From an uncultured Verrucomicrobiota bacterium (GTDB lineage Bacteria; Verrucomicrobiota; Kiritimatiellia; CAIVKH01): 64,000 bases of DNA. Below, piece after piece: positions 1-64,000 of this stretch (within the stretch, counting starts at the first letter, position 1; every line of letters starts with the position of its first letter). The stretch spans positions 1-64,000 of the forward strand of contig CALMUP010000020.1 in assembly GCA_937872895.1 (NCBI GenBank). Reading direction: 5' to 3'. The position numbers and the translations under genes were made by a program. Under the pieces are notes generated by a model that was not told the DNA's origin, made no database searches, and worked only from the letters and a program-made list of their open reading frames with translations.

Positions 1-89
1 ATACTCCCATCTCGCCCTCCCTCATGAAGGCGTTTGATGGGGACATTTCTAACGAATCCGCAAGGGGACATTTTCATAGAGTCACGACA
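1..89. mobile_element. Possible right end of an IS21-like insertion sequence (remnant)
   Basis: Two direct copies of GGGGACATTT (39-48 and 65-74) lie 26 bp apart, and the stretch finishes with CA at 88-89, so that the reverse strand would begin TGTCGTGACTC. Elements of the IS21 type end in 5'-TG...CA-3' and carry multiple short terminal repeats, and I associate similar GGGGACATTT repeats with transposase genes in other bacteria. No transposase coding sequence lies inside the window, so only the end could be present. This is a pattern-based guess and could be plain intergenic DNA. Confidence 0.3.
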
Positions 90-127
90 CTTGACCCTGC
101 TCGAGTTGCGCGGGTAGCGTGACCAGA

Positions 128-148
128 GACCAGGATGCTTTCCTGGTC
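128..148 (+). promoter_or_regulatory. Leader hairpin directly upstream of a Shine-Dalgarno site
   Basis: GACCAGGA (128-135) and TCCTGGTC (141-148) form a perfect 8-bp stem with a 5-nt loop. It sits 4 nt before the strong Shine-Dalgarno sequence AAGGAGG (153-159) of the following gene. No T-tract follows, so it is not a terminator; it could modulate translation or be a protein-binding palindrome. Confidence 0.35.
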
Positions 149-163
149 CATCAAGGAGGCGTT

Positions 164-694
164 ATGAGGAAGTTTCTTGTAGGGTGCGGCATCGTGGGGT
201 GGATCGTGTCGATGGCGGAGGGCGCAGTGCCGGGTCGGATGATCCAGATGAATTTTCGTGAGTCCCCGATCGAGCATGTGGCTGATTTGTACCAGGACCT
301 CAAGCAGGTGCCGGTAACACTAGCCGCCGGGACCTATGCGACGATTACGTTGGAGACGTTGCGGGTCACTGATGCGGAGGCGATCGACTTGATCGAGGGG
401 GTCTTCACGTCCAACGGCGTGCAGGTGGTGGTGTCGGGTGACGGGGTCATGCTGTCGCCGGATCCGGCCTGGCGTCCATCGGGAACGGGTTCGGTGTCGG
501 TTGTGGAAGCAGATAAGGCTTTTGTCGATTCAGCAGAGAAGAAGTCCGCTAATTCCTCCAACATGATGACGGAAGAAGCGTTAAAGGCGCATCTGCTCGA
601 ATACCACATGGAGGTCAAGCGGCAGGGCTTGCCATCGATGCCCTTGACCGAATTTGAGCGCTCGGTGGGGATCACCGAGGACGACTTGAAATAG
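164..694 (+). CDS. Small secreted protein with a secretin N0/STN-like domain
   Basis: The 176-residue product starts at ATG 164, chosen because AAGGAGG lies 4 nt upstream; an upstream in-frame ATG at 119 has no such site. Residues 1-20 look like a signal peptide. Residues about 25-105 read like the N0/STN domain of secretins and TonB-dependent receptors: an amphipathic pattern around 'MNFRESPIEHVADLYQDL', then a value-rich strand pair and a final 'GVMLSPDP' strand. The tail (about 125-176) is polar and contains a helix with 'EEALKAHLLEYHMEVKRQ'. There is no secretin pore domain, so this is an orphan N0-type module. The family call is by eye; function is unknown. Confidence 0.6.
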   Translation: MRKFLVGCGIVGWIVSMAEGAVPGRMIQMNFRESPIEHVADLYQDLKQVPVTLAAGTYATITLETLRVTDAEAIDLIEGVFTSNGVQVVVSGDGVMLSPDPAWRPSGTGSVSVVEADKAFVDSAEKKSANSSNMMTEEALKAHLLEYHMEVKRQGLPSMPLTEFERSVGITEDDLK

Positions 695-718
695 GGGGAC
701 GCAGGTTGCGTGCGCGGA

Positions 719-1585
719 TCAGTTGACGTTGAACCACGGGGTGATGACGAATTCGAGGGGGGTCTGGAAGACGAGCACGTGGACGGGTTGGGGGTGGATG
801 AAGTCGCGCCAGACGGTGGTGTCGCGCAGGGTGACGTGGTTCGGGGGGATGGAGAGCAGGGGGGTATCGACGAGGAGGCCGTCGTAGTACACGCGGTCGG
901 CGACGCCGTTGGGCCAGTAGATGCGGTCGTTGCAGGCGGCCCAGTGCGGGGAGGCGAAGACCTGGGTGGCGTTCGGGCGGCCGGAGGGGGCGATGGTGGA
1001 TTCAAAGACGCGGCCGTTGTCGGAGGCGACCACGCTGCGGATGCCGTTGGCGTCGTCGGTGTGGGTCAGCGGGGTGCCGCGGGTGAACCAGTTGACGGGG
1101 TCGAGGGAGAAGTTGCTGTTGCGGGCTTCGACGACCATGAACGAGGGGCGGCCGCCCTTGTACGAAACGTAGGCGGACCATTCGGCGCGGAGGCCGGCGA
1201 GGGCACCGCCGAGGCCGGAGACCTCGTAGATGTTCAGGCTCAGGAAGTGGCGCGGGGTTTCGCCGTCGATGATCGCCACCGGCACGAGCTGGAAGCCGGG
1301 CGGCAGTTTCAGGTGCTGGGTGTAGGCAGCGAGGCGGTCGGGACGGATCTCGAAGTTCAGGAAGATCGAGGCCGGATTGCCTTTCACGATGAACGGCAGC
1401 AGGGGTTGTTCCTGGCCGGCGCGGATTTTTTCGGCGGTTTGTGCGGTGATGGACGAATAGCTGATCTGCTTGAACAGGCGGTGGCGGCGAAAGGCCGGGT
1501 CGGTGGCCGGATCGGCATAAGCCGGAAGGGTGGCGACGGTCAGTCCGATGGCGGTGATCAGCAGGCTCAAGGTGCGCAAGGTCAT
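719..1585 (-). CDS. Secreted protein of unknown function, possibly acetoacetate-decarboxylase-like fold
   Basis: The 288-residue product begins with a clear signal peptide (about residues 1-24, ending 'LPAYA|DP') and has a GGGAG ribosome site about 6 nt before ATG 1585. The mature part is a single globular beta-rich domain. Segments such as 'LPPGFQLVPVAIID', 'SLNIYEVSG' and 'AEWSAYV' resemble the strand order of acetoacetate decarboxylase-like proteins, but I see no safely placed catalytic lysine, so the family is only a suggestion. It is convergent with the preceding gene and divergent from the DUF4912 gene; nothing nearby indicates a pathway. Confidence 0.7.
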   Translation of the reverse strand: MTLRTLSLLITAIGLTVATLPAYADPATDPAFRRHRLFKQISYSSITAQTAEKIRAGQEQPLLPFIVKGNPASIFLNFEIRPDRLAAYTQHLKLPPGFQLVPVAIIDGETPRHFLSLNIYEVSGLGGALAGLRAEWSAYVSYKGGRPSFMVVEARNSNFSLDPVNWFTRGTPLTHTDDANGIRSVVASDNGRVFESTIAPSGRPNATQVFASPHWAACNDRIYWPNGVADRVYYDGLLVDTPLLSIPPNHVTLRDTTVWRDFIHPQPVHVLVFQTPLEFVITPWFNVN

Positions 1586-1808
1586 GGCTACTCCCGGGTG
1601 GTGTACGTGGCCACGATACCACCGGGAGGCCTCGACCCCAAGAAAATCCCCGATTTTCGCCGGATTTCGGGTCGTGGTCGGGCGTGAAGGTTTAGGATTG
1701 TGTCAGGTTTACGGTAATCCGGGGGGAGATTCCGCCTCACGGCTTTACTTCCCGGTGGGTGGTCGGTAGCATGCGCGGTATGTTTTGCCGTGAGGTCCAT
1801 CTGATACC

Positions 1809-3080
1809 GTGAAGAAGCGCCGTTCAACCGATACGGCTCCGGAGGCGGGCGCCGAGCAACTGCGCACCGCGTTGGAGCAGGTGAGCCGCGAGCAGGCGCT
1901 CCCTTCATCCGGCAACGAACTCATTCTCCTGGAGATCGATCCGCACCGCGCGCATGTCTGCTGGAACATCGATCCCGCCCAGGCCCGGGGAGGCCAGCCC
2001 TTGGTCCTGCGGGTGTTTGACGTGACGGAATCGGGCGATGCCGGACAGGCGTCGCAGGCGTTTGACGTCGAGGTGCAAGGCTTGCAGGGGCGCTGGTACC
2101 TGGATCTGTGGCGCGACAACCGGACGTTTGTTACCCAGTTGGGGTACCGGGAGGCGGATGGATCGCTGGTGGTGCTCGCGCAATCGAACGAAGTTTCCAC
2201 GCCCCCCGCGGAACCGGCGGAAGCGGTTGCGTCCGGCGGCCATACCGATCCGAACGGCAACCCGTTGCACACCGATTGGCCGGGTGACCGGGTGGAGGTT
2301 GCGTCCGCCGCGACGCCCGCCGCAACGGAGGCGGTTGCCGCGCCGGTACCTTCAGTGCCTGCGCCGGAACCGATGGTCATCGAGCCGCCGGTGACGTTGC
2401 TGGATCCCGAGTTTCCGCTGACCGATTGGGCGGCGCGTTCGGCGACGCCGTCGGTGGCGTCCGCGCCGGAAGAACCGGAGTCTGTGCCGGTGACGGTGGC
2501 ACCTGCCGCGGGTGCGGTCGATGCGGCCGGATCTGATGAAGCGCGCGTGGAGGTCTCCACGGAAACGCAACCGGCGGTGTTGGCGGCCGGGGATGCGGCG
2601 GTCGCGTTTGACGACGATGTGATGAGCGGTCCGGCGGCGGCTTTTCCCGACGCCGAGGCCTTGGCTTCTGCGGTGCAGGAAAACCGCGGGGCGATTGATG
2701 CGTTTTATGAAGCGATGGAAACCCGGGCCGAGGCGGCCGGGGTGCCCGTTTCCGAATCCACCGGGCCTGCGCCTGTTCACCCTCCCGCTCCGGTCCAGGA
2801 GGCGGCTCGTTCGGAGCCTGCCATCGGGACACCCGCACCGCTTGAGCAGGTGCTGGGCTTGTCCAGCCTGGAACATCCCGGCCGGGATGTGCTGTTGGAA
2901 GTGAATGCCGAACTGCACATCTACGGGCGCAGCAAACCCAATACCGAATTAACCCTGTACGGCCAGATCGTGAAGACGCGTCCCGACGGAAGTTTTTCCG
3001 TGCGGCGGCCGCTTCCGCACGGCGCCGTGATCCTGCCCCTCCTGTACACCCAACAAGGAAACGGGCAGGCGGAGGTTTGA
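1809..3080 (+). CDS. DUF4912 domain protein, partner of the GH57 branching enzyme
   Basis: The 423-residue product starts at GTG 1809 with only a weak ribosome site. Residues about 35-135 match DUF4912: 'LILLEIDPHRAHVCWNID', 'LVLRVFDVT', 'RWYLDLW', then a final segment ending '...LAQSNEVSTPP'. A long Ala/Pro/Val/Glu-rich linker (about 135-345) follows, and the C-terminal part (about 350-423) is a second small beta domain with 'DVLLEVNAELHIYGRSKP' and 'PDGSFSVRRPLP'. No signal peptide is visible, so it is probably cytoplasmic. Its stop codon is 3 nt before the GH57 start, so the two are translationally linked. DUF4912 genes are commonly next to GH57/DUF1957 enzymes; a glucan-binding or scaffolding role is inference. 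Confidence 0.85.
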   Translation: MKKRRSTDTAPEAGAEQLRTALEQVSREQALPSSGNELILLEIDPHRAHVCWNIDPAQARGGQPLVLRVFDVTESGDAGQASQAFDVEVQGLQGRWYLDLWRDNRTFVTQLGYREADGSLVVLAQSNEVSTPPAEPAEAVASGGHTDPNGNPLHTDWPGDRVEVASAATPAATEAVAAPVPSVPAPEPMVIEPPVTLLDPEFPLTDWAARSATPSVASAPEEPESVPVTVAPAAGAVDAAGSDEARVEVSTETQPAVLAAGDAAVAFDDDVMSGPAAAFPDAEALASAVQENRGAIDAFYEAMETRAEAAGVPVSESTGPAPVHPPAPVQEAARSEPAIGTPAPLEQVLGLSSLEHPGRDVLLEVNAELHIYGRSKPNTELTLYGQIVKTRPDGSFSVRRPLPHGAVILPLLYTQQGNGQAEV

Positions 3081-3083
3081 CAG

Positions 3084-4664
3084 GTGCCGAACGGTTACCT
3101 TTGCCTGGTTCTTCACGCCCACCTTCCCTTCATTCGCCACCCGGAGTTTCCGGAATTCATCGAGGAGCGCTGGCTCTACGAGGCGGTGCGGGAGTGTTAC
3201 CTGCCGTTGGTGCGCGTATTGCAGGCGCGGCGGGCGCATCCGGCGGCGAGCCGCCTGACCGTCTCGCTGTCGCCGACGCTGATCGCGATGCTCGACGATC
3301 CGATGTTGCGGTCGCGGGTGCGGCGTCACCTGGAGCGGGTGGTCCGGTTTGCCGAACGCGAGGTAAAGCGCACCGGGGCGGATCCGGCCTCGGCGTGGCA
3401 TCCCCTGGCGCGCTTTTATGCGGTGCTGGCCGAGCAGAACCTCGCGACGTGGGACGGGTTGGGCGAGGGCGGGATTGTCGATGCGCTGGTCGAGCTGGAG
3501 CAGCGCGGGCACCTCGAGCTGATCACCACCTGTGCGACGCATGCATTCCTGCCGATCTGGAAGCGGCATCCGGAGATCACGCGGCGGCAGATCATGCTCG
3601 GTGCGCGGATGTTCGAACGGCGGGTGGGACATCCGTCCGCCGGGTTCTGGCTGCCGGAGTGCGGCTATTATCCCGGGCTCGAGAAATTCCTCGAGGAGTG
3701 GGGCATCCGGTACTTCTTTCTCGAATCGCACGGCGTGTTGCATGCGCGGCCGAAGCCGCCCGACGGGGTGTTTGCGCCGGTGTACTGCCCGAACGGCGTG
3801 GCGGCGTTCGCGCGCGATCCGGCGTCGTCGCAGCAGGTGTGGAGTGCGCGGACCGGGTATCCCGGTGATCCCGAGTACCGCGAATACTACCGCGATGTCG
3901 GGACGGAGTTGCCGCTCGAGGCCTTGATCGATCTGTTCCCCGACGCGGACCTCACGCCGGCCACCGGGTTCAAGTACCACCGGATCACCGGATCGGGCGA
4001 GCAGAAGGCGCCGTACCATCCGGGGCGCGCGGCCGAGCGGGCGGCGGAACATGCGCGCGATTTCCTGGCGAAGAAGGCGGCGCAGGTCGCGCCGTCGTTG
4101 CACGCGATGGACCGGCCCCCGGTGGTGGTCGCGCCGTACGATGCCGAATTGTTCGGGCACTGGTGGTTCGAGGGTCCGTTGTTCATCGAGGCGTTGCTGC
4201 GGCAGGCCGATGTGCAGCGCGAGGTCGCGATGATCACGCCGTCGGATTACCTCGCGCTGCATCCGTCGGGGTTCGAGGGGGTGCCTTCGGCGTCGAGCTG
4301 GGGAGCGCGCGGGTACCACGAAGTGTGGCTCAACGATGCGACGGCGTGGATGTATCCGCATTTGTTGCGGGCGGCCGAGCGGTCGGCGCGGCTGGAGGCG
4401 TCGGCTTCGGACAAACTGCCGTTGGTCATGAAGCGCCGGTTGCTCGCCCAGGCGCGGCGCGAGTTGTTGCTCGGTCAGTCCTCCGACTGGCCGTTCATGA
4501 TGAACGCGAACCGGCACACCGAATACGCGGAGAAGCGGGTGCGCGACCACCTGACCCGGTTCTACTGGCTGGCCGACGCCCTTGAGCAGGGCGTGGTGCA
4601 GGAGGACAAGCTCCGGGCGATCGAGGCGGCGGACAATGTGTTCGACGCGGAGTTGCTCGGGTAG
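3084..4664 (+). CDS. 1,4-alpha-glucan branching enzyme, GH57/DUF1957 type
   Basis: The 526-residue enzyme is expected to form alpha-1,6 branches in glycogen or related glucan in the cytoplasm. The start is GTG 3084 with GGAGG at 3071-3075. GH57 motifs are visible: 'HAHLPFIRHP' near residue 10 (metal/substrate histidines), 'WLPECGYYPG' with the likely nucleophile Glu192, and 'PYDAELFGHWWFEGP' with the likely acid/base Asp353. The C-terminal third carries the DUF1957 helical region ('SSDWPFMMN...'). Length fits the family (about 520-560). It follows the DUF4912 gene by 3 nt, forming a two-gene glycogen unit. Specificity (branching rather than amylase or 4-alpha-glucanotransferase) rests on the DUF1957 C-terminus and the DUF4912 neighbour. 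Confidence 0.9.
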   Translation: MPNGYLCLVLHAHLPFIRHPEFPEFIEERWLYEAVRECYLPLVRVLQARRAHPAASRLTVSLSPTLIAMLDDPMLRSRVRRHLERVVRFAEREVKRTGADPASAWHPLARFYAVLAEQNLATWDGLGEGGIVDALVELEQRGHLELITTCATHAFLPIWKRHPEITRRQIMLGARMFERRVGHPSAGFWLPECGYYPGLEKFLEEWGIRYFFLESHGVLHARPKPPDGVFAPVYCPNGVAAFARDPASSQQVWSARTGYPGDPEYREYYRDVGTELPLEALIDLFPDADLTPATGFKYHRITGSGEQKAPYHPGRAAERAAEHARDFLAKKAAQVAPSLHAMDRPPVVVAPYDAELFGHWWFEGPLFIEALLRQADVQREVAMITPSDYLALHPSGFEGVPSASSWGARGYHEVWLNDATAWMYPHLLRAAERSARLEASASDKLPLVMKRRLLAQARRELLLGQSSDWPFMMNANRHTEYAEKRVRDHLTRFYWLADALEQGVVQEDKLRAIEAADNVFDAELLG

Positions 4665-4705
4665 GCGCGGACAACAGCGGCGACGTGGTGACGTGGCACG
4701 GAGGT

Positions 4706-4940
4706 TGTAACCACGGATGAACACGGATCAACACGGATGCGGCGTGTGGTGCGGTGCGTGGATGCGTGAATTGAAGCGGAAAACAGGCATGTTTTAACCG
4801 CGGATGGCGCGGATATCGCGGATGGGGAAGATGATTGGCGTGTCCAGGGTATCGGCTTCGATGGGATCTGCTGATTGAACCGAAGCGTGAGCAGGGTGAA
4901 GCCGTCCGTGTTTATCCGTGGTGCATTCCAAATCGGACGA
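4706..4940. repeat. Palindromic repeat module, unit 1
   Basis: The unit opens with a left arm of tandem 'CACGGAT' steps (4709-4738) and closes with its inverted form, ATCCGTG steps (4904-4922), so it can fold on itself. The interior contains a second set of steps, 'CGCGGATATCGCGGATGG', around 4810. A conserved spacer (CATTCCAAATCGGACGATGT) joins it to the next unit. Confidence 0.85.
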
Positions 4941-5210
4941 TGTAACCACGGATGGACACGGATCAATACGGATAGGGAATTTGGTGCGAGACGGTTCATG
5001 CATGGAGTTCGAGTTCTGGAAACAGAACCTCGGACGCAACATGGCGAAGCTACACCAAGCCTGACTGGACGGATGGTTGGGCGTAATGCTCGCGCCGGAT
5101 CGTACAGTCGGTTCTAACGGAATCAGACAAGCCGAAGTGCGTTACCTCTTTCCCCTTCGCGTTATCCGTGTTCATCCGTGTTTATCTGTGGTTCATTCCA
5201 AATCGGACGA
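4941..5210. repeat. Palindromic repeat module, unit 2 (different interior)
   Basis: It has the same inverted arms (4944-4973 and about 5161-5193) and the same closing spacer, but the interior (about 4975-5160) is unrelated to that of units 1, 3 and 4. The arms therefore behave as conserved ends around exchangeable sequence. Confidence 0.8.
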
Positions 5211-5455
5211 TGTAACCACGGATGGACACGGATCAACACGGATGCGGCGTGTGGTGCGGTGCGTGGATGCGTGAATTGAAGCGGAAAACAGGCATGTTTT
5301 AACCGCGGATGGCGCGGATATCGCGGATGGGGAAGATGATTGGCGTGTCCAGGGTATCGGCTTCGATGGGATCTGCTGATTGAACCGAAGCGTGAGCAGG
5401 GTGAAGCCGTCCGTGTTCATCCGTGTTTATCCGTGGTTCATTCCAAATCGGACGA
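5211..5455. repeat. Palindromic repeat module, unit 3
   Basis: This unit is nearly identical to unit 1 over its whole length, including the 'CGGCGTGTGGTGCGG' segment and the interior 'CGCGGATATCGCGGATGG' steps. It has complete inverted arms (5214-5243 and 5409-5438). It starts 505 bp after unit 1 and 245 bp before unit 4. Confidence 0.85.
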
Positions 5456-5640
5456 TGTAACCACGGATGGACACGGATCAACACGGATGCGGCGTGTGGT
5501 GCGGTGCGTGGATGCGTGAATTGAAGCGGAAAACAAGCATGGGTGAACCGCGGATGGCGCGGATATCGCGGATGGGGTAAGCGTTTGGCGTATCAAGGCC
5601 ATCGGCATTCGGCGGAATCTGCTGAATGAATCAGGGTGCG
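5456..5640. repeat. Palindromic repeat module, unit 4 (decayed)
   Basis: The left arm and first half match units 1 and 3 ('CGGCGTGTGGTGCGG', 'CGCGGATATCGCGGATGG'), then the sequence diverges from about 5580 and the right inverted arm is missing. It ends next to the 3' end of the GH31 gene. With units 1-3 it fills the whole 990-bp gap between the GH57 and GH31 genes; I see no gene there. Confidence 0.75.
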
Positions 5641-5654
5641 GCTTCGCGGTGAAT

Positions 5655-8216
5655 CTAATCTGCTGACAGGGTGCGGGCGAGCAGGTCGCGGGCTTTCTGG
5701 AGGATCGCGGCGGCGCCGTGGTCGTTGCGCAGGGTGTATTCGCGTTGGAATTCCTCGAGGGCCTTGGGCAGGCGGGCGAGGTCCCGGCGGAACGCGCGGA
5801 TTTCCTTGGCGGCCAGCTCGGGGCGGCGGGTCAGGCGGTTGCCGGTCTGGCCGACGCGGATGGCGAGGCGTTCCTCGGGGTGGACGGGGTGGGGGGGTGA
5901 CACGAGGTTGGCCAGCGCGCCGACCTTGCGGAGGCGGCGCATCAGGCCGGACCATCCGCGGTCGAAGCGCGGTGCGCCGGCGGGGAGTTCGATGACGATC
6001 GTGGTGGTGGTGGCGAGGTCCACGGTGCCGAGGGCGATCTCCACGAAACCGTCATCGCCGTTGAAGCGCCAGGCCGGGCGGGTGCGTCCGGAGGTCACTG
6101 CGGCCGGAGGCGGGCAGCCGTGCAGGCGCAGGGTCACCGGGCGTTTGCGCTTGAAGCCGCGGAAGGTTCCCTGGGCCGGGCCGATCACCACGGTGCGGCG
6201 GCGCGCGGTCGTGTGGTGGCGCAGCGGGATGGTCACGCTGGCGCCATCGAGGTAGTCCTTGCTGAGGCCATCGTCCTCGTAGAGGTCGTAGGATCCTTCG
6301 CCGCCGGGGTAGGCGGCGAGCACGAGGTGCGGGCACGAGCCGCCGGTCAGGCGGGTGGTGTCGGCTTGTTCGGGGATGATCGCGCCGGCCTTCACGAACA
6401 CCGGGATTTCCTCCAGCAGGGCGTGGCGGGTCACAATGCGGTTGCCGCGTTCGAGGGTGCCGAGGGTGGTGTCGTACCAGCGGCCGGGCGGAAGCCAGAT
6501 CGAGGTGGTGGCGGTTCCGGTGGATTCCTCGACGGGGGCGGTGATCGGGGCGGCGATCATGGCGTCGCCGAAATAGTATTGATGGCGGGCGGTGTAGGCC
6601 TCGGGGGCGCGCGGTGATTCGTAGTACATCGGGCGCAGCAGGGCGATGGCGGTGTCGGTGGCGCGGCGCATCTCGGTGTAGATGTACGGGGCGAGGCGGT
6701 AGCGGAGGCGGAGGGCCTCGGCCATCACGTCGCGGAACGGTTCGGGGTAGAGCCAGACGCGGCGTTCGGCCTCGCGGTTTTTCGAGGTGTGGGTGCGCAG
6801 GATCGGGGAGAACACGCCGAACTGGATCCAGCGGGTGTAGAGTTCGCCGGAGATCGGGCCGGGTTGGTGGCCGCCGATGTCGTGGCTCCAGGTTCCGTAG
6901 AGGATGTTCGAGGCGGTGGCGGTAAAGTGGGGTTGGTAGGCGAGCGACTCCCAGGTCGAGTGGGTGTCGCCGGAGAAGCCCACGGGGTAGCGGCCGGAGC
7001 CGGGGCCGCCGTAGCGGCTGAAGTTCAGCGGGCGGCGGGCGGGGCGGTTTTTTTCCTGGTCGGTCCAGTGCAGGTGGTTCAGCCAGGGCAGCGGATCGAG
7101 GCCTTCGATCGAGGTGGTGTGTCCCTGTTGCCAGTCCATCCACCAGAAATCCACGCCGCGTTTTTCCTCCGGGTGGTGAAGGTGTTTGAAATAGGCGGCG
7201 ATGAACGCGGGGTTGGTGCAGTCGAACGGGATGCGTTTGGTGGTGGCGGGTTCGAGGCCGAGGTCGCGGCACATCGCGGGGAAGGCGGCTTCGTGTTTGC
7301 CCACGCCGTCGGCGGGGTGGAGGTTCAGGGTGATCTTGATACCGCGGCGGCGGAGGTCGCGCAGCAGGGCGGTCGGATCGGGGAAGTAGTCGGGATCCCA
7401 CGTGTAGCCGGTCCAGCCCTGGAGGTGCCAGTCCATGTCGATGACCATCACATCGATCGGCAGTTTCATCCGGTCGAACTGGTCGATCATGTCCTCGATC
7501 TCGCGGTCGGTGTAGGCCCAATAGCGCGAGTACCAGTAGCCGAGGGTATAGCGCGGCGGCAGGGGCATGCGGCCGAAGACGCGGGCGGCTGCGGCGAGGG
7601 CCTGCTTGTAGTCGCGGCCATAACCGAAGAAAAAGAAGTCCTGGTGCTGTGCGGAGCGACGCGGGGTCGCCCACGGGGTAAAGGCGTCGGGGCGCGGGGT
7701 CAGGAGTACGCTGCGATCCTCGATCACCGCCCAGCCGTCGCGCGAGAGAACGCCGTGGCCGAGGTCGATGGGCACCTTGCGGTCGGGGGACCAGTGGCCC
7801 TGTTCGTTTTGCTTCCAAAGCCAGAGTTGGTCGCCGATTGCGCCGTCGAGGGTGCGGATGGTGCCGCCGAGGTTGCCGCGATCGGTCTGGCCATAGCGCC
7901 AGGTGGACCAGCCGCCGAGATGGCGGAAACGGATGGACAGGGTGTGGGCGGTGAAGCCGGCGGGGGTATCGCGGTAGGTCAGCACCAGGCGGTCGGTGCG
8001 AAGGGTCAGGGTGTTGCCGCGGCGCTGCACGCGGAGGTTGATCGGAGGGGGCTCGGGTCGCCGGGCGGTCAGGCTCGGGGCATCCGCAAAGGTGAGATCC
8101 GGTGCGAATTCCAGACGGACCAGGCCGGTGTCGAGGACGGTGAAGCGGGCGGAGCCCTGCACAATCGTAGAGGCTGTGCGCCTCCTTAACAGCCGGGATG
8201 CGGTACGTGATGTCAT
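5655..8216 (-). CDS. GH31 family alpha-glucosidase
   Basis: The enzyme (853 residues from ATG 8216) should hydrolyse terminal alpha-glucosidic bonds. Domain order is N-terminal beta domain (to about 230), catalytic barrel (about 245-600), then C-terminal beta domains and a helical tail. Catalytic residues are visible: nucleophile Asp361 in 'DFWWMDWQQG' and acid/base Asp417 in 'GFSGDTHSTWESL'; 'VIDMDWHLQGWTGYTWDPDYFPD' is the typical first substrate motif (shown in part of the barrel). No signal peptide is seen from this start. An upstream in-frame ATG at 8234 is possible, and the frame is open to 8375, but that extension overlaps the promoter-like element and looks non-coding. It is divergent from the PEP-CTERM gene. 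It could supply glucose from the same glucan as the GH57 enzyme. Confidence 0.9.
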   Translation of the reverse strand: MTSRTASRLLRRRTASTIVQGSARFTVLDTGLVRLEFAPDLTFADAPSLTARRPEPPPINLRVQRRGNTLTLRTDRLVLTYRDTPAGFTAHTLSIRFRHLGGWSTWRYGQTDRGNLGGTIRTLDGAIGDQLWLWKQNEQGHWSPDRKVPIDLGHGVLSRDGWAVIEDRSVLLTPRPDAFTPWATPRRSAQHQDFFFFGYGRDYKQALAAAARVFGRMPLPPRYTLGYWYSRYWAYTDREIEDMIDQFDRMKLPIDVMVIDMDWHLQGWTGYTWDPDYFPDPTALLRDLRRRGIKITLNLHPADGVGKHEAAFPAMCRDLGLEPATTKRIPFDCTNPAFIAAYFKHLHHPEEKRGVDFWWMDWQQGHTTSIEGLDPLPWLNHLHWTDQEKNRPARRPLNFSRYGGPGSGRYPVGFSGDTHSTWESLAYQPHFTATASNILYGTWSHDIGGHQPGPISGELYTRWIQFGVFSPILRTHTSKNREAERRVWLYPEPFRDVMAEALRLRYRLAPYIYTEMRRATDTAIALLRPMYYESPRAPEAYTARHQYYFGDAMIAAPITAPVEESTGTATTSIWLPPGRWYDTTLGTLERGNRIVTRHALLEEIPVFVKAGAIIPEQADTTRLTGGSCPHLVLAAYPGGEGSYDLYEDDGLSKDYLDGASVTIPLRHHTTARRRTVVIGPAQGTFRGFKRKRPVTLRLHGCPPPAAVTSGRTRPAWRFNGDDGFVEIALGTVDLATTTTIVIELPAGAPRFDRGWSGLMRRLRKVGALANLVSPPHPVHPEERLAIRVGQTGNRLTRRPELAAKEIRAFRRDLARLPKALEEFQREYTLRNDHGAAAILQKARDLLARTLSAD

Positions 8217-8225
8217 GGGTGGAGT

Positions 8226-8255
8226 ATTATCCATTCGTGTGTCAATGCCATGCAA
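8226..8255 (-). promoter_or_regulatory. Promoter-like element for the GH31 gene
   Basis: On the minus strand TTGCAT (8255-8250), an 18-bp spacer and GATAAT (8231-8226) form a sigma-70-like promoter. The -10 box ends only 9 nt before ATG 8216, so the transcript would be almost leaderless, in keeping with the absence of a ribosome site. If the start were ATG 8234 instead, this element could not be the promoter. Confidence 0.45.
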
Positions 8256-8418
8256 AAGGTTGTCAGTAAAGCGCAATACCGGTTTTCCATTTTTGAACAA
8301 GTTGTTTTCGAGGTTGAGACCGTCAACGCACAAATTAGCACAACAGGGCGTGCAAAATTGTACAAGTAGAGCCAATACCAGTAAAAAAGCAGCTCACGGA
8401 TATCTAAACATACGGTTA

Positions 8419-8448
8419 TTGCATGTTGGCATTGCCCTTGCTGATAAT
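8419..8448 (+). promoter_or_regulatory. Sigma-54-type -24/-12 element (overlapping a sigma-70-like promoter) of the PEP-CTERM gene
   Basis: TGGCAT-TGCCC-TTGCT at 8427-8442 matches the sigma-54 consensus (TGGCAC-N5-TTGCW) at all but one position. Transcription would start near 8453, 7 nt before ATG 8460. The same stretch can also be read as TTGCAT (8419-8424)-N18-GATAAT (8443-8448). Both readings give a very short leader and there is no good ribosome site. Known exosortase systems often link PEP-CTERM genes to RpoN and the PrsK/PrsR pair, which favours the first reading. Confidence 0.55.
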
Positions 8449-8459
8449 AAATCCAGGCG

Positions 8460-9125
8460 ATGAGACTACACACCACAACGTGGGGTAAGGGTTGGGGTCT
8501 GGCTGCGAAAGTTCTGCTGGCATGGGTTCTGGGGTTTGTGCTGGTGACTGGTAAAGCCGAGGCCCTGATTGTCGATTTGGATGCCTACGTCGACATGGCG
8601 ATCGTGCAGGAGGATCTGACCACGCCGTTGGCGGATGGGTCGTGGGTGTACATCGTAGGTTCGGGCGATAACATCAACGACGGGTTGATCACGTATGGCG
8701 GAACGAACCTGATTGCCGACTCCGTTCAGGGTGACGATGTCATCCTCGCCCGCATCCAGATCCCGTTGAATTCGATCACCAACTCCGGCACCTTTTTCGT
8801 CACCGTTCCTTACGAGTCGGACAACATCAACTACGTTTACATCCGTTACTTCAATACCAACAGCGACCCGGTTACCGGTATGGTCCGTTGGGGCACGTCG
8901 TCGATGTTCCAGTTGGGGGTGACGCTGGGTGTGGCCACGGTGCAGTTCGATCAGAACCAGCAGCTCGCGGCGACGAACTACAACAATTTCGTGGTGATTC
9001 CGGAACCCAGCTCGTTGAACCTGTTTGTCATGGTGGCGGGTTTGTTGTGGGCGATGCGATCGCGCATGCGGTTGGCCTCCGATCCGGGGGATGGTTCCGA
9101 TGACGGGTCTCCGGCGGGGGTGTAA
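8460..9125 (+). CDS. PEP-CTERM sorting domain protein (exosortase substrate)
   Basis: The 221-residue secreted protein has an N-terminal signal peptide (about 1-34, ending 'TGKAEA') and a beta-rich middle domain. The C-terminal sorting tail is Pro-Glu-Pro at 181-183 ('VIPEPSSL'), a hydrophobic segment 'LFVMVAGLLWAM' and an arginine cluster 'RSRMR'. Unusually, 16 more acidic/glycine residues follow the arginines. Such tails are recognised and cleaved by exosortase during export in EPS-producing Gram-negative bacteria; no exosortase lies in this window. The last 26 nt overlap the next gene, so the two are coupled. The function of the mature domain is unknown. Confidence 0.85.
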   Translation: MRLHTTTWGKGWGLAAKVLLAWVLGFVLVTGKAEALIVDLDAYVDMAIVQEDLTTPLADGSWVYIVGSGDNINDGLITYGGTNLIADSVQGDDVILARIQIPLNSITNSGTFFVTVPYESDNINYVYIRYFNTNSDPVTGMVRWGTSSMFQLGVTLGVATVQFDQNQQLAATNYNNFVVIPEPSSLNLFVMVAGLLWAMRSRMRLASDPGDGSDDGSPAGV

Positions 9126-10248
9126 GCGGGCGCGGGTGGCGTTTGCGCTACTCGGGTTGGTGGTGTTTCCGCTGCGGAGCGAAGCCCAATCGCTGACCGG
9201 TTTGAGCGATGAGTTCGATGATCCGGACTCGTTGGCCGCCTGGTCCCGGGTGGTCGTGACCGAGGGGTGGAGCAACGATGTGCTCGAGGTGTTCGATGCC
9301 GATACGACCCGGCCCGGGCATCTGGTCATGGTTCCGTATTCCAGTTCATGGTTTGCCGAGTGGCGGGGCGAGTTGACCTACAAGCTGGTGGACGGCGATT
9401 TCGTCATCACTACCCACGTCGAGCCTCGCAACCGCGCCGGGACGGGCCGGCCGGAGCGCGATTATTCCCTGGCCGGCATCATGGTGCGGACGCCGCGTGC
9501 GATGACCGCGCCGGCCCAGTGGACGCCCAATGGCCAGAACTACGTGTTCCTGTCGATGGGGGCGGCGAACCGCACCACCGCACTGTTCCAGTTCGAGGTC
9601 AAGACGACCATCAACAGCAGTTCCATCCTCGATGTGACCGATACTCCGGCTACCCGTGCGGCGATCCAGGTGGCGCGGATCGGTCCGCACATCATCACCT
9701 TGCGGTGCGAGGAAGGTCAGGAGTGGGTGGTGCACCGGCGGTACTACCGCGAGGACTTTCCCGATACGCTACAGGCCGGACTGACGGTCTATACCGACTG
9801 GGATACCTGCTTCGCCGCCGGGTATCCGAACAACAACCTGCTGGTGTTGACCAACGGGGCGGTGCTGCTGAACAGTTCGGTGTTGAGCGGGGCGCAACCG
9901 GACCTGGTGGCGGTCTTCGACTATGTGCGCTATGCGCGGCCGCAGGTGCCGGCGGGGTTGGTCGGGGCGAACCTGTCCGACCCGGCCAGTGTGTCGGATG
10001 CGCAGTTGCTGGCCTTCCTCGGCGAGGCGGCGAATGTTCCGGGCGGTGCGACCGAGCCTCCGTTTTTCGTGGCGGACAACCTGGCCGGGGTGGTCAGCCA
10101 GCGCAGCTACCGGGTGCAGGTGGCGGACGGGGTGGGCGGGCCGTGGACCGACTGGTCGGCGTGGGTTTCCACGGGTGCGGTGGTGGCGGTGGATACGCAG
10201 CCGGTGGCGACCAACGATCAGCGGTACTTCCGGTTGATCACGCCGTAG
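9100..10248 (+). CDS. Secreted protein with concanavalin-A-like (DUF1349/LamG-type) domain
   Basis: The start is ATG 9100 with a GGGGGA site at 9086-9091; the open frame extends upstream to 9025 but those codons lie inside the PEP-CTERM gene. The 382-residue product has a signal peptide (about 1-29, 'PLRSEAQS'). It continues with 'LSDEFDDPDSLAAWSRV', a typical opening of DUF1349-like jelly-roll domains, and strands 'DFVITTHVEPRN' and 'AGLTVYTDW' up to about residue 250. A C-terminal beta domain follows ('RSYRVQVADG', 'DWSAWVSTG', 'YFRLITP'). No membrane anchor or PEP-CTERM tail is present. Overlap with the PEP-CTERM gene suggests that both act together at the cell surface or in the extracellular matrix. 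Confidence 0.8.
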   Translation: MTGLRRGCKRARVAFALLGLVVFPLRSEAQSLTGLSDEFDDPDSLAAWSRVVVTEGWSNDVLEVFDADTTRPGHLVMVPYSSSWFAEWRGELTYKLVDGDFVITTHVEPRNRAGTGRPERDYSLAGIMVRTPRAMTAPAQWTPNGQNYVFLSMGAANRTTALFQFEVKTTINSSSILDVTDTPATRAAIQVARIGPHIITLRCEEGQEWVVHRRYYREDFPDTLQAGLTVYTDWDTCFAAGYPNNNLLVLTNGAVLLNSSVLSGAQPDLVAVFDYVRYARPQVPAGLVGANLSDPASVSDAQLLAFLGEAANVPGGATEPPFFVADNLAGVVSQRSYRVQVADGVGGPWTDWSAWVSTGAVVAVDTQPVATNDQRYFRLITP

Positions 10249-10254
10249 ACGTGG

Positions 10255-11235
10255 TCAGCAGACCAGGTCGTCGAAGGCCGAGAAGTCGGCGCGGAAACCG
10301 CCGGGTACGCCTTTCGCGATGACCGACACGGCGTCGTGCGAGTGCAGCGACTCGAGGTGGGCGCAGGCGATCTCGAAATCCTTGATGCGCGGATCGCGGT
10401 TCAGTTGCTCGTAGAGCAGGCGTGCGGCATCCTCGACGAATTTGATCGCGGCTCCGTTCAGCTCGGCGAAGGCCTGTTCGTCCTCGCGTTTCACCATCAC
10501 CTGCGTTTCGGTCTTCAGCGCGGCCAGGCAGTGCTGCTGGATGTCCTCGATGGGCAGGATCTCGCCGTCGCGCACCTCGATGAACAGGCGGGCCTTGCTG
10601 CGCTGGGAGTGCGGGATGGCGTAGACGCCACGCACGTCGCGGGCGTGCTCGGACAGCTCGGCCGAGCAGGGGCACGCCGACGAGTAGACGAAATCGAACT
10701 CCATGAACGAGCGCACCTTGCCCTGCTCATTCATCCGGCTTTCGTAGGCCACGCGGTAGTACTGGTAGCCCTCGAGACCGCTGCGCAGGCTGGTCTGGAT
10801 CATCGGGTAGGAAAAGACCAGACGGATGCTGGCGGCAAGTCCGCCGATGTCGCGGCGGTAGGCGGCGAGGATATCGGTCAGCGTGGCGGGGGTGAAGACG
10901 GCGTCCTTGAAATCGTAGAAGGTTCGCATGACCCGGGACATGTTGATGCCCTTGATGCCGGGGGCCAGCGAGACGTTGCCGGTCACGGCGGTTTCCAGGT
11001 GGAGCAAGGCGCCGTCGCGGGTCGGAAAGGCCAGCGGGAGGCGGAAATTCGCGATGCCGACCTTCTGGATGGCCACGTTCGCACCTTGGATGGCATTCGC
11101 GGCGTTCTGCATGTCCGGCAGGTCGGCACGGTAGGCGTCGGTCACGACGAAATCCTTGTCGTACTGTTGGCGGATGCCCGCGGCCCCGGGGGCGCGGTTG
11201 TGCAGGTACATGTTTGATGTGTCGGCCGAGTTCAT
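10255..11235 (-). CDS. folE2: GTP cyclohydrolase FolE2 (type IB)
   Basis: The enzyme converts GTP to dihydroneopterin triphosphate, the first step of folate and, in many bacteria, queuosine synthesis. The start ATG 11235 (326 residues) is preferred because GGGGTGA precedes it; the frame is open to 11274. Family marks are '[14 protein letters not shown]' with the metal-binding/catalytic cysteines, and the C-terminal '[20 protein letters not shown]'. Length fits FolE2 (about 260-330). It is transcribed away from cysS; the intergenic region carries a pair of matching palindromic sites. FolE2 often substitutes for the zinc enzyme FolE. Confidence 0.93.
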
Positions 11236-11340
11236 GGTCACCCCGTATCTTCGCATGATTTCAGGTCTGGTCAATCCTAACGGAATGCGAACGGGTTAAC
11301 ATCGCACAGGTCGGGGCGACATCAAGCGGGACGGCGGTGA

Positions 11341-11391
11341 TTTTCCAGGGATTGGACAAACCGCGCGGCGGATGGTCCAGTCAATGGACAA
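11341..11391. promoter_or_regulatory. Paired inverted repeats in the folE2/cysS intergenic region
   Basis: Two sites with the same architecture, TCCA-N5-TGGACAA, lie at 11344-11359 and 11376-11391, with starts 32 bp apart (three helical turns). Each has a 4-bp inverted core with a 5-nt centre. The arrangement is typical of a dimeric repressor bound twice on one face of the DNA. The rest of the 263-bp gap (11236-11498) has no other feature I can name. Confidence 0.4.
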
Positions 11392-11498
11392 CGTTACCTG
11401 TTGCGGTGGAGTCGAATGCGGTCCTGATCGGGCCGGTGCCGCTCGTGTAAATCCCTCGTTGCCTGACATGCCCTTTCCGGGTATGGTCGGGCAACTTT

Positions 11499-12896
11499 AT
11501 GACCATCGGTTTCTACAACACCTTGACCCGGCGTCTGGATCCGTTCGTGCCGCGCGAGCCGGGGAAGGTCAGCATGTATACTTGCGGCCCAACGGTTTAC
11601 AACTACGCGCACATCGGAAACCTACGCTGCTACATGTTCGAGGACCTGTTGCGGCGGTTTCTCGAGTTTTCCGGGTTTGCGGTGTACCACGTGATGAACC
11701 TGACCGATGTCGATGACAAGACGATCCGGTCGAGCCGCGAGAAGGGGATTCCGCTCAAGCAATACACGAAGACCTACATCGACGCGTTTTACGAGGACCT
11801 CGGCACGCTGAACATCCAGAAGGCGCACCTCTATCCGGCGGCCACCGACCATGTGCCGGAGATGATCGCGCTGATTGCCACGCTGATCGAGAAGGGGTTT
11901 GCCTACCGGTCCGAGGACGGCTCGGTGTATTTCAGCATCGACAAGTTTCCGCATTACGGCTGCCTGTGCCAGCTCGACATTTCCGGGTTGCGTCCGGGGG
12001 CGCGGGTGGCGCAGGACGAGTACGAGAAGGAGAATGTCGGCGACTTCGCGTTGTGGAAGGCGTGGGACGAGGCGGATGGTGACGTGGCCTGGGATTCGCC
12101 GTGGGGGCGTGGTCGGCCGGGGTGGCACATCGAATGTTCGGCAATGAGCATGAAGTACCTGGGCGCGTCGTTCGACCTCCATTGTGGCGGCGTGGACAAC
12201 ATCTTTCCGCACCACGACGACGAGATCGCGCAGAGCGAGGCGGCGACCGGCCAGAAGTTCGTCAACTACTGGCTGCATTGCGCGCACCTGATCGTCGAGG
12301 GCAAGAAGATGTCCAAGTCGGCCGGGAACTTCTTCACCCTGCGCGACCTGCTGGCGCGCGGCTACAGCGGCCGGGAGATCCGCTACGAACTGATTTCCAC
12401 CCATTACCGGCAATCGTTGAATTTCACCTTCGACGGCCTGGACGGCGCGAAGGCGGCGTTGGCGCGGCTTGACGAGTTCCGGTTGCGCCTGGTTGAAACC
12501 GCCGGTGGTGCCGCCGCGGCGACCGCTCCCGCGTGGGCGGACGAGGCGGCCAAGCAGTTCCGGGCCGCGCTGGGCGACGACCTCAACATCTCCGGCGCGA
12601 TGGCATCGGTGTTTGAATTGCTGCGTGCGGGCAACCGGGCGCTGGATGGCGGCGCGGTTTCCGCCGGCGAGGCGGCGGCGGTGCTCGAGGTCTGGCGTTC
12701 GTTCGACCGGGTGCTCGGCTTCCTCTTTCCCGCCAGCGAGGAGATTCCTGTCGCGGTGCAGCAGTTGGTGACCGAGCGGACCGCCGCGCGGGCGGCGAAG
12801 AACTGGGCCGAGTCGGACCGGTTGCGGGCGGCGATCGAGGCGGCCGGCTATCAGGTCAAGGACACGCCGCAGGGTCCGAAGGTGAGGCGGGCATGA
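11499..12896 (+). CDS. cysS: Cysteinyl-tRNA synthetase
   Basis: The 465-residue enzyme charges tRNA-Cys with cysteine. Visible are the class I signature 'YAHIGNLR' (HIGH motif), the zinc-ligand region 'YTCGPTVYN' near residue 28 and 'HIECSAMSM', 'FPHHDDEIAQSEA', and the 'KKMSKSAGNFFT' loop. The C-terminal anticodon-binding part is complete. The ATG 11499 start has only a weak ribosome site. The gene overlaps tmk by 4 nt (ATGA), so it leads a plus-strand run cysS-tmk-holB followed by accBC. Confidence 0.96.
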   Translation: MTIGFYNTLTRRLDPFVPREPGKVSMYTCGPTVYNYAHIGNLRCYMFEDLLRRFLEFSGFAVYHVMNLTDVDDKTIRSSREKGIPLKQYTKTYIDAFYEDLGTLNIQKAHLYPAATDHVPEMIALIATLIEKGFAYRSEDGSVYFSIDKFPHYGCLCQLDISGLRPGARVAQDEYEKENVGDFALWKAWDEADGDVAWDSPWGRGRPGWHIECSAMSMKYLGASFDLHCGGVDNIFPHHDDEIAQSEAATGQKFVNYWLHCAHLIVEGKKMSKSAGNFFTLRDLLARGYSGREIRYELISTHYRQSLNFTFDGLDGAKAALARLDEFRLRLVETAGGAAAATAPAWADEAAKQFRAALGDDLNISGAMASVFELLRAGNRALDGGAVSAGEAAAVLEVWRSFDRVLGFLFPASEEIPVAVQQLVTERTAARAAKNWAESDRLRAAIEAAGYQVKDTPQGPKVRRA

Positions 12897-13540
12897 GCAA
12901 CCAGCGCGGCAAGTTCATCACCTTCGAGGGGCCGGAGGGCGGGGGCAAGACCACGCAGGCCAAACGGCTGCTGGCGAGGCTCACCGCCGAGGGACACGAG
13001 GTCATCTACACCCGCGAGCCGGGCGGTACGCCCACCGGCGAGGCAATCCGGGAGATTCTCCAGTACGACAAGGCGGGGGAGCCGTTGTGCAATGAGGCCG
13101 AGGTGTTCCTGTTCGCGGCCAGCCGTTCGCAGTTGGTCCGCACGGTCATCATCCCGGCGCTTGAGCGCGGCAGCCACGTGATCTGCGACCGGTTTGCCGA
13201 TTCCACCACGGTGTACCAGGGGTATGGCCGCGGGTTCGACATCGACCAGATGATCGCGATCAACACCTTCGCCATCAACGGCGCCACGCCCGACCTGACC
13301 TTGCTGATGGATGTCGAGGTTGCGACGGGTTTCGACCGGATTGCCACCCGCCAGCGCGAGCTGTTCCAGAAATCGGACCGGATCGAGCGCGAGGCCCGTG
13401 CCTTCCACGAGCGGGTGCGGCGCGGGTATCTGGAGCTGGCCGCGCGGTGGCCCGCGCGTTTCCGTACGATCAATGCCGCCCGGGAGCCGGGGGAGGTGGA
13501 GGCCGATGTCTGGAAGTGGGTTCAGCAGCTCGTTGGCTGA
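12893..13540 (+). CDS. tmk: Thymidylate kinase
   Basis: The enzyme phosphorylates dTMP to dTDP for DNA synthesis. The 215-residue product shows the P-loop 'GPEGGGKTT' (Lys19), 'TREPGGTPTGEAIRE', 'CDRFADSTTVYQGYG' and a LID region 'ATRQRELFQKSDRIE'. The P-loop lacks the extra arginine of the E. coli type, and arginines sit in the LID. It starts within cysS and its last 35 nt overlap holB, a frequent neighbour of tmk. Confidence 0.95.
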   Translation: MSNQRGKFITFEGPEGGGKTTQAKRLLARLTAEGHEVIYTREPGGTPTGEAIREILQYDKAGEPLCNEAEVFLFAASRSQLVRTVIIPALERGSHVICDRFADSTTVYQGYGRGFDIDQMIAINTFAINGATPDLTLLMDVEVATGFDRIATRQRELFQKSDRIEREARAFHERVRRGYLELAARWPARFRTINAAREPGEVEADVWKWVQQLVG

Positions 13541-14480
13541 GCCGGTCCGCGACGCCTTCGCGGTCCTGCGCGGCAGCGCCGAGGCCGGACGGCTTGCGCA
13601 CGGCTATATCGTCTCCTGCGACCGCATGGAGTGGGGCGTGGCCTTCACCACCCTGCTGCTCCAATGGTTGTTCTGCCGGGAAGCGCAACGGCCGTGCGGC
13701 CAGTGCCGGGCCTGCCGCCAGGTCGAGGCGCGCACCCATCCGGACACTGTGTGGGTCGAACCGGCCAACAAGAGCCGCCAGATCGATGCCGACCAGGTCC
13801 GCGAGCAGGTCAATCCGCTCATCCAGCAAACGTCGTTCGAGGGCGGATGGAAGGCGGCGGTGCTGCTCGATGCCGACCGGATCACCGAGGCGGCGGCCAA
13901 TGCCTTCCTCAAGACGCTTGAGGAGCCGCCCGCGCAATCGATCATGCTGCTGGTCACGATGAATCCCGGCGGGCTGCTGCCGACCATCCTCTCCCGTTGC
14001 CAGCGCATCCACATCGGCGACGCCCGGACCGGGGCTTCCCTCTCGCGGGTCGAGGAGGCGATGCTCGACTGGTTGCGGCGGCGCACCCGCAAGGATTCCC
14101 CGTTGGTGCAGGCCGGCTGGATGGCCGCGATCCTTGCCGAGGTGCGCGCCCAGGCTGAAGCCCGCGAAAAGGAGGCGGCGGGGGAGGACGGGATCGACAG
14201 GGAGATTCTCGATGCCCGCATCCAGGCCCGGGTGGTCGAGGCGCGCCTGCAGATCGTGCGGCTGATCTACCGATGGGAGCGGGACCTGCTGGTCCTCGCC
14301 GGCGGGGGTGACAAAAAAACCCTTCAATTCCCGGATGAATGGGCTACATTGGCCCGGCAATCCGAAGGCCTCACCGTCGCCGCCTGCCTGCGCCGTCTGG
14401 CCCGGGTGGATGAAGCGGTCCGGTTGCTGGATCGCAACCTGCCGGAGAACCTGGTCTGGGAAACCTCGCTGCCGGTATAG
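13506..14480 (+). CDS. holB: DNA polymerase III delta-prime subunit
   Basis: This is part of the clamp loader that places the sliding clamp on DNA. ATG 13506 is chosen because a GGGGGAGG stretch precedes it; the frame is open back to 13311, but that part reads as tmk in another frame. The 324-residue product has a zinc-binding cluster 'CREAQRPCGQCRACRQVE', the RFC-like 'ANAFLKTLEEPPAQSIMLLVT', and the sensor motif 'ILSRCQRI'. The C-terminal domain is divergent. The Walker A region is degenerate, as expected for delta-prime. It overlaps tmk by 35 nt. Confidence 0.88.
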   Translation: MSGSGFSSSLAEPVRDAFAVLRGSAEAGRLAHGYIVSCDRMEWGVAFTTLLLQWLFCREAQRPCGQCRACRQVEARTHPDTVWVEPANKSRQIDADQVREQVNPLIQQTSFEGGWKAAVLLDADRITEAAANAFLKTLEEPPAQSIMLLVTMNPGGLLPTILSRCQRIHIGDARTGASLSRVEEAMLDWLRRRTRKDSPLVQAGWMAAILAEVRAQAEAREKEAAGEDGIDREILDARIQARVVEARLQIVRLIYRWERDLLVLAGGGDKKTLQFPDEWATLARQSEGLTVAACLRRLARVDEAVRLLDRNLPENLVWETSLPV

Positions 14481-14609
14481 GACAGGGTCGCTTCCGTGGA
14501 TGTCTCATGGACAAGTCGGGTGCGCATTGATACAAATGGACCGCGGTCGGTGAAAGCCGACGGCAAGAGACGCTAGGTCGAGCCGTGTGAACATGGGGAG
14601 TTGAACCTT

Positions 14610-15098
14610 ATGGACATCAAAGAAATAAAGAAAATCATTGAGCTGATGAAGGAAAACGAACTCTCCGAGTTCGAACTTGCCGAGGAAGGGTTCCGGATCA
14701 CGGTGCGCCGCCCGTATGCGAGCGCGACGCCCCAGGTGATGATCGGTCAGGCGCCTTCCTACATGCCGGCCTTTTCCGCACCCCCGGCCGCTCCGGCCGC
14801 CGCCCCCGGGGCCGCGGCTGCTCCCGCCGCTCCAGCCAAGGAGGCCCTGCCCAGCAATTTGATCGAGATCAAGTCCCCGATGGTCGGCACCTTCTACCGT
14901 TCCGCCTCGCCGGAAGCGGAACCCTACTGCTCCGTCGGCTCGACCATCGAAGGCGAGTCGGTCGTCTGCATCATCGAGGCGATGAAGGTCATGAACGAGA
15001 TCAAGGCCGAGGTCAAGGGCGTGATCCGCAAGGTGCTGGTCGAGAACGCCACGGCGGTCCAGTACGGCGAACCCCTGTTCCTGGTCGAACCGAGCTGA
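14610..15098 (+). CDS. accB: Biotin carboxyl carrier protein of acetyl-CoA carboxylase
   Basis: This carries biotin between the carboxylase and transferase of acetyl-CoA carboxylase. ATG 14610 is preferred (GGGGAG 9 nt upstream, and the protein then starts '[13 protein letters not shown]' as usual) over an in-frame TTG at 14601. In the 162-residue product an Ala/Pro-rich linker (about 55-77) separates the N-terminal helices from the biotinyl domain. The biotin-accepting lysine is Lys126 in '[11 protein letters not shown]'. The next gene, accC, starts 4 nt after the stop. Confidence 0.96.
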
Positions 15099-15102
15099 TC
15101 CC

Positions 15103-16479
<1,377 letters not shown>

Positions 16480-16490
16480 CGAGGTGCACC

Positions 16491-16949
16491 ATGGCCAAGA
16501 CCGATACCAGCAATGCCGGACTTCCGGTTGATCCCTCCGCCGATCACCACGACATCGGTGCCGACCACATCGAGAACGATACCGAACTTGGTGCGGTACA
16601 GATCCACAACAACGTCATCGCCACCATCGCCCGCCTTGCCGCGGTAAAGGTGCCGGGTGTGGCCGACATGAGCGGGGGCATCGTGGATGACCTCGCCGGC
16701 ATGATCCGCAAGAAATCGGGCGACCGCGGCATCCGCGTCGAGATCGACGAAAGCGGCGTGGTCATTACCCTCCACGTTATCCTCGAATACGGGATTCGCA
16801 TCCCGCACGTCGCCTGGCAACTCCAGACCGAGGTCCGTCAGGCCGTCGAGCAGATGACCGGCAAGCACGTCAAGGCCGTCCAGGTGATCGTGCAGGGCGT
16901 GAAGATGCCGGATGGTGAAAAAGCCGACCTTCAGGAACCGGTTGGATGA
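16491..16949 (+). CDS. Asp23/Gls24 family envelope stress protein
   Basis: The 152-residue product has an acidic N-terminal tail followed by the Asp23 domain (about 35-140): 'GAVQIHNNVIATIARLAAVKVPGVADM', shown here in part, and 'VEIDESGVVITLHVILEYG' with a final 'VKAVQVIVQGVKM'. No signal peptide or membrane segment is present. Asp23 proteins coat the inner face of the membrane in Firmicutes, anchored by AmaP; outside Firmicutes they commonly sit next to acc genes, as here. The stop overlaps the next start (ATGA), and the next product looks like the anchor partner. Confidence 0.88.
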   Translation: MAKTDTSNAGLPVDPSADHHDIGADHIENDTELGAVQIHNNVIATIARLAAVKVPGVADMSGGIVDDLAGMIRKKSGDRGIRVEIDESGVVITLHVILEYGIRIPHVAWQLQTEVRQAVEQMTGKHVKAVQVIVQGVKMPDGEKADLQEPVG

Positions 16950-17521
16950 TGAAGGGTCTGCACCGCCTGCTCGGCGTGGTCCTTGTTGCCGCAGCCGTCG
17001 GGGCCAGTCTGTACATCCTGCTTCCGGCCTTCCAGGGCGGTGCCGCATGGACGGATTTCCTGACCGCGCTGGGTGATCGCCGCGCCATGGTGATCGTCGG
17101 CGCAGTCCTCGTCGTTCTTGCCGCCACCGTGTACCTGATCAGTGGCTTGTCCGGCACGCCGCGCGCCGCCTACCTGACCTACGAAACCGAACACGGCAAC
17201 ATCAGCATCAGCCTCAAGGCGCTGCAGGAGTTCCTCGGCCACCTGCGGGGCGACTTCCCGGCCATCCTCCAGTTGTCCCCGAAGGTCCGCGTACTTGACG
17301 AAAGCCTCGATGTCACGCTGGCCGTGCGTGTCCGGGCCGGCGCACCGATCCCGGAAATCTGCCGGATGCTCCAGGAGCGCGCCCGCGCGCTGATCCAGGA
17401 GAAGATCGGCGTCGCGGCGATCCGTGACGTCGAGGTCAAGGTTGAAGAGATCATCAAGAATGATGAGGCCAAACCGTTGGAAATCACCCCCAAACCCCCG
17501 CCTGCGGGAGAGGTTCCCTGA
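16946..17521 (+). CDS. AmaP-like membrane anchor for the Asp23 protein
   Basis: The 191-residue protein has two N-terminal membrane segments (about 7-28 and 48-66), like the AmaP family, followed by a cytoplasmic beta/alpha domain that resembles Asp23 itself: 'GNISISLKALQEFL', 'KVRVLDESLDVTLAVRVRAG', 'AIRDVEVKVEEII'. The start ATG overlaps the asp23 stop, so the two products are made together. The name is by arrangement and topology; AmaP in Firmicutes anchors Asp23 to the membrane. Confidence 0.75.
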   Translation: MMKGLHRLLGVVLVAAAVGASLYILLPAFQGGAAWTDFLTALGDRRAMVIVGAVLVVLAATVYLISGLSGTPRAAYLTYETEHGNISISLKALQEFLGHLRGDFPAILQLSPKVRVLDESLDVTLAVRVRAGAPIPEICRMLQERARALIQEKIGVAAIRDVEVKVEEIIKNDEAKPLEITPKPPPAGEVP

Positions 17522-17523
17522 GC

Positions 17524-18105
17524 ATGAACACCAACTTGATCGCCGAAGAATACCTGGCCGTGGCCGATGAGATCTTTCGTGAAAAACTACCGCAGGTGGA
17601 GGCGGTCGCGCAGGCCATCGTGGCCAGCCTGATTGCTGGCGGCAAGGTCATGATTTGCGGCAACGGTGGCAGCGCCGCCGATGCCCAGCACATCGCCGGC
17701 GAGTTCCTCAACCGGTTCCTGAAGGAGCGCCGCCCGTATGCGGCCATTGCGCTGTCAACCGACACCTCGACGATGACCGCGATCGGCAACGACTATCATT
17801 TCGACCAGGTCTTCGAAAAGCAGATCCAGGCCCTCGGCCGCCCCGGCGACCTGCTATGGGCGATCTCGACCAGTGGCAATGCCGGCAACGTCATGAAGGC
17901 CGTCGCCGCCGCGCGCGCCAACGGCATCAAGGTCATCGGCATGACCGGCGGCCTCGGTGGCAGCCTCGCCCAGGCCTCCGACCTCCTGCTCTGCATCCAA
18001 TCCACCCGCAGCACCCCGCGTATCCAGGAAGGCCACCAGTTGCTGTTCCACCTGATCTGCGAGCGCATCGAAGAACTGATGGTCGAACACGACCGCAAGG
18101 CCTGA
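17524..18105 (+). CDS. gmhA: Phosphoheptose isomerase-like SIS domain protein
   Basis: The 193-residue product is a single SIS domain that would isomerise sedoheptulose 7-phosphate to D-glycero-D-manno-heptose 7-phosphate for LPS core. Diagnostic segments are 'KVMICGNGGSAADAQHIAGE', 'TAIGNDYHFDQVFEKQI', 'LLWAISTSGNAGNV' and 'GHQLLFHLICERIEE'. These agree with GmhA, including the conserved 'EGHQ' and 'GNDY' residues. It lies 2 nt after the AmaP-like gene and 17 nt before a PfkB kinase. A related isomerase (DiaA-like) is possible. Confidence 0.85.
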   Translation: MNTNLIAEEYLAVADEIFREKLPQVEAVAQAIVASLIAGGKVMICGNGGSAADAQHIAGEFLNRFLKERRPYAAIALSTDTSTMTAIGNDYHFDQVFEKQIQALGRPGDLLWAISTSGNAGNVMKAVAAARANGIKVIGMTGGLGGSLAQASDLLLCIQSTRSTPRIQEGHQLLFHLICERIEELMVEHDRKA

Positions 18106-18122
18106 AAGGACCCCGTTCCGCC

Positions 18123-19046
18123 ATGAGCAAACGCCCTGCCTCCTGTGATGTTGTCATCGTCGGTTCCGTCGGCATCGACACCATCGAAACCCCGCGCGAG
18201 AAGCGCGAGAGCATCCTCGGCGGGTCAGCCAGCTACGCCTGCGCCGCCGCCTCGTTCTTCGTGAAGACCGGCATGGTCGGCATCGTGGGCACCGATTTTC
18301 CGCGCCGGTTCATCAAGCAGTACCACGGCTTCGGCATCGATACCGAGGGTCTCCAGGTCAAGGAGGGGCTTACCTTCCGCTGGTCCGGCGTGTACGAGCA
18401 GAACATGGACCACCGCCGCACCCTTTCGACCGACCTCAACGTGTTCGCCACCTTCAGCCCGGAACTGCCGGCCTCGTACCGCGGTGCCCCGTACCTGTTC
18501 CTCGCCAACATTTCGCCGGAACTCCAGTTGCACGTGCTCGACCAGGTGAAGAAGCCGAAGTTCGTCCTGCTCGACACGATGGACTTGTGGATCAACGTCG
18601 CCCTCGACAACCTGAAGAAGGTGATCGGCAAGGTGACCATGCTGACCCTGAACGAACACGAGGCGCGCCACCTGACCGGCGAACACGGCCTGATCCGTGC
18701 CGCCCGCGCCCTGCTCAAACTGGGACCGAAATACATCTGCATCAAGAAGGGCGAACACGGCAGCATCCTGTTCAGCAAAAACTCGATTGCGTTGATGCCC
18801 GCGTTCCCGCTCGAGGACGTGCAGGATCCGACCGGGGCGGGCGACACCTTCGCCGGCGGGTTCATCGGCGCGCTGGCCCGCAGCGGCCAGACCTCCGAGG
18901 CGGCGATCCGCAAGGCGATGACCTACGGTTCCGTGGTGGCCTCGTTCGGCGTGGAGAAATTCAGCCTCGACCGCCTCGCCAAACTGACCCCGCGCGAGAT
19001 CGAGCAACGCGCAACCCAATTCCGCAGGATGGGCCGCATCGCCTGA
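18123..19046 (+). CDS. PfkB family sugar kinase
   Basis: The 307-residue product starts at ATG 18123; an open frame running in from 17655 is an artefact of the gmhA region. It has the ribokinase fold: 'VIVGSVGIDTIETP' at the N-terminus, 'GGSASYACAAASFFV', 'LTLNEHEARHLTGE' and the PfkB signature 'DPTGAGDTFAGGFIGA' with the catalytic aspartate. The neighbouring gmhA-like gene suggests a phosphorylated heptose or another sugar as substrate, but HldE-type kinases differ and I would not assign the substrate. It closes the plus-strand run that began at cysS. Confidence 0.88.
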   Translation: MSKRPASCDVVIVGSVGIDTIETPREKRESILGGSASYACAAASFFVKTGMVGIVGTDFPRRFIKQYHGFGIDTEGLQVKEGLTFRWSGVYEQNMDHRRTLSTDLNVFATFSPELPASYRGAPYLFLANISPELQLHVLDQVKKPKFVLLDTMDLWINVALDNLKKVIGKVTMLTLNEHEARHLTGEHGLIRAARALLKLGPKYICIKKGEHGSILFSKNSIALMPAFPLEDVQDPTGAGDTFAGGFIGALARSGQTSEAAIRKAMTYGSVVASFGVEKFSLDRLAKLTPREIEQRATQFRRMGRIA

Positions 19047-19062
19047 CCGGCGCGCCCGCGCG

Positions 19063-20124
19063 TCAGCGCCAGGCCATGACGGTGATCTCGCGCCGGTCGT
19101 GGTACAGTTGCCGCATGATCCATGTATAGCGCGTCTGTCCCGCCAGCAAGGCCTCCACCGGTTTGATCGCCGCATAGGGTTGCTCCTGCGGCAGCTTGAT
19201 GTTGCAGACGATACGCCGCGCCAACGCCGGTTCCAGCCAGCGCCGCAACAGGCCGAGCGCCACGCCGGGCGCGATCAGCATGTCGCCGACCAGCCAGTCC
19301 ACCGCCGGTCCGTCGCGCGGCGGCATGAAGGTGATGCCATTCTCCCGCCGGTGTTCGACCGTGCCCCATCCCGGTTGCGCCGGCGGCAGCTTCATCGGAC
19401 CGTGGTCCACCGCGATGACCGGACACCCGCGCTTGACGAAGGCATAGGTCCAGCCACCCGGCGCCGCGCCGAGGTCGATCACCCGTTCACCGGCCACCGG
19501 GGCCACCGGCATCACCGCGAATGCCTCTTCCATCTTCAGGTACGAACGCGAGGGTGCCGCGTCATCCCACTTCATGCGCAGGATGCCACCCGGCACGGTT
19601 TGTACCATCGCACCGGCCCGTTCGTGGCTGATGCGGCAGCCGTCGCGGCCGAGCAGGACCTGGATGACCGTGCCGTCGGGTTTGATCCGGTGCGGGGGCC
19701 GGTAGCGCTTCTCGAGGTCCGGCGCGGTCTTTCGGGCCAGCCGAACCGCTGCGCCCCAGATGCCCTCGAGCCGCTTGGGCAGCGACGTGCCGGCGGCGGC
19801 CTCGTTGTCGTCGTCCACGGTCAGCAGGTGCGCGGTCCACAACGGCTTTTCGGTGGCGGCGGTCCCAAGCATCCGCACCGCCGTCGCGTCACTCAGCGGT
19901 TTCAGTTCGTCCATCGGGACGAGGAACGGCGCCATCAGCCGTTGCCGCTCGAACACCAGTTGGCGGGCCGGAGGAGCCACGCCGCACAACTCGACCAGGC
20001 CGGGGGCCGGTGCCGACCAGTGTCCGGACGGTCCGCACTTGTCGCGGCCCTCCTCGATCAGCGCATCGGTGAATTCCGGGCGGCAGACGAACGTGCAAGC
20101 AGGCTTTGTCGCGGGATGGGACAT
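19063..20124 (-). CDS. RlmM/FtsJ-like rRNA 2'-O-methyltransferase
   Basis: ATG 20124 gives 353 residues; a longer open frame to 20244 lies inside the neighbouring gene. The C-terminal half is a Rossmann SAM methyltransferase: motif I 'VIDLGAAPGGWTYAFVKRG', then 'VIAVDHGPM', 'VDWLVGDML' and 'RIVCNIKLPQEQPY', with a catalytic lysine in the last motif as in FtsJ/RlmM enzymes. The N-terminal part resembles the THUMP-like region of RlmM, which methylates C2498 of 23S rRNA. The start lies 4 nt after the stop of a small zincin gene. RlmM is the best guess; another 2'-O-methyltransferase of the family is possible. Confidence 0.78.
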   Translation of the reverse strand: MSHPATKPACTFVCRPEFTDALIEEGRDKCGPSGHWSAPAPGLVELCGVAPPARQLVFERQRLMAPFLVPMDELKPLSDATAVRMLGTAATEKPLWTAHLLTVDDDNEAAAGTSLPKRLEGIWGAAVRLARKTAPDLEKRYRPPHRIKPDGTVIQVLLGRDGCRISHERAGAMVQTVPGGILRMKWDDAAPSRSYLKMEEAFAVMPVAPVAGERVIDLGAAPGGWTYAFVKRGCPVIAVDHGPMKLPPAQPGWGTVEHRRENGITFMPPRDGPAVDWLVGDMLIAPGVALGLLRRWLEPALARRIVCNIKLPQEQPYAAIKPVEALLAGQTRYTWIMRQLYHDRREITVMAWR

Positions 20125-20128
20125 GGGT

Positions 20129-20530
20129 TCAGTCCAGATCGCGGTCGGCGAGGGCGTCCTCATCGAGGCCGAGGTAGTGGCCGAGTTCATGCAGGTAGGT
20201 GCGGCGCACTTCCTCGCGGAAGGTCGGGCCGTCGCCGCGGGCATACTCCCAGATGTTCTCCATGAACAACGTGATGACCGTCGGATAAGCGGAGGTCACG
20301 CCGTGGCCATCGGCCAGCGAAACCCCGGTGAACAGGCCAAGGGTGTCGGAAGCGATGCCGGCCTGCTCGTCCGAACGCCGGGGCAGCATCTCGTACAACA
20401 CCGGCAACGCGGCCGCGTGACGGCGCACCGGCGGCGGCAACGCCTTGATCGTCGCCTCCACCTCCTGGTGGGCGGCGAGATAAAGGCGCTTGCGTAATTG
20501 TTCACGGATTCCGGGAGCACGCATACCCAT
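20129..20530 (-). CDS. Small zincin-like metallopeptidase (DUF1025 family)
   Basis: The 133-residue product (ATG 20530; GTG 20533 is an alternative) carries the zinc motif His-Glu-Leu-Gly-His in 'TYLHELGHYLGLDEDAL' near the C-terminus, the placement typical of PF06262 proteins. 'DTLGLFTGVSL' and 'ITLFMENIWEYA' also match this family. It is cytoplasmic (no signal peptide). It is just upstream of, and probably cotranscribed with, the methyltransferase gene. The substrate is unknown. Confidence 0.85.
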   Translation of the reverse strand: MGMRAPGIREQLRKRLYLAAHQEVEATIKALPPPVRRHAAALPVLYEMLPRRSDEQAGIASDTLGLFTGVSLADGHGVTSAYPTVITLFMENIWEYARGDGPTFREEVRRTYLHELGHYLGLDEDALADRDLD

Positions 20531-20683
20531 CACCGTAGCAAGTGAAGTTCCGAGCGGCTATTCCTATTCAAGCGCTTTTGTCGCGCAGAGGCTTCTTTTG
20601 GCGTGTCAAAATCGATGACGAGTCCTATACTGTGGCTCGCACGCAGCGACGTAATTCGCTGTTGTTTGTAAAGGAGCTTGTCG

Positions 20684-21031
20684 GTGGGAAAGTACGAACT
20701 GGATGTGCAGGTAAAGTCGGAGGCAGGCGTTGATCTGGTCGAGCTCGACGGCCCGGTGGACTCTGCCACGATCGAGGTATTCAAGTCCCGCTTGGATCCG
20801 GTGTGCAACAGGCAGGGTGCCAAGGTCCTGCTCGACTGCCAGCAATTAACCTACCTGAACAGCCGGGCCATCGGCCTCCTGGTCAACTACCACCGGCACC
20901 TGTTGCAATCTCGCGGTCGCCTGGCCCTGTGCCGGCTCAATACGAAGTTGGTGCGTTCACTTGATTTGCTGCAGTTGGGTAAAACCCTGTTTACGTACGA
21001 AACCCGCGAGCTTGGCCTGGAGTCGTTCTAG
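20684..21031 (+). CDS. STAS domain anti-sigma factor antagonist
   Basis: The 115-residue single STAS domain starts at GTG 20684, 7 nt after AAGGAG; the in-frame TTG at 20678 is too close to that site. 'VLLDCQQLTYLNSRAIGLLVNYH' (in part) is the usual switch region, and Ser in 'LNSRAIGLL' is the likely phosphorylation site, matching the serine of SpoIIAA. The next gene encodes a PP2C/SpoIIE phosphatase 32 nt downstream, so this is probably its substrate in a partner-switching pathway. No kinase (SpoIIAB/RsbW type) is nearby. Confidence 0.9.
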   Translation: MGKYELDVQVKSEAGVDLVELDGPVDSATIEVFKSRLDPVCNRQGAKVLLDCQQLTYLNSRAIGLLVNYHRHLLQSRGRLALCRLNTKLVRSLDLLQLGKTLFTYETRELGLESF

Positions 21032-21063
21032 GTTCATTTGGTTGATTGACCGGACACGCTTGG

Positions 21064-23019
21064 ATGCCGACCGGACTGAAATTCATCCACAAGATCATCC
21101 TGCTGATGGTGGGATGTATCGCCTTCACCGGCGCGATCATCGCGGTGACCTTCGCCGCCCGTTTCCGGACGGAACTTATCCGTCAGGAGGAAGGATCCTC
21201 GTTTACCGTCTATCAGGCTGCGGCGAACTACCTCACGGGTCACTATTTCTCCAAGAATGAACATTTCGTGCCGCGCAGTCTTGGCTACGTCTTCAGCAAC
21301 CGGTTCCTGGTCGCCGAGGGCGAAGGTTCGCTCAGTGTGACGCACCGGCCATCCCGTGTCGCGCTGTACGAGCCGGATGGATCACTGATCTATGCCTACA
21401 GCATCGACGGCAAGCCCCATGCTCCGACGAATGTTCCGGCTTCCTCGCTGTCATCGAATGTCTCCGTTGTGTTCAATCGCCCGCTCGACCTGATCGTCGT
21501 CTCGGGTCCGATCGATCCGTTCGGCGCGGTGCCGGGCTATGTGACCATCGACCTCCCGACCGATATCGGCGAGCGGCTGCGTGCCCTCTACCGCACGGCT
21601 GCGGTGATGCTGCTCGGTGGCACCTTGCTGACCACCTTGCTCGGCTTCCTGCTCACCCGGCGGTTCCTCGCGCCGGTGCAGGCCCTGACCGACGCCGCCC
21701 GGCGGGTGCATGCCGGCGACTATTCGTTCCGCATCCAGCATGCGGCCAACGATGAAATCGGCCTGCTCACCTCGACCTTCAACGAAATGGTGTCGTCGTG
21801 GGTGCGCCGCCTCTCGCTGATGCACCGGATCCAGGAATGGACCCTGAAGGTCGGCAACGAGTTTGACCGTCATCGCCTCTATGCCCGGCTGCTCGACATG
21901 TTCCACAATGTGGCGTCTTCGAAGATGTGCGCGTTGTTCTTGCGGACCGACGGCGGGCGTGACATCGATCCGGTGGCGGTGCGGGGTGAGGAAATCCCGC
22001 CCGATGTGACCGGGCCGATCCGTTTTGCCCTCGAGAAAAACGAACCGGTCCTGATGGAACGTGCCGCCAGCGAGACCGGCGCCTCGCTGGGCCGGGTGAA
22101 GTCGATGGTGTTGCCGCTGGTCAGCGGGGAGCGGCCGATCGGTGCGGTGTACATCGGTCCCCCGGATGGCGCACCCGCCTACGATGATGAAATGGTGGCG
22201 ACCCTGCAGACCCTGGCCCAGCATGCGGGCATCGCGGTGGAGAACGCGCGCCTGCTCAACGAGGTCGCGGAAAAGCGGCGCATCGAGCAGGAAATGGGTT
22301 GGGCGCGCGACATCCAGCGCACGTTGTTGCCAAACCAGGCGGTGAACATCCCCGGGTACAGCCTGCACGGCTTCAGCCTGCCGGCGACCGAGGTCGGGGG
22401 CGACTACTTCGACTACCTCGCCCGCGATGCCGGACGGTTTCACATCATCGTGAGCGATGTCTCCGGCAAGGGTGTCGCCGCCGGATTGATCATGAGCGTG
22501 TTGCGCTCGCTGGTCCATACCTACAGTGAATTCACCGAGGCGCCGCAGGACATCCTGCGCCACGTCAACCGTGTGCTCACCCGCGACCTCGATGAATACA
22601 TGTTCATCACCGCGAACATGTTGACCCTGCAAGCCGATACCCACGTGCTGCGCATCGCGAGGGCCGGGCATGAGCCGGTGCTGATCATTGGTGCCGATGG
22701 ATCGATTCAATGGATCAAGCCGAACGGGACGGCGCTGGGCCTGCTCGATGTCGGGAGCTTTGAGGCGAATTTCGAGATCGCCGAATACCGCATGCAGCCG
22801 GGCGATACCGTGTTGCTCTATACGGATGGCATTACCGAGGCCCAGGATGTCGAGGGTGAGGAGTATGGACTCGATCAACTGGTGAAGGATGCCGCCACGT
22901 TGAGGCACCTGCCGGTTACGGCCATGCTGGAAGGATTGCTGGAGCGGGTCCGGCGATTTGCCAGCGACCGGATCCAGCTTGACGATATTACGCTGGTGGC
23001 GTTGCGCCGAGATCGATGA
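21064..23019 (+). CDS. Membrane PP2C (SpoIIE-type) phosphatase with HAMP and GAF domains
   Basis: The 651-residue sensor phosphatase has membrane segments at about 8-30 and 178-198 enclosing an extracytoplasmic sensing domain, then HAMP (about 199-250), GAF (about 270-405) and SpoIIE phosphatase (about 430-645). Metal-binding aspartates are in '[13 protein letters not shown]', '[18 protein letters not shown]' and '[12 protein letters not shown]'. It should dephosphorylate the adjacent STAS protein in response to an external or cytoplasmic signal. ATG 21064 is the best start; a TTG at 21046 is in frame. It converges on the DUF255 gene. Confidence 0.92.
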
Positions 23020-25075
23020 CGGATTCGCCGTCCGGACGGCGAAGCTGGATCCGCGACTCCGGCCGGCATCCGGAAGGTGTGCATACACTGAAGGACATCG
23101 TCACCTCGGACACCGCGAGGTCAAAGCTCCATCCCGCCGGGGCATTCGGGTCAGCCTTCCATGACGGGATCGCCCAACCATCCTGATCCAGCGCTGCCAT
23201 CGACGTGAGGCTCCATCCGGCGGGCAGCCGGACGGACACGCGCCAATCCTGCCCGGTGCGTTGCGTGCGCCAGGCAAGCAGCCGCGCGGGGTCCTGCAGT
23301 TCCAGCGCCGCGGTGGCCAGGGTCGGAGCGGCTGATGGGATGCGGGTGAGCACCCCCTGATGGGCGGTGATGATCCGGCCGGCCAGATCCAGCAGATCCG
23401 GCCGGTCAGCCAGCCAGCCGAAGCGTGTCAGGGCCTGCACGGCGAGGCCAAGGCTGGACGGTGCGCCCTGGTCAAAGATATCGCAGGCGGGCAGAATCAG
23501 GCTCGGTTCGCGGTTGCTGGTCATGCGGAAACGCGCGGTTTCCCGGTCGAGGTAGTGGTCGAGCAGGGTTTCGATGCCGCGGGCGGCCTGTTGACGGAAG
23601 GAGTCCTCGCCGGTCGCGCCGTGAAGCGCGAGGTCGGCAAGGACCAGCGCGGCCACATCCTCCAGCACCGCTTCGCGTCCGGCGACTCCGGCGCACCAAC
23701 TGCGGCGCAGGATGCCGTCCACGACGAGGTGGTGCGCGATGAACGCGCGGGCGTGGCGGGCGCGCTCCAGCAGCGCCGGATCGTCGAGTACGGCGGAAGC
23801 CTCGGCGAGGGCGCGGATGGCCAGGGCGTTCCAGCCGGTGATGACCTTGTCGTCGCGGGAGGGGGCGGGACGCTGCGCGCGGGCCCTCAACAGGCGATCG
23901 CGGGCCGGAGCCAGCGAGGCCAGGTCGGCTTCGGTGACATTGTCGCCGAGCGCAGGCAGGTTGGTTCCGGTGGGAGCACCGGTTGTTTCGTCAGCGATGG
24001 TGCCGCCGGGCCGGATGCCGTAGGCCGCGAAGAAGCGCGTGCGGAGGTCATCGGGGAGCCGCGCACTCAGTTCGTCGTGCGTCCAGGTGTAATACGCGCC
24101 TTCTCCGTCGGGGCTGTCGGCGTCGAGCGCGGCGAAAAAGCCGCCGTCCGGATGTGACAGTTCGCGATCGAGCCATGCGGCAGTCTCGCGCACGATCCGC
24201 CGGTAACGCGGGCGGTGGTAGGTGGCCAGGGCGCGGGCATAGACTCCGAGGAGAAGGGCATTGTCGCACAACATCTTCTCGAAGTGCGGCAGGAACCAGC
24301 GTTCGTCGGTGGCATATCGGTGGAATCCACCGCCGATCTGGTCGTAGAGGCCGCCGCGGGCCATCGCATCGAGGGTGCGTTCGATCATCAGGTCCAGCGG
24401 ATGGTCGCGGTGCAAGGCGCGGACTTGAAGGAGCAGGTGGAGCCCGGTGTGTTGGGGGAATTTCGGGGCGTCGCCGAAGCCGCCAAAGCGCGCGTCAAAC
24501 CGTTCGAGGTAATGGCTCACCAGCGTTGCGGGGTCGAGCTGGTGACCGGGAAGGAGGTTCTCGGTCGCGCGTTGCTGTTCCTTGCGGAGCGCCGCGGTGA
24601 GGGCGTCGGCTTGTTTCTCCACCTCCTCGCGCCGGGAGGTCCAGAGGTCGGCGAGACGACGGAGCAGGGAGATGAAGCCGATGCGGCCGGGGCGGTCGTC
24701 ACGCGGAAAATAGGTGCCGGCGTACCATGGCCGGGCATCCGGGGTCAGCCACACGGAGTTCGGCCAGCCGCCGCGCTGGGTCATCAGTTGGGTGGCGGTC
24801 ATGTACAAGGTATCGACATCGGGGTGTTCCTCGCGGTCGACCTTGATGGCGATGAAGTGCCGGTTGAGGAGATCCGCCACGGTCGGGTCGTCGAACGATT
24901 CGTGAGCCATGACATGGCACCAGTGGCAGGAGGAGTAACCGATGGAAAGGAAGATGGGTTTGTCGGCGCTTCGGGCTTCGGCGAAAGCCTCCTCGCCCCA
25001 GGGAAACCAGTGCACCGGCTGGTGTGCGTGCTGGTGCAGGTAGGGGCTGGTCGCGTGGGCGAGGCGGTTGGTCAT
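22988..25075 (-). CDS. Thioredoxin-fold DUF255 protein (YyaL/SPATA20 family)
   Basis: The 695-residue product begins '[20 protein letters not shown]', the usual opening of the family, followed by a thioredoxin-like domain with the redox motif in '[19 protein letters not shown]' (about residues 45-65). An alpha/alpha-toroid of glycosidase type follows over the remaining 500 residues ('[21 protein letters not shown]', in part). The start overlaps the transporter stop (ATGA). Cellular function is unsettled for the whole family. The last 32 codons-worth of sequence converge with the phosphatase gene, overlapping its 3' end by about 32 nt. Confidence 0.9.
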
Positions 25076-26715
25076 GCCGGGCCCGGTTGGGTGCCGGACT
25101 TCTCGAGCACGCCGGCGATCTTCTTGGTGTGGCGCACGATCCGGTCCATCTCGCTGATGTATTCGGTCAGCACGAATCCGGATAGGGGTTTCAGCGAGCC
25201 CTCGGCGATACGGCGCACGAGTTCGGCCTGCAGGTTCTCGGATTCGGGTAGGTAGCGGGAACGTTGCTCGCGCAGGGTCCTGGCCCGCGAGGAAAAGTCG
25301 TGAGGATGATCGGGCGACCACGAGGCCTCCACCGAGGCGAGCAACGGCTCCACCGAACGGTACAGGTCATCGCCGACGCGCTTGGCGAAGGCGCGGTCGT
25401 CGCTGGACAGACGGTGATGCACATCCATGGAGAGGTCGGCGAGGTTGTCGTTGTGATCGCTGATCCGCTCCACGTAGATCAGGCTCAGGTTCAGCCATTG
25501 AATTTCCGCACCGAGGCGGGTGTCCTGAACACGCGCGGACAGCCGGAGCAGGTAGTCGCGCATCACGGCATAAATCAGATCCATGGAGGCTTCGGTGCGC
25601 TTCACCTCCTGATGCAACGCGCGCTCGGGCTCGGCGAGCAATTTCCGGTTCAGGGTGAATCCGCGGCGGACGATCCGTGCCGCACGGACCAGTTCGCGGC
25701 GGGCGCAGAGCAACGCGGCGGGCGGGTCGTCGAGGGCCGCTTCGTCAAGATGGCTGCGGTCCGACTCGCGTTCCGGGAACCGGGCGATCCAGGTCAGGAG
25801 TCGGGCCAGCGGGCCGGTCAGCGGCACGAGCACCACACCGCCACCGAGCAGCATCAAGGAATGGGCATGGGCGATCTGGCGGGTCAGCGAGCCGTCGAGG
25901 TGCTGGATCGCGGCGATCAACCAGGGAAGCATGGCGATCGAGAGGCCGGCGGTGATCAGGTTAAAGAACAGGTGGGCAAGGGCACCGCGCCGCGCGTCAG
26001 CGTTGGTGCCGACCGAGCTGATCAGTGCGGTCGTGCAGGTGCCGATCTGGGCGCCGATGATGAACGGGATGGCCTGGCGGATATCGGTCAGTACGCCGGC
26101 GGCGGCGAGGGCGAACAGCAGGCCGATGGTGGCACCGCTGCTCTGGATCAAGGCGGTGAAGGCGATCGCGCCGAGCAGGGCGATCAGGAAGCCGGAGCCG
26201 TCATCGCGGGTCGTATGGTCCATCCAGGCGGCGAGGTCGGCGCGGAAGGGGTGGACCGACTGGCTCATCAACTGCATGCCGAGGAACAACAGGCCCATGC
26301 CGATCATCGCGGTGCCGAGGCCGCGGCGCGCCGTCGATCCGGGCAGCAGGCGCAACAGGAGCCCGAGCGAGGCCAGCGCAGCCCACAGCCAGCCGATGTC
26401 GAAGGCGAATAGCTGCATGGCCAGGCTGGTGCCGAAGTTTGCGCCGGCAATGACCGGGATCGCGCCGGGTAAGGTCAGCAAGCCGGCGTTAAGCAGGCCG
26501 ATGGTCATGACCGTGGTTGCGCTGGAGTGGATCGCGGTACCCATGGCTGTGCCAAGGGCATATCCCCGCCTACGGCTCTTGTTCAACCCGCTCATGGCGC
26601 GGCGGAAGCGCTCGCCGGCGGCGGCCTTCAGGCTGTCCGACATCTGCATCATGCCGAACAGGAAGAGCGACAGGCCACCGGCACCCATCCACAGCGCGTT
26701 GGCGGTCTGACTCAT
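25072..26715 (-). CDS. Na+/phosphate cotransporter family protein with PhoU-like domain
   Basis: The 547-residue membrane protein has about eight or nine hydrophobic segments in residues 5-310. They include the two family repeats with '[17 protein letters not shown]' and '[19 protein letters not shown]', the QSS-type motifs of PF02690 transporters. The C-terminal 200 residues are a helical PhoU-like domain ('[17 protein letters not shown]'). It takes up phosphate, or another anion, with sodium. It overlaps its neighbours by ATGA at both ends (Nudix upstream, DUF255 downstream). Confidence 0.92.
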
Positions 26716-27242
26716 GGCGGTGATGCGGTGTTCGGCGTACAGCGCAGGTCGTACCCGAGCATCGTGTCATCCTTGAAGAGGAAGCGCCCGGTGAAGGAGT
26801 GGTCGGCCAGCATGAACGGCAGCCAGTACCGGTCATCGGCCCACATCTCGTGGTACGGGATCCGGTCGAGCGGGGTCCAGATCGGCAGGGCCTCGTCGGT
26901 TTCGGTGGGTGTCCCCTCGAAGGCATGCGCGAGGAAGACATAGCCGTGCAGCTTGAAGCCGTCGGCGAACTGGAAGAACAGTTCGCCGCACGGTTTGACA
27001 TCCAATGGGGTGATGTGCAGCTCTTCCTGGGCCTCGCGCACGGCGCACTGGGCGGGGGTTTCCCCGGGGTCGATCCGTCCGCCCGGGCCGTTGATCTTGC
27101 CGGCCCCGAGGCCTCGTTTCTTCCGGATTAACAGGATTTCTCCATCGCGGATCACAAAGATCAGCGTGGCAGTCTGGTCGGGGGTCCAGCGGTTCCAGTT
27201 GATGTGCTCGAACGAGGTGACGGCCAGCGGGTTTGAGGTCAT
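26712..27242 (-). CDS. Nudix hydrolase (MTH1/8-oxo-dGTPase-like)
   Basis: The 176-residue product starts at ATG 27242; the longer open frame reaching 27680 reads through unrelated DNA. The Nudix box is complete: 'GGRIDPGETPAQCAVREAQE' continuing 'EL', with all glutamates needed for metal binding. 'ATLIFVIRDGEILLIRKKRG' opens the domain. The 'NGPGGRI' lead-in and 'WTPLDRIPYHEMWADDRYWL' resemble MTH1-type enzymes that clean oxidised nucleotides. The stop overlaps the transporter start. The exact nucleotide substrate cannot be read from the sequence. Confidence 0.88.
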   Translation of the reverse strand: MTSNPLAVTSFEHINWNRWTPDQTATLIFVIRDGEILLIRKKRGLGAGKINGPGGRIDPGETPAQCAVREAQEELHITPLDVKPCGELFFQFADGFKLHGYVFLAHAFEGTPTETDEALPIWTPLDRIPYHEMWADDRYWLPFMLADHSFTGRFLFKDDTMLGYDLRCTPNTASPP

Positions 27243-27302
27243 GGATGCTGCTACTCTGCCAGACCTTGACGCGTAGTCAAGGTCACCGTAAATTGGGTGG
27301 TC

Positions 27303-27506
27303 ATGAAACTCTTCCTCATCGTCCTCGGTTCCTTCGCCTTCTGCATGGTCGCCATGGCGGTCGGTATCATCATCCGCAACCGCGGGTTCACCACGTGTGG
27401 CCGGGCGGCAGCTGCGGCCATGGAGGGGGGCGACGGCACCTGCTCGGTGTGCGGAGTCGGTTCCGGCGAATGCCGCAACAAGAAGAAGGATCAGGTCGCG
27501 TCCTGA
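27303..27506 (+). CDS. nqrM: NqrM-like maturation factor for Na+-translocating NADH:quinone reductase (DUF539)
   Basis: The 67-residue protein has one N-terminal membrane segment (about 3-24) with 'MVAMAVGIII', then a cysteine cluster: Cys32, Cys47, Cys50 and Cys57 ('TTCGRAAAAAM', 'TCSVCGVGSGEC'). Size, topology and cysteine spacing recall NqrM, the membrane protein that delivers iron for Na+-NQR assembly. The adjacent apbE gene, whose product attaches FMN to NqrB and NqrC, supports this. The glycine after the first cysteine is kept, but the usual 'SCGG' is changed to 'TCGR', so the call is moderate. No nqr subunit gene is in the window. Confidence 0.6.
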   Translation: MKLFLIVLGSFAFCMVAMAVGIIIRNRGFTTCGRAAAAAMEGGDGTCSVCGVGSGECRNKKKDQVAS

Positions 27507-27522
27507 CCCGTACGCGGTCCAG

Positions 27523-28584
27523 TTAGCGCACCAGCAAGGCTTCGAAACCTGGGCTGAAGCGGGTCGAGAATCCGCCTCGATCGTCGTGCTCGATGAAGGC
27601 CGCCTCGATCCCGGGCCTTTCGGCGAGAAAGGCGAGTCCATCCTCCGTTCCCATGACAAACAGTGCGGTGGCCAGGGCATCGGCCGTGGCGGTGTCGGGG
27701 GCGATCACGGTGACGCTGGCGAGGCGGGAGGTGGCCGGCTCTCCGGAGCGCGGATCGAGGATGTGGGAGATCTTGCGGCCTTCGGCATCGAGGGTGAATT
27801 TTCGATAATTGCCGGAGGTCGCGAGGCCGTGGCGATCAAGGGCGACTATCAGGTCGTAGGCTTCGCCAGGTTGCGCACCATCGACGGGACGGTCAATCCC
27901 CACCCGCCAGGGACGCATCTTCTCGCTCTGGCCGCGCGCGAAGACCTCACCGCCGATCTCGACGAAATAATTCGTGACGCTGCGTTGTTCCAGCAGGGAG
28001 ACCACGGCATCCACGGCCCACCCCTCGACGAGGGCGTTGACATTGAGTGCCGTGCCGGGAACCGACTTCCGCAAGGCCCCCTCGGTGGTGACCTCCACGG
28101 CATCGCACCCGGCATGCCGCATCGCCTCGGCCCGTTCCGTGGCATCCGGCTCGCGGCGGGGACCCAGGTGGCCGAACCCCCATGCGTTGATCAAGCGGTC
28201 GAGGCCGGGGGTGAACACCCCGCCGGTTTCCTCGCACAACGCGATGGCTCTGCGTACCACGGCAGCGAATTCGGACGAAACCGGCATGGGTTCGGTGGAG
28301 GTGTGGGCATTGAACCGGCTGATCTCGCTGTCCGGCTGGTAGGTGGACATCTGGGCGTTGATCCGGGAGAGCAGCGCATCGATCTCGGCTTTTAGCTGCA
28401 CCACGGCAGCCTGATCCATCCGGGTGTCGGTGAATTTCACCGAATACGAACTCCACGCTTCGCCGGATACTTTCCAGAACTGGAGCGGTGGCGGACGCTG
28501 GTAATAGAAATACAGGGCGATCAGGACCACCGATCCGGCGGTGATGGTCTTGCGCAGGTTGAACGGACGGGGCTGGATGATCAC
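27523..28584 (-). CDS. apbE: FAD:protein FMN transferase (ApbE)
   Basis: The 353-residue product transfers FMN from FAD to a threonine in target proteins such as NqrB/NqrC or RnfG/RnfD. After a cytoplasmic tail there is a membrane segment (about 14-28), then the ApbE domain: 'SYSVKFTDTRMDQAAVVQLK', 'TEPMPVSSEFAAVVRRAIAL', 'WGFG', 'ALNVNALVEGWAVDAV', 'FVEIGGEVFARGQ', and the C-terminal 'SHILDPRSGEPATSRLASVT', all diagnostic. Membrane anchoring fits a periplasmic-side enzyme. It converges on nqrM and overlaps the upstream hypothetical gene by ATGA. Confidence 0.93.
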   Translation of the reverse strand: MIIQPRPFNLRKTITAGSVVLIALYFYYQRPPPLQFWKVSGEAWSSYSVKFTDTRMDQAAVVQLKAEIDALLSRINAQMSTYQPDSEISRFNAHTSTEPMPVSSEFAAVVRRAIALCEETGGVFTPGLDRLINAWGFGHLGPRREPDATERAEAMRHAGCDAVEVTTEGALRKSVPGTALNVNALVEGWAVDAVVSLLEQRSVTNYFVEIGGEVFARGQSEKMRPWRVGIDRPVDGAQPGEAYDLIVALDRHGLATSGNYRKFTLDAEGRKISHILDPRSGEPATSRLASVTVIAPDTATADALATALFVMGTEDGLAFLAERPGIEAAFIEHDDRGGFSTRFSPGFEALLVR

Positions 28585-28802
28585 GTGTGGGGCGAGGATT
28601 TCAGCAGGCGGTCGATCAGGACGAAAGCGAGCGAGGCGCGTTCATTCCGCGACAACCGCTCCTCGAGGGCTGCGATTTCCGCCTGGATTTTCGGTGCGGT
28701 GGCGGGATCATCAAAAGCCAGGCGTTTGGCATTGGCCAGCTGGCTCTGGTTGATGCAATAGACGGACTCGCCGCCGAGCAGTTCAATGGGTTTGACGGTC
28801 AT
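28581..28802 (-). CDS. Small hypothetical protein between erpA-like and apbE
   Basis: The 73-residue product is charged and mostly helical ('KIQAEIAALEERLSRNERAS'), with no membrane segment and no recognised motif. Its start is 7 nt from the stop of the iron-sulfur gene and its stop overlaps the apbE start (ATGA). This places it in one transcript with both and is the main argument that it is real. Function unknown. Confidence 0.65.
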   Translation of the reverse strand: MTVKPIELLGGESVYCINQSQLANAKRLAFDDPATAPKIQAEIAALEERLSRNERASLAFVLIDRLLKSSPHT

Positions 28803-28809
28803 GGCCGGA

Positions 28810-29151
28810 TCAGACCGCGAAGCTCGAGCCGCAACCGCAACCCTTATTGGCCTTCGGGTTCTTGAAGCGAAAACCGGAGGCGATGAGGTCGTCGGAGAAA
28901 TCGATTTCGAGTCCGTCGAGGAACATCGAGCTGCCGGAGTCGGCCACCACGCGCAGGCCGCCCTCCTCGAAGATGACCTGGTCGCTGTCCGACAGGACGT
29001 TGTCGATGCAGGCCGAATAGGTCATGCCCGAGCAACCGCCGGGAACGACGGAAATGCGCAGGAAACTTTCACCCGTTGCCTCGAGCTTGACCAACTCCTG
29101 TAGCGCAACCGGTGTGATCTTGATCAAATTATTCTGCGAAGACTGAATCAT
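28810..29151 (-). CDS. erpA: A-type iron-sulfur carrier (HesB/IscA/ErpA family)
   Basis: The 113-residue protein carries the three conserved cysteines of A-type carriers: Cys40 in 'VPGGCSGMTYS', and Cys105 and Cys107 in 'NKGCGCGSSF'. 'FLDGLEIDFSDDLIASGFRF' is the family signature. It passes [4Fe-4S] or [2Fe-2S] clusters to target enzymes. It leads a minus-strand group with the hypothetical gene and apbE. Assignment to ErpA rather than IscA or SufA is not certain. Confidence 0.85.
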   Translation of the reverse strand: MIQSSQNNLIKITPVALQELVKLEATGESFLRISVVPGGCSGMTYSACIDNVLSDSDQVIFEEGGLRVVADSGSSMFLDGLEIDFSDDLIASGFRFKNPKANKGCGCGSSFAV

Positions 29152-29325
29152 ACGACATCCCTTTGACCCGTGAGTGGATTACCAACGCGTAGGGGAAAAT
29201 AGGGCGGGTGGGTGCATCTGTCAAGGAGGGCCGGTGATCGGCACGGCCCCGGCTCCGGATCGGGGTGCCAGCCGCCTCCCGGTTGCGTCATTGTGGCGAC
29301 CGGGGGTTCGAGGTAGAGTAGGGGC

Positions 29326-31056
29326 ATGGCGGCAATGACCAATGTGGAGATGGCGGAGCAGTTCGAGGCGCTGGCCGACCTGCTGGAAATCAAGGGCGAG
29401 AACCCGTTCAAGATCAGGGCCTACCGCAACGCGGCCCGGGTGCTGGGCGACCATCCGGCGGAGATGGGTGCGGAGCTGGCGGCGGGGCGGGATTTGACCG
29501 GAATCCCCGGCATCGGCAAGGAAATAGCCGCGAAGATCGCGACCATGACCGAAACCGGTGCGCTTCCCGCCCTGGAGAAGGTGCGCGCGGAATTTCCACC
29601 TGCCTTGCCGGATCTGCTGAAGCTGCCGGGACTGGGCCCGAAGCGGGTGCGAACCCTGCTGGACCAGTGCGGGGTGAAGACCCTTGATGATCTGGCCGCG
29701 GCGGCGCGTGAAGGGCGGATCCAGGCACTTCCCGGATTCGGTGCGAAGCTGGAGGCCGCGCTGCTGGAGGCGGTGACCAAGCGCCTCGACACCACGGTGC
29801 GCCATCTGCGTGCGGCGGCCGAACCGGTGGTCGGCCGGATCGTCGAGACCCTCGCCGCCGTGCCGGGCGTGCACAAGGTCACTCCGGCCGGAAGTTACCG
29901 GCGCGGCCGCGACACGGTGGGCGACCTCGACCTGCTGGTGGTTGCCGACGATCCCGCCGCCGTGATGGCCGCGTTTACGGCGCAACCCGGGATCGCCCGC
30001 GTGCTGGCCCAGGGTGAGACGAAGGGCAGCGTGCTGTTCGAGCGGGGCATCCAGGCGGATCTCCGCCTAGTCCCGGCGGCGAGCTATGGCGCGGCCCTGC
30101 ATTACTTCACCGGCAGCCAGGCCCACAACATCGCGATGCGCCGCCGGGCCCAGCAGCAGGGGCTGAAACTGAACGAGTACGGCGTATTCCGCGAAGAAAC
30201 GCCCGTGGCCGGCGCGGACGAGGAGGGTATTTTCGCCGCGTTGGGTTTACCATGGATCCCGCCGGAGCAACGCGAGGACGCCGGCGAGATCGAGGCGGCG
30301 GAACAGGGGAAGCTGCCGAGGCTGATCGAGGAGTCGGACCTGCGGGGCGACCTCCACAACCACACCATCTGGTCCGACGGTGCGCTGTCCATCGAGGCGA
30401 TGGCCCGGCAGGCTGCCGCGCTGGGTTGGTCGTACATCGCGATCACCGACCATTCCAAGCGCCTGACCGTGGCCAACGGACTGGACGAGCGCCGCCTGGA
30501 TGAACAGCTCGAAGACGTCGCACGCGTCAATACCCTCGGCCTCGGCGTGCAGGTACTTTCCGGTTCGGAAGTGGACATCCTCGAGGACGGCTCGCTTGAT
30601 TTTTCCGACGACGTGCTCGCCCGGCTCGACGTGGTGGTCGTCGCGGTGCACAGCCGGTTCAAGCTCAACCGCGAGGCGCAGACCACCCGCATCCTCCGCG
30701 CGCTGGAACGGCCGCAGGTCTCGTTCCTCGCCCATCCCACCGGCCGCCTGTTGCTCGAGCGCGATCCGTACGAGGTCGACCTCGACCGCATCCTCGAGGC
30801 GATCCACGCCCGCGGTTGCTTCGTGGAAATCAATGCCCATCCGATGCGGCTCGACCTGAACGAGGTCTATGCCCGCCGCGCCCGCGAACGCGGCATTCCG
30901 GTGGTCATCAACAACGACGCGCACAGCCTTGCCGACTTCGCCCACCACCGCCACGGGATCCTGCAGGCCCGCCGCGCCTGGCTCGGCCGCGACGATGTGC
31001 TCAACACGCTGCCGCTGGACGCCCTGATGGCCCGGTTGCGCGCCACGCGCCGGTAG
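29326..31056 (+). CDS. polX: DNA polymerase X with PHP exonuclease domain
   Basis: The 576-residue repair polymerase has helix-hairpin-helix segments ('NPFKIRAYRNAARVLGDHP', 'GIPGIGKEIAAKIATM', 'LPGLGPKRVRTLLDQCGV'). The nucleotidyl transferase part is 'AGSYRRGRDTVGDLDLLVV' with metal aspartates, and a C-terminal PHP domain ('DLHNHTIWSDG', 'AITDHSKRLTVANGL', 'VEINAHPMRLDLNE', 'INNDAHS') supplies 3'-5' exonuclease and AP endonuclease activity in this family. AGGGG precedes ATG 29326. Length matches bacterial PolX (about 570-580). Confidence 0.95.
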   Translation: MAAMTNVEMAEQFEALADLLEIKGENPFKIRAYRNAARVLGDHPAEMGAELAAGRDLTGIPGIGKEIAAKIATMTETGALPALEKVRAEFPPALPDLLKLPGLGPKRVRTLLDQCGVKTLDDLAAAAREGRIQALPGFGAKLEAALLEAVTKRLDTTVRHLRAAAEPVVGRIVETLAAVPGVHKVTPAGSYRRGRDTVGDLDLLVVADDPAAVMAAFTAQPGIARVLAQGETKGSVLFERGIQADLRLVPAASYGAALHYFTGSQAHNIAMRRRAQQQGLKLNEYGVFREETPVAGADEEGIFAALGLPWIPPEQREDAGEIEAAEQGKLPRLIEESDLRGDLHNHTIWSDGALSIEAMARQAAALGWSYIAITDHSKRLTVANGLDERRLDEQLEDVARVNTLGLGVQVLSGSEVDILEDGSLDFSDDVLARLDVVVVAVHSRFKLNREAQTTRILRALERPQVSFLAHPTGRLLLERDPYEVDLDRILEAIHARGCFVEINAHPMRLDLNEVYARRARERGIPVVINNDAHSLADFAHHRHGILQARRAWLGRDDVLNTLPLDALMARLRATRR

Positions 31057-31111
31057 CGTCGTTCCGGATCCGGGGTTGCACATCACCGGCTGAACCGGTA
31101 CACAGGCGGGC

Positions 31112-32548
31112 ATGACGATGCTCCGAAAAGGTGATGTGATCGAACTGCCGGTGCTCGACACGGCCGAGGAGGATGCCTGCATGGGCCGCCTGCCCGAGGG
31201 CATGGTGGTGTTCGTGCGCGGGCCGGTGATGCCGGGCGATACGGTCCGTGCGGTGGTCACCAAGATCAAGAAGAACTACCTCGAGGCGCGCCTCGAAACG
31301 GTGCTCGTTCCCTCGCCCGACCGCGTCGCTCCGGTGTGTGCGCACTACGGGATCTGCGGCGGCTGCAAATGGCAGCATGTCGCCTACCCGCGGCAGGCGG
31401 CGTTCAAGCAGAAGCTGGTGCAGGATGCGTTGCAGCGGATCGGCGGATTCAACGAGGTCGTGGTCGCTCCGCCCCGGGCCGCCACCGCCCCGTACCATTA
31501 CCGCAACAAGGTGGACTTCACCTTCTCCAACGAACGGTTCATCCTTGAGGAGGAGTTGGGCATCGCCCCGGAGCAACGGACCAAGCCGTCCGACTTCGCG
31601 CTCGGCTTCCACCGTCCCCGCTGCTTCAACAAGATCATCGACATCGACCGCTGCCACATCGCCACCGACCTCTCGAGCGGGGTGCTGGAGCAGACGCGCC
31701 GCTTTTTCCTCGCCCATCCGCGCCCGGCCTATTCCACCTTCACCCATGAAGGCTTCCTGCGCAACCTGGTGGTCCGGCATGCCGGGATCACCGGCCAGTG
31801 CATGGTCAACCTGATCACCAGTTGGCACGAACCGGAGTTGATGCGCGCCTATGCGGAGACCTTGCTCGCCGCGTTCCCGGATCAGCTCACGACCATCCTC
31901 AACAGCACGACCACGCGCAAGAACCTGGTCGCCTACGGCGAGGCCTCGGTGGTGCTGCACGGCTCCGGGGTGATCACCGAGGAGCTCGACGGCTTGTCGT
32001 TCGTCATCTCGCCGAATTCGTTTTTCCAGACCAACAGCGCGCAGGCGCTGGTGCTTTACCGCACCGTCGCGGAGATGGCCGGGCTGCGGCCGGACGATGT
32101 CCTGTTCGACCTCTATTGCGGCACCGGATCCATCACCCTGTTTGCCGGCCGGCACTGCCGTGCCGCGATCGGTTTTGAACTGGAAGCCTCGGCGGTGGCC
32201 GATGCGGGGATCAATGCCGCGCGCAACGGGATGGCGCACTGTTCGTTCATCGCCACCGACATGAAACACCTGCAGGCCGCGATGAACGGGACCGGGCACC
32301 GGCCCGACGTGGTCATCACCGATCCGCCGCGCGCCGGCATGCACGAGGACGCGGTGGCCACGTTGCGGGGGCTCGCGCCGCGCCGCATCATCTATGTCAG
32401 TTGCCATCCCGGAAGCCTGGCCCGCGACGCCAAGGCCTTGTGCGAGGGCGGGCTCTACCGGTTAGCCGCGGTGCAGCCGGTGGACCTGTTCCCGCAGACC
32501 TTCCATATCGAGAGCGTGGCCTGCCTCGAGCGAACATCCGGCGGGTGA
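31112..32548 (+). CDS. rlmD: 23S rRNA (uracil-5-)-methyltransferase RlmD/RumA-like
   Basis: The 478-residue SAM enzyme methylates a uridine in 23S rRNA (U1939 in E. coli). It has an N-terminal TRAM domain (about 1-65), an iron-sulfur cluster region 'VCAHYGICGGCKWQH' with a fourth cysteine in 'DIDRCHIATD', the SAM motif 'LFDLYCGTGSITLFAG', 'VVITDPPRAGMHEDAV', and the catalytic cysteine in 'YVSCHPGSLARD'. Start ATG 31112. TrmA-family members of different site specificity look alike, so the exact target is inferred. Confidence 0.88.
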   Translation: MTMLRKGDVIELPVLDTAEEDACMGRLPEGMVVFVRGPVMPGDTVRAVVTKIKKNYLEARLETVLVPSPDRVAPVCAHYGICGGCKWQHVAYPRQAAFKQKLVQDALQRIGGFNEVVVAPPRAATAPYHYRNKVDFTFSNERFILEEELGIAPEQRTKPSDFALGFHRPRCFNKIIDIDRCHIATDLSSGVLEQTRRFFLAHPRPAYSTFTHEGFLRNLVVRHAGITGQCMVNLITSWHEPELMRAYAETLLAAFPDQLTTILNSTTTRKNLVAYGEASVVLHGSGVITEELDGLSFVISPNSFFQTNSAQALVLYRTVAEMAGLRPDDVLFDLYCGTGSITLFAGRHCRAAIGFELEASAVADAGINAARNGMAHCSFIATDMKHLQAAMNGTGHRPDVVITDPPRAGMHEDAVATLRGLAPRRIIYVSCHPGSLARDAKALCEGGLYRLAAVQPVDLFPQTFHIESVACLERTSGG

Positions 32549-32568
32549 AGCGGCCGGTGGGTGTGCGC

Positions 32569-33225
32569 TCAGCCGGGTTGCACGAGCAACGCGCGCAGGA
32601 AACGCTCCGGGTCAAACGACCGCCCTTGTTCGTCGAAGAACTCCAGGTGCAGGTGCGGGGCGATGGCCATCCAGGTGCGCGCGTCGGCGGAGGAACTGGT
32701 CATGCCCATCGCACCGATGACCTGCCCGGCGGTGACCGGTGTTCCTTCCGCGACGACCGATGCCTCCAGGTGCGCGTACAATGAATAGAAGTGCGCGGTC
32801 GTTCCGGGCCAGCGATGGCGCAGGATCAGGTGACGGCCGAGGGTCGAGGTGGAGGCGTCATCGTGCCGTTCCGCGACCACGCCATCGGCCACGGCGTACA
32901 GGCGATCGCGCGGGATCCAGCCCGGCTCGTCCGATGGAATCTCCGTGCCGCGGGCGCAGTCGCTGAAGACCACCCGGTGCAGGCGTCCATCTGGCTCGAC
33001 ATGGACCGGGGCGATGTCCAGGCCCCGGTGGAAACGCCGGCCGCAGTCACGGGTGAAGCCGGGACGTCCGTAGTCGGGATTCACGCGGGTGCGGGCGATG
33101 AAGCGGGCGGGGTCGGTAAACAAGGTTTGATTATCGGTCGGCCAGGCCAGGAACGGCGGTACGCCGTCCGGTAGCGCGATGAATACGGGGTCGGTTGTTC
33201 GCGCGGGTGCGGGCATGTCGGTCAC
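32569..33225 (-). CDS. M23 family (LytM-type) metallopeptidase
   Basis: The 218-residue product contains the zinc-binding residues of M23 peptidases: 'RFHRGLDIAPV' (His and Asp), 'FYSLYAHLEAS', and 'PHLHLEFFDEQG'. The domain covers about residues 55-205. No signal peptide is evident, which is unusual for an enzyme expected to cut peptidoglycan; an upstream start is blocked because its ATG overlaps the preceding gene's stop (ATGA). The upstream gene encodes a secreted protein. Confidence 0.85.
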   Translation of the reverse strand: MTDMPAPARTTDPVFIALPDGVPPFLAWPTDNQTLFTDPARFIARTRVNPDYGRPGFTRDCGRRFHRGLDIAPVHVEPDGRLHRVVFSDCARGTEIPSDEPGWIPRDRLYAVADGVVAERHDDASTSTLGRHLILRHRWPGTTAHFYSLYAHLEASVVAEGTPVTAGQVIGAMGMTSSSADARTWMAIAPHLHLEFFDEQGRSFDPERFLRALLVQPG

Positions 33226-33797
33226 GGGGCGATCATATCGAGGTTCGCCTCGATCAGGCGGCCCATGCCTTCGACTTCCCCGGTGAGCATCAGGCGCCAG
33301 GCGTCGTTGAAGGATTTCAATGAAATGGCGGTCACCTGGCTGATCCGCGAGCCGAGCACGTCCACTTCCATCCGGTACACCACGTGGGCCAGGTCGCCTT
33401 CGCGGACGTGGCCGATCGGGGTCACCTCGGCCCCGGCCATCGACGTTTGCAGCATCGGGTTCTGTTCAAACAGCCAGCCCATGAACCGGGCGAAAAAGGC
33501 CTCGTCGGTCATCGCCCGCAGCCCGTCGATGCCGTCTTCGCCGGCGATCTGGCGCAGGTTCATCAGGTCGGCGCGCGGATCCTTGATGGCCATGCCTTTT
33601 TCGATGACCGGGAGCATTGTCGCCTTGAAGGCGGCCAACTCGTCCGGGTGCATGCTGGCCGCGACGGCGTTCAAATCCCCGTTGCGGAATGCGGCGAAAT
33701 AGTCGGCAGCGGCCTGTTCCGGGGTCGTGGCGAACGCGTTCAGGTTGCATAGCGCGACCACGGCAAGGCCGGCGAACAGGCGGTGAAGGGCATTCAT
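33222..33797 (-). CDS. Secreted NTF2-like-fold protein of unknown function
   Basis: The 191-residue product has a signal peptide (about 1-23, 'LCNLNAFA|TT') and a mature domain that begins 'TPEQAAADYFAAFRNGDLNA', the typical first helix of NTF2-like or DUF4878-type domains. It is followed by strands 'LAHVVYRMEVDVLGSRI' and 'VTAISLKSFNDAWRLMLTG'. The fold is suggested by pattern only. It overlaps both neighbours by ATGA: the HNH protein upstream and the M23 peptidase downstream. Confidence 0.72.
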   Translation of the reverse strand: MNALHRLFAGLAVVALCNLNAFATTPEQAAADYFAAFRNGDLNAVAASMHPDELAAFKATMLPVIEKGMAIKDPRADLMNLRQIAGEDGIDGLRAMTDEAFFARFMGWLFEQNPMLQTSMAGAEVTPIGHVREGDLAHVVYRMEVDVLGSRISQVTAISLKSFNDAWRLMLTGEVEGMGRLIEANLDMIAP

Positions 33798-34207
33798 GGG
33801 TCTTCGTTCCTTGGATCAGGCGATTCGGGCGGCGGTTTGGGCAGCAGGGCATCGAGTCCGGAAAAGGGCGAGAAAATGGATGTGGAGGGCTCGAACGACT
33901 CGGCGTGTCCGCCGTCGCGGTGGCGCGCGGTGAGTGACTTCTCGTGCTCGTGGTCGTGGCAATAGACGCACAACAGTTCCCAGTTGCTTCCGTCCGGCGG
34001 GTTGTTGTCGTGGTTGTGGTCGCGGTGGTGGACGGTCAGTTCCTTCAGGCGTTTGCCCGAGAACGAGCGGGCGCAGCGTGCACACACATGCGGGAACAGG
34101 GCGAGTGCGCGTTCGCGGTAACCGGCCCGGCGGGCGGCCGCATCGCGGCGCAATTCGGCGACCAGTTGGGCTTGGCGCTGGGGATCGGTCGGGGGACGGG
34201 GTTTCAT
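33794..34207 (-). CDS. yajD: YajD-like HNH nuclease family protein
   Basis: The 137-residue product has a zinc-finger HNH domain: 'HVCARCARSF', 'LTVHHRDHNHDNNPPDGSNW' and 'LLCVYCHDHEHE'. The paired CxxC sites and HH-N-H residues are in the order seen in E. coli YajD. A Pro-rich C-terminal tail follows. Function of YajD is not known beyond the nuclease fold. It is coupled by overlap to the downstream secreted protein and starts 10 nt after the SH3-domain gene ends. Confidence 0.88.
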   Translation of the reverse strand: MKPRPPTDPQRQAQLVAELRRDAAARRAGYRERALALFPHVCARCARSFSGKRLKELTVHHRDHNHDNNPPDGSNWELLCVYCHDHEHEKSLTARHRDGGHAESFEPSTSIFSPFSGLDALLPKPPPESPDPRNEDP

Positions 34208-34217
34208 GGCGACGGGA

Positions 34218-35255
34218 TCAAAACACCTTGAAGCCCTTGCTTTCGCTGTACTCGGCGATGCGGCGGTTGGTCAGTGCATCACGGAGGTCCACCCAGTACA
34301 GGCGCGATCCGCGCTGGTGGCCGCAGTAATACGCCAGCAGCCGGCACTGGCCCTCGATTGCGGCAGGATCGGCTATGCGCCACTCGTACATATCCACCAA
34401 CACCTCGTTCTTGGATGGATCGATGGCGACCACGAAGCCGGTGTCCATCAATGCTTCCGTCTCGCGTTCGATGATCGCCTTGCTTTCAGGTTTCAGCGTA
34501 AACGAGGCGAACTTCGGGATCCAGCCGAACACCTTCGCATTCATGTCGCCGACCTTGATGCAGACCCATGCGTTGGTTTCGGCAACGACATGCACCAATT
34601 GCCCGCGGTAGAGATCGGCACCGGGAATCGTGGCAAAATGGCGACCCGGGCCGTAGCGGGCGGTCAGTCGGTCGGACGAGAAGCGGCGTGTTTCCTGCAC
34701 CTGGGTCGAGGGCGGGGTGAGGAGGACGCGTTCGAGGGTGGGTGGGGCGTCCTTCACATGTCCCGCTCGTACGGCGTTCTCGGCGATGGTGCTGCTGAAC
34801 GCATCCGGGAACAAGGTGGCCTGCGAGGCCTCGTCGATCTCGTCGCGCTGAATGGTGATCAGTCCGTCCGGCGTGGACAACACAAGCCCGGTCGCGGTAA
34901 AACGGAGCAGTTCGCCTTCGGCGCGGCCACCGCGCTTCTTGATCACGCGCAGCGGTGACCCGGGAGTCGGTGCTGCAAAGACAGATTGCACCGTTTTATA
35001 GACCGCCTCAAACTGGTCCTGCTCACGCGGGTCGTCAAAGACCTCGGGGATCGCCGGGGCTTTCGGGATGACGGCTTCCGTCGATACGGTGGCCGGTTGG
35101 TTGGTCGGTGCGGTTTCCGGGGTGGATTCCGCGGTCTTTTTCCCGCCGCCCTGCTGGAGGAGGATGAACCCGATGGCCGCGACAACCACCAGCGCCCCGA
35201 CGATCATCGGGGTGTTGTCCTTCTTTTTTTTCCTTACCGTTCGGTAAACGACCAT
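34218..35255 (-). CDS. Membrane-anchored protein with SH3-like domain
   Basis: The 345-residue product has a lysine-rich cytoplasmic tail, one membrane segment (about 17-34), a Thr/Pro-rich linker (about 38-70), a small domain that includes '[20 protein letters not shown]' and a bacterial SH3-like segment '[20 protein letters not shown]' to 'GWIPKFASF'. The last 100 residues are a separate alpha/beta region of unknown type. SH3b domains often bind cell-wall peptides, so a periplasmic wall role is likely but unproven. It is divergent from ilvD. Confidence 0.68.
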
Positions 35256-35343
35256 GGAAGACCTCGTTAGCGCGGATTTTTGCTGGCTTGACGATTACCC
35301 GCAAACGTTGACACTGATAGGTTCATTATCCGGAGAACGTCGC

Positions 35344-37065
35344 GTGAGTAAAACCAAAAAAACATCTGTCCGTCCTTGTTCCCTTGACCGCTGCCACTCC
35401 TGCCAGCTCGTGGAGGGGGCCGAGCGCGCTCCCAGCCGTGCCATGCTGCACGCGGTGGGATTCACCGACAAGGATTTTAAGAAGAACCAGGTGGGTATTG
35501 CTTCTACTTGGAGCATGGTAACCCCGTGCAACATGCATATCGACAAACTGGCCCGCGAAGCGGCCAAGGGCGTCGACAACGCGGGCGGGAAGGCGGTGAT
35601 CTTCAACACCATCACCATCTCCGACGGCATCTCGATGGGCACCGAGGGCATGAAATATTCGCTGGTGTCGCGCGAGGTGATCGCCGACTCGATCGAGGCG
35701 GTGGTCGGTTGCGAGGGCTTTGACGGATTCGTGGCCATCGGCGGCTGCGACAAGAACATGCCGGGCTGCATGATGGCCATGGCCCGCCTGAACCGCCCTT
35801 CGGTGTTTGTCTACGGCGGCACCATCCTGCCCGGCAAGCACAAGGGCAAGAACGTGGACATCGTCTCGGTCTTCGAGGCGGTGGGGGCGCATGCCCGCGG
35901 CGACATCGACGACCGCGAACTGAAACAGATCGAGGCGACGGCCATCCCGGGCGCCGGTTCCTGCGGCGGCATGTACACCGCGAACACGATGGCCTCGGCC
36001 ATCGAGGCGCTGGGCATGAGCCTGCCGAACAGTTCCGCGCAGGCCGCGATTTCCCCGGCCAAGCGGCTCGATTGCCGCAACGCCGGCCAGGCCGTGCTGA
36101 ACCTGATCAAGCGCGGCATCACCCCGCGCGACATCCTGAGCCGCGAGGCCTTCGAGAATGCCATCGCCCTGATCATGGCGCTCGGCGGCTCGACCAACGC
36201 GGTCATGCACCTGCTGGCCATCGCGCACAGTGCGAAGGTGCCGCTCCACATCGATGACTTCACCCGCATCGGGCGCAAGGTGCCGGTGCTGGCCGACCTG
36301 AAGCCGAGCGGCCGTTTCGTCATGGCCGAACTGGTGAAGATCGGCGGCACGGTTCCGCTGATGAAAACCCTGGTCGAGGAAGGACTGATGCACGGCGACT
36401 GCCTGACCGTGACCGGCAAGACCTTGAAGGAAAACCTGAAGGGCGCGAAGCCGTATCCGAAGAAGCAGGAAATCATTCGCCCGATGAACAACCCGATCAA
36501 GAAGGACGGCCACCTGGTCATCCTGTACGGCAACCTTGCGACGACCGGTGCGGTGGCCAAGATCTCGGGCAAGGAAGGGCTTCGCTTCACCGGCCGCGCC
36601 CGCGTGTTCCACTCCGAGGAGACGGCGTTGAAGGCGATCCTCGACGGCACGGTGGTGAAGGGCGACGTGATCGTGATCCGGTACGAGGGTCCGCGCGGCG
36701 GTCCGGGCATGCGCGAAATGCTCGCGCCCACCTCGGCGGTCATGGGCAAGGGTCTCGGCAAGGACGTGGCGCTCATCACCGACGGTCGGTTCTCGGGCGG
36801 CAGCCATGGATTCGTGGTGGGCCACATCACACCGGAAGCCTACGTCGGTGGTCCGCTGGCCATCGTGAAGGACGGCGATGCGATCACCATCGATGCGGAG
36901 AAGCGCGAGCTGAACCTCGAGGTGTCCGCTGCGGAAATCAAGAAGCGGCTGAAGGCATGGAAACGCCCGGCCCCCCGTTACACCGATGGTTTGCTGGCGA
37001 AGTATGCCTCCCATGTGACGTCGGCGTCGCTCGGTGCGGTGACCGACATGAACCTGGATCTGTAA
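35344..37065 (+). CDS. ilvD: Dihydroxy-acid dehydratase
   Basis: The 573-residue iron-sulfur enzyme dehydrates dihydroxy acids in valine, leucine and isoleucine synthesis. GTG 35344 is chosen (GGAG at 35333-35336); the frame is open to 35254, but the extension reads as non-protein. Cluster cysteines are visible in '[16 protein letters not shown]', '[20 protein letters not shown]' and '[20 protein letters not shown]'. Oddly, near the N-terminus '[20 protein letters not shown]' carries three extra cysteines where I expect the family's short 'RPYSSQVVDG'-type segment. No other ilv gene is in the window. Confidence 0.93.
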
Positions 37066-37076
37066 CGCCCGCGGGC

Positions 37077-39542
37077 CTAGCGCCGGATCACGCCGCCCTG
37101 TTTGAACAGGGCGCGCGCCTGTTCCAGTTGGTCGAGCAAGGCCGGGTCGGCCCGGTTGGCCGGGTCGGCCAAGGCCCGGGTCACTTCCGCCACCGCCTCG
37201 CCATGGCGTCCTGACGCGGCCAATGCCGCTGCGCGCACGAGATGGGTGTATCCCTGCGCCTCACCCGTATCCATGGGCACGGCCTGCAGCAGGGCCAGCG
37301 CCCGCTCCGTATCCAGCACCAAAGGGTCGGTTGCCAACAGCCAGGCGAGGGCGCGCCGGGTGGCTGCGGGCTCGGTGAGCAGCGGCAGGGCCCTGGTGTA
37401 GGCGTCGACCGCGTCGCGTGTGCGGTTCACCTCGTCGTACCAGTCCCCGAGCTGGCCCCAGCCTTCGCCCTGCCACGGCTCAACGGCGAGCCAGCGTTCC
37501 GCGAAGGCGATGGCGCTGATCAGGTCGCCGTTGCGCTGGCTGAGCAGGGCGAGTTGGCGCAGGACCGGTCCGTGGTTCGGATGCCGGTCGGCCAGCGCGC
37601 GCAGGGTCGATCCCGCCTCATCCCAGCGGCGCTGGAACATCAGCAGGTTCACCCACTTGAGTTGCTGCTCCGGGTCCGGCGAGGAGCGCAGGTGGTCGAG
37701 CAACCGGTCCGCCTCCGCGCTGTTGCCGTCGAGGGCGAGCAGGATGCCGTATTCCTCGGCGATCCACGTTTCGCCCGGATGGCTGCGCACCAGCTGTTCG
37801 AAGCGTTCGGCGGCCTCGGCGCGTTGTCCGTTCTGGGCGAGGCGTGACGCGAGCAGGACCTGCAGGCGGGTGCGCTCCGGATAACGCGCGGCGGTTCGTT
37901 GCAGGAGGTCGAGTGACTCGGCCCGGTAGCCGGCGGCGAGCAGGGTTTCCGAGGCGCTGATCAGTAAGTCTGCGGGCAGTTCACCCAGCGCGGGGGCGTC
38001 GCGGGTCATCGTGTCCCATGCGTTGTCGGTACGCCCGTGGATGGCTTCGAGGATGACCAGCCAGCTCCGCACATCGGCGCGGTGCGGGATCAGGGTATGC
38101 AAACGACGCAGCCACGTCTCGGCCTCGTGGAGGCGGTTGCCGGCGAGCAAGGCGCGGGCCGCTTGCTGGGGCAGGTGCAGGTCGTCGGGGAAGCGTTCCG
38201 CCGTGTCCCGGTAAGTGGCCATCAGGTCGTCGAGCGGAAGGGCGCGGGTGGCGGCCATCCATTCCGCGCGCTGGTGGGTCCAGCGGACCATGCGGGCGGT
38301 GTGATCGGCCGTGCCGGAGAAGGGGGGGCGGGCCGCGCGTTCAAGCATGATCTCGGCGAGGTCGAGGGCGTTGTAGGGATTCCAGAGCAGGCGCTGCTTG
38401 ATGTCGTCGAGGGTGGGCGTGCCGGCGCGGACCGGCGGGAGGGCGCGATCGATGGCCGACGCCCAAGTGACGGCCAGGTGGTAACCGCCGTCGAGCGAAA
38501 CATGGACGTGATCGATGAAGGTCTCGTTGCCGGTGAGGCCGCGCGCGGCGAAGTCGGCCTCGGCATCGACCAGCACGACGCCGGGGCGCGTTGCCGCGTG
38601 GCGGCGGATGATGGCGTTGATGGCGGCATCGGCCCGGAAGCGGAGCGTATCGGCCTCGTTCGCGGCCCGCCAGGCCTCGATTGATGACTCGGTAGGCGCG
38701 GGCGAGCCGTCGAGCGGAGCCTGGTCGGTCAGGTTCACCGCGACCGTGCTGAGCACCGGGATTGCACCGGAACGAAACACCGCGTCGAGGATGGCGCCGA
38801 GATTTCGGTCAAAGCCCGTGCGGACCGACTCGAGGCGCGGGTCGTCCGCGGCCACCCGGTGTTCCAGGAACATTTCCATGCCCTGCCAGACCTGGCGGTC
38901 GCCGCCGTGGATCGAATGGCCCGCTGCCCGCAGGGCTCCGGCCAGGCGCAGGCGCGAGGCCAGCACGCGGGCGCGGTTCCACCAGGGGGCGGCATGGTCG
39001 GAAAACACGGTGCCGGGTCCGAACGGTCCGACCACTTCGTTGTTGCCGATGTAGAGCACGACGATGTCGGGCTGCAGGCGGGGCAGTTCGCGGGCGATCT
39101 CGCGGATGACATGGGCGTTGATCGCGGTCATGGCGGCGTTGATGACCCGGACCTTCCGGCCGGGATGGCGGGCGGCGAGCAGCAGTTCGAGTTGGCGGGC
39201 CGGGCCGTAGGCGGGCTCCGGTTCACCCATCGCAGCGGATTCGCCGAGCACGACAACGCGCAACTCGTCGGCGGATTTGGTGCGCGGCACGAGGATCGGC
39301 GCGGGGGCGCGCGACACCGCCGGATCGAAAAACCGGTAACCGAAGACCTGGTTGTCGATCCACACCGGCTGATCACCGTGGTGCGCGGCGAGCAGGAACC
39401 GGGTCGGGGTACCCCAACCGGCCAGATGGCAAAGGCCCTCGAGCAGGGCCAGCGCGAGGACCGGCGCGCCCAGCGCCAGGGCAAGGCGGCGGAGATGGAG
39501 AAGACGGCGGGACGCAGGACGCGTAGAGGCGGGCGAGGTCAT
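37077..39542 (-). CDS. Membrane-anchored SGNH-hydrolase/TPR protein
   Basis: The 821-residue product has a single N-terminal membrane segment (about 20-40). A SGNH-hydrolase-like domain follows: 'VVVLGESAAMGEP' with Ser102, 'VLYIGNNEVVG', and 'NETFIDHVHVSLDGGYH' (Asp-x-x-His), extending to about residue 375. The remaining 440 residues are TPR-like helical repeats ('NRLHEAETWLRRLHTLIPHR', 'RDAVDAYTRALPLL'). It could de-esterify or transfer acyl groups on an extracellular substrate, with the TPRs binding partners. It is the third member of a coupled trio, starting 2 nt before the stop of the ATP-grasp gene on the minus strand. Confidence 0.82.
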   Translation of the reverse strand: MTSPASTRPASRRLLHLRRLALALGAPVLALALLEGLCHLAGWGTPTRFLLAAHHGDQPVWIDNQVFGYRFFDPAVSRAPAPILVPRTKSADELRVVVLGESAAMGEPEPAYGPARQLELLLAARHPGRKVRVINAAMTAINAHVIREIARELPRLQPDIVVLYIGNNEVVGPFGPGTVFSDHAAPWWNRARVLASRLRLAGALRAAGHSIHGGDRQVWQGMEMFLEHRVAADDPRLESVRTGFDRNLGAILDAVFRSGAIPVLSTVAVNLTDQAPLDGSPAPTESSIEAWRAANEADTLRFRADAAINAIIRRHAATRPGVVLVDAEADFAARGLTGNETFIDHVHVSLDGGYHLAVTWASAIDRALPPVRAGTPTLDDIKQRLLWNPYNALDLAEIMLERAARPPFSGTADHTARMVRWTHQRAEWMAATRALPLDDLMATYRDTAERFPDDLHLPQQAARALLAGNRLHEAETWLRRLHTLIPHRADVRSWLVILEAIHGRTDNAWDTMTRDAPALGELPADLLISASETLLAAGYRAESLDLLQRTAARYPERTRLQVLLASRLAQNGQRAEAAERFEQLVRSHPGETWIAEEYGILLALDGNSAEADRLLDHLRSSPDPEQQLKWVNLLMFQRRWDEAGSTLRALADRHPNHGPVLRQLALLSQRNGDLISAIAFAERWLAVEPWQGEGWGQLGDWYDEVNRTRDAVDAYTRALPLLTEPAATRRALAWLLATDPLVLDTERALALLQAVPMDTGEAQGYTHLVRAAALAASGRHGEAVAEVTRALADPANRADPALLDQLEQARALFKQGGVIRR

Positions 39543-39543
39543 G

Positions 39544-40545
39544 TCAGCGGCGGGACCGCTGCAGCGCGGTCTTGATGATCCGGTCGATCAACGCGGCGTG
39601 ATCGAGGCCGGCCTTCTTCGCCGCCTCGGCCAGGTCCTCGTCGGCGGCAAGGTTCGGGTTCGGGTTGGCCTCGATGAACACCACCTCGCCGGAGGCGGTC
39701 AGGCGGAGGTCGATCCGCCCGTAGTCGCGGATGTTCAGGATGCGGTAGATGCGTTTGCTGGCGCGGGCGACCAGGCGTTCGAGCGGCGCGGGCAGGTCGG
39801 CATGCACGTACTCGATCGCCCATTTCTTCCGGTACTCCTCGTCCCACTTCACCTTGCGGGTGGCGATCTGCGGGCCCCCTTCCTCGGTTTTCCCGAAGCG
39901 GATTTCGCGGGCGGGGTAGGCGGTGAGCCGGTCGTTGCCGGTGATGCCGACATAGATCTCGCGGCCTTCGATGTATTCCTCGCACAGGGCGGGCTGGTTC
40001 ATGCGCTCGTGGATCATCGCGATGCGCGCCTTCAGCTCGTCGGCGTCGCGCACGATGGAGGCGAGGCTGATGCCGTCGGAGCCGTCCTCCAGCGCCGGCT
40101 TCACCATCATCGGGAAATGCAGGCGCGCCGGGATCTTGCTGCTGCTCTGCGGGACGGAGAAGAAGTGGGGCAGGCGGATGCGGTGGTAGCCGAGCAGGCG
40201 TTTCGCGGTGATCTTGTCACGGCAGAGCAGCAGGCCTTCCGCGCCGGAGCCGGTGAAGGGGATGTCCAGCAGCTCCAGCAGGCCGGCGATGTGCGCGTCC
40301 AGCCGCCGGTTCCCCTTGTAGTGTTCGGTCAGGTTGAACACGAGGTCGGGCCGGTGGTCGAGCAGGGCGCGCGCGGTGGCCAGCGGGTCGGGGCCGAAGG
40401 GCAGGATGATGGTTTCGTGGCCGAGGCTGCGGATCGAGCGGATGATGTGGAACTCCATGGTGGCCATGACGTCCGGATGCGATCCGGTGAAGTCCGGGTC
40501 CTCCGCGAACACGGTTTCCTGGTCGATCAGTACGGCGAGTTTCAT
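39544..40545 (-). CDS. ATP-grasp ligase related to D-Ala-D-Ala ligase
   Basis: The 333-residue cytoplasmic protein follows the D-Ala-D-Ala ligase/ATP-grasp plan: 'PDLVFNLTEHYKGNRRLDAH' (in place of the usual Ddl 'NxxHGxxGEDG'), 'FTGSGAEGLLLCRDKITAKR', 'FPMMVKPALEDGSDGIS', 'ALCEEYIEGREIYVGITGN', and the metal-binding end 'YGRIDLRLTASGEVVFIEAN' then 'PNPNLA'. Cell-wall Ddl usually differs at the N-terminus, so this is a paralogue ligating unknown amino acids or peptides. It overlaps the zinc metallopeptidase gene upstream by 4 nt and lies directly before the SGNH/TPR gene. Confidence 0.85.
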   Translation of the reverse strand: MKLAVLIDQETVFAEDPDFTGSHPDVMATMEFHIIRSIRSLGHETIILPFGPDPLATARALLDHRPDLVFNLTEHYKGNRRLDAHIAGLLELLDIPFTGSGAEGLLLCRDKITAKRLLGYHRIRLPHFFSVPQSSSKIPARLHFPMMVKPALEDGSDGISLASIVRDADELKARIAMIHERMNQPALCEEYIEGREIYVGITGNDRLTAYPAREIRFGKTEEGGPQIATRKVKWDEEYRKKWAIEYVHADLPAPLERLVARASKRIYRILNIRDYGRIDLRLTASGEVVFIEANPNPNLAADEDLAEAAKKAGLDHAALIDRIIKTALQRSRR

Positions 40546-41645
40546 GCGGTTTCGTTCTCCCGGGTGGACCGGTAATCGGTTTGTTCGGCCAGCAACTGCG
40601 CCGTGAGGCTAATGCCGATGGTAAAGAGGGCGTGATGCGGTTCCTCCTTCACGAACAGGTTCATCTCGCGCGCGCGCTGGCTAAGGCGGGCGACCAGTTC
40701 CTGCACCGAGTACTTGGGAAGGCGGGCCGAATCGGAAATCGCGTTGACCAGGTGCTTGCGGTGGGTGGCGAGGAACTTGTCGGCGCGCACCGCCGGCGTG
40801 GTACCGGCCTGCGGGGCGAACAGCTTGAGCAACAGCGGGTCGTAGAAGCCTATGTAGCCTTCGCCAAACACACGGCGCTTGTTTCGGTAGTAGGTTTCCA
40901 GAGTCGCGCGCGCCTTGGCCGCGGCGAAGTAGCGCGGGCCGCCGGTGACCGGTGGCGGTTTGTGGGCGATCTGGGTCATTAGGTGATCGACGTATTCGAG
41001 TTTCTTCAGCGCGCCCCAGCCCTGGTAGCGCTTGCGCCAGTCCAGTCCGGGGGTCAGCCAGACCGCGAAGGTCTCGGTGAAGTCCTCGTCGGGATGGGCC
41101 TGCGCGTAGTTACCCTTCAGGTGCACGACATACTGTTTGCTGTAGGGCCGCATGACGTACCGGTGCGGATCGTAGGGGAGGGACATGCGACCGAACAGTT
41201 CGCGCCAGCGGCTGCGGGTGTACAGCTTGTAGGCGTAATTGATCGCGTGGCCGGTCTCGTGGCGCAGCAGCCGCATGCACTCGGACTCGGATTCGCCTTC
41301 CGCCTCGAGCATCATCAGGCGCTCGAGTTTGATCAGCCGCGGATGGGCGAGGTAGAACGGGATGCCCACGGCGGGGATCCGGTCGGGGGTCAGCCATTCC
41401 GTGCTCAGGTAGCAGGGCGGTCGGAATTGAAGTCCGCGTGCGGCCAGCTCGGCATACAGTTGCTGCACGCGCGCCTCCACCGGCGATCCTTCGAGCTTCA
41501 GTTTGAAATCGCAGAGGCGGCGGCGGAGCAACTCGCTGTCGCTCAGTGCCTCCCAGTGGACGGGGACCGGCGGGGGTGTTTCCGGTGCGGGGATTGCCGG
41601 GGCGGGTTCCGGTGGCGGCGTGCTGGTTGAATCGGTGCTATCCAT
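40542..41645 (-). CDS. Putative zinc-binding metallopeptidase (PF15887-like)
   Basis: The 367-residue product has a Pro-rich N-terminal tail (about 8-30), then a zincin domain with His129-Glu-Thr-Gly-His133 in 'RLLRHETGHAINYAYKLYTR' and a third-ligand region 'HPDEDFTETFAVWLTPG', the arrangement of the 'putative zinc-binding metallopeptidase' family. No signal peptide is seen. It overlaps the ATP-grasp gene by ATGA. In my memory such zincins are repeatedly found next to ATP-grasp genes. A joint role in making or trimming a small peptide is inference. Confidence 0.82.
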   Translation of the reverse strand: MDSTDSTSTPPPEPAPAIPAPETPPPVPVHWEALSDSELLRRRLCDFKLKLEGSPVEARVQQLYAELAARGLQFRPPCYLSTEWLTPDRIPAVGIPFYLAHPRLIKLERLMMLEAEGESESECMRLLRHETGHAINYAYKLYTRSRWRELFGRMSLPYDPHRYVMRPYSKQYVVHLKGNYAQAHPDEDFTETFAVWLTPGLDWRKRYQGWGALKKLEYVDHLMTQIAHKPPPVTGGPRYFAAAKARATLETYYRNKRRVFGEGYIGFYDPLLLKLFAPQAGTTPAVRADKFLATHRKHLVNAISDSARLPKYSVQELVARLSQRAREMNLFVKEEPHHALFTIGISLTAQLLAEQTDYRSTRENETA

Positions 41646-41649
41646 GTGT

Positions 41650-44384
<2,735 letters not shown>

Positions 44385-44483
44385 GCGGAAATGGACACCG
44401 CATTCCCGTTGGGCGTTCATTTCGTAGCCGAGGCGTGCATTCCTAATGACAGGTCGAAGCAGGAACGCTATAGGGGCATTGTC

Positions 44484-46535
44484 ATGAACGGCGTATCCTT
44501 TCTTCAAGACCTCGCGATCGTGATGATCGTCTCCGGTATGGTCACCCTGCTGTTTCACCGGCTGAAACAGCCGGTGATTCTTGGCTACCTGCTGGCTGGC
44601 TTCATCATTGGCCCGAACACACCGCCGTTCTCGTTTATCCGCGATACGGTGACCATCCAGACCATGGCCGACCTCGGCGTGGTTTTCCTGATGTTCTCCC
44701 TCGGCCTCGACTTCAGTCTGCGCAAGTTGCGGCAGGTCGGTCTGGTGGCCCTGTTGATTGCGGCCTTCGAGATCCTGATCATGATCCTGGCGGGATACCT
44801 GCTCGGTTCGGCATTCGGTTGGGGCAAGGCCGATGCCCTGTTTCTGGGCATTATGCTCTCCCTGACTTCGACCATGATCGTGGTGAAGAGCTTGCGCGAC
44901 CGCGGGGAGCTGGGCACCCGACATGCCGAGCTGGTGTCGGGAGTAAGCCTCTTTGACGACATGTTCGTAATCCTGCTAATGGTGGCCCTGCCCGGATTTG
45001 CCCGCACCGGCAGCCTGCCGACCCTCGACCTGATTCTCCTGCTGTCCGGCCTGTTCGTTTTTCTGGTTGCGGCCGTGGTCATCGGCTTGCTCGTTGTGCC
45101 GCGCCTGCTCAAGTACATCTCCCGTCACGCCACCGACGAGACCCTGTTGATTGTCTCGCTTGGCCTGTGTTTCGGCCTTGCCCTGTTCGCTGTGCGGCTT
45201 CAGTTCAGCGCCGCCCTCGGAGCCTTCCTGATCGGCGCGGTGGTGGCGGAGGCGCGCGAAGTCGGCCGGGTAGCGAAGCTGATGGAACCCCTGCGCGATA
45301 TGTTCTGCGCGGTGTTCTTCGTCGCCATCGGCATGCAGATCGATCCCCGCTACCTGATTCCTACCCTGATCCCGGCTGTGGTGATCACCGTGGTTTACCT
45401 CGCCATCAAGATCGCGGCCTGTTCACTCGGTGCCTTCCTGACCGGCAGCGATGCCCGGACGGCGATGAAGTTCGGAACGAACATGGCCCAGATCGGCGAG
45501 TTCGCCTTCATCCTCGCCACCCTTGGGTTCCACTTCAACCTGACCAGCGATTTCCTGTATCCGCTGATCGTCACCGTCGCCTCGCTCAACGCGCTGTTAC
45601 GCCCCTACCTGGTGGACAACGCCGAGGCCCTTTCACTGCGGATCGCCCGCTATCTTCCGACTCCGCTGGCCAGCCAGTTCATGGTCTTCCGTCGCCAGGC
45701 CCGCCTGATGGCCGAACGCCCCCAGAAGCGTTCCGCCATGCGTCTGGTCTGGAACCTGCTTTTTCAGATTGCCTTGAACCTGGCCCTGATTGCCGGCGGT
45801 TTCCTGACCGCCGGGTACCTGAGCCGAACCATGCCCCGGATTTTCGAGGGAATTCCCTGGTTGTCCGAAAACCACCAAAGCATCTGGTGGCTTGGTTCGG
45901 TCATTTTCTTGTTGCCGGTGTACATCGCGACCTTCCGCAAGATGCAAGCAATGGCCATGATGGTGTCGGAATTGATGACGGCCGGCTTGACCGAACGGCG
46001 CCGTTTGTCCGTGCTTCGTACGGCGATCAGCGGAATCGTCCTGTTCGTCCAACTGTTCGTGTTGGCCATCCTTACCTTGATTGTCAGCGCGGCGCTGTTG
46101 CCGCCTGCTTTGACCTTGGCTGTGCTGTTGTTGGTTATCGGTTTACTCGTGTACCGCTATGGCCGATCGTTTAACCGGTGGTATACCCAGGGGAAATTTG
46201 CCTTGGTGTCCACCCTGTCCGAGCCGCCCCCTCGCCCGGAGCCACCCCCGCGCAACCTTCCGGTGCAATTGTGCGATGCGCACATGGAAACAGTTGTCAT
46301 TGTGGCGAATACGCACGAGGGGCGCCTGATCCGCGAGCTGATGTTGCGCACCGAAACCGGGGCCAGCATCGTTGCCCTGGAAAGAGAGGGAAAAACCGTA
46401 GTCAATCCCGGTCCTGACCTCGAGCTGCGGGTGGGCGACCAATTGTTGCTGCTCGGCGACGGGACTCAGCTGGCCGCCGCCGCTGCGCTGTTGTCGCGCC
46501 CATCGGAAGGGTTGAGGCCTCCTCTTTCGTCGTAA
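44484..46535 (+). CDS. KefB-like cation:proton antiporter with C-terminal RCK_C domain
   Basis: ATG 44484 is preceded by AGGGG (44472-44476) and gives 683 residues; the frame is open upstream to 44391 without support. About twelve membrane helices fill residues 5-400, with 'GVVFLMFSLGLDFSLRKLR' and 'FGTNMAQIGEFAFILATLGF' as CPA2-family marks. A second membrane region (about 430-560) carries more helices, and a soluble TrkA-C/RCK_C-like domain closes the protein ('ELRVGDQLLLLGDGTQLAAA'). Likely exchange of K+ or Na+ for protons. There is no RCK_N nucleotide-binding domain, unlike KefB/KefC proper. Confidence 0.85.
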   Translation: MNGVSFLQDLAIVMIVSGMVTLLFHRLKQPVILGYLLAGFIIGPNTPPFSFIRDTVTIQTMADLGVVFLMFSLGLDFSLRKLRQVGLVALLIAAFEILIMILAGYLLGSAFGWGKADALFLGIMLSLTSTMIVVKSLRDRGELGTRHAELVSGVSLFDDMFVILLMVALPGFARTGSLPTLDLILLLSGLFVFLVAAVVIGLLVVPRLLKYISRHATDETLLIVSLGLCFGLALFAVRLQFSAALGAFLIGAVVAEAREVGRVAKLMEPLRDMFCAVFFVAIGMQIDPRYLIPTLIPAVVITVVYLAIKIAACSLGAFLTGSDARTAMKFGTNMAQIGEFAFILATLGFHFNLTSDFLYPLIVTVASLNALLRPYLVDNAEALSLRIARYLPTPLASQFMVFRRQARLMAERPQKRSAMRLVWNLLFQIALNLALIAGGFLTAGYLSRTMPRIFEGIPWLSENHQSIWWLGSVIFLLPVYIATFRKMQAMAMMVSELMTAGLTERRRLSVLRTAISGIVLFVQLFVLAILTLIVSAALLPPALTLAVLLLVIGLLVYRYGRSFNRWYTQGKFALVSTLSEPPPRPEPPPRNLPVQLCDAHMETVVIVANTHEGRLIRELMLRTETGASIVALEREGKTVVNPGPDLELRVGDQLLLLGDGTQLAAAAALLSRPSEGLRPPLSS

Positions 46536-46609
46536 CCTTTTTCTGTTCAAAGGGTAAGGACGCCATTGTTCAGGCCGTTTTGTCTTCCGGCTATTTCTGT
46601 GTATAGGGA

Positions 46610-46638
46610 TTGGCAACGGGGCCGTTCTCGCGTATCCT
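46610..46638 (+). promoter_or_regulatory. Promoter of psd-pssA
   Basis: TTGGCA (46610-46615), a 17-bp spacer and TATCCT (46633-46638) form a plausible sigma-70-type promoter 35 nt before the TTG start of psd. It lies in the 137-bp gap after the antiporter gene, in which nothing else is evident. Confidence 0.5.
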
Positions 46639-46672
46639 GATCGTTTTGAATTCAGTGTAAGGAGTAGATCGT

Positions 46673-47329
46673 TTGAAAATTGCGCGTGGTGGTTGGTCTC
46701 ATATTGCGGTGGGTGTGGTCGTCGGCGGAATTGGCGCGGCCGCGCTGAACCGCGGTTTTGATGTGGGCTGGCTGCTGCTGGCACTCGGCCTGGCTCTCGT
46801 GGCTTTCATGGTCTATTTCTTCCGGGACCCGGAGCGCGCCGCGCCGCAGGATGCCTCGGTGGTCGTTTCGGGTGCCGACGGGTGGGTTCGCTCGGTGGAA
46901 CGGATTCCGGAGAACCGGTATTTAAAGACCGACACGATTCGCATCAGCACCTACCTGACGCCATGGGATGTCCATGTGAACCGGGTGCCCATGGCTGGCA
47001 AGGTGGTCGGCCTGAACTACACGCCGGGCAAGCATATCCTTACCCGTAATCCGATGTCTTCCGAGGTCAATGAACACAGCACGATCCTGATCAGCGGTGA
47101 ACACATGACCTGCATGGTGCGTCAAATCGTCGGTCCGCTGGTCCGGCGGGTGAAGTACTGGCTGCACCAGGATCAGGTGGTCGGCCAAGGGGACCGTTTA
47201 GGCATTATGAAATTTGGTTCACGTCTGGATATCTACCTGCCTGCCGGGTCCGTGATTCCGGTAGTGAAGGCGGGGGATCGGGTGTTTGCCGGGCTGACGG
47301 TGATTGCCCGGATCAACAAGGGGGAATGA
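46673..47329 (+). CDS. psd: Phosphatidylserine decarboxylase (short form)
   Basis: The 218-residue enzyme makes phosphatidylethanolamine from phosphatidylserine. It starts at TTG 46673, 8 nt after AAGGAG (46659-46664). Two N-terminal hydrophobic segments (about 10-25, 30-48) precede the catalytic part with 'YLTPWDVHVNRVPMAGKV' and the self-cleavage site Gly-Ser in 'IMKFGSRLDIYLP', which gives the pyruvoyl group. This is the short archaeal/bacterial type. It overlaps or adjoins pssA, so both phosphatidylethanolamine steps are cotranscribed. Confidence 0.94.
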   Translation: MKIARGGWSHIAVGVVVGGIGAAALNRGFDVGWLLLALGLALVAFMVYFFRDPERAAPQDASVVVSGADGWVRSVERIPENRYLKTDTIRISTYLTPWDVHVNRVPMAGKVVGLNYTPGKHILTRNPMSSEVNEHSTILISGEHMTCMVRQIVGPLVRRVKYWLHQDQVVGQGDRLGIMKFGSRLDIYLPAGSVIPVVKAGDRVFAGLTVIARINKGE

Positions 47330-47331
47330 CC

Positions 47332-48081
47332 ATGACCTGGCGCAAAATTGTTCCGAATCTGATTACGCTCGCGGCGTTGCTCGCATCCTTTTTCTGTCTG
47401 GTCTTTGCCGCGAGTGGAAAATTTTATGAAGCCGCCCAGCTCATCATGGTGGTGCTCATTCTCGATGGGCTCGACGGCATTCTGGCCCGCTTGTTGCGCG
47501 GAACTACCAAACTCGGCGCGGAACTCGACACCTTTGTCGATATGACCGGCTACGGCATCGCCCCGGCGATGATCCTGTATTACCTGATCGTTCCCGATGC
47601 CGGGGTCTGGGCGTTGGCCCTCGTGGTGATCACCTTGTTTTCCGGCGCGATCCGCCTCTCCCGTTTCCGGATCGTCGATCCCTTCCGCGGTCAGCACGGC
47701 TACCTCGGCTTGCCGATCACCGTGAACGCCGGCTGGGTGGCCATGGTGGTGATGCTGAGCCACTCCTCCAATGGCCGGTTTGATGCGGCCTCCCTGACCG
47801 AGGGTCTTCCCGCCCTGCTGATCTGGAGCGTGTCCGCCGCGATGGTATTCCTTCAGGTCTCACGTGTTCGCTACGGCAAGCCGGTGAAGAACCCTGCCGT
47901 GTTCATCCTTGGCGCCGTCATGGTCATCCTGCTGTTCGTTGAGCAATATGCCCATGTCTCCGCGATGGCGTTCCTGTTCGGCATCCTCTACTACGCCTTC
48001 ATCTCGCCGTTCCTGCTGAAGCATGAGCGGATGGAGGAGGCAAGCGAAGACCAGGAAGAACTGGATGCCCGTCGTTCGTAG
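47332..48081 (+). CDS. pssA: CDP-diacylglycerol-serine O-phosphatidyltransferase
   Basis: The membrane enzyme makes phosphatidylserine, the substrate of psd. ATG 47332 is preferred because AAGGGGGA (47318-47325) would touch an ATG at 47326, which is also in frame and overlaps the psd stop. The product (249 residues) has about seven or eight membrane helices and the complete CDP-alcohol phosphotransferase motif: 'LDGLDGILARLLRG' followed by 'GAELDTFVD', with all four aspartates in place. It is a type II PssA. Confidence 0.94.
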   Translation: MTWRKIVPNLITLAALLASFFCLVFAASGKFYEAAQLIMVVLILDGLDGILARLLRGTTKLGAELDTFVDMTGYGIAPAMILYYLIVPDAGVWALALVVITLFSGAIRLSRFRIVDPFRGQHGYLGLPITVNAGWVAMVVMLSHSSNGRFDAASLTEGLPALLIWSVSAAMVFLQVSRVRYGKPVKNPAVFILGAVMVILLFVEQYAHVSAMAFLFGILYYAFISPFLLKHERMEEASEDQEELDARRS

Positions 48082-48091
48082 CCGGATCCAC

Positions 48092-48111
48092 GCCGTCCAT
48101 TCACGGACGGC
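48092..48111. terminator. Weak hairpin between convergent pssA and carB
   Basis: GCCGTCC (48092-48098), a 6-nt loop and GGACGGC (48105-48111) form a 7-bp stem in the gap between pssA and carB. No T-tract follows on either strand, so terminator function is uncertain. Confidence 0.3.
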
Positions 48112-48173
48112 ACATCACGACAACCGGTGAATCCTGATTTTCCCGCACGCGTGTTCTAAACGCGCCGATGCGC

Positions 48174-51100
48174 TTACGCGTGGTAGTCCTGCAGCGCTCG
48201 CACATCCCAATCCAACTCGCGGACCTTCGCGATTGCACTGACCGTGGCGATGGCTCCATCCTGTGTGGTGATGATTGGAATGCCGCGGGAGATCGCCTCG
48301 GTGCGGATCTTGATCTCGTCGGCCCGGGCCACCAGGCTGCTCGGCGTGTTGATGACCATCTGGATGCCGCTCTCGCGCATCAGGTCGAGCACGTTCGGAC
48401 TCTGGTGCTCGACCAGCTTGTGGACCACGCTCGAATGGATGCCGGCCGCCTCCAGGGCGTGAGCTGTTCCCTCGGTCGCGACCAGTTTGAAGCCCATCCC
48501 GGCCAGTTGCTTGCCGATCTCCACCATCCAGACCTTGTCCGAATCGCGTGCGCTCAGGAACACCGATCCGGTCTTGGGCAGTTTCTGGCCGGCGGCGATT
48601 TGGCTCTTCCAGTAAGCCAGTTCGAAACTCATGTCGATACCCATGACTTCGCCCGTGGATTTCATTTCCGGGCCGAGGATCGGATCGACCCCGGGGAACC
48701 GGTTGAAGGGCAGTACCGCCTCCTTGACCGCGCACCACGGGACATCCTTGTGCGTCCCGGAAAGGCCCAGATCCTTCAGCGTCTTGCCGAGGGAGATCTT
48801 CGCCGCCATCTTGGCGAGCTGTACGCCGGTAGCCTTGCTGACGTACGGAACAGTACGTGAGGCGCGTGGATTGATCTCGATGACATAGATCTCCCCGTCC
48901 TTTACCGCCATCTGTACGTTCATCAGACCTTTGACTTTCAGCGCGAGGGCCATCTTGCGGCAGGCAGCCTTGATCTGGTCCACGATGGACGTCGGCAGGG
49001 TGTGCGGCGGCGTGGCGCAGGCGCTGTCGCCGGAGTGGATGCCCGCCACCTCGATGTGCTGCATGACCCCGCCAATGTACACCTCGGTGCCGTCGCACAA
49101 CAGGTCCACATCCACCTCGGTGGCACGTTCCAGGTAGCGGTCGATCAACACTGGAAAGCCGGGGCTGGCCATGAAGGCCGCCTCGACAAACGGGCCGAGT
49201 TCATGGTCGCCGTAGGCCACCATCATCGCCCGGCCCCCCAACACATAGGAGGGGCGGATCATGACCGGATACCCGATGCGCTTGGCCGCGACGGCCGCTT
49301 CCTGCACCGAGGTAACCGTATCGCTTTCCGGTTGGCGCAACCCGAGCTGGTTCAACAGTTCGCGGCACCGCTTGCGGTCCTCGGCGATGTCGATGCTGTC
49401 GGGCGATGTCCCCAGCACGTTGCAACCGGCGTTCATCAGGGGCACGGCGAGGTTCAGCGGGGTCTGGCCGCCCATCTGGACGACGACGCCGATGGGCTTC
49501 TCGTTCTCATAGATGTTCATCACATCCTCGAAGGTCAGCGGCTCGAAGTAGAGCTTGTCCGACGTGTCGTAGTCGGTGGACACGGTTTCCGGGTTGCTGT
49601 TGACCATGATCGCCTCGTAGCCGAGTTCGCGCGCGGCCTTGACGGTGTGCACGCAGCAGTAGTCGAATTCGATGCCCTGGCCGATGCGGTTCGGGCCGCT
49701 GCTCAGGATGATGACCTTCTTGCGCTCGGTCACCCGCGATTGGTCGAGGGTCTGGTAGCTTGAATAGAAGTATGGCGTATAGGCCTCGAACTCGGCGGCA
49801 CAGGTATCAACCAGCCGGTACACCGGCTTGATGCCGGCCTGCAGGCGGGCGGTCCGCACCTGGTGTTCCTGCTCCCCGCGCAACGCGGCGATCTGGCGGT
49901 CGGAGAATCCGATTTTCTTGGCGGCCTTGAGCAGGTCGAATGGTAACGCCTGGCCGGCCGGATGGGCCAGCAACCGGTGCTCCATCTCGATGATCTGCAT
50001 GAAGTTGTCGATGAACCACGGATCGAACTTCGTCAGCTCGGCCACGCGTCCGGGCGGAATGCCCATCTTCAGCGCCCGCTTGATGATGAAGTGTCGGTCG
50101 GCCCGTTGCTTGCGCAACTCCTTCTCGATGTCCTCGATGTTCGCGACCTTGGCCTCGAGCTTGAGGTCATAGCCGTCCACGCCGATTTCCAGGCCACGCA
50201 ACGCCTTCTGGTAGGCCTCCTTGAAGTTCGTGCCGATGGCCATGGTCTCGCCAACGGACTTCATGCTCACGCCGAGGATGGGCTCGGCCCCGGCAAATTT
50301 CTCGAAGGCGAAACGCGGGAACTTGACCACGCAGTAGTCGAGGGTCGGCTCGAACGAGGCCGGCGTCTCGCGGGTGATGTCGTTCGGGATTTCATCGAGC
50401 GTGTAGCCGACGGCAAGTTTGGCCGCGATCTTGGCGATGGGGAACCCGGTGGCCTTCGATGCGAGTGCCGAACTGCGCGACACGCGCGGGTTCATCTCGA
50501 TCACCACCATGCGGCCGTTCGCCGGATTCAGCGCGAACTGCACATTGGAGCCGCCGGTCTCGACGCCGATCACCCGCATGACCCGGATCGCCGCGTCGCG
50601 CATCAGCTGGTATTCGCGGTCGGTCAGGGTCTGCACCGGCGCCACCGTCACGCTGTCGCCGGTGTGGATGCCCATCGGGTCGACATTCTCGATCGAGCAG
50701 ACGATCACCACATTGTCCTTGCGGTCGCGCATGACCTCGAGTTCGTATTCCTTCCAGCCGAGGATCGATTCCTCGATCAGGACCGTATGGTTCAGGCTCG
50801 CCTTCAGGCCGCCGTAGGAAATCCGCTTCAATTCCTCAAGGTCGTATGCGGTGCCGCCGCCGGTGCCGCCAAGGGTAAAACTGGGGCGGATGATGACCGG
50901 AAAGCCGATCTCTTCCGCCGCCGCCACCGCCTCCTCAACGGTATGCACGAGCTTGCTCTTCAGGCATTCCACCTTCGCCTCGACCATCGCCTCCTTGAAC
51001 AGGATGCGGTCCTCGGCGCGCTTGATCACATCGACTTTCGCGCCGATCAGCTCGACCCCGTATTGCTCCAGCGCCCCGGTCGCCGCGACTTCCAGCGCGG

Positions 51101-51392
51101 TGTTCAGCGCGGTCTGGCCGCCCAGCGTGGGCAGCAACGCGTCGGGACGCTCCTTGGCGATGATCTTGATCACCGCCTCGGCGGTGATCGGCTCGACGTA
51201 GGTGCGGTCTGCGGTCTCCGGATCGGTCATGATTGTCGCCGGATTGCTGTTGATCAGCACGACCTCATAACCCTCCTCGCGGAGCGCCTTGCAGGCCTGG
51301 GTGCCGGAGTAGTCGAATTCACAGGCTTGACCGATGACGATCGGCCCGGAGCCGATGATCATGATTTTCTTGATGTCAGTCCGTTTGGGCAT
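48174..51392 (-). CDS. carB: Carbamoyl phosphate synthase large subunit
   Basis: The 1072-residue enzyme uses ammonia from CarA to make carbamoyl phosphate for pyrimidines and arginine. Two homologous ATP-grasp halves are visible: '[20 protein letters not shown]' opening the first and '[20 protein letters not shown]' opening the second, each with its '[20 protein letters not shown]'-type or '[19 protein letters not shown]'-type core. The C-terminal MGS-like regulatory domain ends '...[16 protein letters not shown]'. All domains are present. Three 14-bp tandem repeats stand just before its ribosome site. It is the last gene of the pyrG-carA-guaA-carB cluster. Confidence 0.97.
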
Positions 51393-51403
51393 CGTTTTAC
51401 CCT

Positions 51404-51441
51404 TTGAATGTTGGCGGTTGGATGCTGGCTGTTGAATGTTG
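51404..51441. repeat. Three tandem 14-bp repeats between guaA and carB
   Basis: TTGAATGTTGGCGG (51404-51417), TTGGATGCTGGCTG (51418-51431) and TTGAATGTTG (51432-51441) are consecutive imperfect 14-bp units. They fill most of the 59-bp gap between the guaA stop and the carB start, ending just upstream of the AAAGGG ribosome site of carB on the minus strand. Confidence 0.7.
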
Positions 51442-51451
51442 CGTCATCGCG

Positions 51452-52993
51452 TCACTCCCACTCGATGGTCGCCGGGGGTTTGGAGCTGATGTCGTAAACG
51501 ACGCGGTTGACGCCGCGCACTTCGTTGATGATCCGGGTGGCGATCCGGTCCAGCGTATCGTAGGGCAACCGGTACCATTCGGCGGTCATGCCGTCGAGGC
51601 TGCGCACCGCGCGCACGGCAATCACGTTCTCGTAGGTGCGGTCGTCGCCCATGACCCCGACCGACTGTACCGGCAGCAGCACGGCAAATGACTGCCAGAT
51701 GTCGCGGTAGTTCGGCAACTTGACCACTTCCTCCTGCACGCGCAGGTCGGCCTGCTGCAGGATCGATACGCGGTCCGAAGTGACTTCGCCGAGGATGCGC
51801 ACGGCCAGGCCGGGCCCGGGGAACGGCTGGCGGTCGACCACGCTGTCGGGCAGGCCCAGCTCGCGACCGAGCGCCCGCACCTCGTCCTTGAACAGTTCGC
51901 GCAGCGGCTCGACCAACTGGAACTTCAGGTCGGGAGGCAATCCCCCCACATTGTGGTGGCTCTTGATCGTGACCGAAGGGCCACCGATCGGGGAAATGCT
52001 CTCGATCACGTCCGGGTAGAGGGTGCCTTGCGCGAGGTACTTGATCTCGCCCATGCGCCGTGCTTCCTCGGAAAACACGTCGATGAAGGTCTTGCCGATG
52101 ATCTTCCTTTTCTGCTCCGGATCGGTCACGCCGCGCAAGTTGTCGAAGAACAGCGCACCGGCCCGCGAAACGCGCAGGTCGATGCCGAGGGCCTCGCCGA
52201 ACAGGCGCTGCACCTGCTCGACCTCCCCGAAACGGCAGACTCCGTTGTCCACGAACACGCAGTGCAGCTGGTGGCCGATCGCGCGGTGGAGCAGGGCGGC
52301 CACCACCGATGAATCCACGCCGCCGCTCAACCCGCACAGCACGTGGTCGGTCCCGACCTTGGCGCGGATGGCCTGGATGCTCTCCTCGATGAAGCTCGAC
52401 ATCTTCCAGTCGCCCTTGCAGCCGCATACGTCGAATAGAAAGTGGCGCAGCAGGTGCGCGCCCTTTGGGGTGTGGACGACTTCCGGGTGGAACTGCAGGC
52501 CGAACCGGCGGTTGGCCGCATCGGCCATCGCCGCCACCGGGCAGGAACCGGTCTTCGCGGTGGCGCGGAAACCCTCCGGCAATACGCCGACCTGGTCGCC
52601 GTGGCTCATCCACACCTGGAGGCGCGGGTCGAGGCCGTCGAACAGCGGCCGGGCATCCACCACGTCGATCTCCGCATAGCCGAATTCGCGGTGCTGGCCC
52701 TTGTCCACCCGGCCGCCCAGCTCCTGGGCCATCAGTTGCATGCCGTAGCAGATGCCGAAGAGCGGCAGGTCGAGCTGGAAGATCGCGGGGTCGGGCCGGG
52801 GCGCCTTGGCGTCGTACACGCTGGCGGGCCCGCCCGAGAGCACGACGCCGCGCGGTTTGCGCGCGGCGATGGTCGCGGCCGGGGTATCGAAGCGCAGGAT
52901 CTCGCAATACACCTGCTGCTCGCGGATGCGCCGGGCGATCAATTGGGTGTATTGCGACCCGAAGTCGAGAATGGCAATCCAGTCGTGCGCCAT
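51452..52993 (-). CDS. guaA: GMP synthase (glutamine-hydrolysing)
   Basis: The 513-residue enzyme aminates XMP to GMP. ATG 52993 is preferred, with GGAAGGG upstream; TTG 52999 is in frame. The N-terminal class I amidotransferase has the nucleophile Cys in '[16 protein letters not shown]' and His in '[10 protein letters not shown]'. The ATP pyrophosphatase domain has the PP-loop '[14 protein letters not shown]'. The C-terminal dimerisation domain ends '[14 protein letters not shown]', as in all GuaA. It lies between carA and carB and starts 3 nt from the carA stop, so it is translated in the same transcript. Confidence 0.97.
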
Positions 52994-52995
52994 GA

Positions 52996-54090
52996 TCAAC
53001 CCTTCCGGTCCACGAGGTGGATGAATCGTTCAAACAGGTGTGCCGCATCATTCGGGCCGGGAGCCGCCTCGGGATGGTATTGCACGGAGAACACCGGCAG
53101 CTTCTTGTGGCGCTGGCCTTCCGAGGTCTTGTCGTTCAGGTTGATGTGGGTCGTTTCCACCTCGGCGGGCAGGGAATCCTTGTCCACCGCGAACCCGTGG
53201 TTCTGCGAGGTGATGTCCACCCGGCCGGTGGCGAGTTCGATCACCGGCTGGTTGCCGCCGCGGTGCCCGAACTTGAGCTTGAAGGTCTTGCCGCCCATGG
53301 CGAGGCCGAGCAACTGGTGGCCGAAGCAGATGCCGAAGGTCGGCAGGCCGGTCTCGATGATCCGGCGCAGTTGGCGCACCGTGTCCGGCACCCCTTCCGG
53401 ATCGCCCGGGCCGTTCGAGATGAAAAAGCCGTGCGGCTTCAGGTTCAGGATGTCATCGGCCTTGAACCGGTTCGGGAAAACATGCAGCCGGCAACCGAGC
53501 GCCGACAGGATGCGCAACTGGTTGGTCTTGATGCCGCAGTCGATCACCGCGATCACGCGCGCGTTGCCTTCGGATCCGGGGAACACATAAGGATTCTTCG
53601 TGCTGACTTCGCTGCAGAGGTCGCGGCCGACCAGTCCCTGCGAGGCGCGGGCCTTGGCCACCAGGCTGGACGGGTCGGTGTCGATCGACGACATCACGCA
53701 TTTCATCGCGCCCCGCGAGCGGATGTGGAAGGTCACCGCGCGCGTATCCACCTGGTGGATGCCGAGGATGTGGTGGCGTTTCAGGTATTCGGGCAGGGTC
53801 AGGTCGGCCCGCCAGTTGCTGGCGATGCGGCTCGCTTCCCCGATGACCAGGCCGCGCGCATGGGGCTGATACGACTCGTTGTCCTCCGGATTAACCCCGT
53901 AATTGCCGATCAACGGGTAGGTCAGGGTCACGATCTGGCCATTGTACGAGGGATCGGTCAGGATTTCCTGGTACCCGGTCATCGAGGTGTTGAACACCAG
54001 TTCGCCATGGACCTCGCCGGGACCGGTAAACGACTCGCCCTCGAAGGTAGTGCCATCTTCCAATGCAATCAGTGCTTTCATAGGTGTCAT
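52996..54090 (-). CDS. carA: Carbamoyl phosphate synthase small subunit
   Basis: The 364-residue glutaminase subunit frees ammonia for CarB. N-terminal CPSase domain ('[20 protein letters not shown]') is followed by a class I glutamine amidotransferase with '[14 protein letters not shown]', the nucleophile Cys in '[17 protein letters not shown]', and the His/Glu pair in '[13 protein letters not shown]'. The start could be ATG 54090 or ATG 54081. It follows pyrG by 61 nt and precedes guaA by 2 nt. Confidence 0.97.
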
Positions 54091-54151
54091 GCGATCCCTT
54101 CCCGTTCATCAACCGCAGCGGAGGAGCAGGAGCTGTTACACGCCTGCCGGG

Positions 54152-55825
<1,674 letters not shown>

Positions 55826-55888
55826 TCACAGGGCTTGATTCAAGCGGTTCGAACGCGGGGAAAAGCTGTGAAAAAGCGCGCCGAAACC

Positions 55889-56659
55889 TCAGGGCGAGGT
55901 GCGTGCTACATCCGTCTTGCTGCCCGATTCGGGGGCTTGGCTGAGTTGGTCGATTTCCACCGGGTGAAGAATCCGGTCGTAGATGCGGACCTCGTCGATC
56001 TGCCCGATCCAGCCGCGCCCCGGTCGGGAACGCCCATCGCGCACCGCGCCAATCAGCAATCCATAACCGCCGTGGTTGGCCCCGGTCTCGCGTGACGCGC
56101 CCACCAGCCGCCCGTTGACATAGAGGCGGGTCGAAGGCGCGGCGTACTCATCGACGACCAACAGCACATGCCGCCATGCGCTCGGCGATCCTTCAAGTGG
56201 TGATGTAACCACCGGCTCACCGACGCAACAGTCCGTAAAGTTCCCGGCATGGCTGGTCAGCACCGGCTGTCCGCCCGAAAGTCCCGCCGCAACCTGGTAA
56301 CGACGGTTGTCACCAAGGATCGGGCGCGCTTCTTGAAAATTGGCCAGCGATTCCGAACGAACCCACAAGGATACCGAATACTGGTGCTTTTCCCAGGGCT
56401 CAATCACATAAGGATTCAGAACTTCGATCCAGTCATCCACGCCATCAAAGGCCATCGCCCCGCCAAACAGGCCCGCCCCTTGATGCGTGGCCCCCCGTAC
56501 CATCCCGTCATTCCCGCCCCCGCTTTCATCCTGGATCCGACCTGCCACCGGAGCCTTATCGAAACTGTAATATACCACCAACCCCTGGTCTGAACCCCAT
56601 GCCAAGCCTCCAGCACCCAGTAGCGCACCTGCCAGCCACCATGACGGAATAATCTTCAT
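55889..56659 (-). CDS. Secreted LamG (concanavalin-A-like) domain protein
   Basis: The 256-residue product has a signal peptide (about 1-22, 'GGLAWGS') and one LamG-type domain: 'LVVYYSFDKAPVAGRIQDES', 'GAMAFDGVDDWIEV', 'WRHVLLVVDEYAAPSTRLYV' and 'GWIGQIDEVRIYDRILHPVE', all typical of PF13385 (Laminin_G_3). It has no anchor; the C-terminal 25 residues are disordered. Such domains bind carbohydrate or protein at the surface. It is divergent from the giant repeat protein, and its promoter region carries a sigma-54-like element. Confidence 0.85.
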   Translation of the reverse strand: MKIIPSWWLAGALLGAGGLAWGSDQGLVVYYSFDKAPVAGRIQDESGGGNDGMVRGATHQGAGLFGGAMAFDGVDDWIEVLNPYVIEPWEKHQYSVSLWVRSESLANFQEARPILGDNRRYQVAAGLSGGQPVLTSHAGNFTDCCVGEPVVTSPLEGSPSAWRHVLLVVDEYAAPSTRLYVNGRLVGASRETGANHGGYGLLIGAVRDGRSRPGRGWIGQIDEVRIYDRILHPVEIDQLSQAPESGSKTDVARTSP

Positions 56660-56673
56660 TCAATAGCGTAAAA

Positions 56674-56689
56674 AGCACCCAGCGTGCCA
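56674..56689 (-). promoter_or_regulatory. Sigma-54-type -24/-12 element of the LamG gene
   Basis: On the minus strand TGGCAC-GCTGG-GTGCT spans 56689-56674, one mismatch from the -12 consensus and none from the -24 half. Transcription would start near 56663, 4 nt before ATG 56659, so the leader would be very short. The other TGGCAC-type element of this gap reads the other way. Confidence 0.45.
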
Positions 56690-56943
56690 GTTCACCTGAA
56701 ATCAGCCCGTCCGCGCTCATCCAGCATGGGAAACCGTGTAATCAGCATCAGTTTCGCGGGTTGACGAGCTCAAAACACCACAGAATAACCGGATTTCTCG
56801 CCGCGACCTTCTCGCTATTGCAAAAGTGAAATACCTTTTCTGGCCAGAGCGTGCCACTTAGGCGATGGCGAAACGATAAACCGGGGGTGTGTTCTTAAAA
56901 TGGTAGGCGATTTACCCCTGGAGAGGGTGGTCTTTGGGGGTTC

Positions 56944-56959
56944 TGGCATACGACCTGCT
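56944..56959 (+). promoter_or_regulatory. Sigma-54-type -24/-12 element of the giant repeat-protein gene
   Basis: TGGCAT-ACGAC-CTGCT at 56944-56959 has the -24/-12 spacing with single mismatches in each half. The start point would be near 56970, leaving a 116-nt leader. The remainder of the 426-bp gap (56660-57085) holds no gene I can support. Confidence 0.45.
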
Positions 56960-57085
56960 ATTCAAAATCGCCGTTACGCAAAACCGATAAATCGCGCCAG
57001 CAAGACAACATGGCGTTGGTTGGGGTGGTTGGGCGTACGTCGGTTCATGAATGAATAACGAAACGAATACACGCAGGGGGATGCT

Positions 57086-60000
57086 ATGAAGCGAATCGGG
57101 AGGTTGCCAGAGGGGACAGTGGGTCGGAGCGATACGTTCCGGCGTCATGTATCGTGCTTGGGCATGGTGGCGCTGTTTGGTGCGGCGATGATGGGTGGTG
57201 CGGGTCCCGCATCGGCTGCGGGGTTTGATCGTGCCGCCGATCCGGTTTATGCCGATGGAATCCTGGATGTTAACGGTGGCTCCGGTTTCGGGGCCTGGCA
57301 ATTGAATCCGGTGGAAAATTCGGAAGACCAGGGTGTCGTCCTGGGTGATTCCAATACCAATGGTGATGCCGGAGGCCCAGGCATCAATACCGATGATCTG
57401 GCTTTCGGCCTGTATGCCCGCAACGGCATGGTAACCGAGGCGATCCGTCCATTCGCTTCTCCGCTGGCCATCGGTCAAAGCTTTTCCATCTCGTTCGATA
57501 ATGGATGGGTTGAAGGCGATGACTCTGCCCAAGGCGTTGTTCTGGAAGATGTGGACGGCGTCGGCCGGGCCACCTTCGTGATCCGCGCCGGTTCCTCCAC
57601 CTACCTCATCGAGGACGGTGACGGGGTGCTCGATACCGGCATCGGCTTTACCGATGGCGGGCTGGACCTGACCTTCCTCATCACCTCGCAGGACACCTAC
57701 GATCTGACCGTCCATGCATTGGCCGAGGACTTCATCACGGTATTCGAAGGCCGTGTGCTCGGCGGCAACCCCGACGCCCCGATGGTGGCCGTCCGGGCGT
57801 TTAACGCGAACAATTTCGAGGAAGGCAGTCCCGGCCGCGACCTCTTCATCAACAACCTTGAACTCGGTTGCCCCGATGCCTCCGAATGCGGCATCACGAT
57901 CGCTGAAGGATCCGATTTTGTGACCCCCGGCTCGCAAAATGTCTTCGCCGGTCCGGAAAACGGCGAGGAATTCCGTTGGACCCTCGAAAGCAACAGCAGC
58001 GGCGCTTCGATTGTCGGACCCGATAACCAACAGGTTGTCGTCATCGACAACGGCGGCGAACCCGGCTTCTACGATCTCTCCCTGGAAGTGGTCGTGGATG
58101 GCTGCCCCCAGGCCTGTCTTGTTGGTGTGACCGTTGATTCGCTGCCCGCCCCCGAAGCCGGCAACAATAGCCCGATCTGTGAAGGCGAGGATCTGGTGCT
58201 GACCGCTTCCGAAATCGAAAATGCCACCTATACCTGGGTCGGTCCCAACCTCTTCCTCTCCACCGAACAGAACCCGGTCGTCGTTTCCGCCGAACTGGCC
58301 GCCGCCGGCGAGTACAGCGTGTCCGCCTCGGTGAACGGCTCCCCGTCGGCCATTGCCACAACCTTCGTGGACATCAATCCCGCTCCGGAGTGCCTGATCA
58401 GTGGCGAAGAGGTGATCTGCCCCGGAACCGAGCAGGTCGTGTACTACGCGCCCAACGATCTCGTCCTGTATGAGTGGACCCTCGAAGGTGACGCCACCTA
58501 TGAAAATGATCCCGTCGGCGGCGTGGTCCGCATCATTCCCGCCGAGTCCGGCACCTTCACCCTGACCTTGACCATCCAGGATAACAACGGCTGCGCCGTT
58601 ACCTGCACCCGTACCGTACACATCGGCGACAATGTACCGCCGGAAATCACCTGCCCCGATGAAGCAGCCGTCGCTCCCGGCGAGGATTACAGCCCTGACG
58701 CGCTGGGTTATGCCGTCGCCGTGGACTCCTGCGACGGCGATCCGGTCATCTCCTATTCGGATGAGGAAGTGCCCGGCTCGTGTGCCGGTTCCACCATGGT
58801 CATCCGCACCTGGCGCGCCGAGGACATGTATGGCAACGTCGCCACCTGCGAACAGGTCATCCACATCCAGGATGTCAATGGCCCGACCCTCGAAATCCCA
58901 CCCAGCGTAAACCTGACCTGCGGCGCCGACACCTCGCCGGAAGCCCTCGGTTTCGCTTCCGCCCTCGATGATGTCGATGGTGCCGTGGCGGTTACCTACC
59001 AAGACGAGGTGTATGTCCTCGATTGCGAAAATTTCGTCGTCATCGAACGGGTGTGGACCGCCGTCGATTCCTGCGGCAACGTCAGCGAGGATCTGCAGAC
59101 CATCACCATCGAAGATACCGAAGCCCCGGTCATGGTCGTCCCGGCCAGTGTCCAGCTCCCGTCCGATGCCGACACCTCCCCTGAAGCCATCGGCTTCGCC
59201 GTCGCCTCCGACAATTGCGACGGGGAGATCGACATCGCCTTCTTCGACGAGATCGTCGAGGGTGCCTGCGAACAGGAATACACCATCAACCGTTTCTGGT
59301 TTGCCACCGACCCCTGCGGCAATCAAGCCGAAGGCCTCCAGGTCATCCAAGTCGGGAACGGCCCCGTCACCATCACCGTCCCGGATGAGGCCGTTTTCCA
59401 ATGCACCGATGACCTCGCCCCCGAATCAATCGGCTTCGCCGAAGCCATCGACGGCCTCGGCCTGGCTGTCGAGCTGGCTTATGTGGATGAACTGATCCCG
59501 GGCGATTGCGGCGGACGCTTCATCGTCCTGCGCCACTGGCAGGCCGTTGACGCCTGCGGGAACCCGGTCGAGGCGACCCAGACGATCATCATCGACGACG
59601 CGGTCGCGCCGGTCATTACCCCACCCGCCGATGCCACCGTCGATTGCAACGCCGACATCAGCACCGAAGCCCTCGGTGTTGCCACCGTGGAGGATGCCTG
59701 CGACGAGGCCCCCGCGCTGAGCTATTCCGATACCATTACCCCGGGTGAGATCGCCGGCGTCTTCACCGTCGAGCGCGTATGGAGCGCCGTGGATGCCTGC
59801 GGCAACTTCAGCGAGGCCGTTCAGGTGATCACCGTCAGCGATGCCACCGCGCCGGAACTGGTTGTTCCCGCCGATGCCACCCTGGCCTGTGGCGATGACA
59901 CCAGCGTGGAAGCGCTCGGTTCAGCCTCCGCCACCGACGCCTGCGACGAAAGCCCGGTCGTGTCCTACAGCGATGCCGTGGTCCCTGGCGCCTGCGCCGC

Positions 60001-61465
60001 GAGCCTGACCATTGAACGCACCTGGACCGCCGTTGACGCCAACGGTAATGCCGCCGAAGCCGTGCAGACCATCACCGTCACCGATGAAACCGCGCCGGTC
60101 TTGACGCTTCCCGCCGATGCCAGCATCGCCTGCGGTGCCTCGTCCGATCCCTCCGCCACCGGAACCGCCACCGCCACCGACGGATGCGGCGGCGATGTGA
60201 TCATCACCTATTCCGATGATGCGACCGAATCGGGAATCCTCCGTACCTGGACCGCCACCGATGCCTGCGGCAACGCCGCCTCCGGCGTGCAGACCATCAC
60301 CGGTAGCGCCGACACCATCGCCCCGGTCCTGACCGTCCCGGCCGACGCCACCGTCGCCTGCGGCGCTGACACCAGCGTCGACGTGCTCGGTTCCGCCACC
60401 GCCTCGGATGGGTGCGACCTCGATCCGGCCGTGTCGTTCAGCGATGCCGTCATCGCCGGCCCCTGCGCCGGTTCCTACCTGATCGAACGCACCTGGACCG
60501 CCGAAGACGACAACGGCAACACCGCCAGCGCCGTGCAGGTCATCACCGTGCTCGACGAAACCGCCCCGGTCCTTACCGTACCGGCGGATGTCGTGCTCGG
60601 CTGCGGCGCCTCCACCGCCCCGGCCAACACCGGCTTCGCCACCGCGACCGATGCCTGCTCCGCGCCGGTCGCCGTGACCTATGCGGATGAGCACGTGGAC
60701 GGTTCGATCATCCGCACCTGGACCGCGACCGACGCCTGTGGCAACGCCAGTTCGGCAGAGCAAGTCATAGCAGCGAGCGGTGGTGGCGGTGGTGCACCGG
60801 TCATCCATGTGAATCCCATCGTGGCCACCAGCGCCTTCGTCGGCCAGCCGGTGAACTACCCCATGCCGACCGCGACCTCCGCGTGCGACTCGAATGTCAC
60901 CGTGGTCTGCTCGCCAGCTCCCGGCTCCATCAAAGGACCCGGTCTGTACCAGATCACCTGCACTGCCATCGACTCGGCGGGAAATACCTCCACCAAGAAG
61001 TTCACCCTCGTGGTGCTGGAGTCCCTCCGCGTGGTCGTTGATTCACCGCTGAAGGACGACAACAAGGCCGACAACATCGAGACGGACGCCGACAAGGAAA
61101 ACAGCTTCCAGGTCGGTTCCACCCTCCCGGTGAAAGTCCGCCTGCTCGACTCCAAGGATCGCGACATGACCCTCCTGTACGGCCTGACCGTCAGCGTGAA
61201 GCTCGACGTATCCCACCGCCAGCCCGCAGCGAATGGATCGGCCTTGATCGCCAACCTGCCGGTCTCCTTCAGCGGTGTCGGCTGGTCCAATGGTCAGATG
61301 GCCTACAAGTTGTGTGACTTCCAATACAACCTGAAGACCGCCGGTTATCCCAAAGGCACGGAGAAGAACAACACCTTCATCCGCGCCCGGATCTCCGTCG
61401 AGTCGCTGCTCTTCCCCGGCGTGACCATCGGTGAGGAAGATGTTCTCCTTGAGAGCAAAAAATAA
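57086..61465 (+). CDS. Giant secreted surface protein with nine tandem repeats and an HYR domain
   Basis: The 1459-residue product starts at ATG 57086 after GGGGGA and has a long signal peptide (about 1-44, ending 'AGPASA|AG'). Residues 45-260 are a beta domain, about 260-510 Ig/PKD-like domains ('YTWVGPNLFLS', 'YEWTLEGDATY'). From about 515 to 1230 there are nine repeats of about 75-81 residues. Each has a proline start ('APVLTVPADATVACG'), 'SATDACDESPVVSYSD' and a closing 'WTAVDACGNFSEAVQVITV'. A HYR-like domain (about 1235-1311) follows, then a unique C-terminal domain. No sorting tail or membrane anchor is seen. Repeats 5-9 are most alike, pointing to recent duplication. An adhesive or matrix role is likely. 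Confidence 0.9.
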   Translation: MKRIGRLPEGTVGRSDTFRRHVSCLGMVALFGAAMMGGAGPASAAGFDRAADPVYADGILDVNGGSGFGAWQLNPVENSEDQGVVLGDSNTNGDAGGPGINTDDLAFGLYARNGMVTEAIRPFASPLAIGQSFSISFDNGWVEGDDSAQGVVLEDVDGVGRATFVIRAGSSTYLIEDGDGVLDTGIGFTDGGLDLTFLITSQDTYDLTVHALAEDFITVFEGRVLGGNPDAPMVAVRAFNANNFEEGSPGRDLFINNLELGCPDASECGITIAEGSDFVTPGSQNVFAGPENGEEFRWTLESNSSGASIVGPDNQQVVVIDNGGEPGFYDLSLEVVVDGCPQACLVGVTVDSLPAPEAGNNSPICEGEDLVLTASEIENATYTWVGPNLFLSTEQNPVVVSAELAAAGEYSVSASVNGSPSAIATTFVDINPAPECLISGEEVICPGTEQVVYYAPNDLVLYEWTLEGDATYENDPVGGVVRIIPAESGTFTLTLTIQDNNGCAVTCTRTVHIGDNVPPEITCPDEAAVAPGEDYSPDALGYAVAVDSCDGDPVISYSDEEVPGSCAGSTMVIRTWRAEDMYGNVATCEQVIHIQDVNGPTLEIPPSVNLTCGADTSPEALGFASALDDVDGAVAVTYQDEVYVLDCENFVVIERVWTAVDSCGNVSEDLQTITIEDTEAPVMVVPASVQLPSDADTSPEAIGFAVASDNCDGEIDIAFFDEIVEGACEQEYTINRFWFATDPCGNQAEGLQVIQVGNGPVTITVPDEAVFQCTDDLAPESIGFAEAIDGLGLAVELAYVDELIPGDCGGRFIVLRHWQAVDACGNPVEATQTIIIDDAVAPVITPPADATVDCNADISTEALGVATVEDACDEAPALSYSDTITPGEIAGVFTVERVWSAVDACGNFSEAVQVITVSDATAPELVVPADATLACGDDTSVEALGSASATDACDESPVVSYSDAVVPGACAASLTIERTWTAVDANGNAAEAVQTITVTDETAPVLTLPADASIACGASSDPSATGTATATDGCGGDVIITYSDDATESGILRTWTATDACGNAASGVQTITGSADTIAPVLTVPADATVACGADTSVDVLGSATASDGCDLDPAVSFSDAVIAGPCAGSYLIERTWTAEDDNGNTASAVQVITVLDETAPVLTVPADVVLGCGASTAPANTGFATATDACSAPVAVTYADEHVDGSIIRTWTATDACGNASSAEQVIAASGGGGGAPVIHVNPIVATSAFVGQPVNYPMPTATSACDSNVTVVCSPAPGSIKGPGLYQITCTAIDSAGNTSTKKFTLVVLESLRVVVDSPLKDDNKADNIETDADKENSFQVGSTLPVKVRLLDSKDRDMTLLYGLTVSVKLDVSHRQPAANGSALIANLPVSFSGVGWSNGQMAYKLCDFQYNLKTAGYPKGTEKNNTFIRARISVESLLFPGVTIGEEDVLLESKK

Positions 61466-61482
61466 ATAGTGGTCCATCGCCC

Positions 61483-61510
61483 GGATGGGAGCCGGCAACG
61501 GCTCCCATCC
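61483..61510 (+). terminator. First hairpin after the giant repeat-protein gene
   Basis: GGATGGGAGCC (61483-61493) and GGCTCCCATCC (61500-61510) form a perfect 11-bp stem with a 6-nt loop, 18 nt after the stop codon. No T-tract follows this one; it is probably the first part of a double terminator with the next hairpin. Confidence 0.6.
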
Positions 61511-61517
61511 ACTTCTT

Positions 61518-61548
61518 GGCCGCGGGTGGGACCACCCGCGGCCTTTTT
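61518..61548 (+). terminator. Rho-independent terminator of the giant repeat-protein gene
   Basis: A GC-rich stem of 11-12 bp (GGCCGCGGGTG with CACCCGCGGCC, 61518-61543) is followed directly by TTTTT (61544-61548). It separates the repeat-protein gene from the next promoter. The rest of the 356-bp gap (61466-61821) is AT-rich and holds a sigma-54-type element but no gene. Confidence 0.9.
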
Positions 61549-61781
61549 GTATCCTGTGTTCAGAATCGAACACCCGACTCCCTGATTTCGGGTAGGAATG
61601 ATCAAGTTTGTTTATCGAAAATTGGAAAAACCGACCGCTTCTTCCTCCGACATCTCCCTCAACCCTACGAGTGTCGTCCTGTCAGATGATATCGAAATAG
61701 AGTATAACTACCTTATTTATAGCAGGTTGTGTGCTGTTTTGCGGGATGATGCGCCTGATATAACGAGGGCGACCGGGCACA

Positions 61782-61797
61782 TGGCACGGCACCTGCT
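61782..61797 (+). promoter_or_regulatory. Sigma-54-type -24/-12 element of the calcium-repeat protein gene
   Basis: TGGCAC-GGCAC-CTGCT at 61782-61797 has a perfect -24 half and one mismatch in the -12 half. The predicted start (about 61808) falls immediately before AGGGGA (61809-61814), the ribosome site of the gene at 61822. A sigma-70-like TATAAC at 61759 is an alternative. Confidence 0.55.
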
Positions 61798-61821
61798 TTT
61801 TGAGAATTAGGGGAAATACTG

Positions 61822-62751
61822 ATGATGCAGCGATTGGACATGACAAACGTGAGAAGCGGTGGGGGTGCGCGCTGGCGCAGCCTGGCCGCCGTCCTCCTGT
61901 TTGTCCCGGGCTTGGTGTTGGCGTCATCCGCGGTTCCCGTCATCTCCCAGATGGTGACCGTTTCCAGTCCCGTGGTGGATGAATTCGGTCTGCGCCTGTT
62001 GGGCACCGATCCCGCTGCCGATTATTTTGGCCATGAGGTGGTGGAAGGGGATCTTGTGCAGATTTTCACCGCGACCGATGGCGTTGCCTACCCGCCCTCC
62101 ATCGAAGGGATGGCGGATCCCCGCAATACGCTCCTGCTGGAAACCCGCATCGGACGTGGTGCCTCGGTGGATCAGGCGAACCCCGGGATCTTTTCGGTGC
62201 ACCTCTCGCCGCGCCCTCCCGCCAACACCCGCCTGTTTGTCCGGATTTTCAATGCCCCGACGGTCGGTGAATCCTCCTACTATGCCGACTCGCAGGTGTT
62301 CACCGTCAGTTGGACGGTGGACTCGGTCTTTGTGGCCCAGATTACCTCGACGTCCAATCCCTTGGATGATGCGGATGATGACGGCGACTCCATCATCAAC
62401 TCCATGGAAAAGAGCATCGGCAGCGATCCGGGCCTGATCGATACCGATGGCGATGGCTTTACCGATGTCGAGGAAATGCTCGCCGGCACCAACCCGTCCG
62501 ATTCCGAATCGATGTTTGTCGTCGCCTCCGTGACCCCGGTCCCGCCGGAACACGTGCGCATTCGCTGGGCAACCGAAGCGGGACGCACCTATGCCATTGA
62601 ACGCCAGGATGGACTGATCGGGGAACATCCGGTTACCGTGGTCCGCACCCTCAAGGGCACCGGCGATGAAGCCGATGTCACCCTCGAAGTGACGGGCGAC
62701 GCGACCGCCTTCTACCGGGTGAAAGTATCGTTGAGTGAGGCATCCGAATAA
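61822..62751 (+). CDS. Secreted protein with calcium-binding (thrombospondin-3-like) repeats
   Basis: The 309-residue product has an N-terminal signal (about 1-36, ending 'LVLASS'), with ATG 61822 or 61825 as start after AGGGGA. Residues about 180-228 carry two Asp-rich calcium loops, 'DDADDDGDSIINSMEKSIGS' and 'DTDGDGFTDVEEMLAGTNPS', typical of thrombospondin type 3-like linkers in secreted bacterial proteins. The C-terminal 80 residues form a Fn3-like strand pattern ('HVRIRWATEAGRTYAIERQ'). It has no anchor. Its stop is 2 nt before the next start, so it is cotranscribed with the IgGFc-binding-like gene. Confidence 0.82.
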   Translation: MMQRLDMTNVRSGGGARWRSLAAVLLFVPGLVLASSAVPVISQMVTVSSPVVDEFGLRLLGTDPAADYFGHEVVEGDLVQIFTATDGVAYPPSIEGMADPRNTLLLETRIGRGASVDQANPGIFSVHLSPRPPANTRLFVRIFNAPTVGESSYYADSQVFTVSWTVDSVFVAQITSTSNPLDDADDDGDSIINSMEKSIGSDPGLIDTDGDGFTDVEEMLAGTNPSDSESMFVVASVTPVPPEHVRIRWATEAGRTYAIERQDGLIGEHPVTVVRTLKGTGDEADVTLEVTGDATAFYRVKVSLSEASE

Positions 62752-62753
62752 TC

Positions 62754-64000
62754 ATGGTTGAACACCCCGTCATCTCGTCGCGATCCCGAACCGGCACCCT
62801 GCGGCGTGCCCGCCTGCTTGTCGCCGCATGGGCCCTCGGCGGATGGGCCGCCGTCGCGCCCGCCCAGACCGTGGTGCAAACATTCTTCATGCCCTTCGAC
62901 GAGGCTGAAGTGAACGTCGCCCTGAATACCATCGACAACTTCGGCGGCGCGATCGGAAGCACCATCCGCAGCACCATCTCCATCGTCGGTGGTATCACCA
63001 ATACCGTGATCTACTGGGATCACTGGGAAGATGGCTACGAGGACAACATCCTCGCACCCACCCAGGCTACCACCCAGGTATGGGGTGACAACAACCCGGC
63101 CAACGGCATCCCACCCAGCTTCGGCGTTGACCGGGTCAACGAGGGTAGCATCATCTCCCTGATCAACGACATTCCCATCCCCCGCATCGCCACCAACATC
63201 TACTTCGATGCCCGTGACAAGATGTCGGTCACCCGCTGGGTCGCGGTATCCCGCTACCTGTATGCTCCGAATCCCGGCGAAGTGCTGGCCGATTCCGCCC
63301 AGGTGTATGACCGCAGTAAATACGGCTTCAACTTCCGCGCCCCGGTTGGCATCAATACCGGCACCAACCAGATGTTCGAGTACACCGCGATGCATGTCTC
63401 CGCCGGGTACAATTCAACCGTGGTACAGATCGATACCGACGCCGACGGAAACTTCGACGAGACCGTGTTCCTGAATGAAGGGGAAAACTATGTCACCCGC
63501 TTCACCTTCCAGGGCGCCCAGATTCAGGCGTCCAAGCCGGTACAGGCCCACCTGATCACCGGCGACATCGGCTCGAACTACGAAATGCGCTTTTTCGAGC
63601 TCTTTCCGAGCGGACAGTGGGACAACAATTACTACACCCCGGTGCACAGCATCGGAACCATCGCCACCGAAATCTACTTGTTCAATCCGAACCAGACCAA
63701 CATCGATGTCGTTTGTGCCACCCAATTCGCGACCAGCACGGTCAACATCGCCGCGAACAGCACGGCCATCTATCGGATGCCGACCAACCGGACCGGCGGC
63801 AACTTCTACAGCGTCGACGGCAGCCCGTTCGTCCCGGTATCGGCGACCGATGCCGGTCAACAGATCAGCGGCAACCAGGCTTACGACTGGGGCGCCGCCC
63901 TGGTGCCGGTACGCGCCCTGACCACCGTCAGCATCGTGCCGTGGGCGCCGGGCGCGGGCGGCAATCCGCTCTCCTCCAACAACGGCAACCCGATCTGGCT
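62754..64000 (+). CDS. Secreted IgGFc-binding-like surface protein (3' end beyond window)
   Basis: The open frame starts at ATG 62754, 2 nt after the upstream stop, and is still open at the window end (at least 415 residues). A signal peptide with a basic start is visible (about 1-40, ending 'AAVAPAQT'). The mature part has 'IYWDHWEDGYEDNI', 'NEGENYVTRFTFQGAQIQAS', 'KPVQAHLITGDIGSNYEMRF' and 'LFPSGQWDNNYYTPVHSIGT'. These resemble IgGFc-binding N-terminal domains of bacterial adhesins. Many such proteins in these phyla continue with DUF11 or similar repeats, which may lie outside. Not a short partial gene: no stop is near. Confidence 0.82.
   Translation, partial: MVEHPVISSRSRTGTLRRARLLVAAWALGGWAAVAPAQTVVQTFFMPFDEAEVNVALNTIDNFGGAIGSTIRSTISIVGGITNTVIYWDHWEDGYEDNILAPTQATTQVWGDNNPANGIPPSFGVDRVNEGSIISLINDIPIPRIATNIYFDARDKMSVTRWVAVSRYLYAPNPGEVLADSAQVYDRSKYGFNFRAPVGINTGTNQMFEYTAMHVSAGYNSTVVQIDTDADGNFDETVFLNEGENYVTRFTFQGAQIQASKPVQAHLITGDIGSNYEMRFFELFPSGQWDNNYYTPVHSIGTIATEIYLFNPNQTNIDVVCATQFATSTVNIAANSTAIYRMPTNRTGGNFYSVDGSPFVPVSATDAGQQISGNQAYDWGAALVPVRALTTVSIVPWAPGAGGNPLSSNNGNPIW

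Follow-up and report, generated by a model that had tools for sequence, protein, structure and literature searches.

The window that we analysed, a stretch of DNA of 64 kb, contains an intergenic gap of 426 bp (56660-57085) from which the genes of two surface proteins are read in opposite directions. On the minus strand, starting at 56659, lies the gene of a LamG (Laminin_G_3) protein of 256 amino acids with a signal peptide-like N terminus (55889..56659), and on the plus strand, starting at 57086, that of a giant secreted protein of 1459 amino acids, which carries five HYR_4C repeats and lacks a PEP-CTERM tail (57086..61465); gene calls and signal peptides were obtained with simple scripts, the latter by a crude rule. 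Within the gap we find two divergent sigma-54-type -24/-12 elements, 254 bp apart, here scored with a generic sigma-54 matrix, which reflects the consensus as generally known and was not fitted to the present sites. The element TGGCACGCTGGGTGCT (56674..56689, minus strand, score 14.3) lies 15 nt upstream of the ATG of the LamG gene, with a predicted transcription start near 56663, and TGGCATACGACCTGCT (56944..56959, plus strand, score 16.3) lies 127 nt upstream of the ATG of the giant HYR-repeat gene, with a predicted start near 56970; starts are placed about 11 nt beyond the -12 element.

Two further elements of this type are found on the plus strand of the window. The first, TGGCATTGCCCTTGCT (8427..8442, score 17.3, predicted start near 8453), lies 18 nt upstream of the gene (8460..9125, plus strand) for a 221-aa protein, whose C-terminal IPEPSSLNLFVMVAGLLWAMRSR reaches 19.1 bits as a PEP-CTERM signal, just below the cut-off of 20.7. 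The second, TGGCACGGCACCTGCT (61782..61797, score 16.4, predicted start near 61808), lies 25 nt upstream of the gene (61822..62751, plus strand) for a secreted 309-aa protein that carries a TSP3_bac repeat, and the gene starting at 62754 is probably on the same transcript. A strong terminator hairpin follows the giant gene (61518..61543, plus strand), so that transcription from the 61782 site would form a unit of its own. No PEP-CTERM tail is present in the giant, LamG or 309-aa protein. Each of the four elements is intergenic, lies upstream of a co-oriented gene, and has GG at -24 and GC at -12 at fixed spacing in the frame TGGCAY-N5-xTGCW; the 56674 element carries GTGC in place of TTGC.

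Within the window, TGGCAY occurs 48 times on both strands (25 on the plus strand), and only the four elements complete the pattern TGGCAY-N6-TGC. The form TGGCAY-N6-TGCT is observed four times against an expectation of 0.16 per window, a count of at least four being reached in 0 of 100 shuffles; when the final T is dropped, four matches stand against 1.51 expected, and 3 of 100 shuffles reach at least four. A looser search, TGGCAYN5TTGC with one mismatch, gives an unremarkable 10 matches where 9.2 are expected, so the significance comes from the exact core together with position: a site in the window has a 4.5% chance of lying upstream of a co-oriented gene, which puts four of four by chance at about 4e-6. 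The preliminary description of this DNA, which had reported two opposite elements in the 426-bp gap, four near-consensus sites before secreted-protein genes, no TGC at the right distance from any other plus-strand TGGCAC or TGGCAT, and an expectation below one per window, is thus borne out.

Since the pattern was picked from the window itself, independent tests elsewhere weigh more. Exact-pattern searches covered the whole genome (3.87 Mb, 95% complete), in which TGGCAYN6TGCT occurs 20 times: 13 upstream of a co-oriented gene, 6 within genes and 1 elsewhere. The genome-wide baseline for the upstream, co-oriented position is 3.75%, against which 9 of the 16 sites outside the window lie upstream (p about 1e-9); sites of the TGCA variant in the genome are not biased in this way. 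The total of TGGCAYN6TGCW (32) is in no excess over the reversed-pattern control (39), and only position and the TGCT subset split signal from noise. The matrix was applied to 834 kb, about a fifth of the genome, in stretches partly chosen around exact matches, and all 10 places scoring at least 16 in them were upstream and co-oriented; the reversed matrix gave two matches at this score, neither of them upstream. In the band from 14 to 16, to which the 56674 site belongs, 9 of 13 matches lie within genes.

The genes that follow the other exact sites are informative as to function. They encode a type III glutamine synthetase (GSIII), AmtB, a UrtA-type (urea-type periplasmic) binding protein, a circularly permuted ATP-grasp protein, Hsp20, RpoN, an activator and a FadL-type porin; type III glutamine synthetase, amtB, urtA and Hsp20 we take to be textbook sigma-54 targets. 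Signal-peptide genes show no enrichment of sites, whether the window is included or excluded: outside it, and by the crude signal-peptide rule, a site scoring at least 14 precedes 3 of the 177 secreted genes and 8 of the remaining 381 (p = 0.73). Such a site is found at only 2 of 12 PEP-CTERM genes, one scoring 14.7 at the gene downstream of C9:326442. The wider regulon looks like one of nitrogen assimilation, chaperones, FadL-type porins and regulators; with no enrichment at secreted or PEP-CTERM genes, nitrogen assimilation and chaperones seem to form its core and the surface genes its lineage-variable part. The expectation that the sites would avoid random positions in the genome has thus held, while their proposed clustering at signal-peptide or PEP-CTERM genes finds no support outside the window.

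The same picture is seen among relatives. Seven other members of the family together hold 35 exact TGGCAYN5TTGCT sites, 23 of them upstream, with glnN, amtB, the ATP-grasp gene, a winged-helix regulator, FadL, Hsp20, DnaK and ClpB as recurring targets and a few secreted proteins besides; in 56 genomes from the class, 242 pattern sites compare with 129 reversed controls (p = 2e-9). The giant protein has an ortholog of 52% identity in a genome of the same genus (G001), with TGGCATACCTCCTGCT placed 35 nt before its ATG; the neighbouring genes differ from those of the window, and the 260 bp upstream of the giant gene share no alignable stretch beyond chance length with those of the ortholog. For the 309-aa protein, sites precede the best homologs in G001 (47% identity, score 16.3), G004 (45%, 12.6) and G015 (40%, 15.4), and none was found at the best G002 homolog, at further paralogs or at most of the distant homologs. 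Sites before the 221-aa family are patchy, occurring in G046 and G023 and missing in the nearest relatives and at most of the distant homologs. The LamG protein has no ortholog, a search of contigs having returned distant relatives only, which leaves sequence and position as the evidence for the 56674 site. The conservation that had been anticipated for all four sites accordingly holds for 56944 and 61782, is patchy for 8427 and finds no ortholog to bear on it for 56674. As a separate observation, homologs of the 221-aa and 309-aa proteins, 53 kb apart in the window, adjoin each other in G002, G004, G005, G006, G007, G017, G021, G023, G035 and G046.

Besides one full-length copy of rpoN, the genome encodes five true enhancer-binding proteins; this count leaves out a few weaker PF00158 matches, which we take to be other AAA+ proteins. 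One of the five is of the NifA family, above the curated cut-off, and its gene adjoins an ammonium transporter gene. A near-consensus sigma-54 site (G000:C32:33769-33784) ends 9 nt before the conserved start codon of rpoN itself, so that a transcript from there would miss the ATG; the site may serve negative autoregulation, and it is missing at most rpoN orthologs. A response-regulator activator (G000:C8:62303-63664) likewise has its own sigma-54 site, with a degenerate pilin-like gene as its neighbour. In several class members its orthologs (L301-L324) are followed by a sigma-54 site and a prepilin gene (GFTLVEIMIVVAIIGLLAAIAIPS), which suggests a PilR-like pilin regulator. In G001 (contig C81) the activator ortholog (20690-22048) and the giant-protein ortholog (4010-8341) are separated by about 12 kb. 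An apparent site at the start of the activator orthologs (ATGGCACGAATTTTGCT) was rejected as a coding coincidence of M-A-R-I-L-L: in L309:1501-1517, L308:1502 and L310:1502 the first codons, ATGGCACGAATTTTGCTC (Met-Ala-Arg-Ile-Leu-Leu), mimic a perfect sigma-54 promoter, and are a trap for motif scans.

No inverted repeat or palindrome that could mark an activator site was found to be common to the upstream regions beyond the level of shuffles. Among k-mers in 13 surface-gene upstream regions only GTTTATC rose above that level, 6 of the 13 containing it where shuffled sequences reached at most 5. Between the divergent elements lies a candidate activator half-site, GATAAACCGG (56875..56884, minus strand, on which it reads CCGGTTTATC), and CCGGTTTATC recurs in front of two further genes, the homolog in G004 of the 309-aa gene and the C8 activator gene, in the latter case inside the perfect palindrome ACCGGTTTATCAACCGGT. 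Neither ACCGGTTTATCAACCGGT nor CCGGTTTATC is present at the G001 activator ortholog, versions of ACCGGTTTATCAACCGGT with 3-4 mismatches are common within genes, and by our estimate a 10-mer common to three of 40 such upstream regions is at about chance frequency. Because many words were examined, CCGGTTTATC as a putative half-site, like GTTTATC, is a lead and not a result.

At the -24 (GG) and -12 (GC) elements, sigma-54 holoenzyme forms a closed complex that cannot begin transcription by itself: an enhancer-binding protein, once activated, has to remodel it with ATP from a position upstream. We consider it very likely that the elements described here are promoters read by RNA polymerase with sigma-54 (RpoN). 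This reading is well supported: the sequences of the elements, their upstream positions here, in the genome and in relatives, the rpoN and activator genes and the conservation at orthologs are directly established, and the known targets agree with it. The sigma-54-like nature first ascribed to the elements is upheld by rpoN, the five activators, the 10 of 10 upstream positions at scores of at least 16 and those targets. Our confidence is very high for the 56944 and 61782 sites, and the 56674 site is a probable promoter on its sequence and position. We infer that sigma-54 would bind at the elements, that transcription would start from them and that one activator may act on both members of the divergent pair. 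The holoenzyme would then sit at -24/-12 as a closed complex, with no start before an activated enhancer-binding protein, acting from upstream, remodels it with ATP. The 426-bp gap would hold two promoters pointing apart, one towards LamG and the other towards the giant HYR-repeat protein, and as they stand back to back, one signal could switch on both genes.

One could object that chance produced the matches and their placement in gaps, given that loose matches are no commoner than in shuffled sequence, that the whole-genome count stays within its reversed control and that 9 of 13 matches in the 14-16 score band lie within genes. Chance would, however, also have to account for upstream placement in all four cases within the window, 9 of 16 in the rest of the genome and 23 of 35 in relatives, and for giant and 309-aa orthologs that keep their sites without flanking similarity; we regard it as quite unlikely, and for 56944, 61782 and 8427 it is already disfavoured. 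A different role for the bound factor, that of a repressor or road-block at least where the site nearly touches the start codon (56674, 8427, rpoN), would fit predicted leaders of only 4 nt at 56674 and 7 nt at 8427 and a predicted rpoN start at or just past the conserved ATG. It is very unlikely as an account of the elements, as the leaders at 61782 (14 nt, with an AGGGG ribosome site) and 56944 (about 116 nt) are ordinary and no sigma-70-like or other promoter-like sequence was found in the two intergenic regions scanned, near 56944 and 61782.

It is also conceivable that the window holds the proteobacterial PEP-CTERM circuit, in which PrsK/PrsR drive sigma-54 promoters of PEP-CTERM genes. 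The general logic of the present case is that of Haft 2006 (PMC1569441), the target at 8460-9125 is of PEP-CTERM type, and a second PEP-CTERM gene, downstream of C9:326442, has its site of 14.7. The five activators, on the other hand, score 387, 428, 383, 355 and 170 bits against PrsR (TIGR02915), even the best (428) being below the cut-off of 502.6, and the circuit is therefore not demonstrated here. Ten of 12 PEP-CTERM genes are without a site scoring at least 14, and three of the four targets in the window (giant, LamG, 309-aa) end without a PEP-CTERM tail. The accompanying motif 1, a 17-base logo ending in TTTACA and located 32-92 nt upstream of the sigma-54 site, was reported only in Proteobacteria (PMC1569441); its 6-base end, the only part of the logo used in this test, occurs in 0 of 13 surface-gene upstream regions. 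We hold this circuit to be extremely unlikely. One could instead speculate that a non-proteobacterial lineage independently put surface repeat-protein genes under sigma-54 with an activator of its own, possibly the conserved response regulator at C8:62303-63664, and with an CCGGTTTATC-type enhancer common to both divergent promoters and the activator gene; in this full form the proposal is doubtful, with a small chance of being correct.

Read as sigma-54 promoters, the sites give a testable regulon for a little-studied lineage, in which control of nitrogen and stress is tied to a few surface proteins, and they suggest that PEP-CTERM-type and other surface genes need not depend on proteobacterial PrsK/PrsR for their control by sigma-54. 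They also call for caution, as the clustering of a motif in one window may fail genome-wide.

Among known systems, general sigma-54 -24/-12 promoters share with the present case the GG/GC core spacing, the upstream position, rpoN with activators, and nitrogen and chaperone targets; the present case differs in having giant HYR, LamG and TSP3 surface proteins among its targets. In Proteobacteria, sigma-54 sites and a second motif precede PEP-CTERM genes, together with PrsK and PrsR (Haft 2006, PMC1569441), and one PEP-CTERM gene, pepA of Aquincola, is RpoN-dependent (Xia 2023, PMC9850573). The likeness to these systems is a sigma-54 promoter before a PEP-CTERM-type surface gene, whereas here no PrsR reaches the cut-off, TTTACA is lacking, most PEP-CTERM genes have no site and most targets have no PEP-CTERM tail. 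Sigma-54 has been argued to control the bacterial exterior (Francke 2011, PMC3162934), and surface functions under sigma-54 are common to both cases, although the emphasis there is on polysaccharides, flagella, lipids and wall precursors, and here we find single secreted repeat proteins. In the sigma-54 regulon of Chlamydia trachomatis (PMC7482065) the factor is likewise tied to membrane reorganisation and exported proteins, but under the activator CtcC and in an obligate intracellular parasite. The present case works like the PEP-CTERM and exterior systems, but its membership does not go beyond that of sigma-54 promoters in general.
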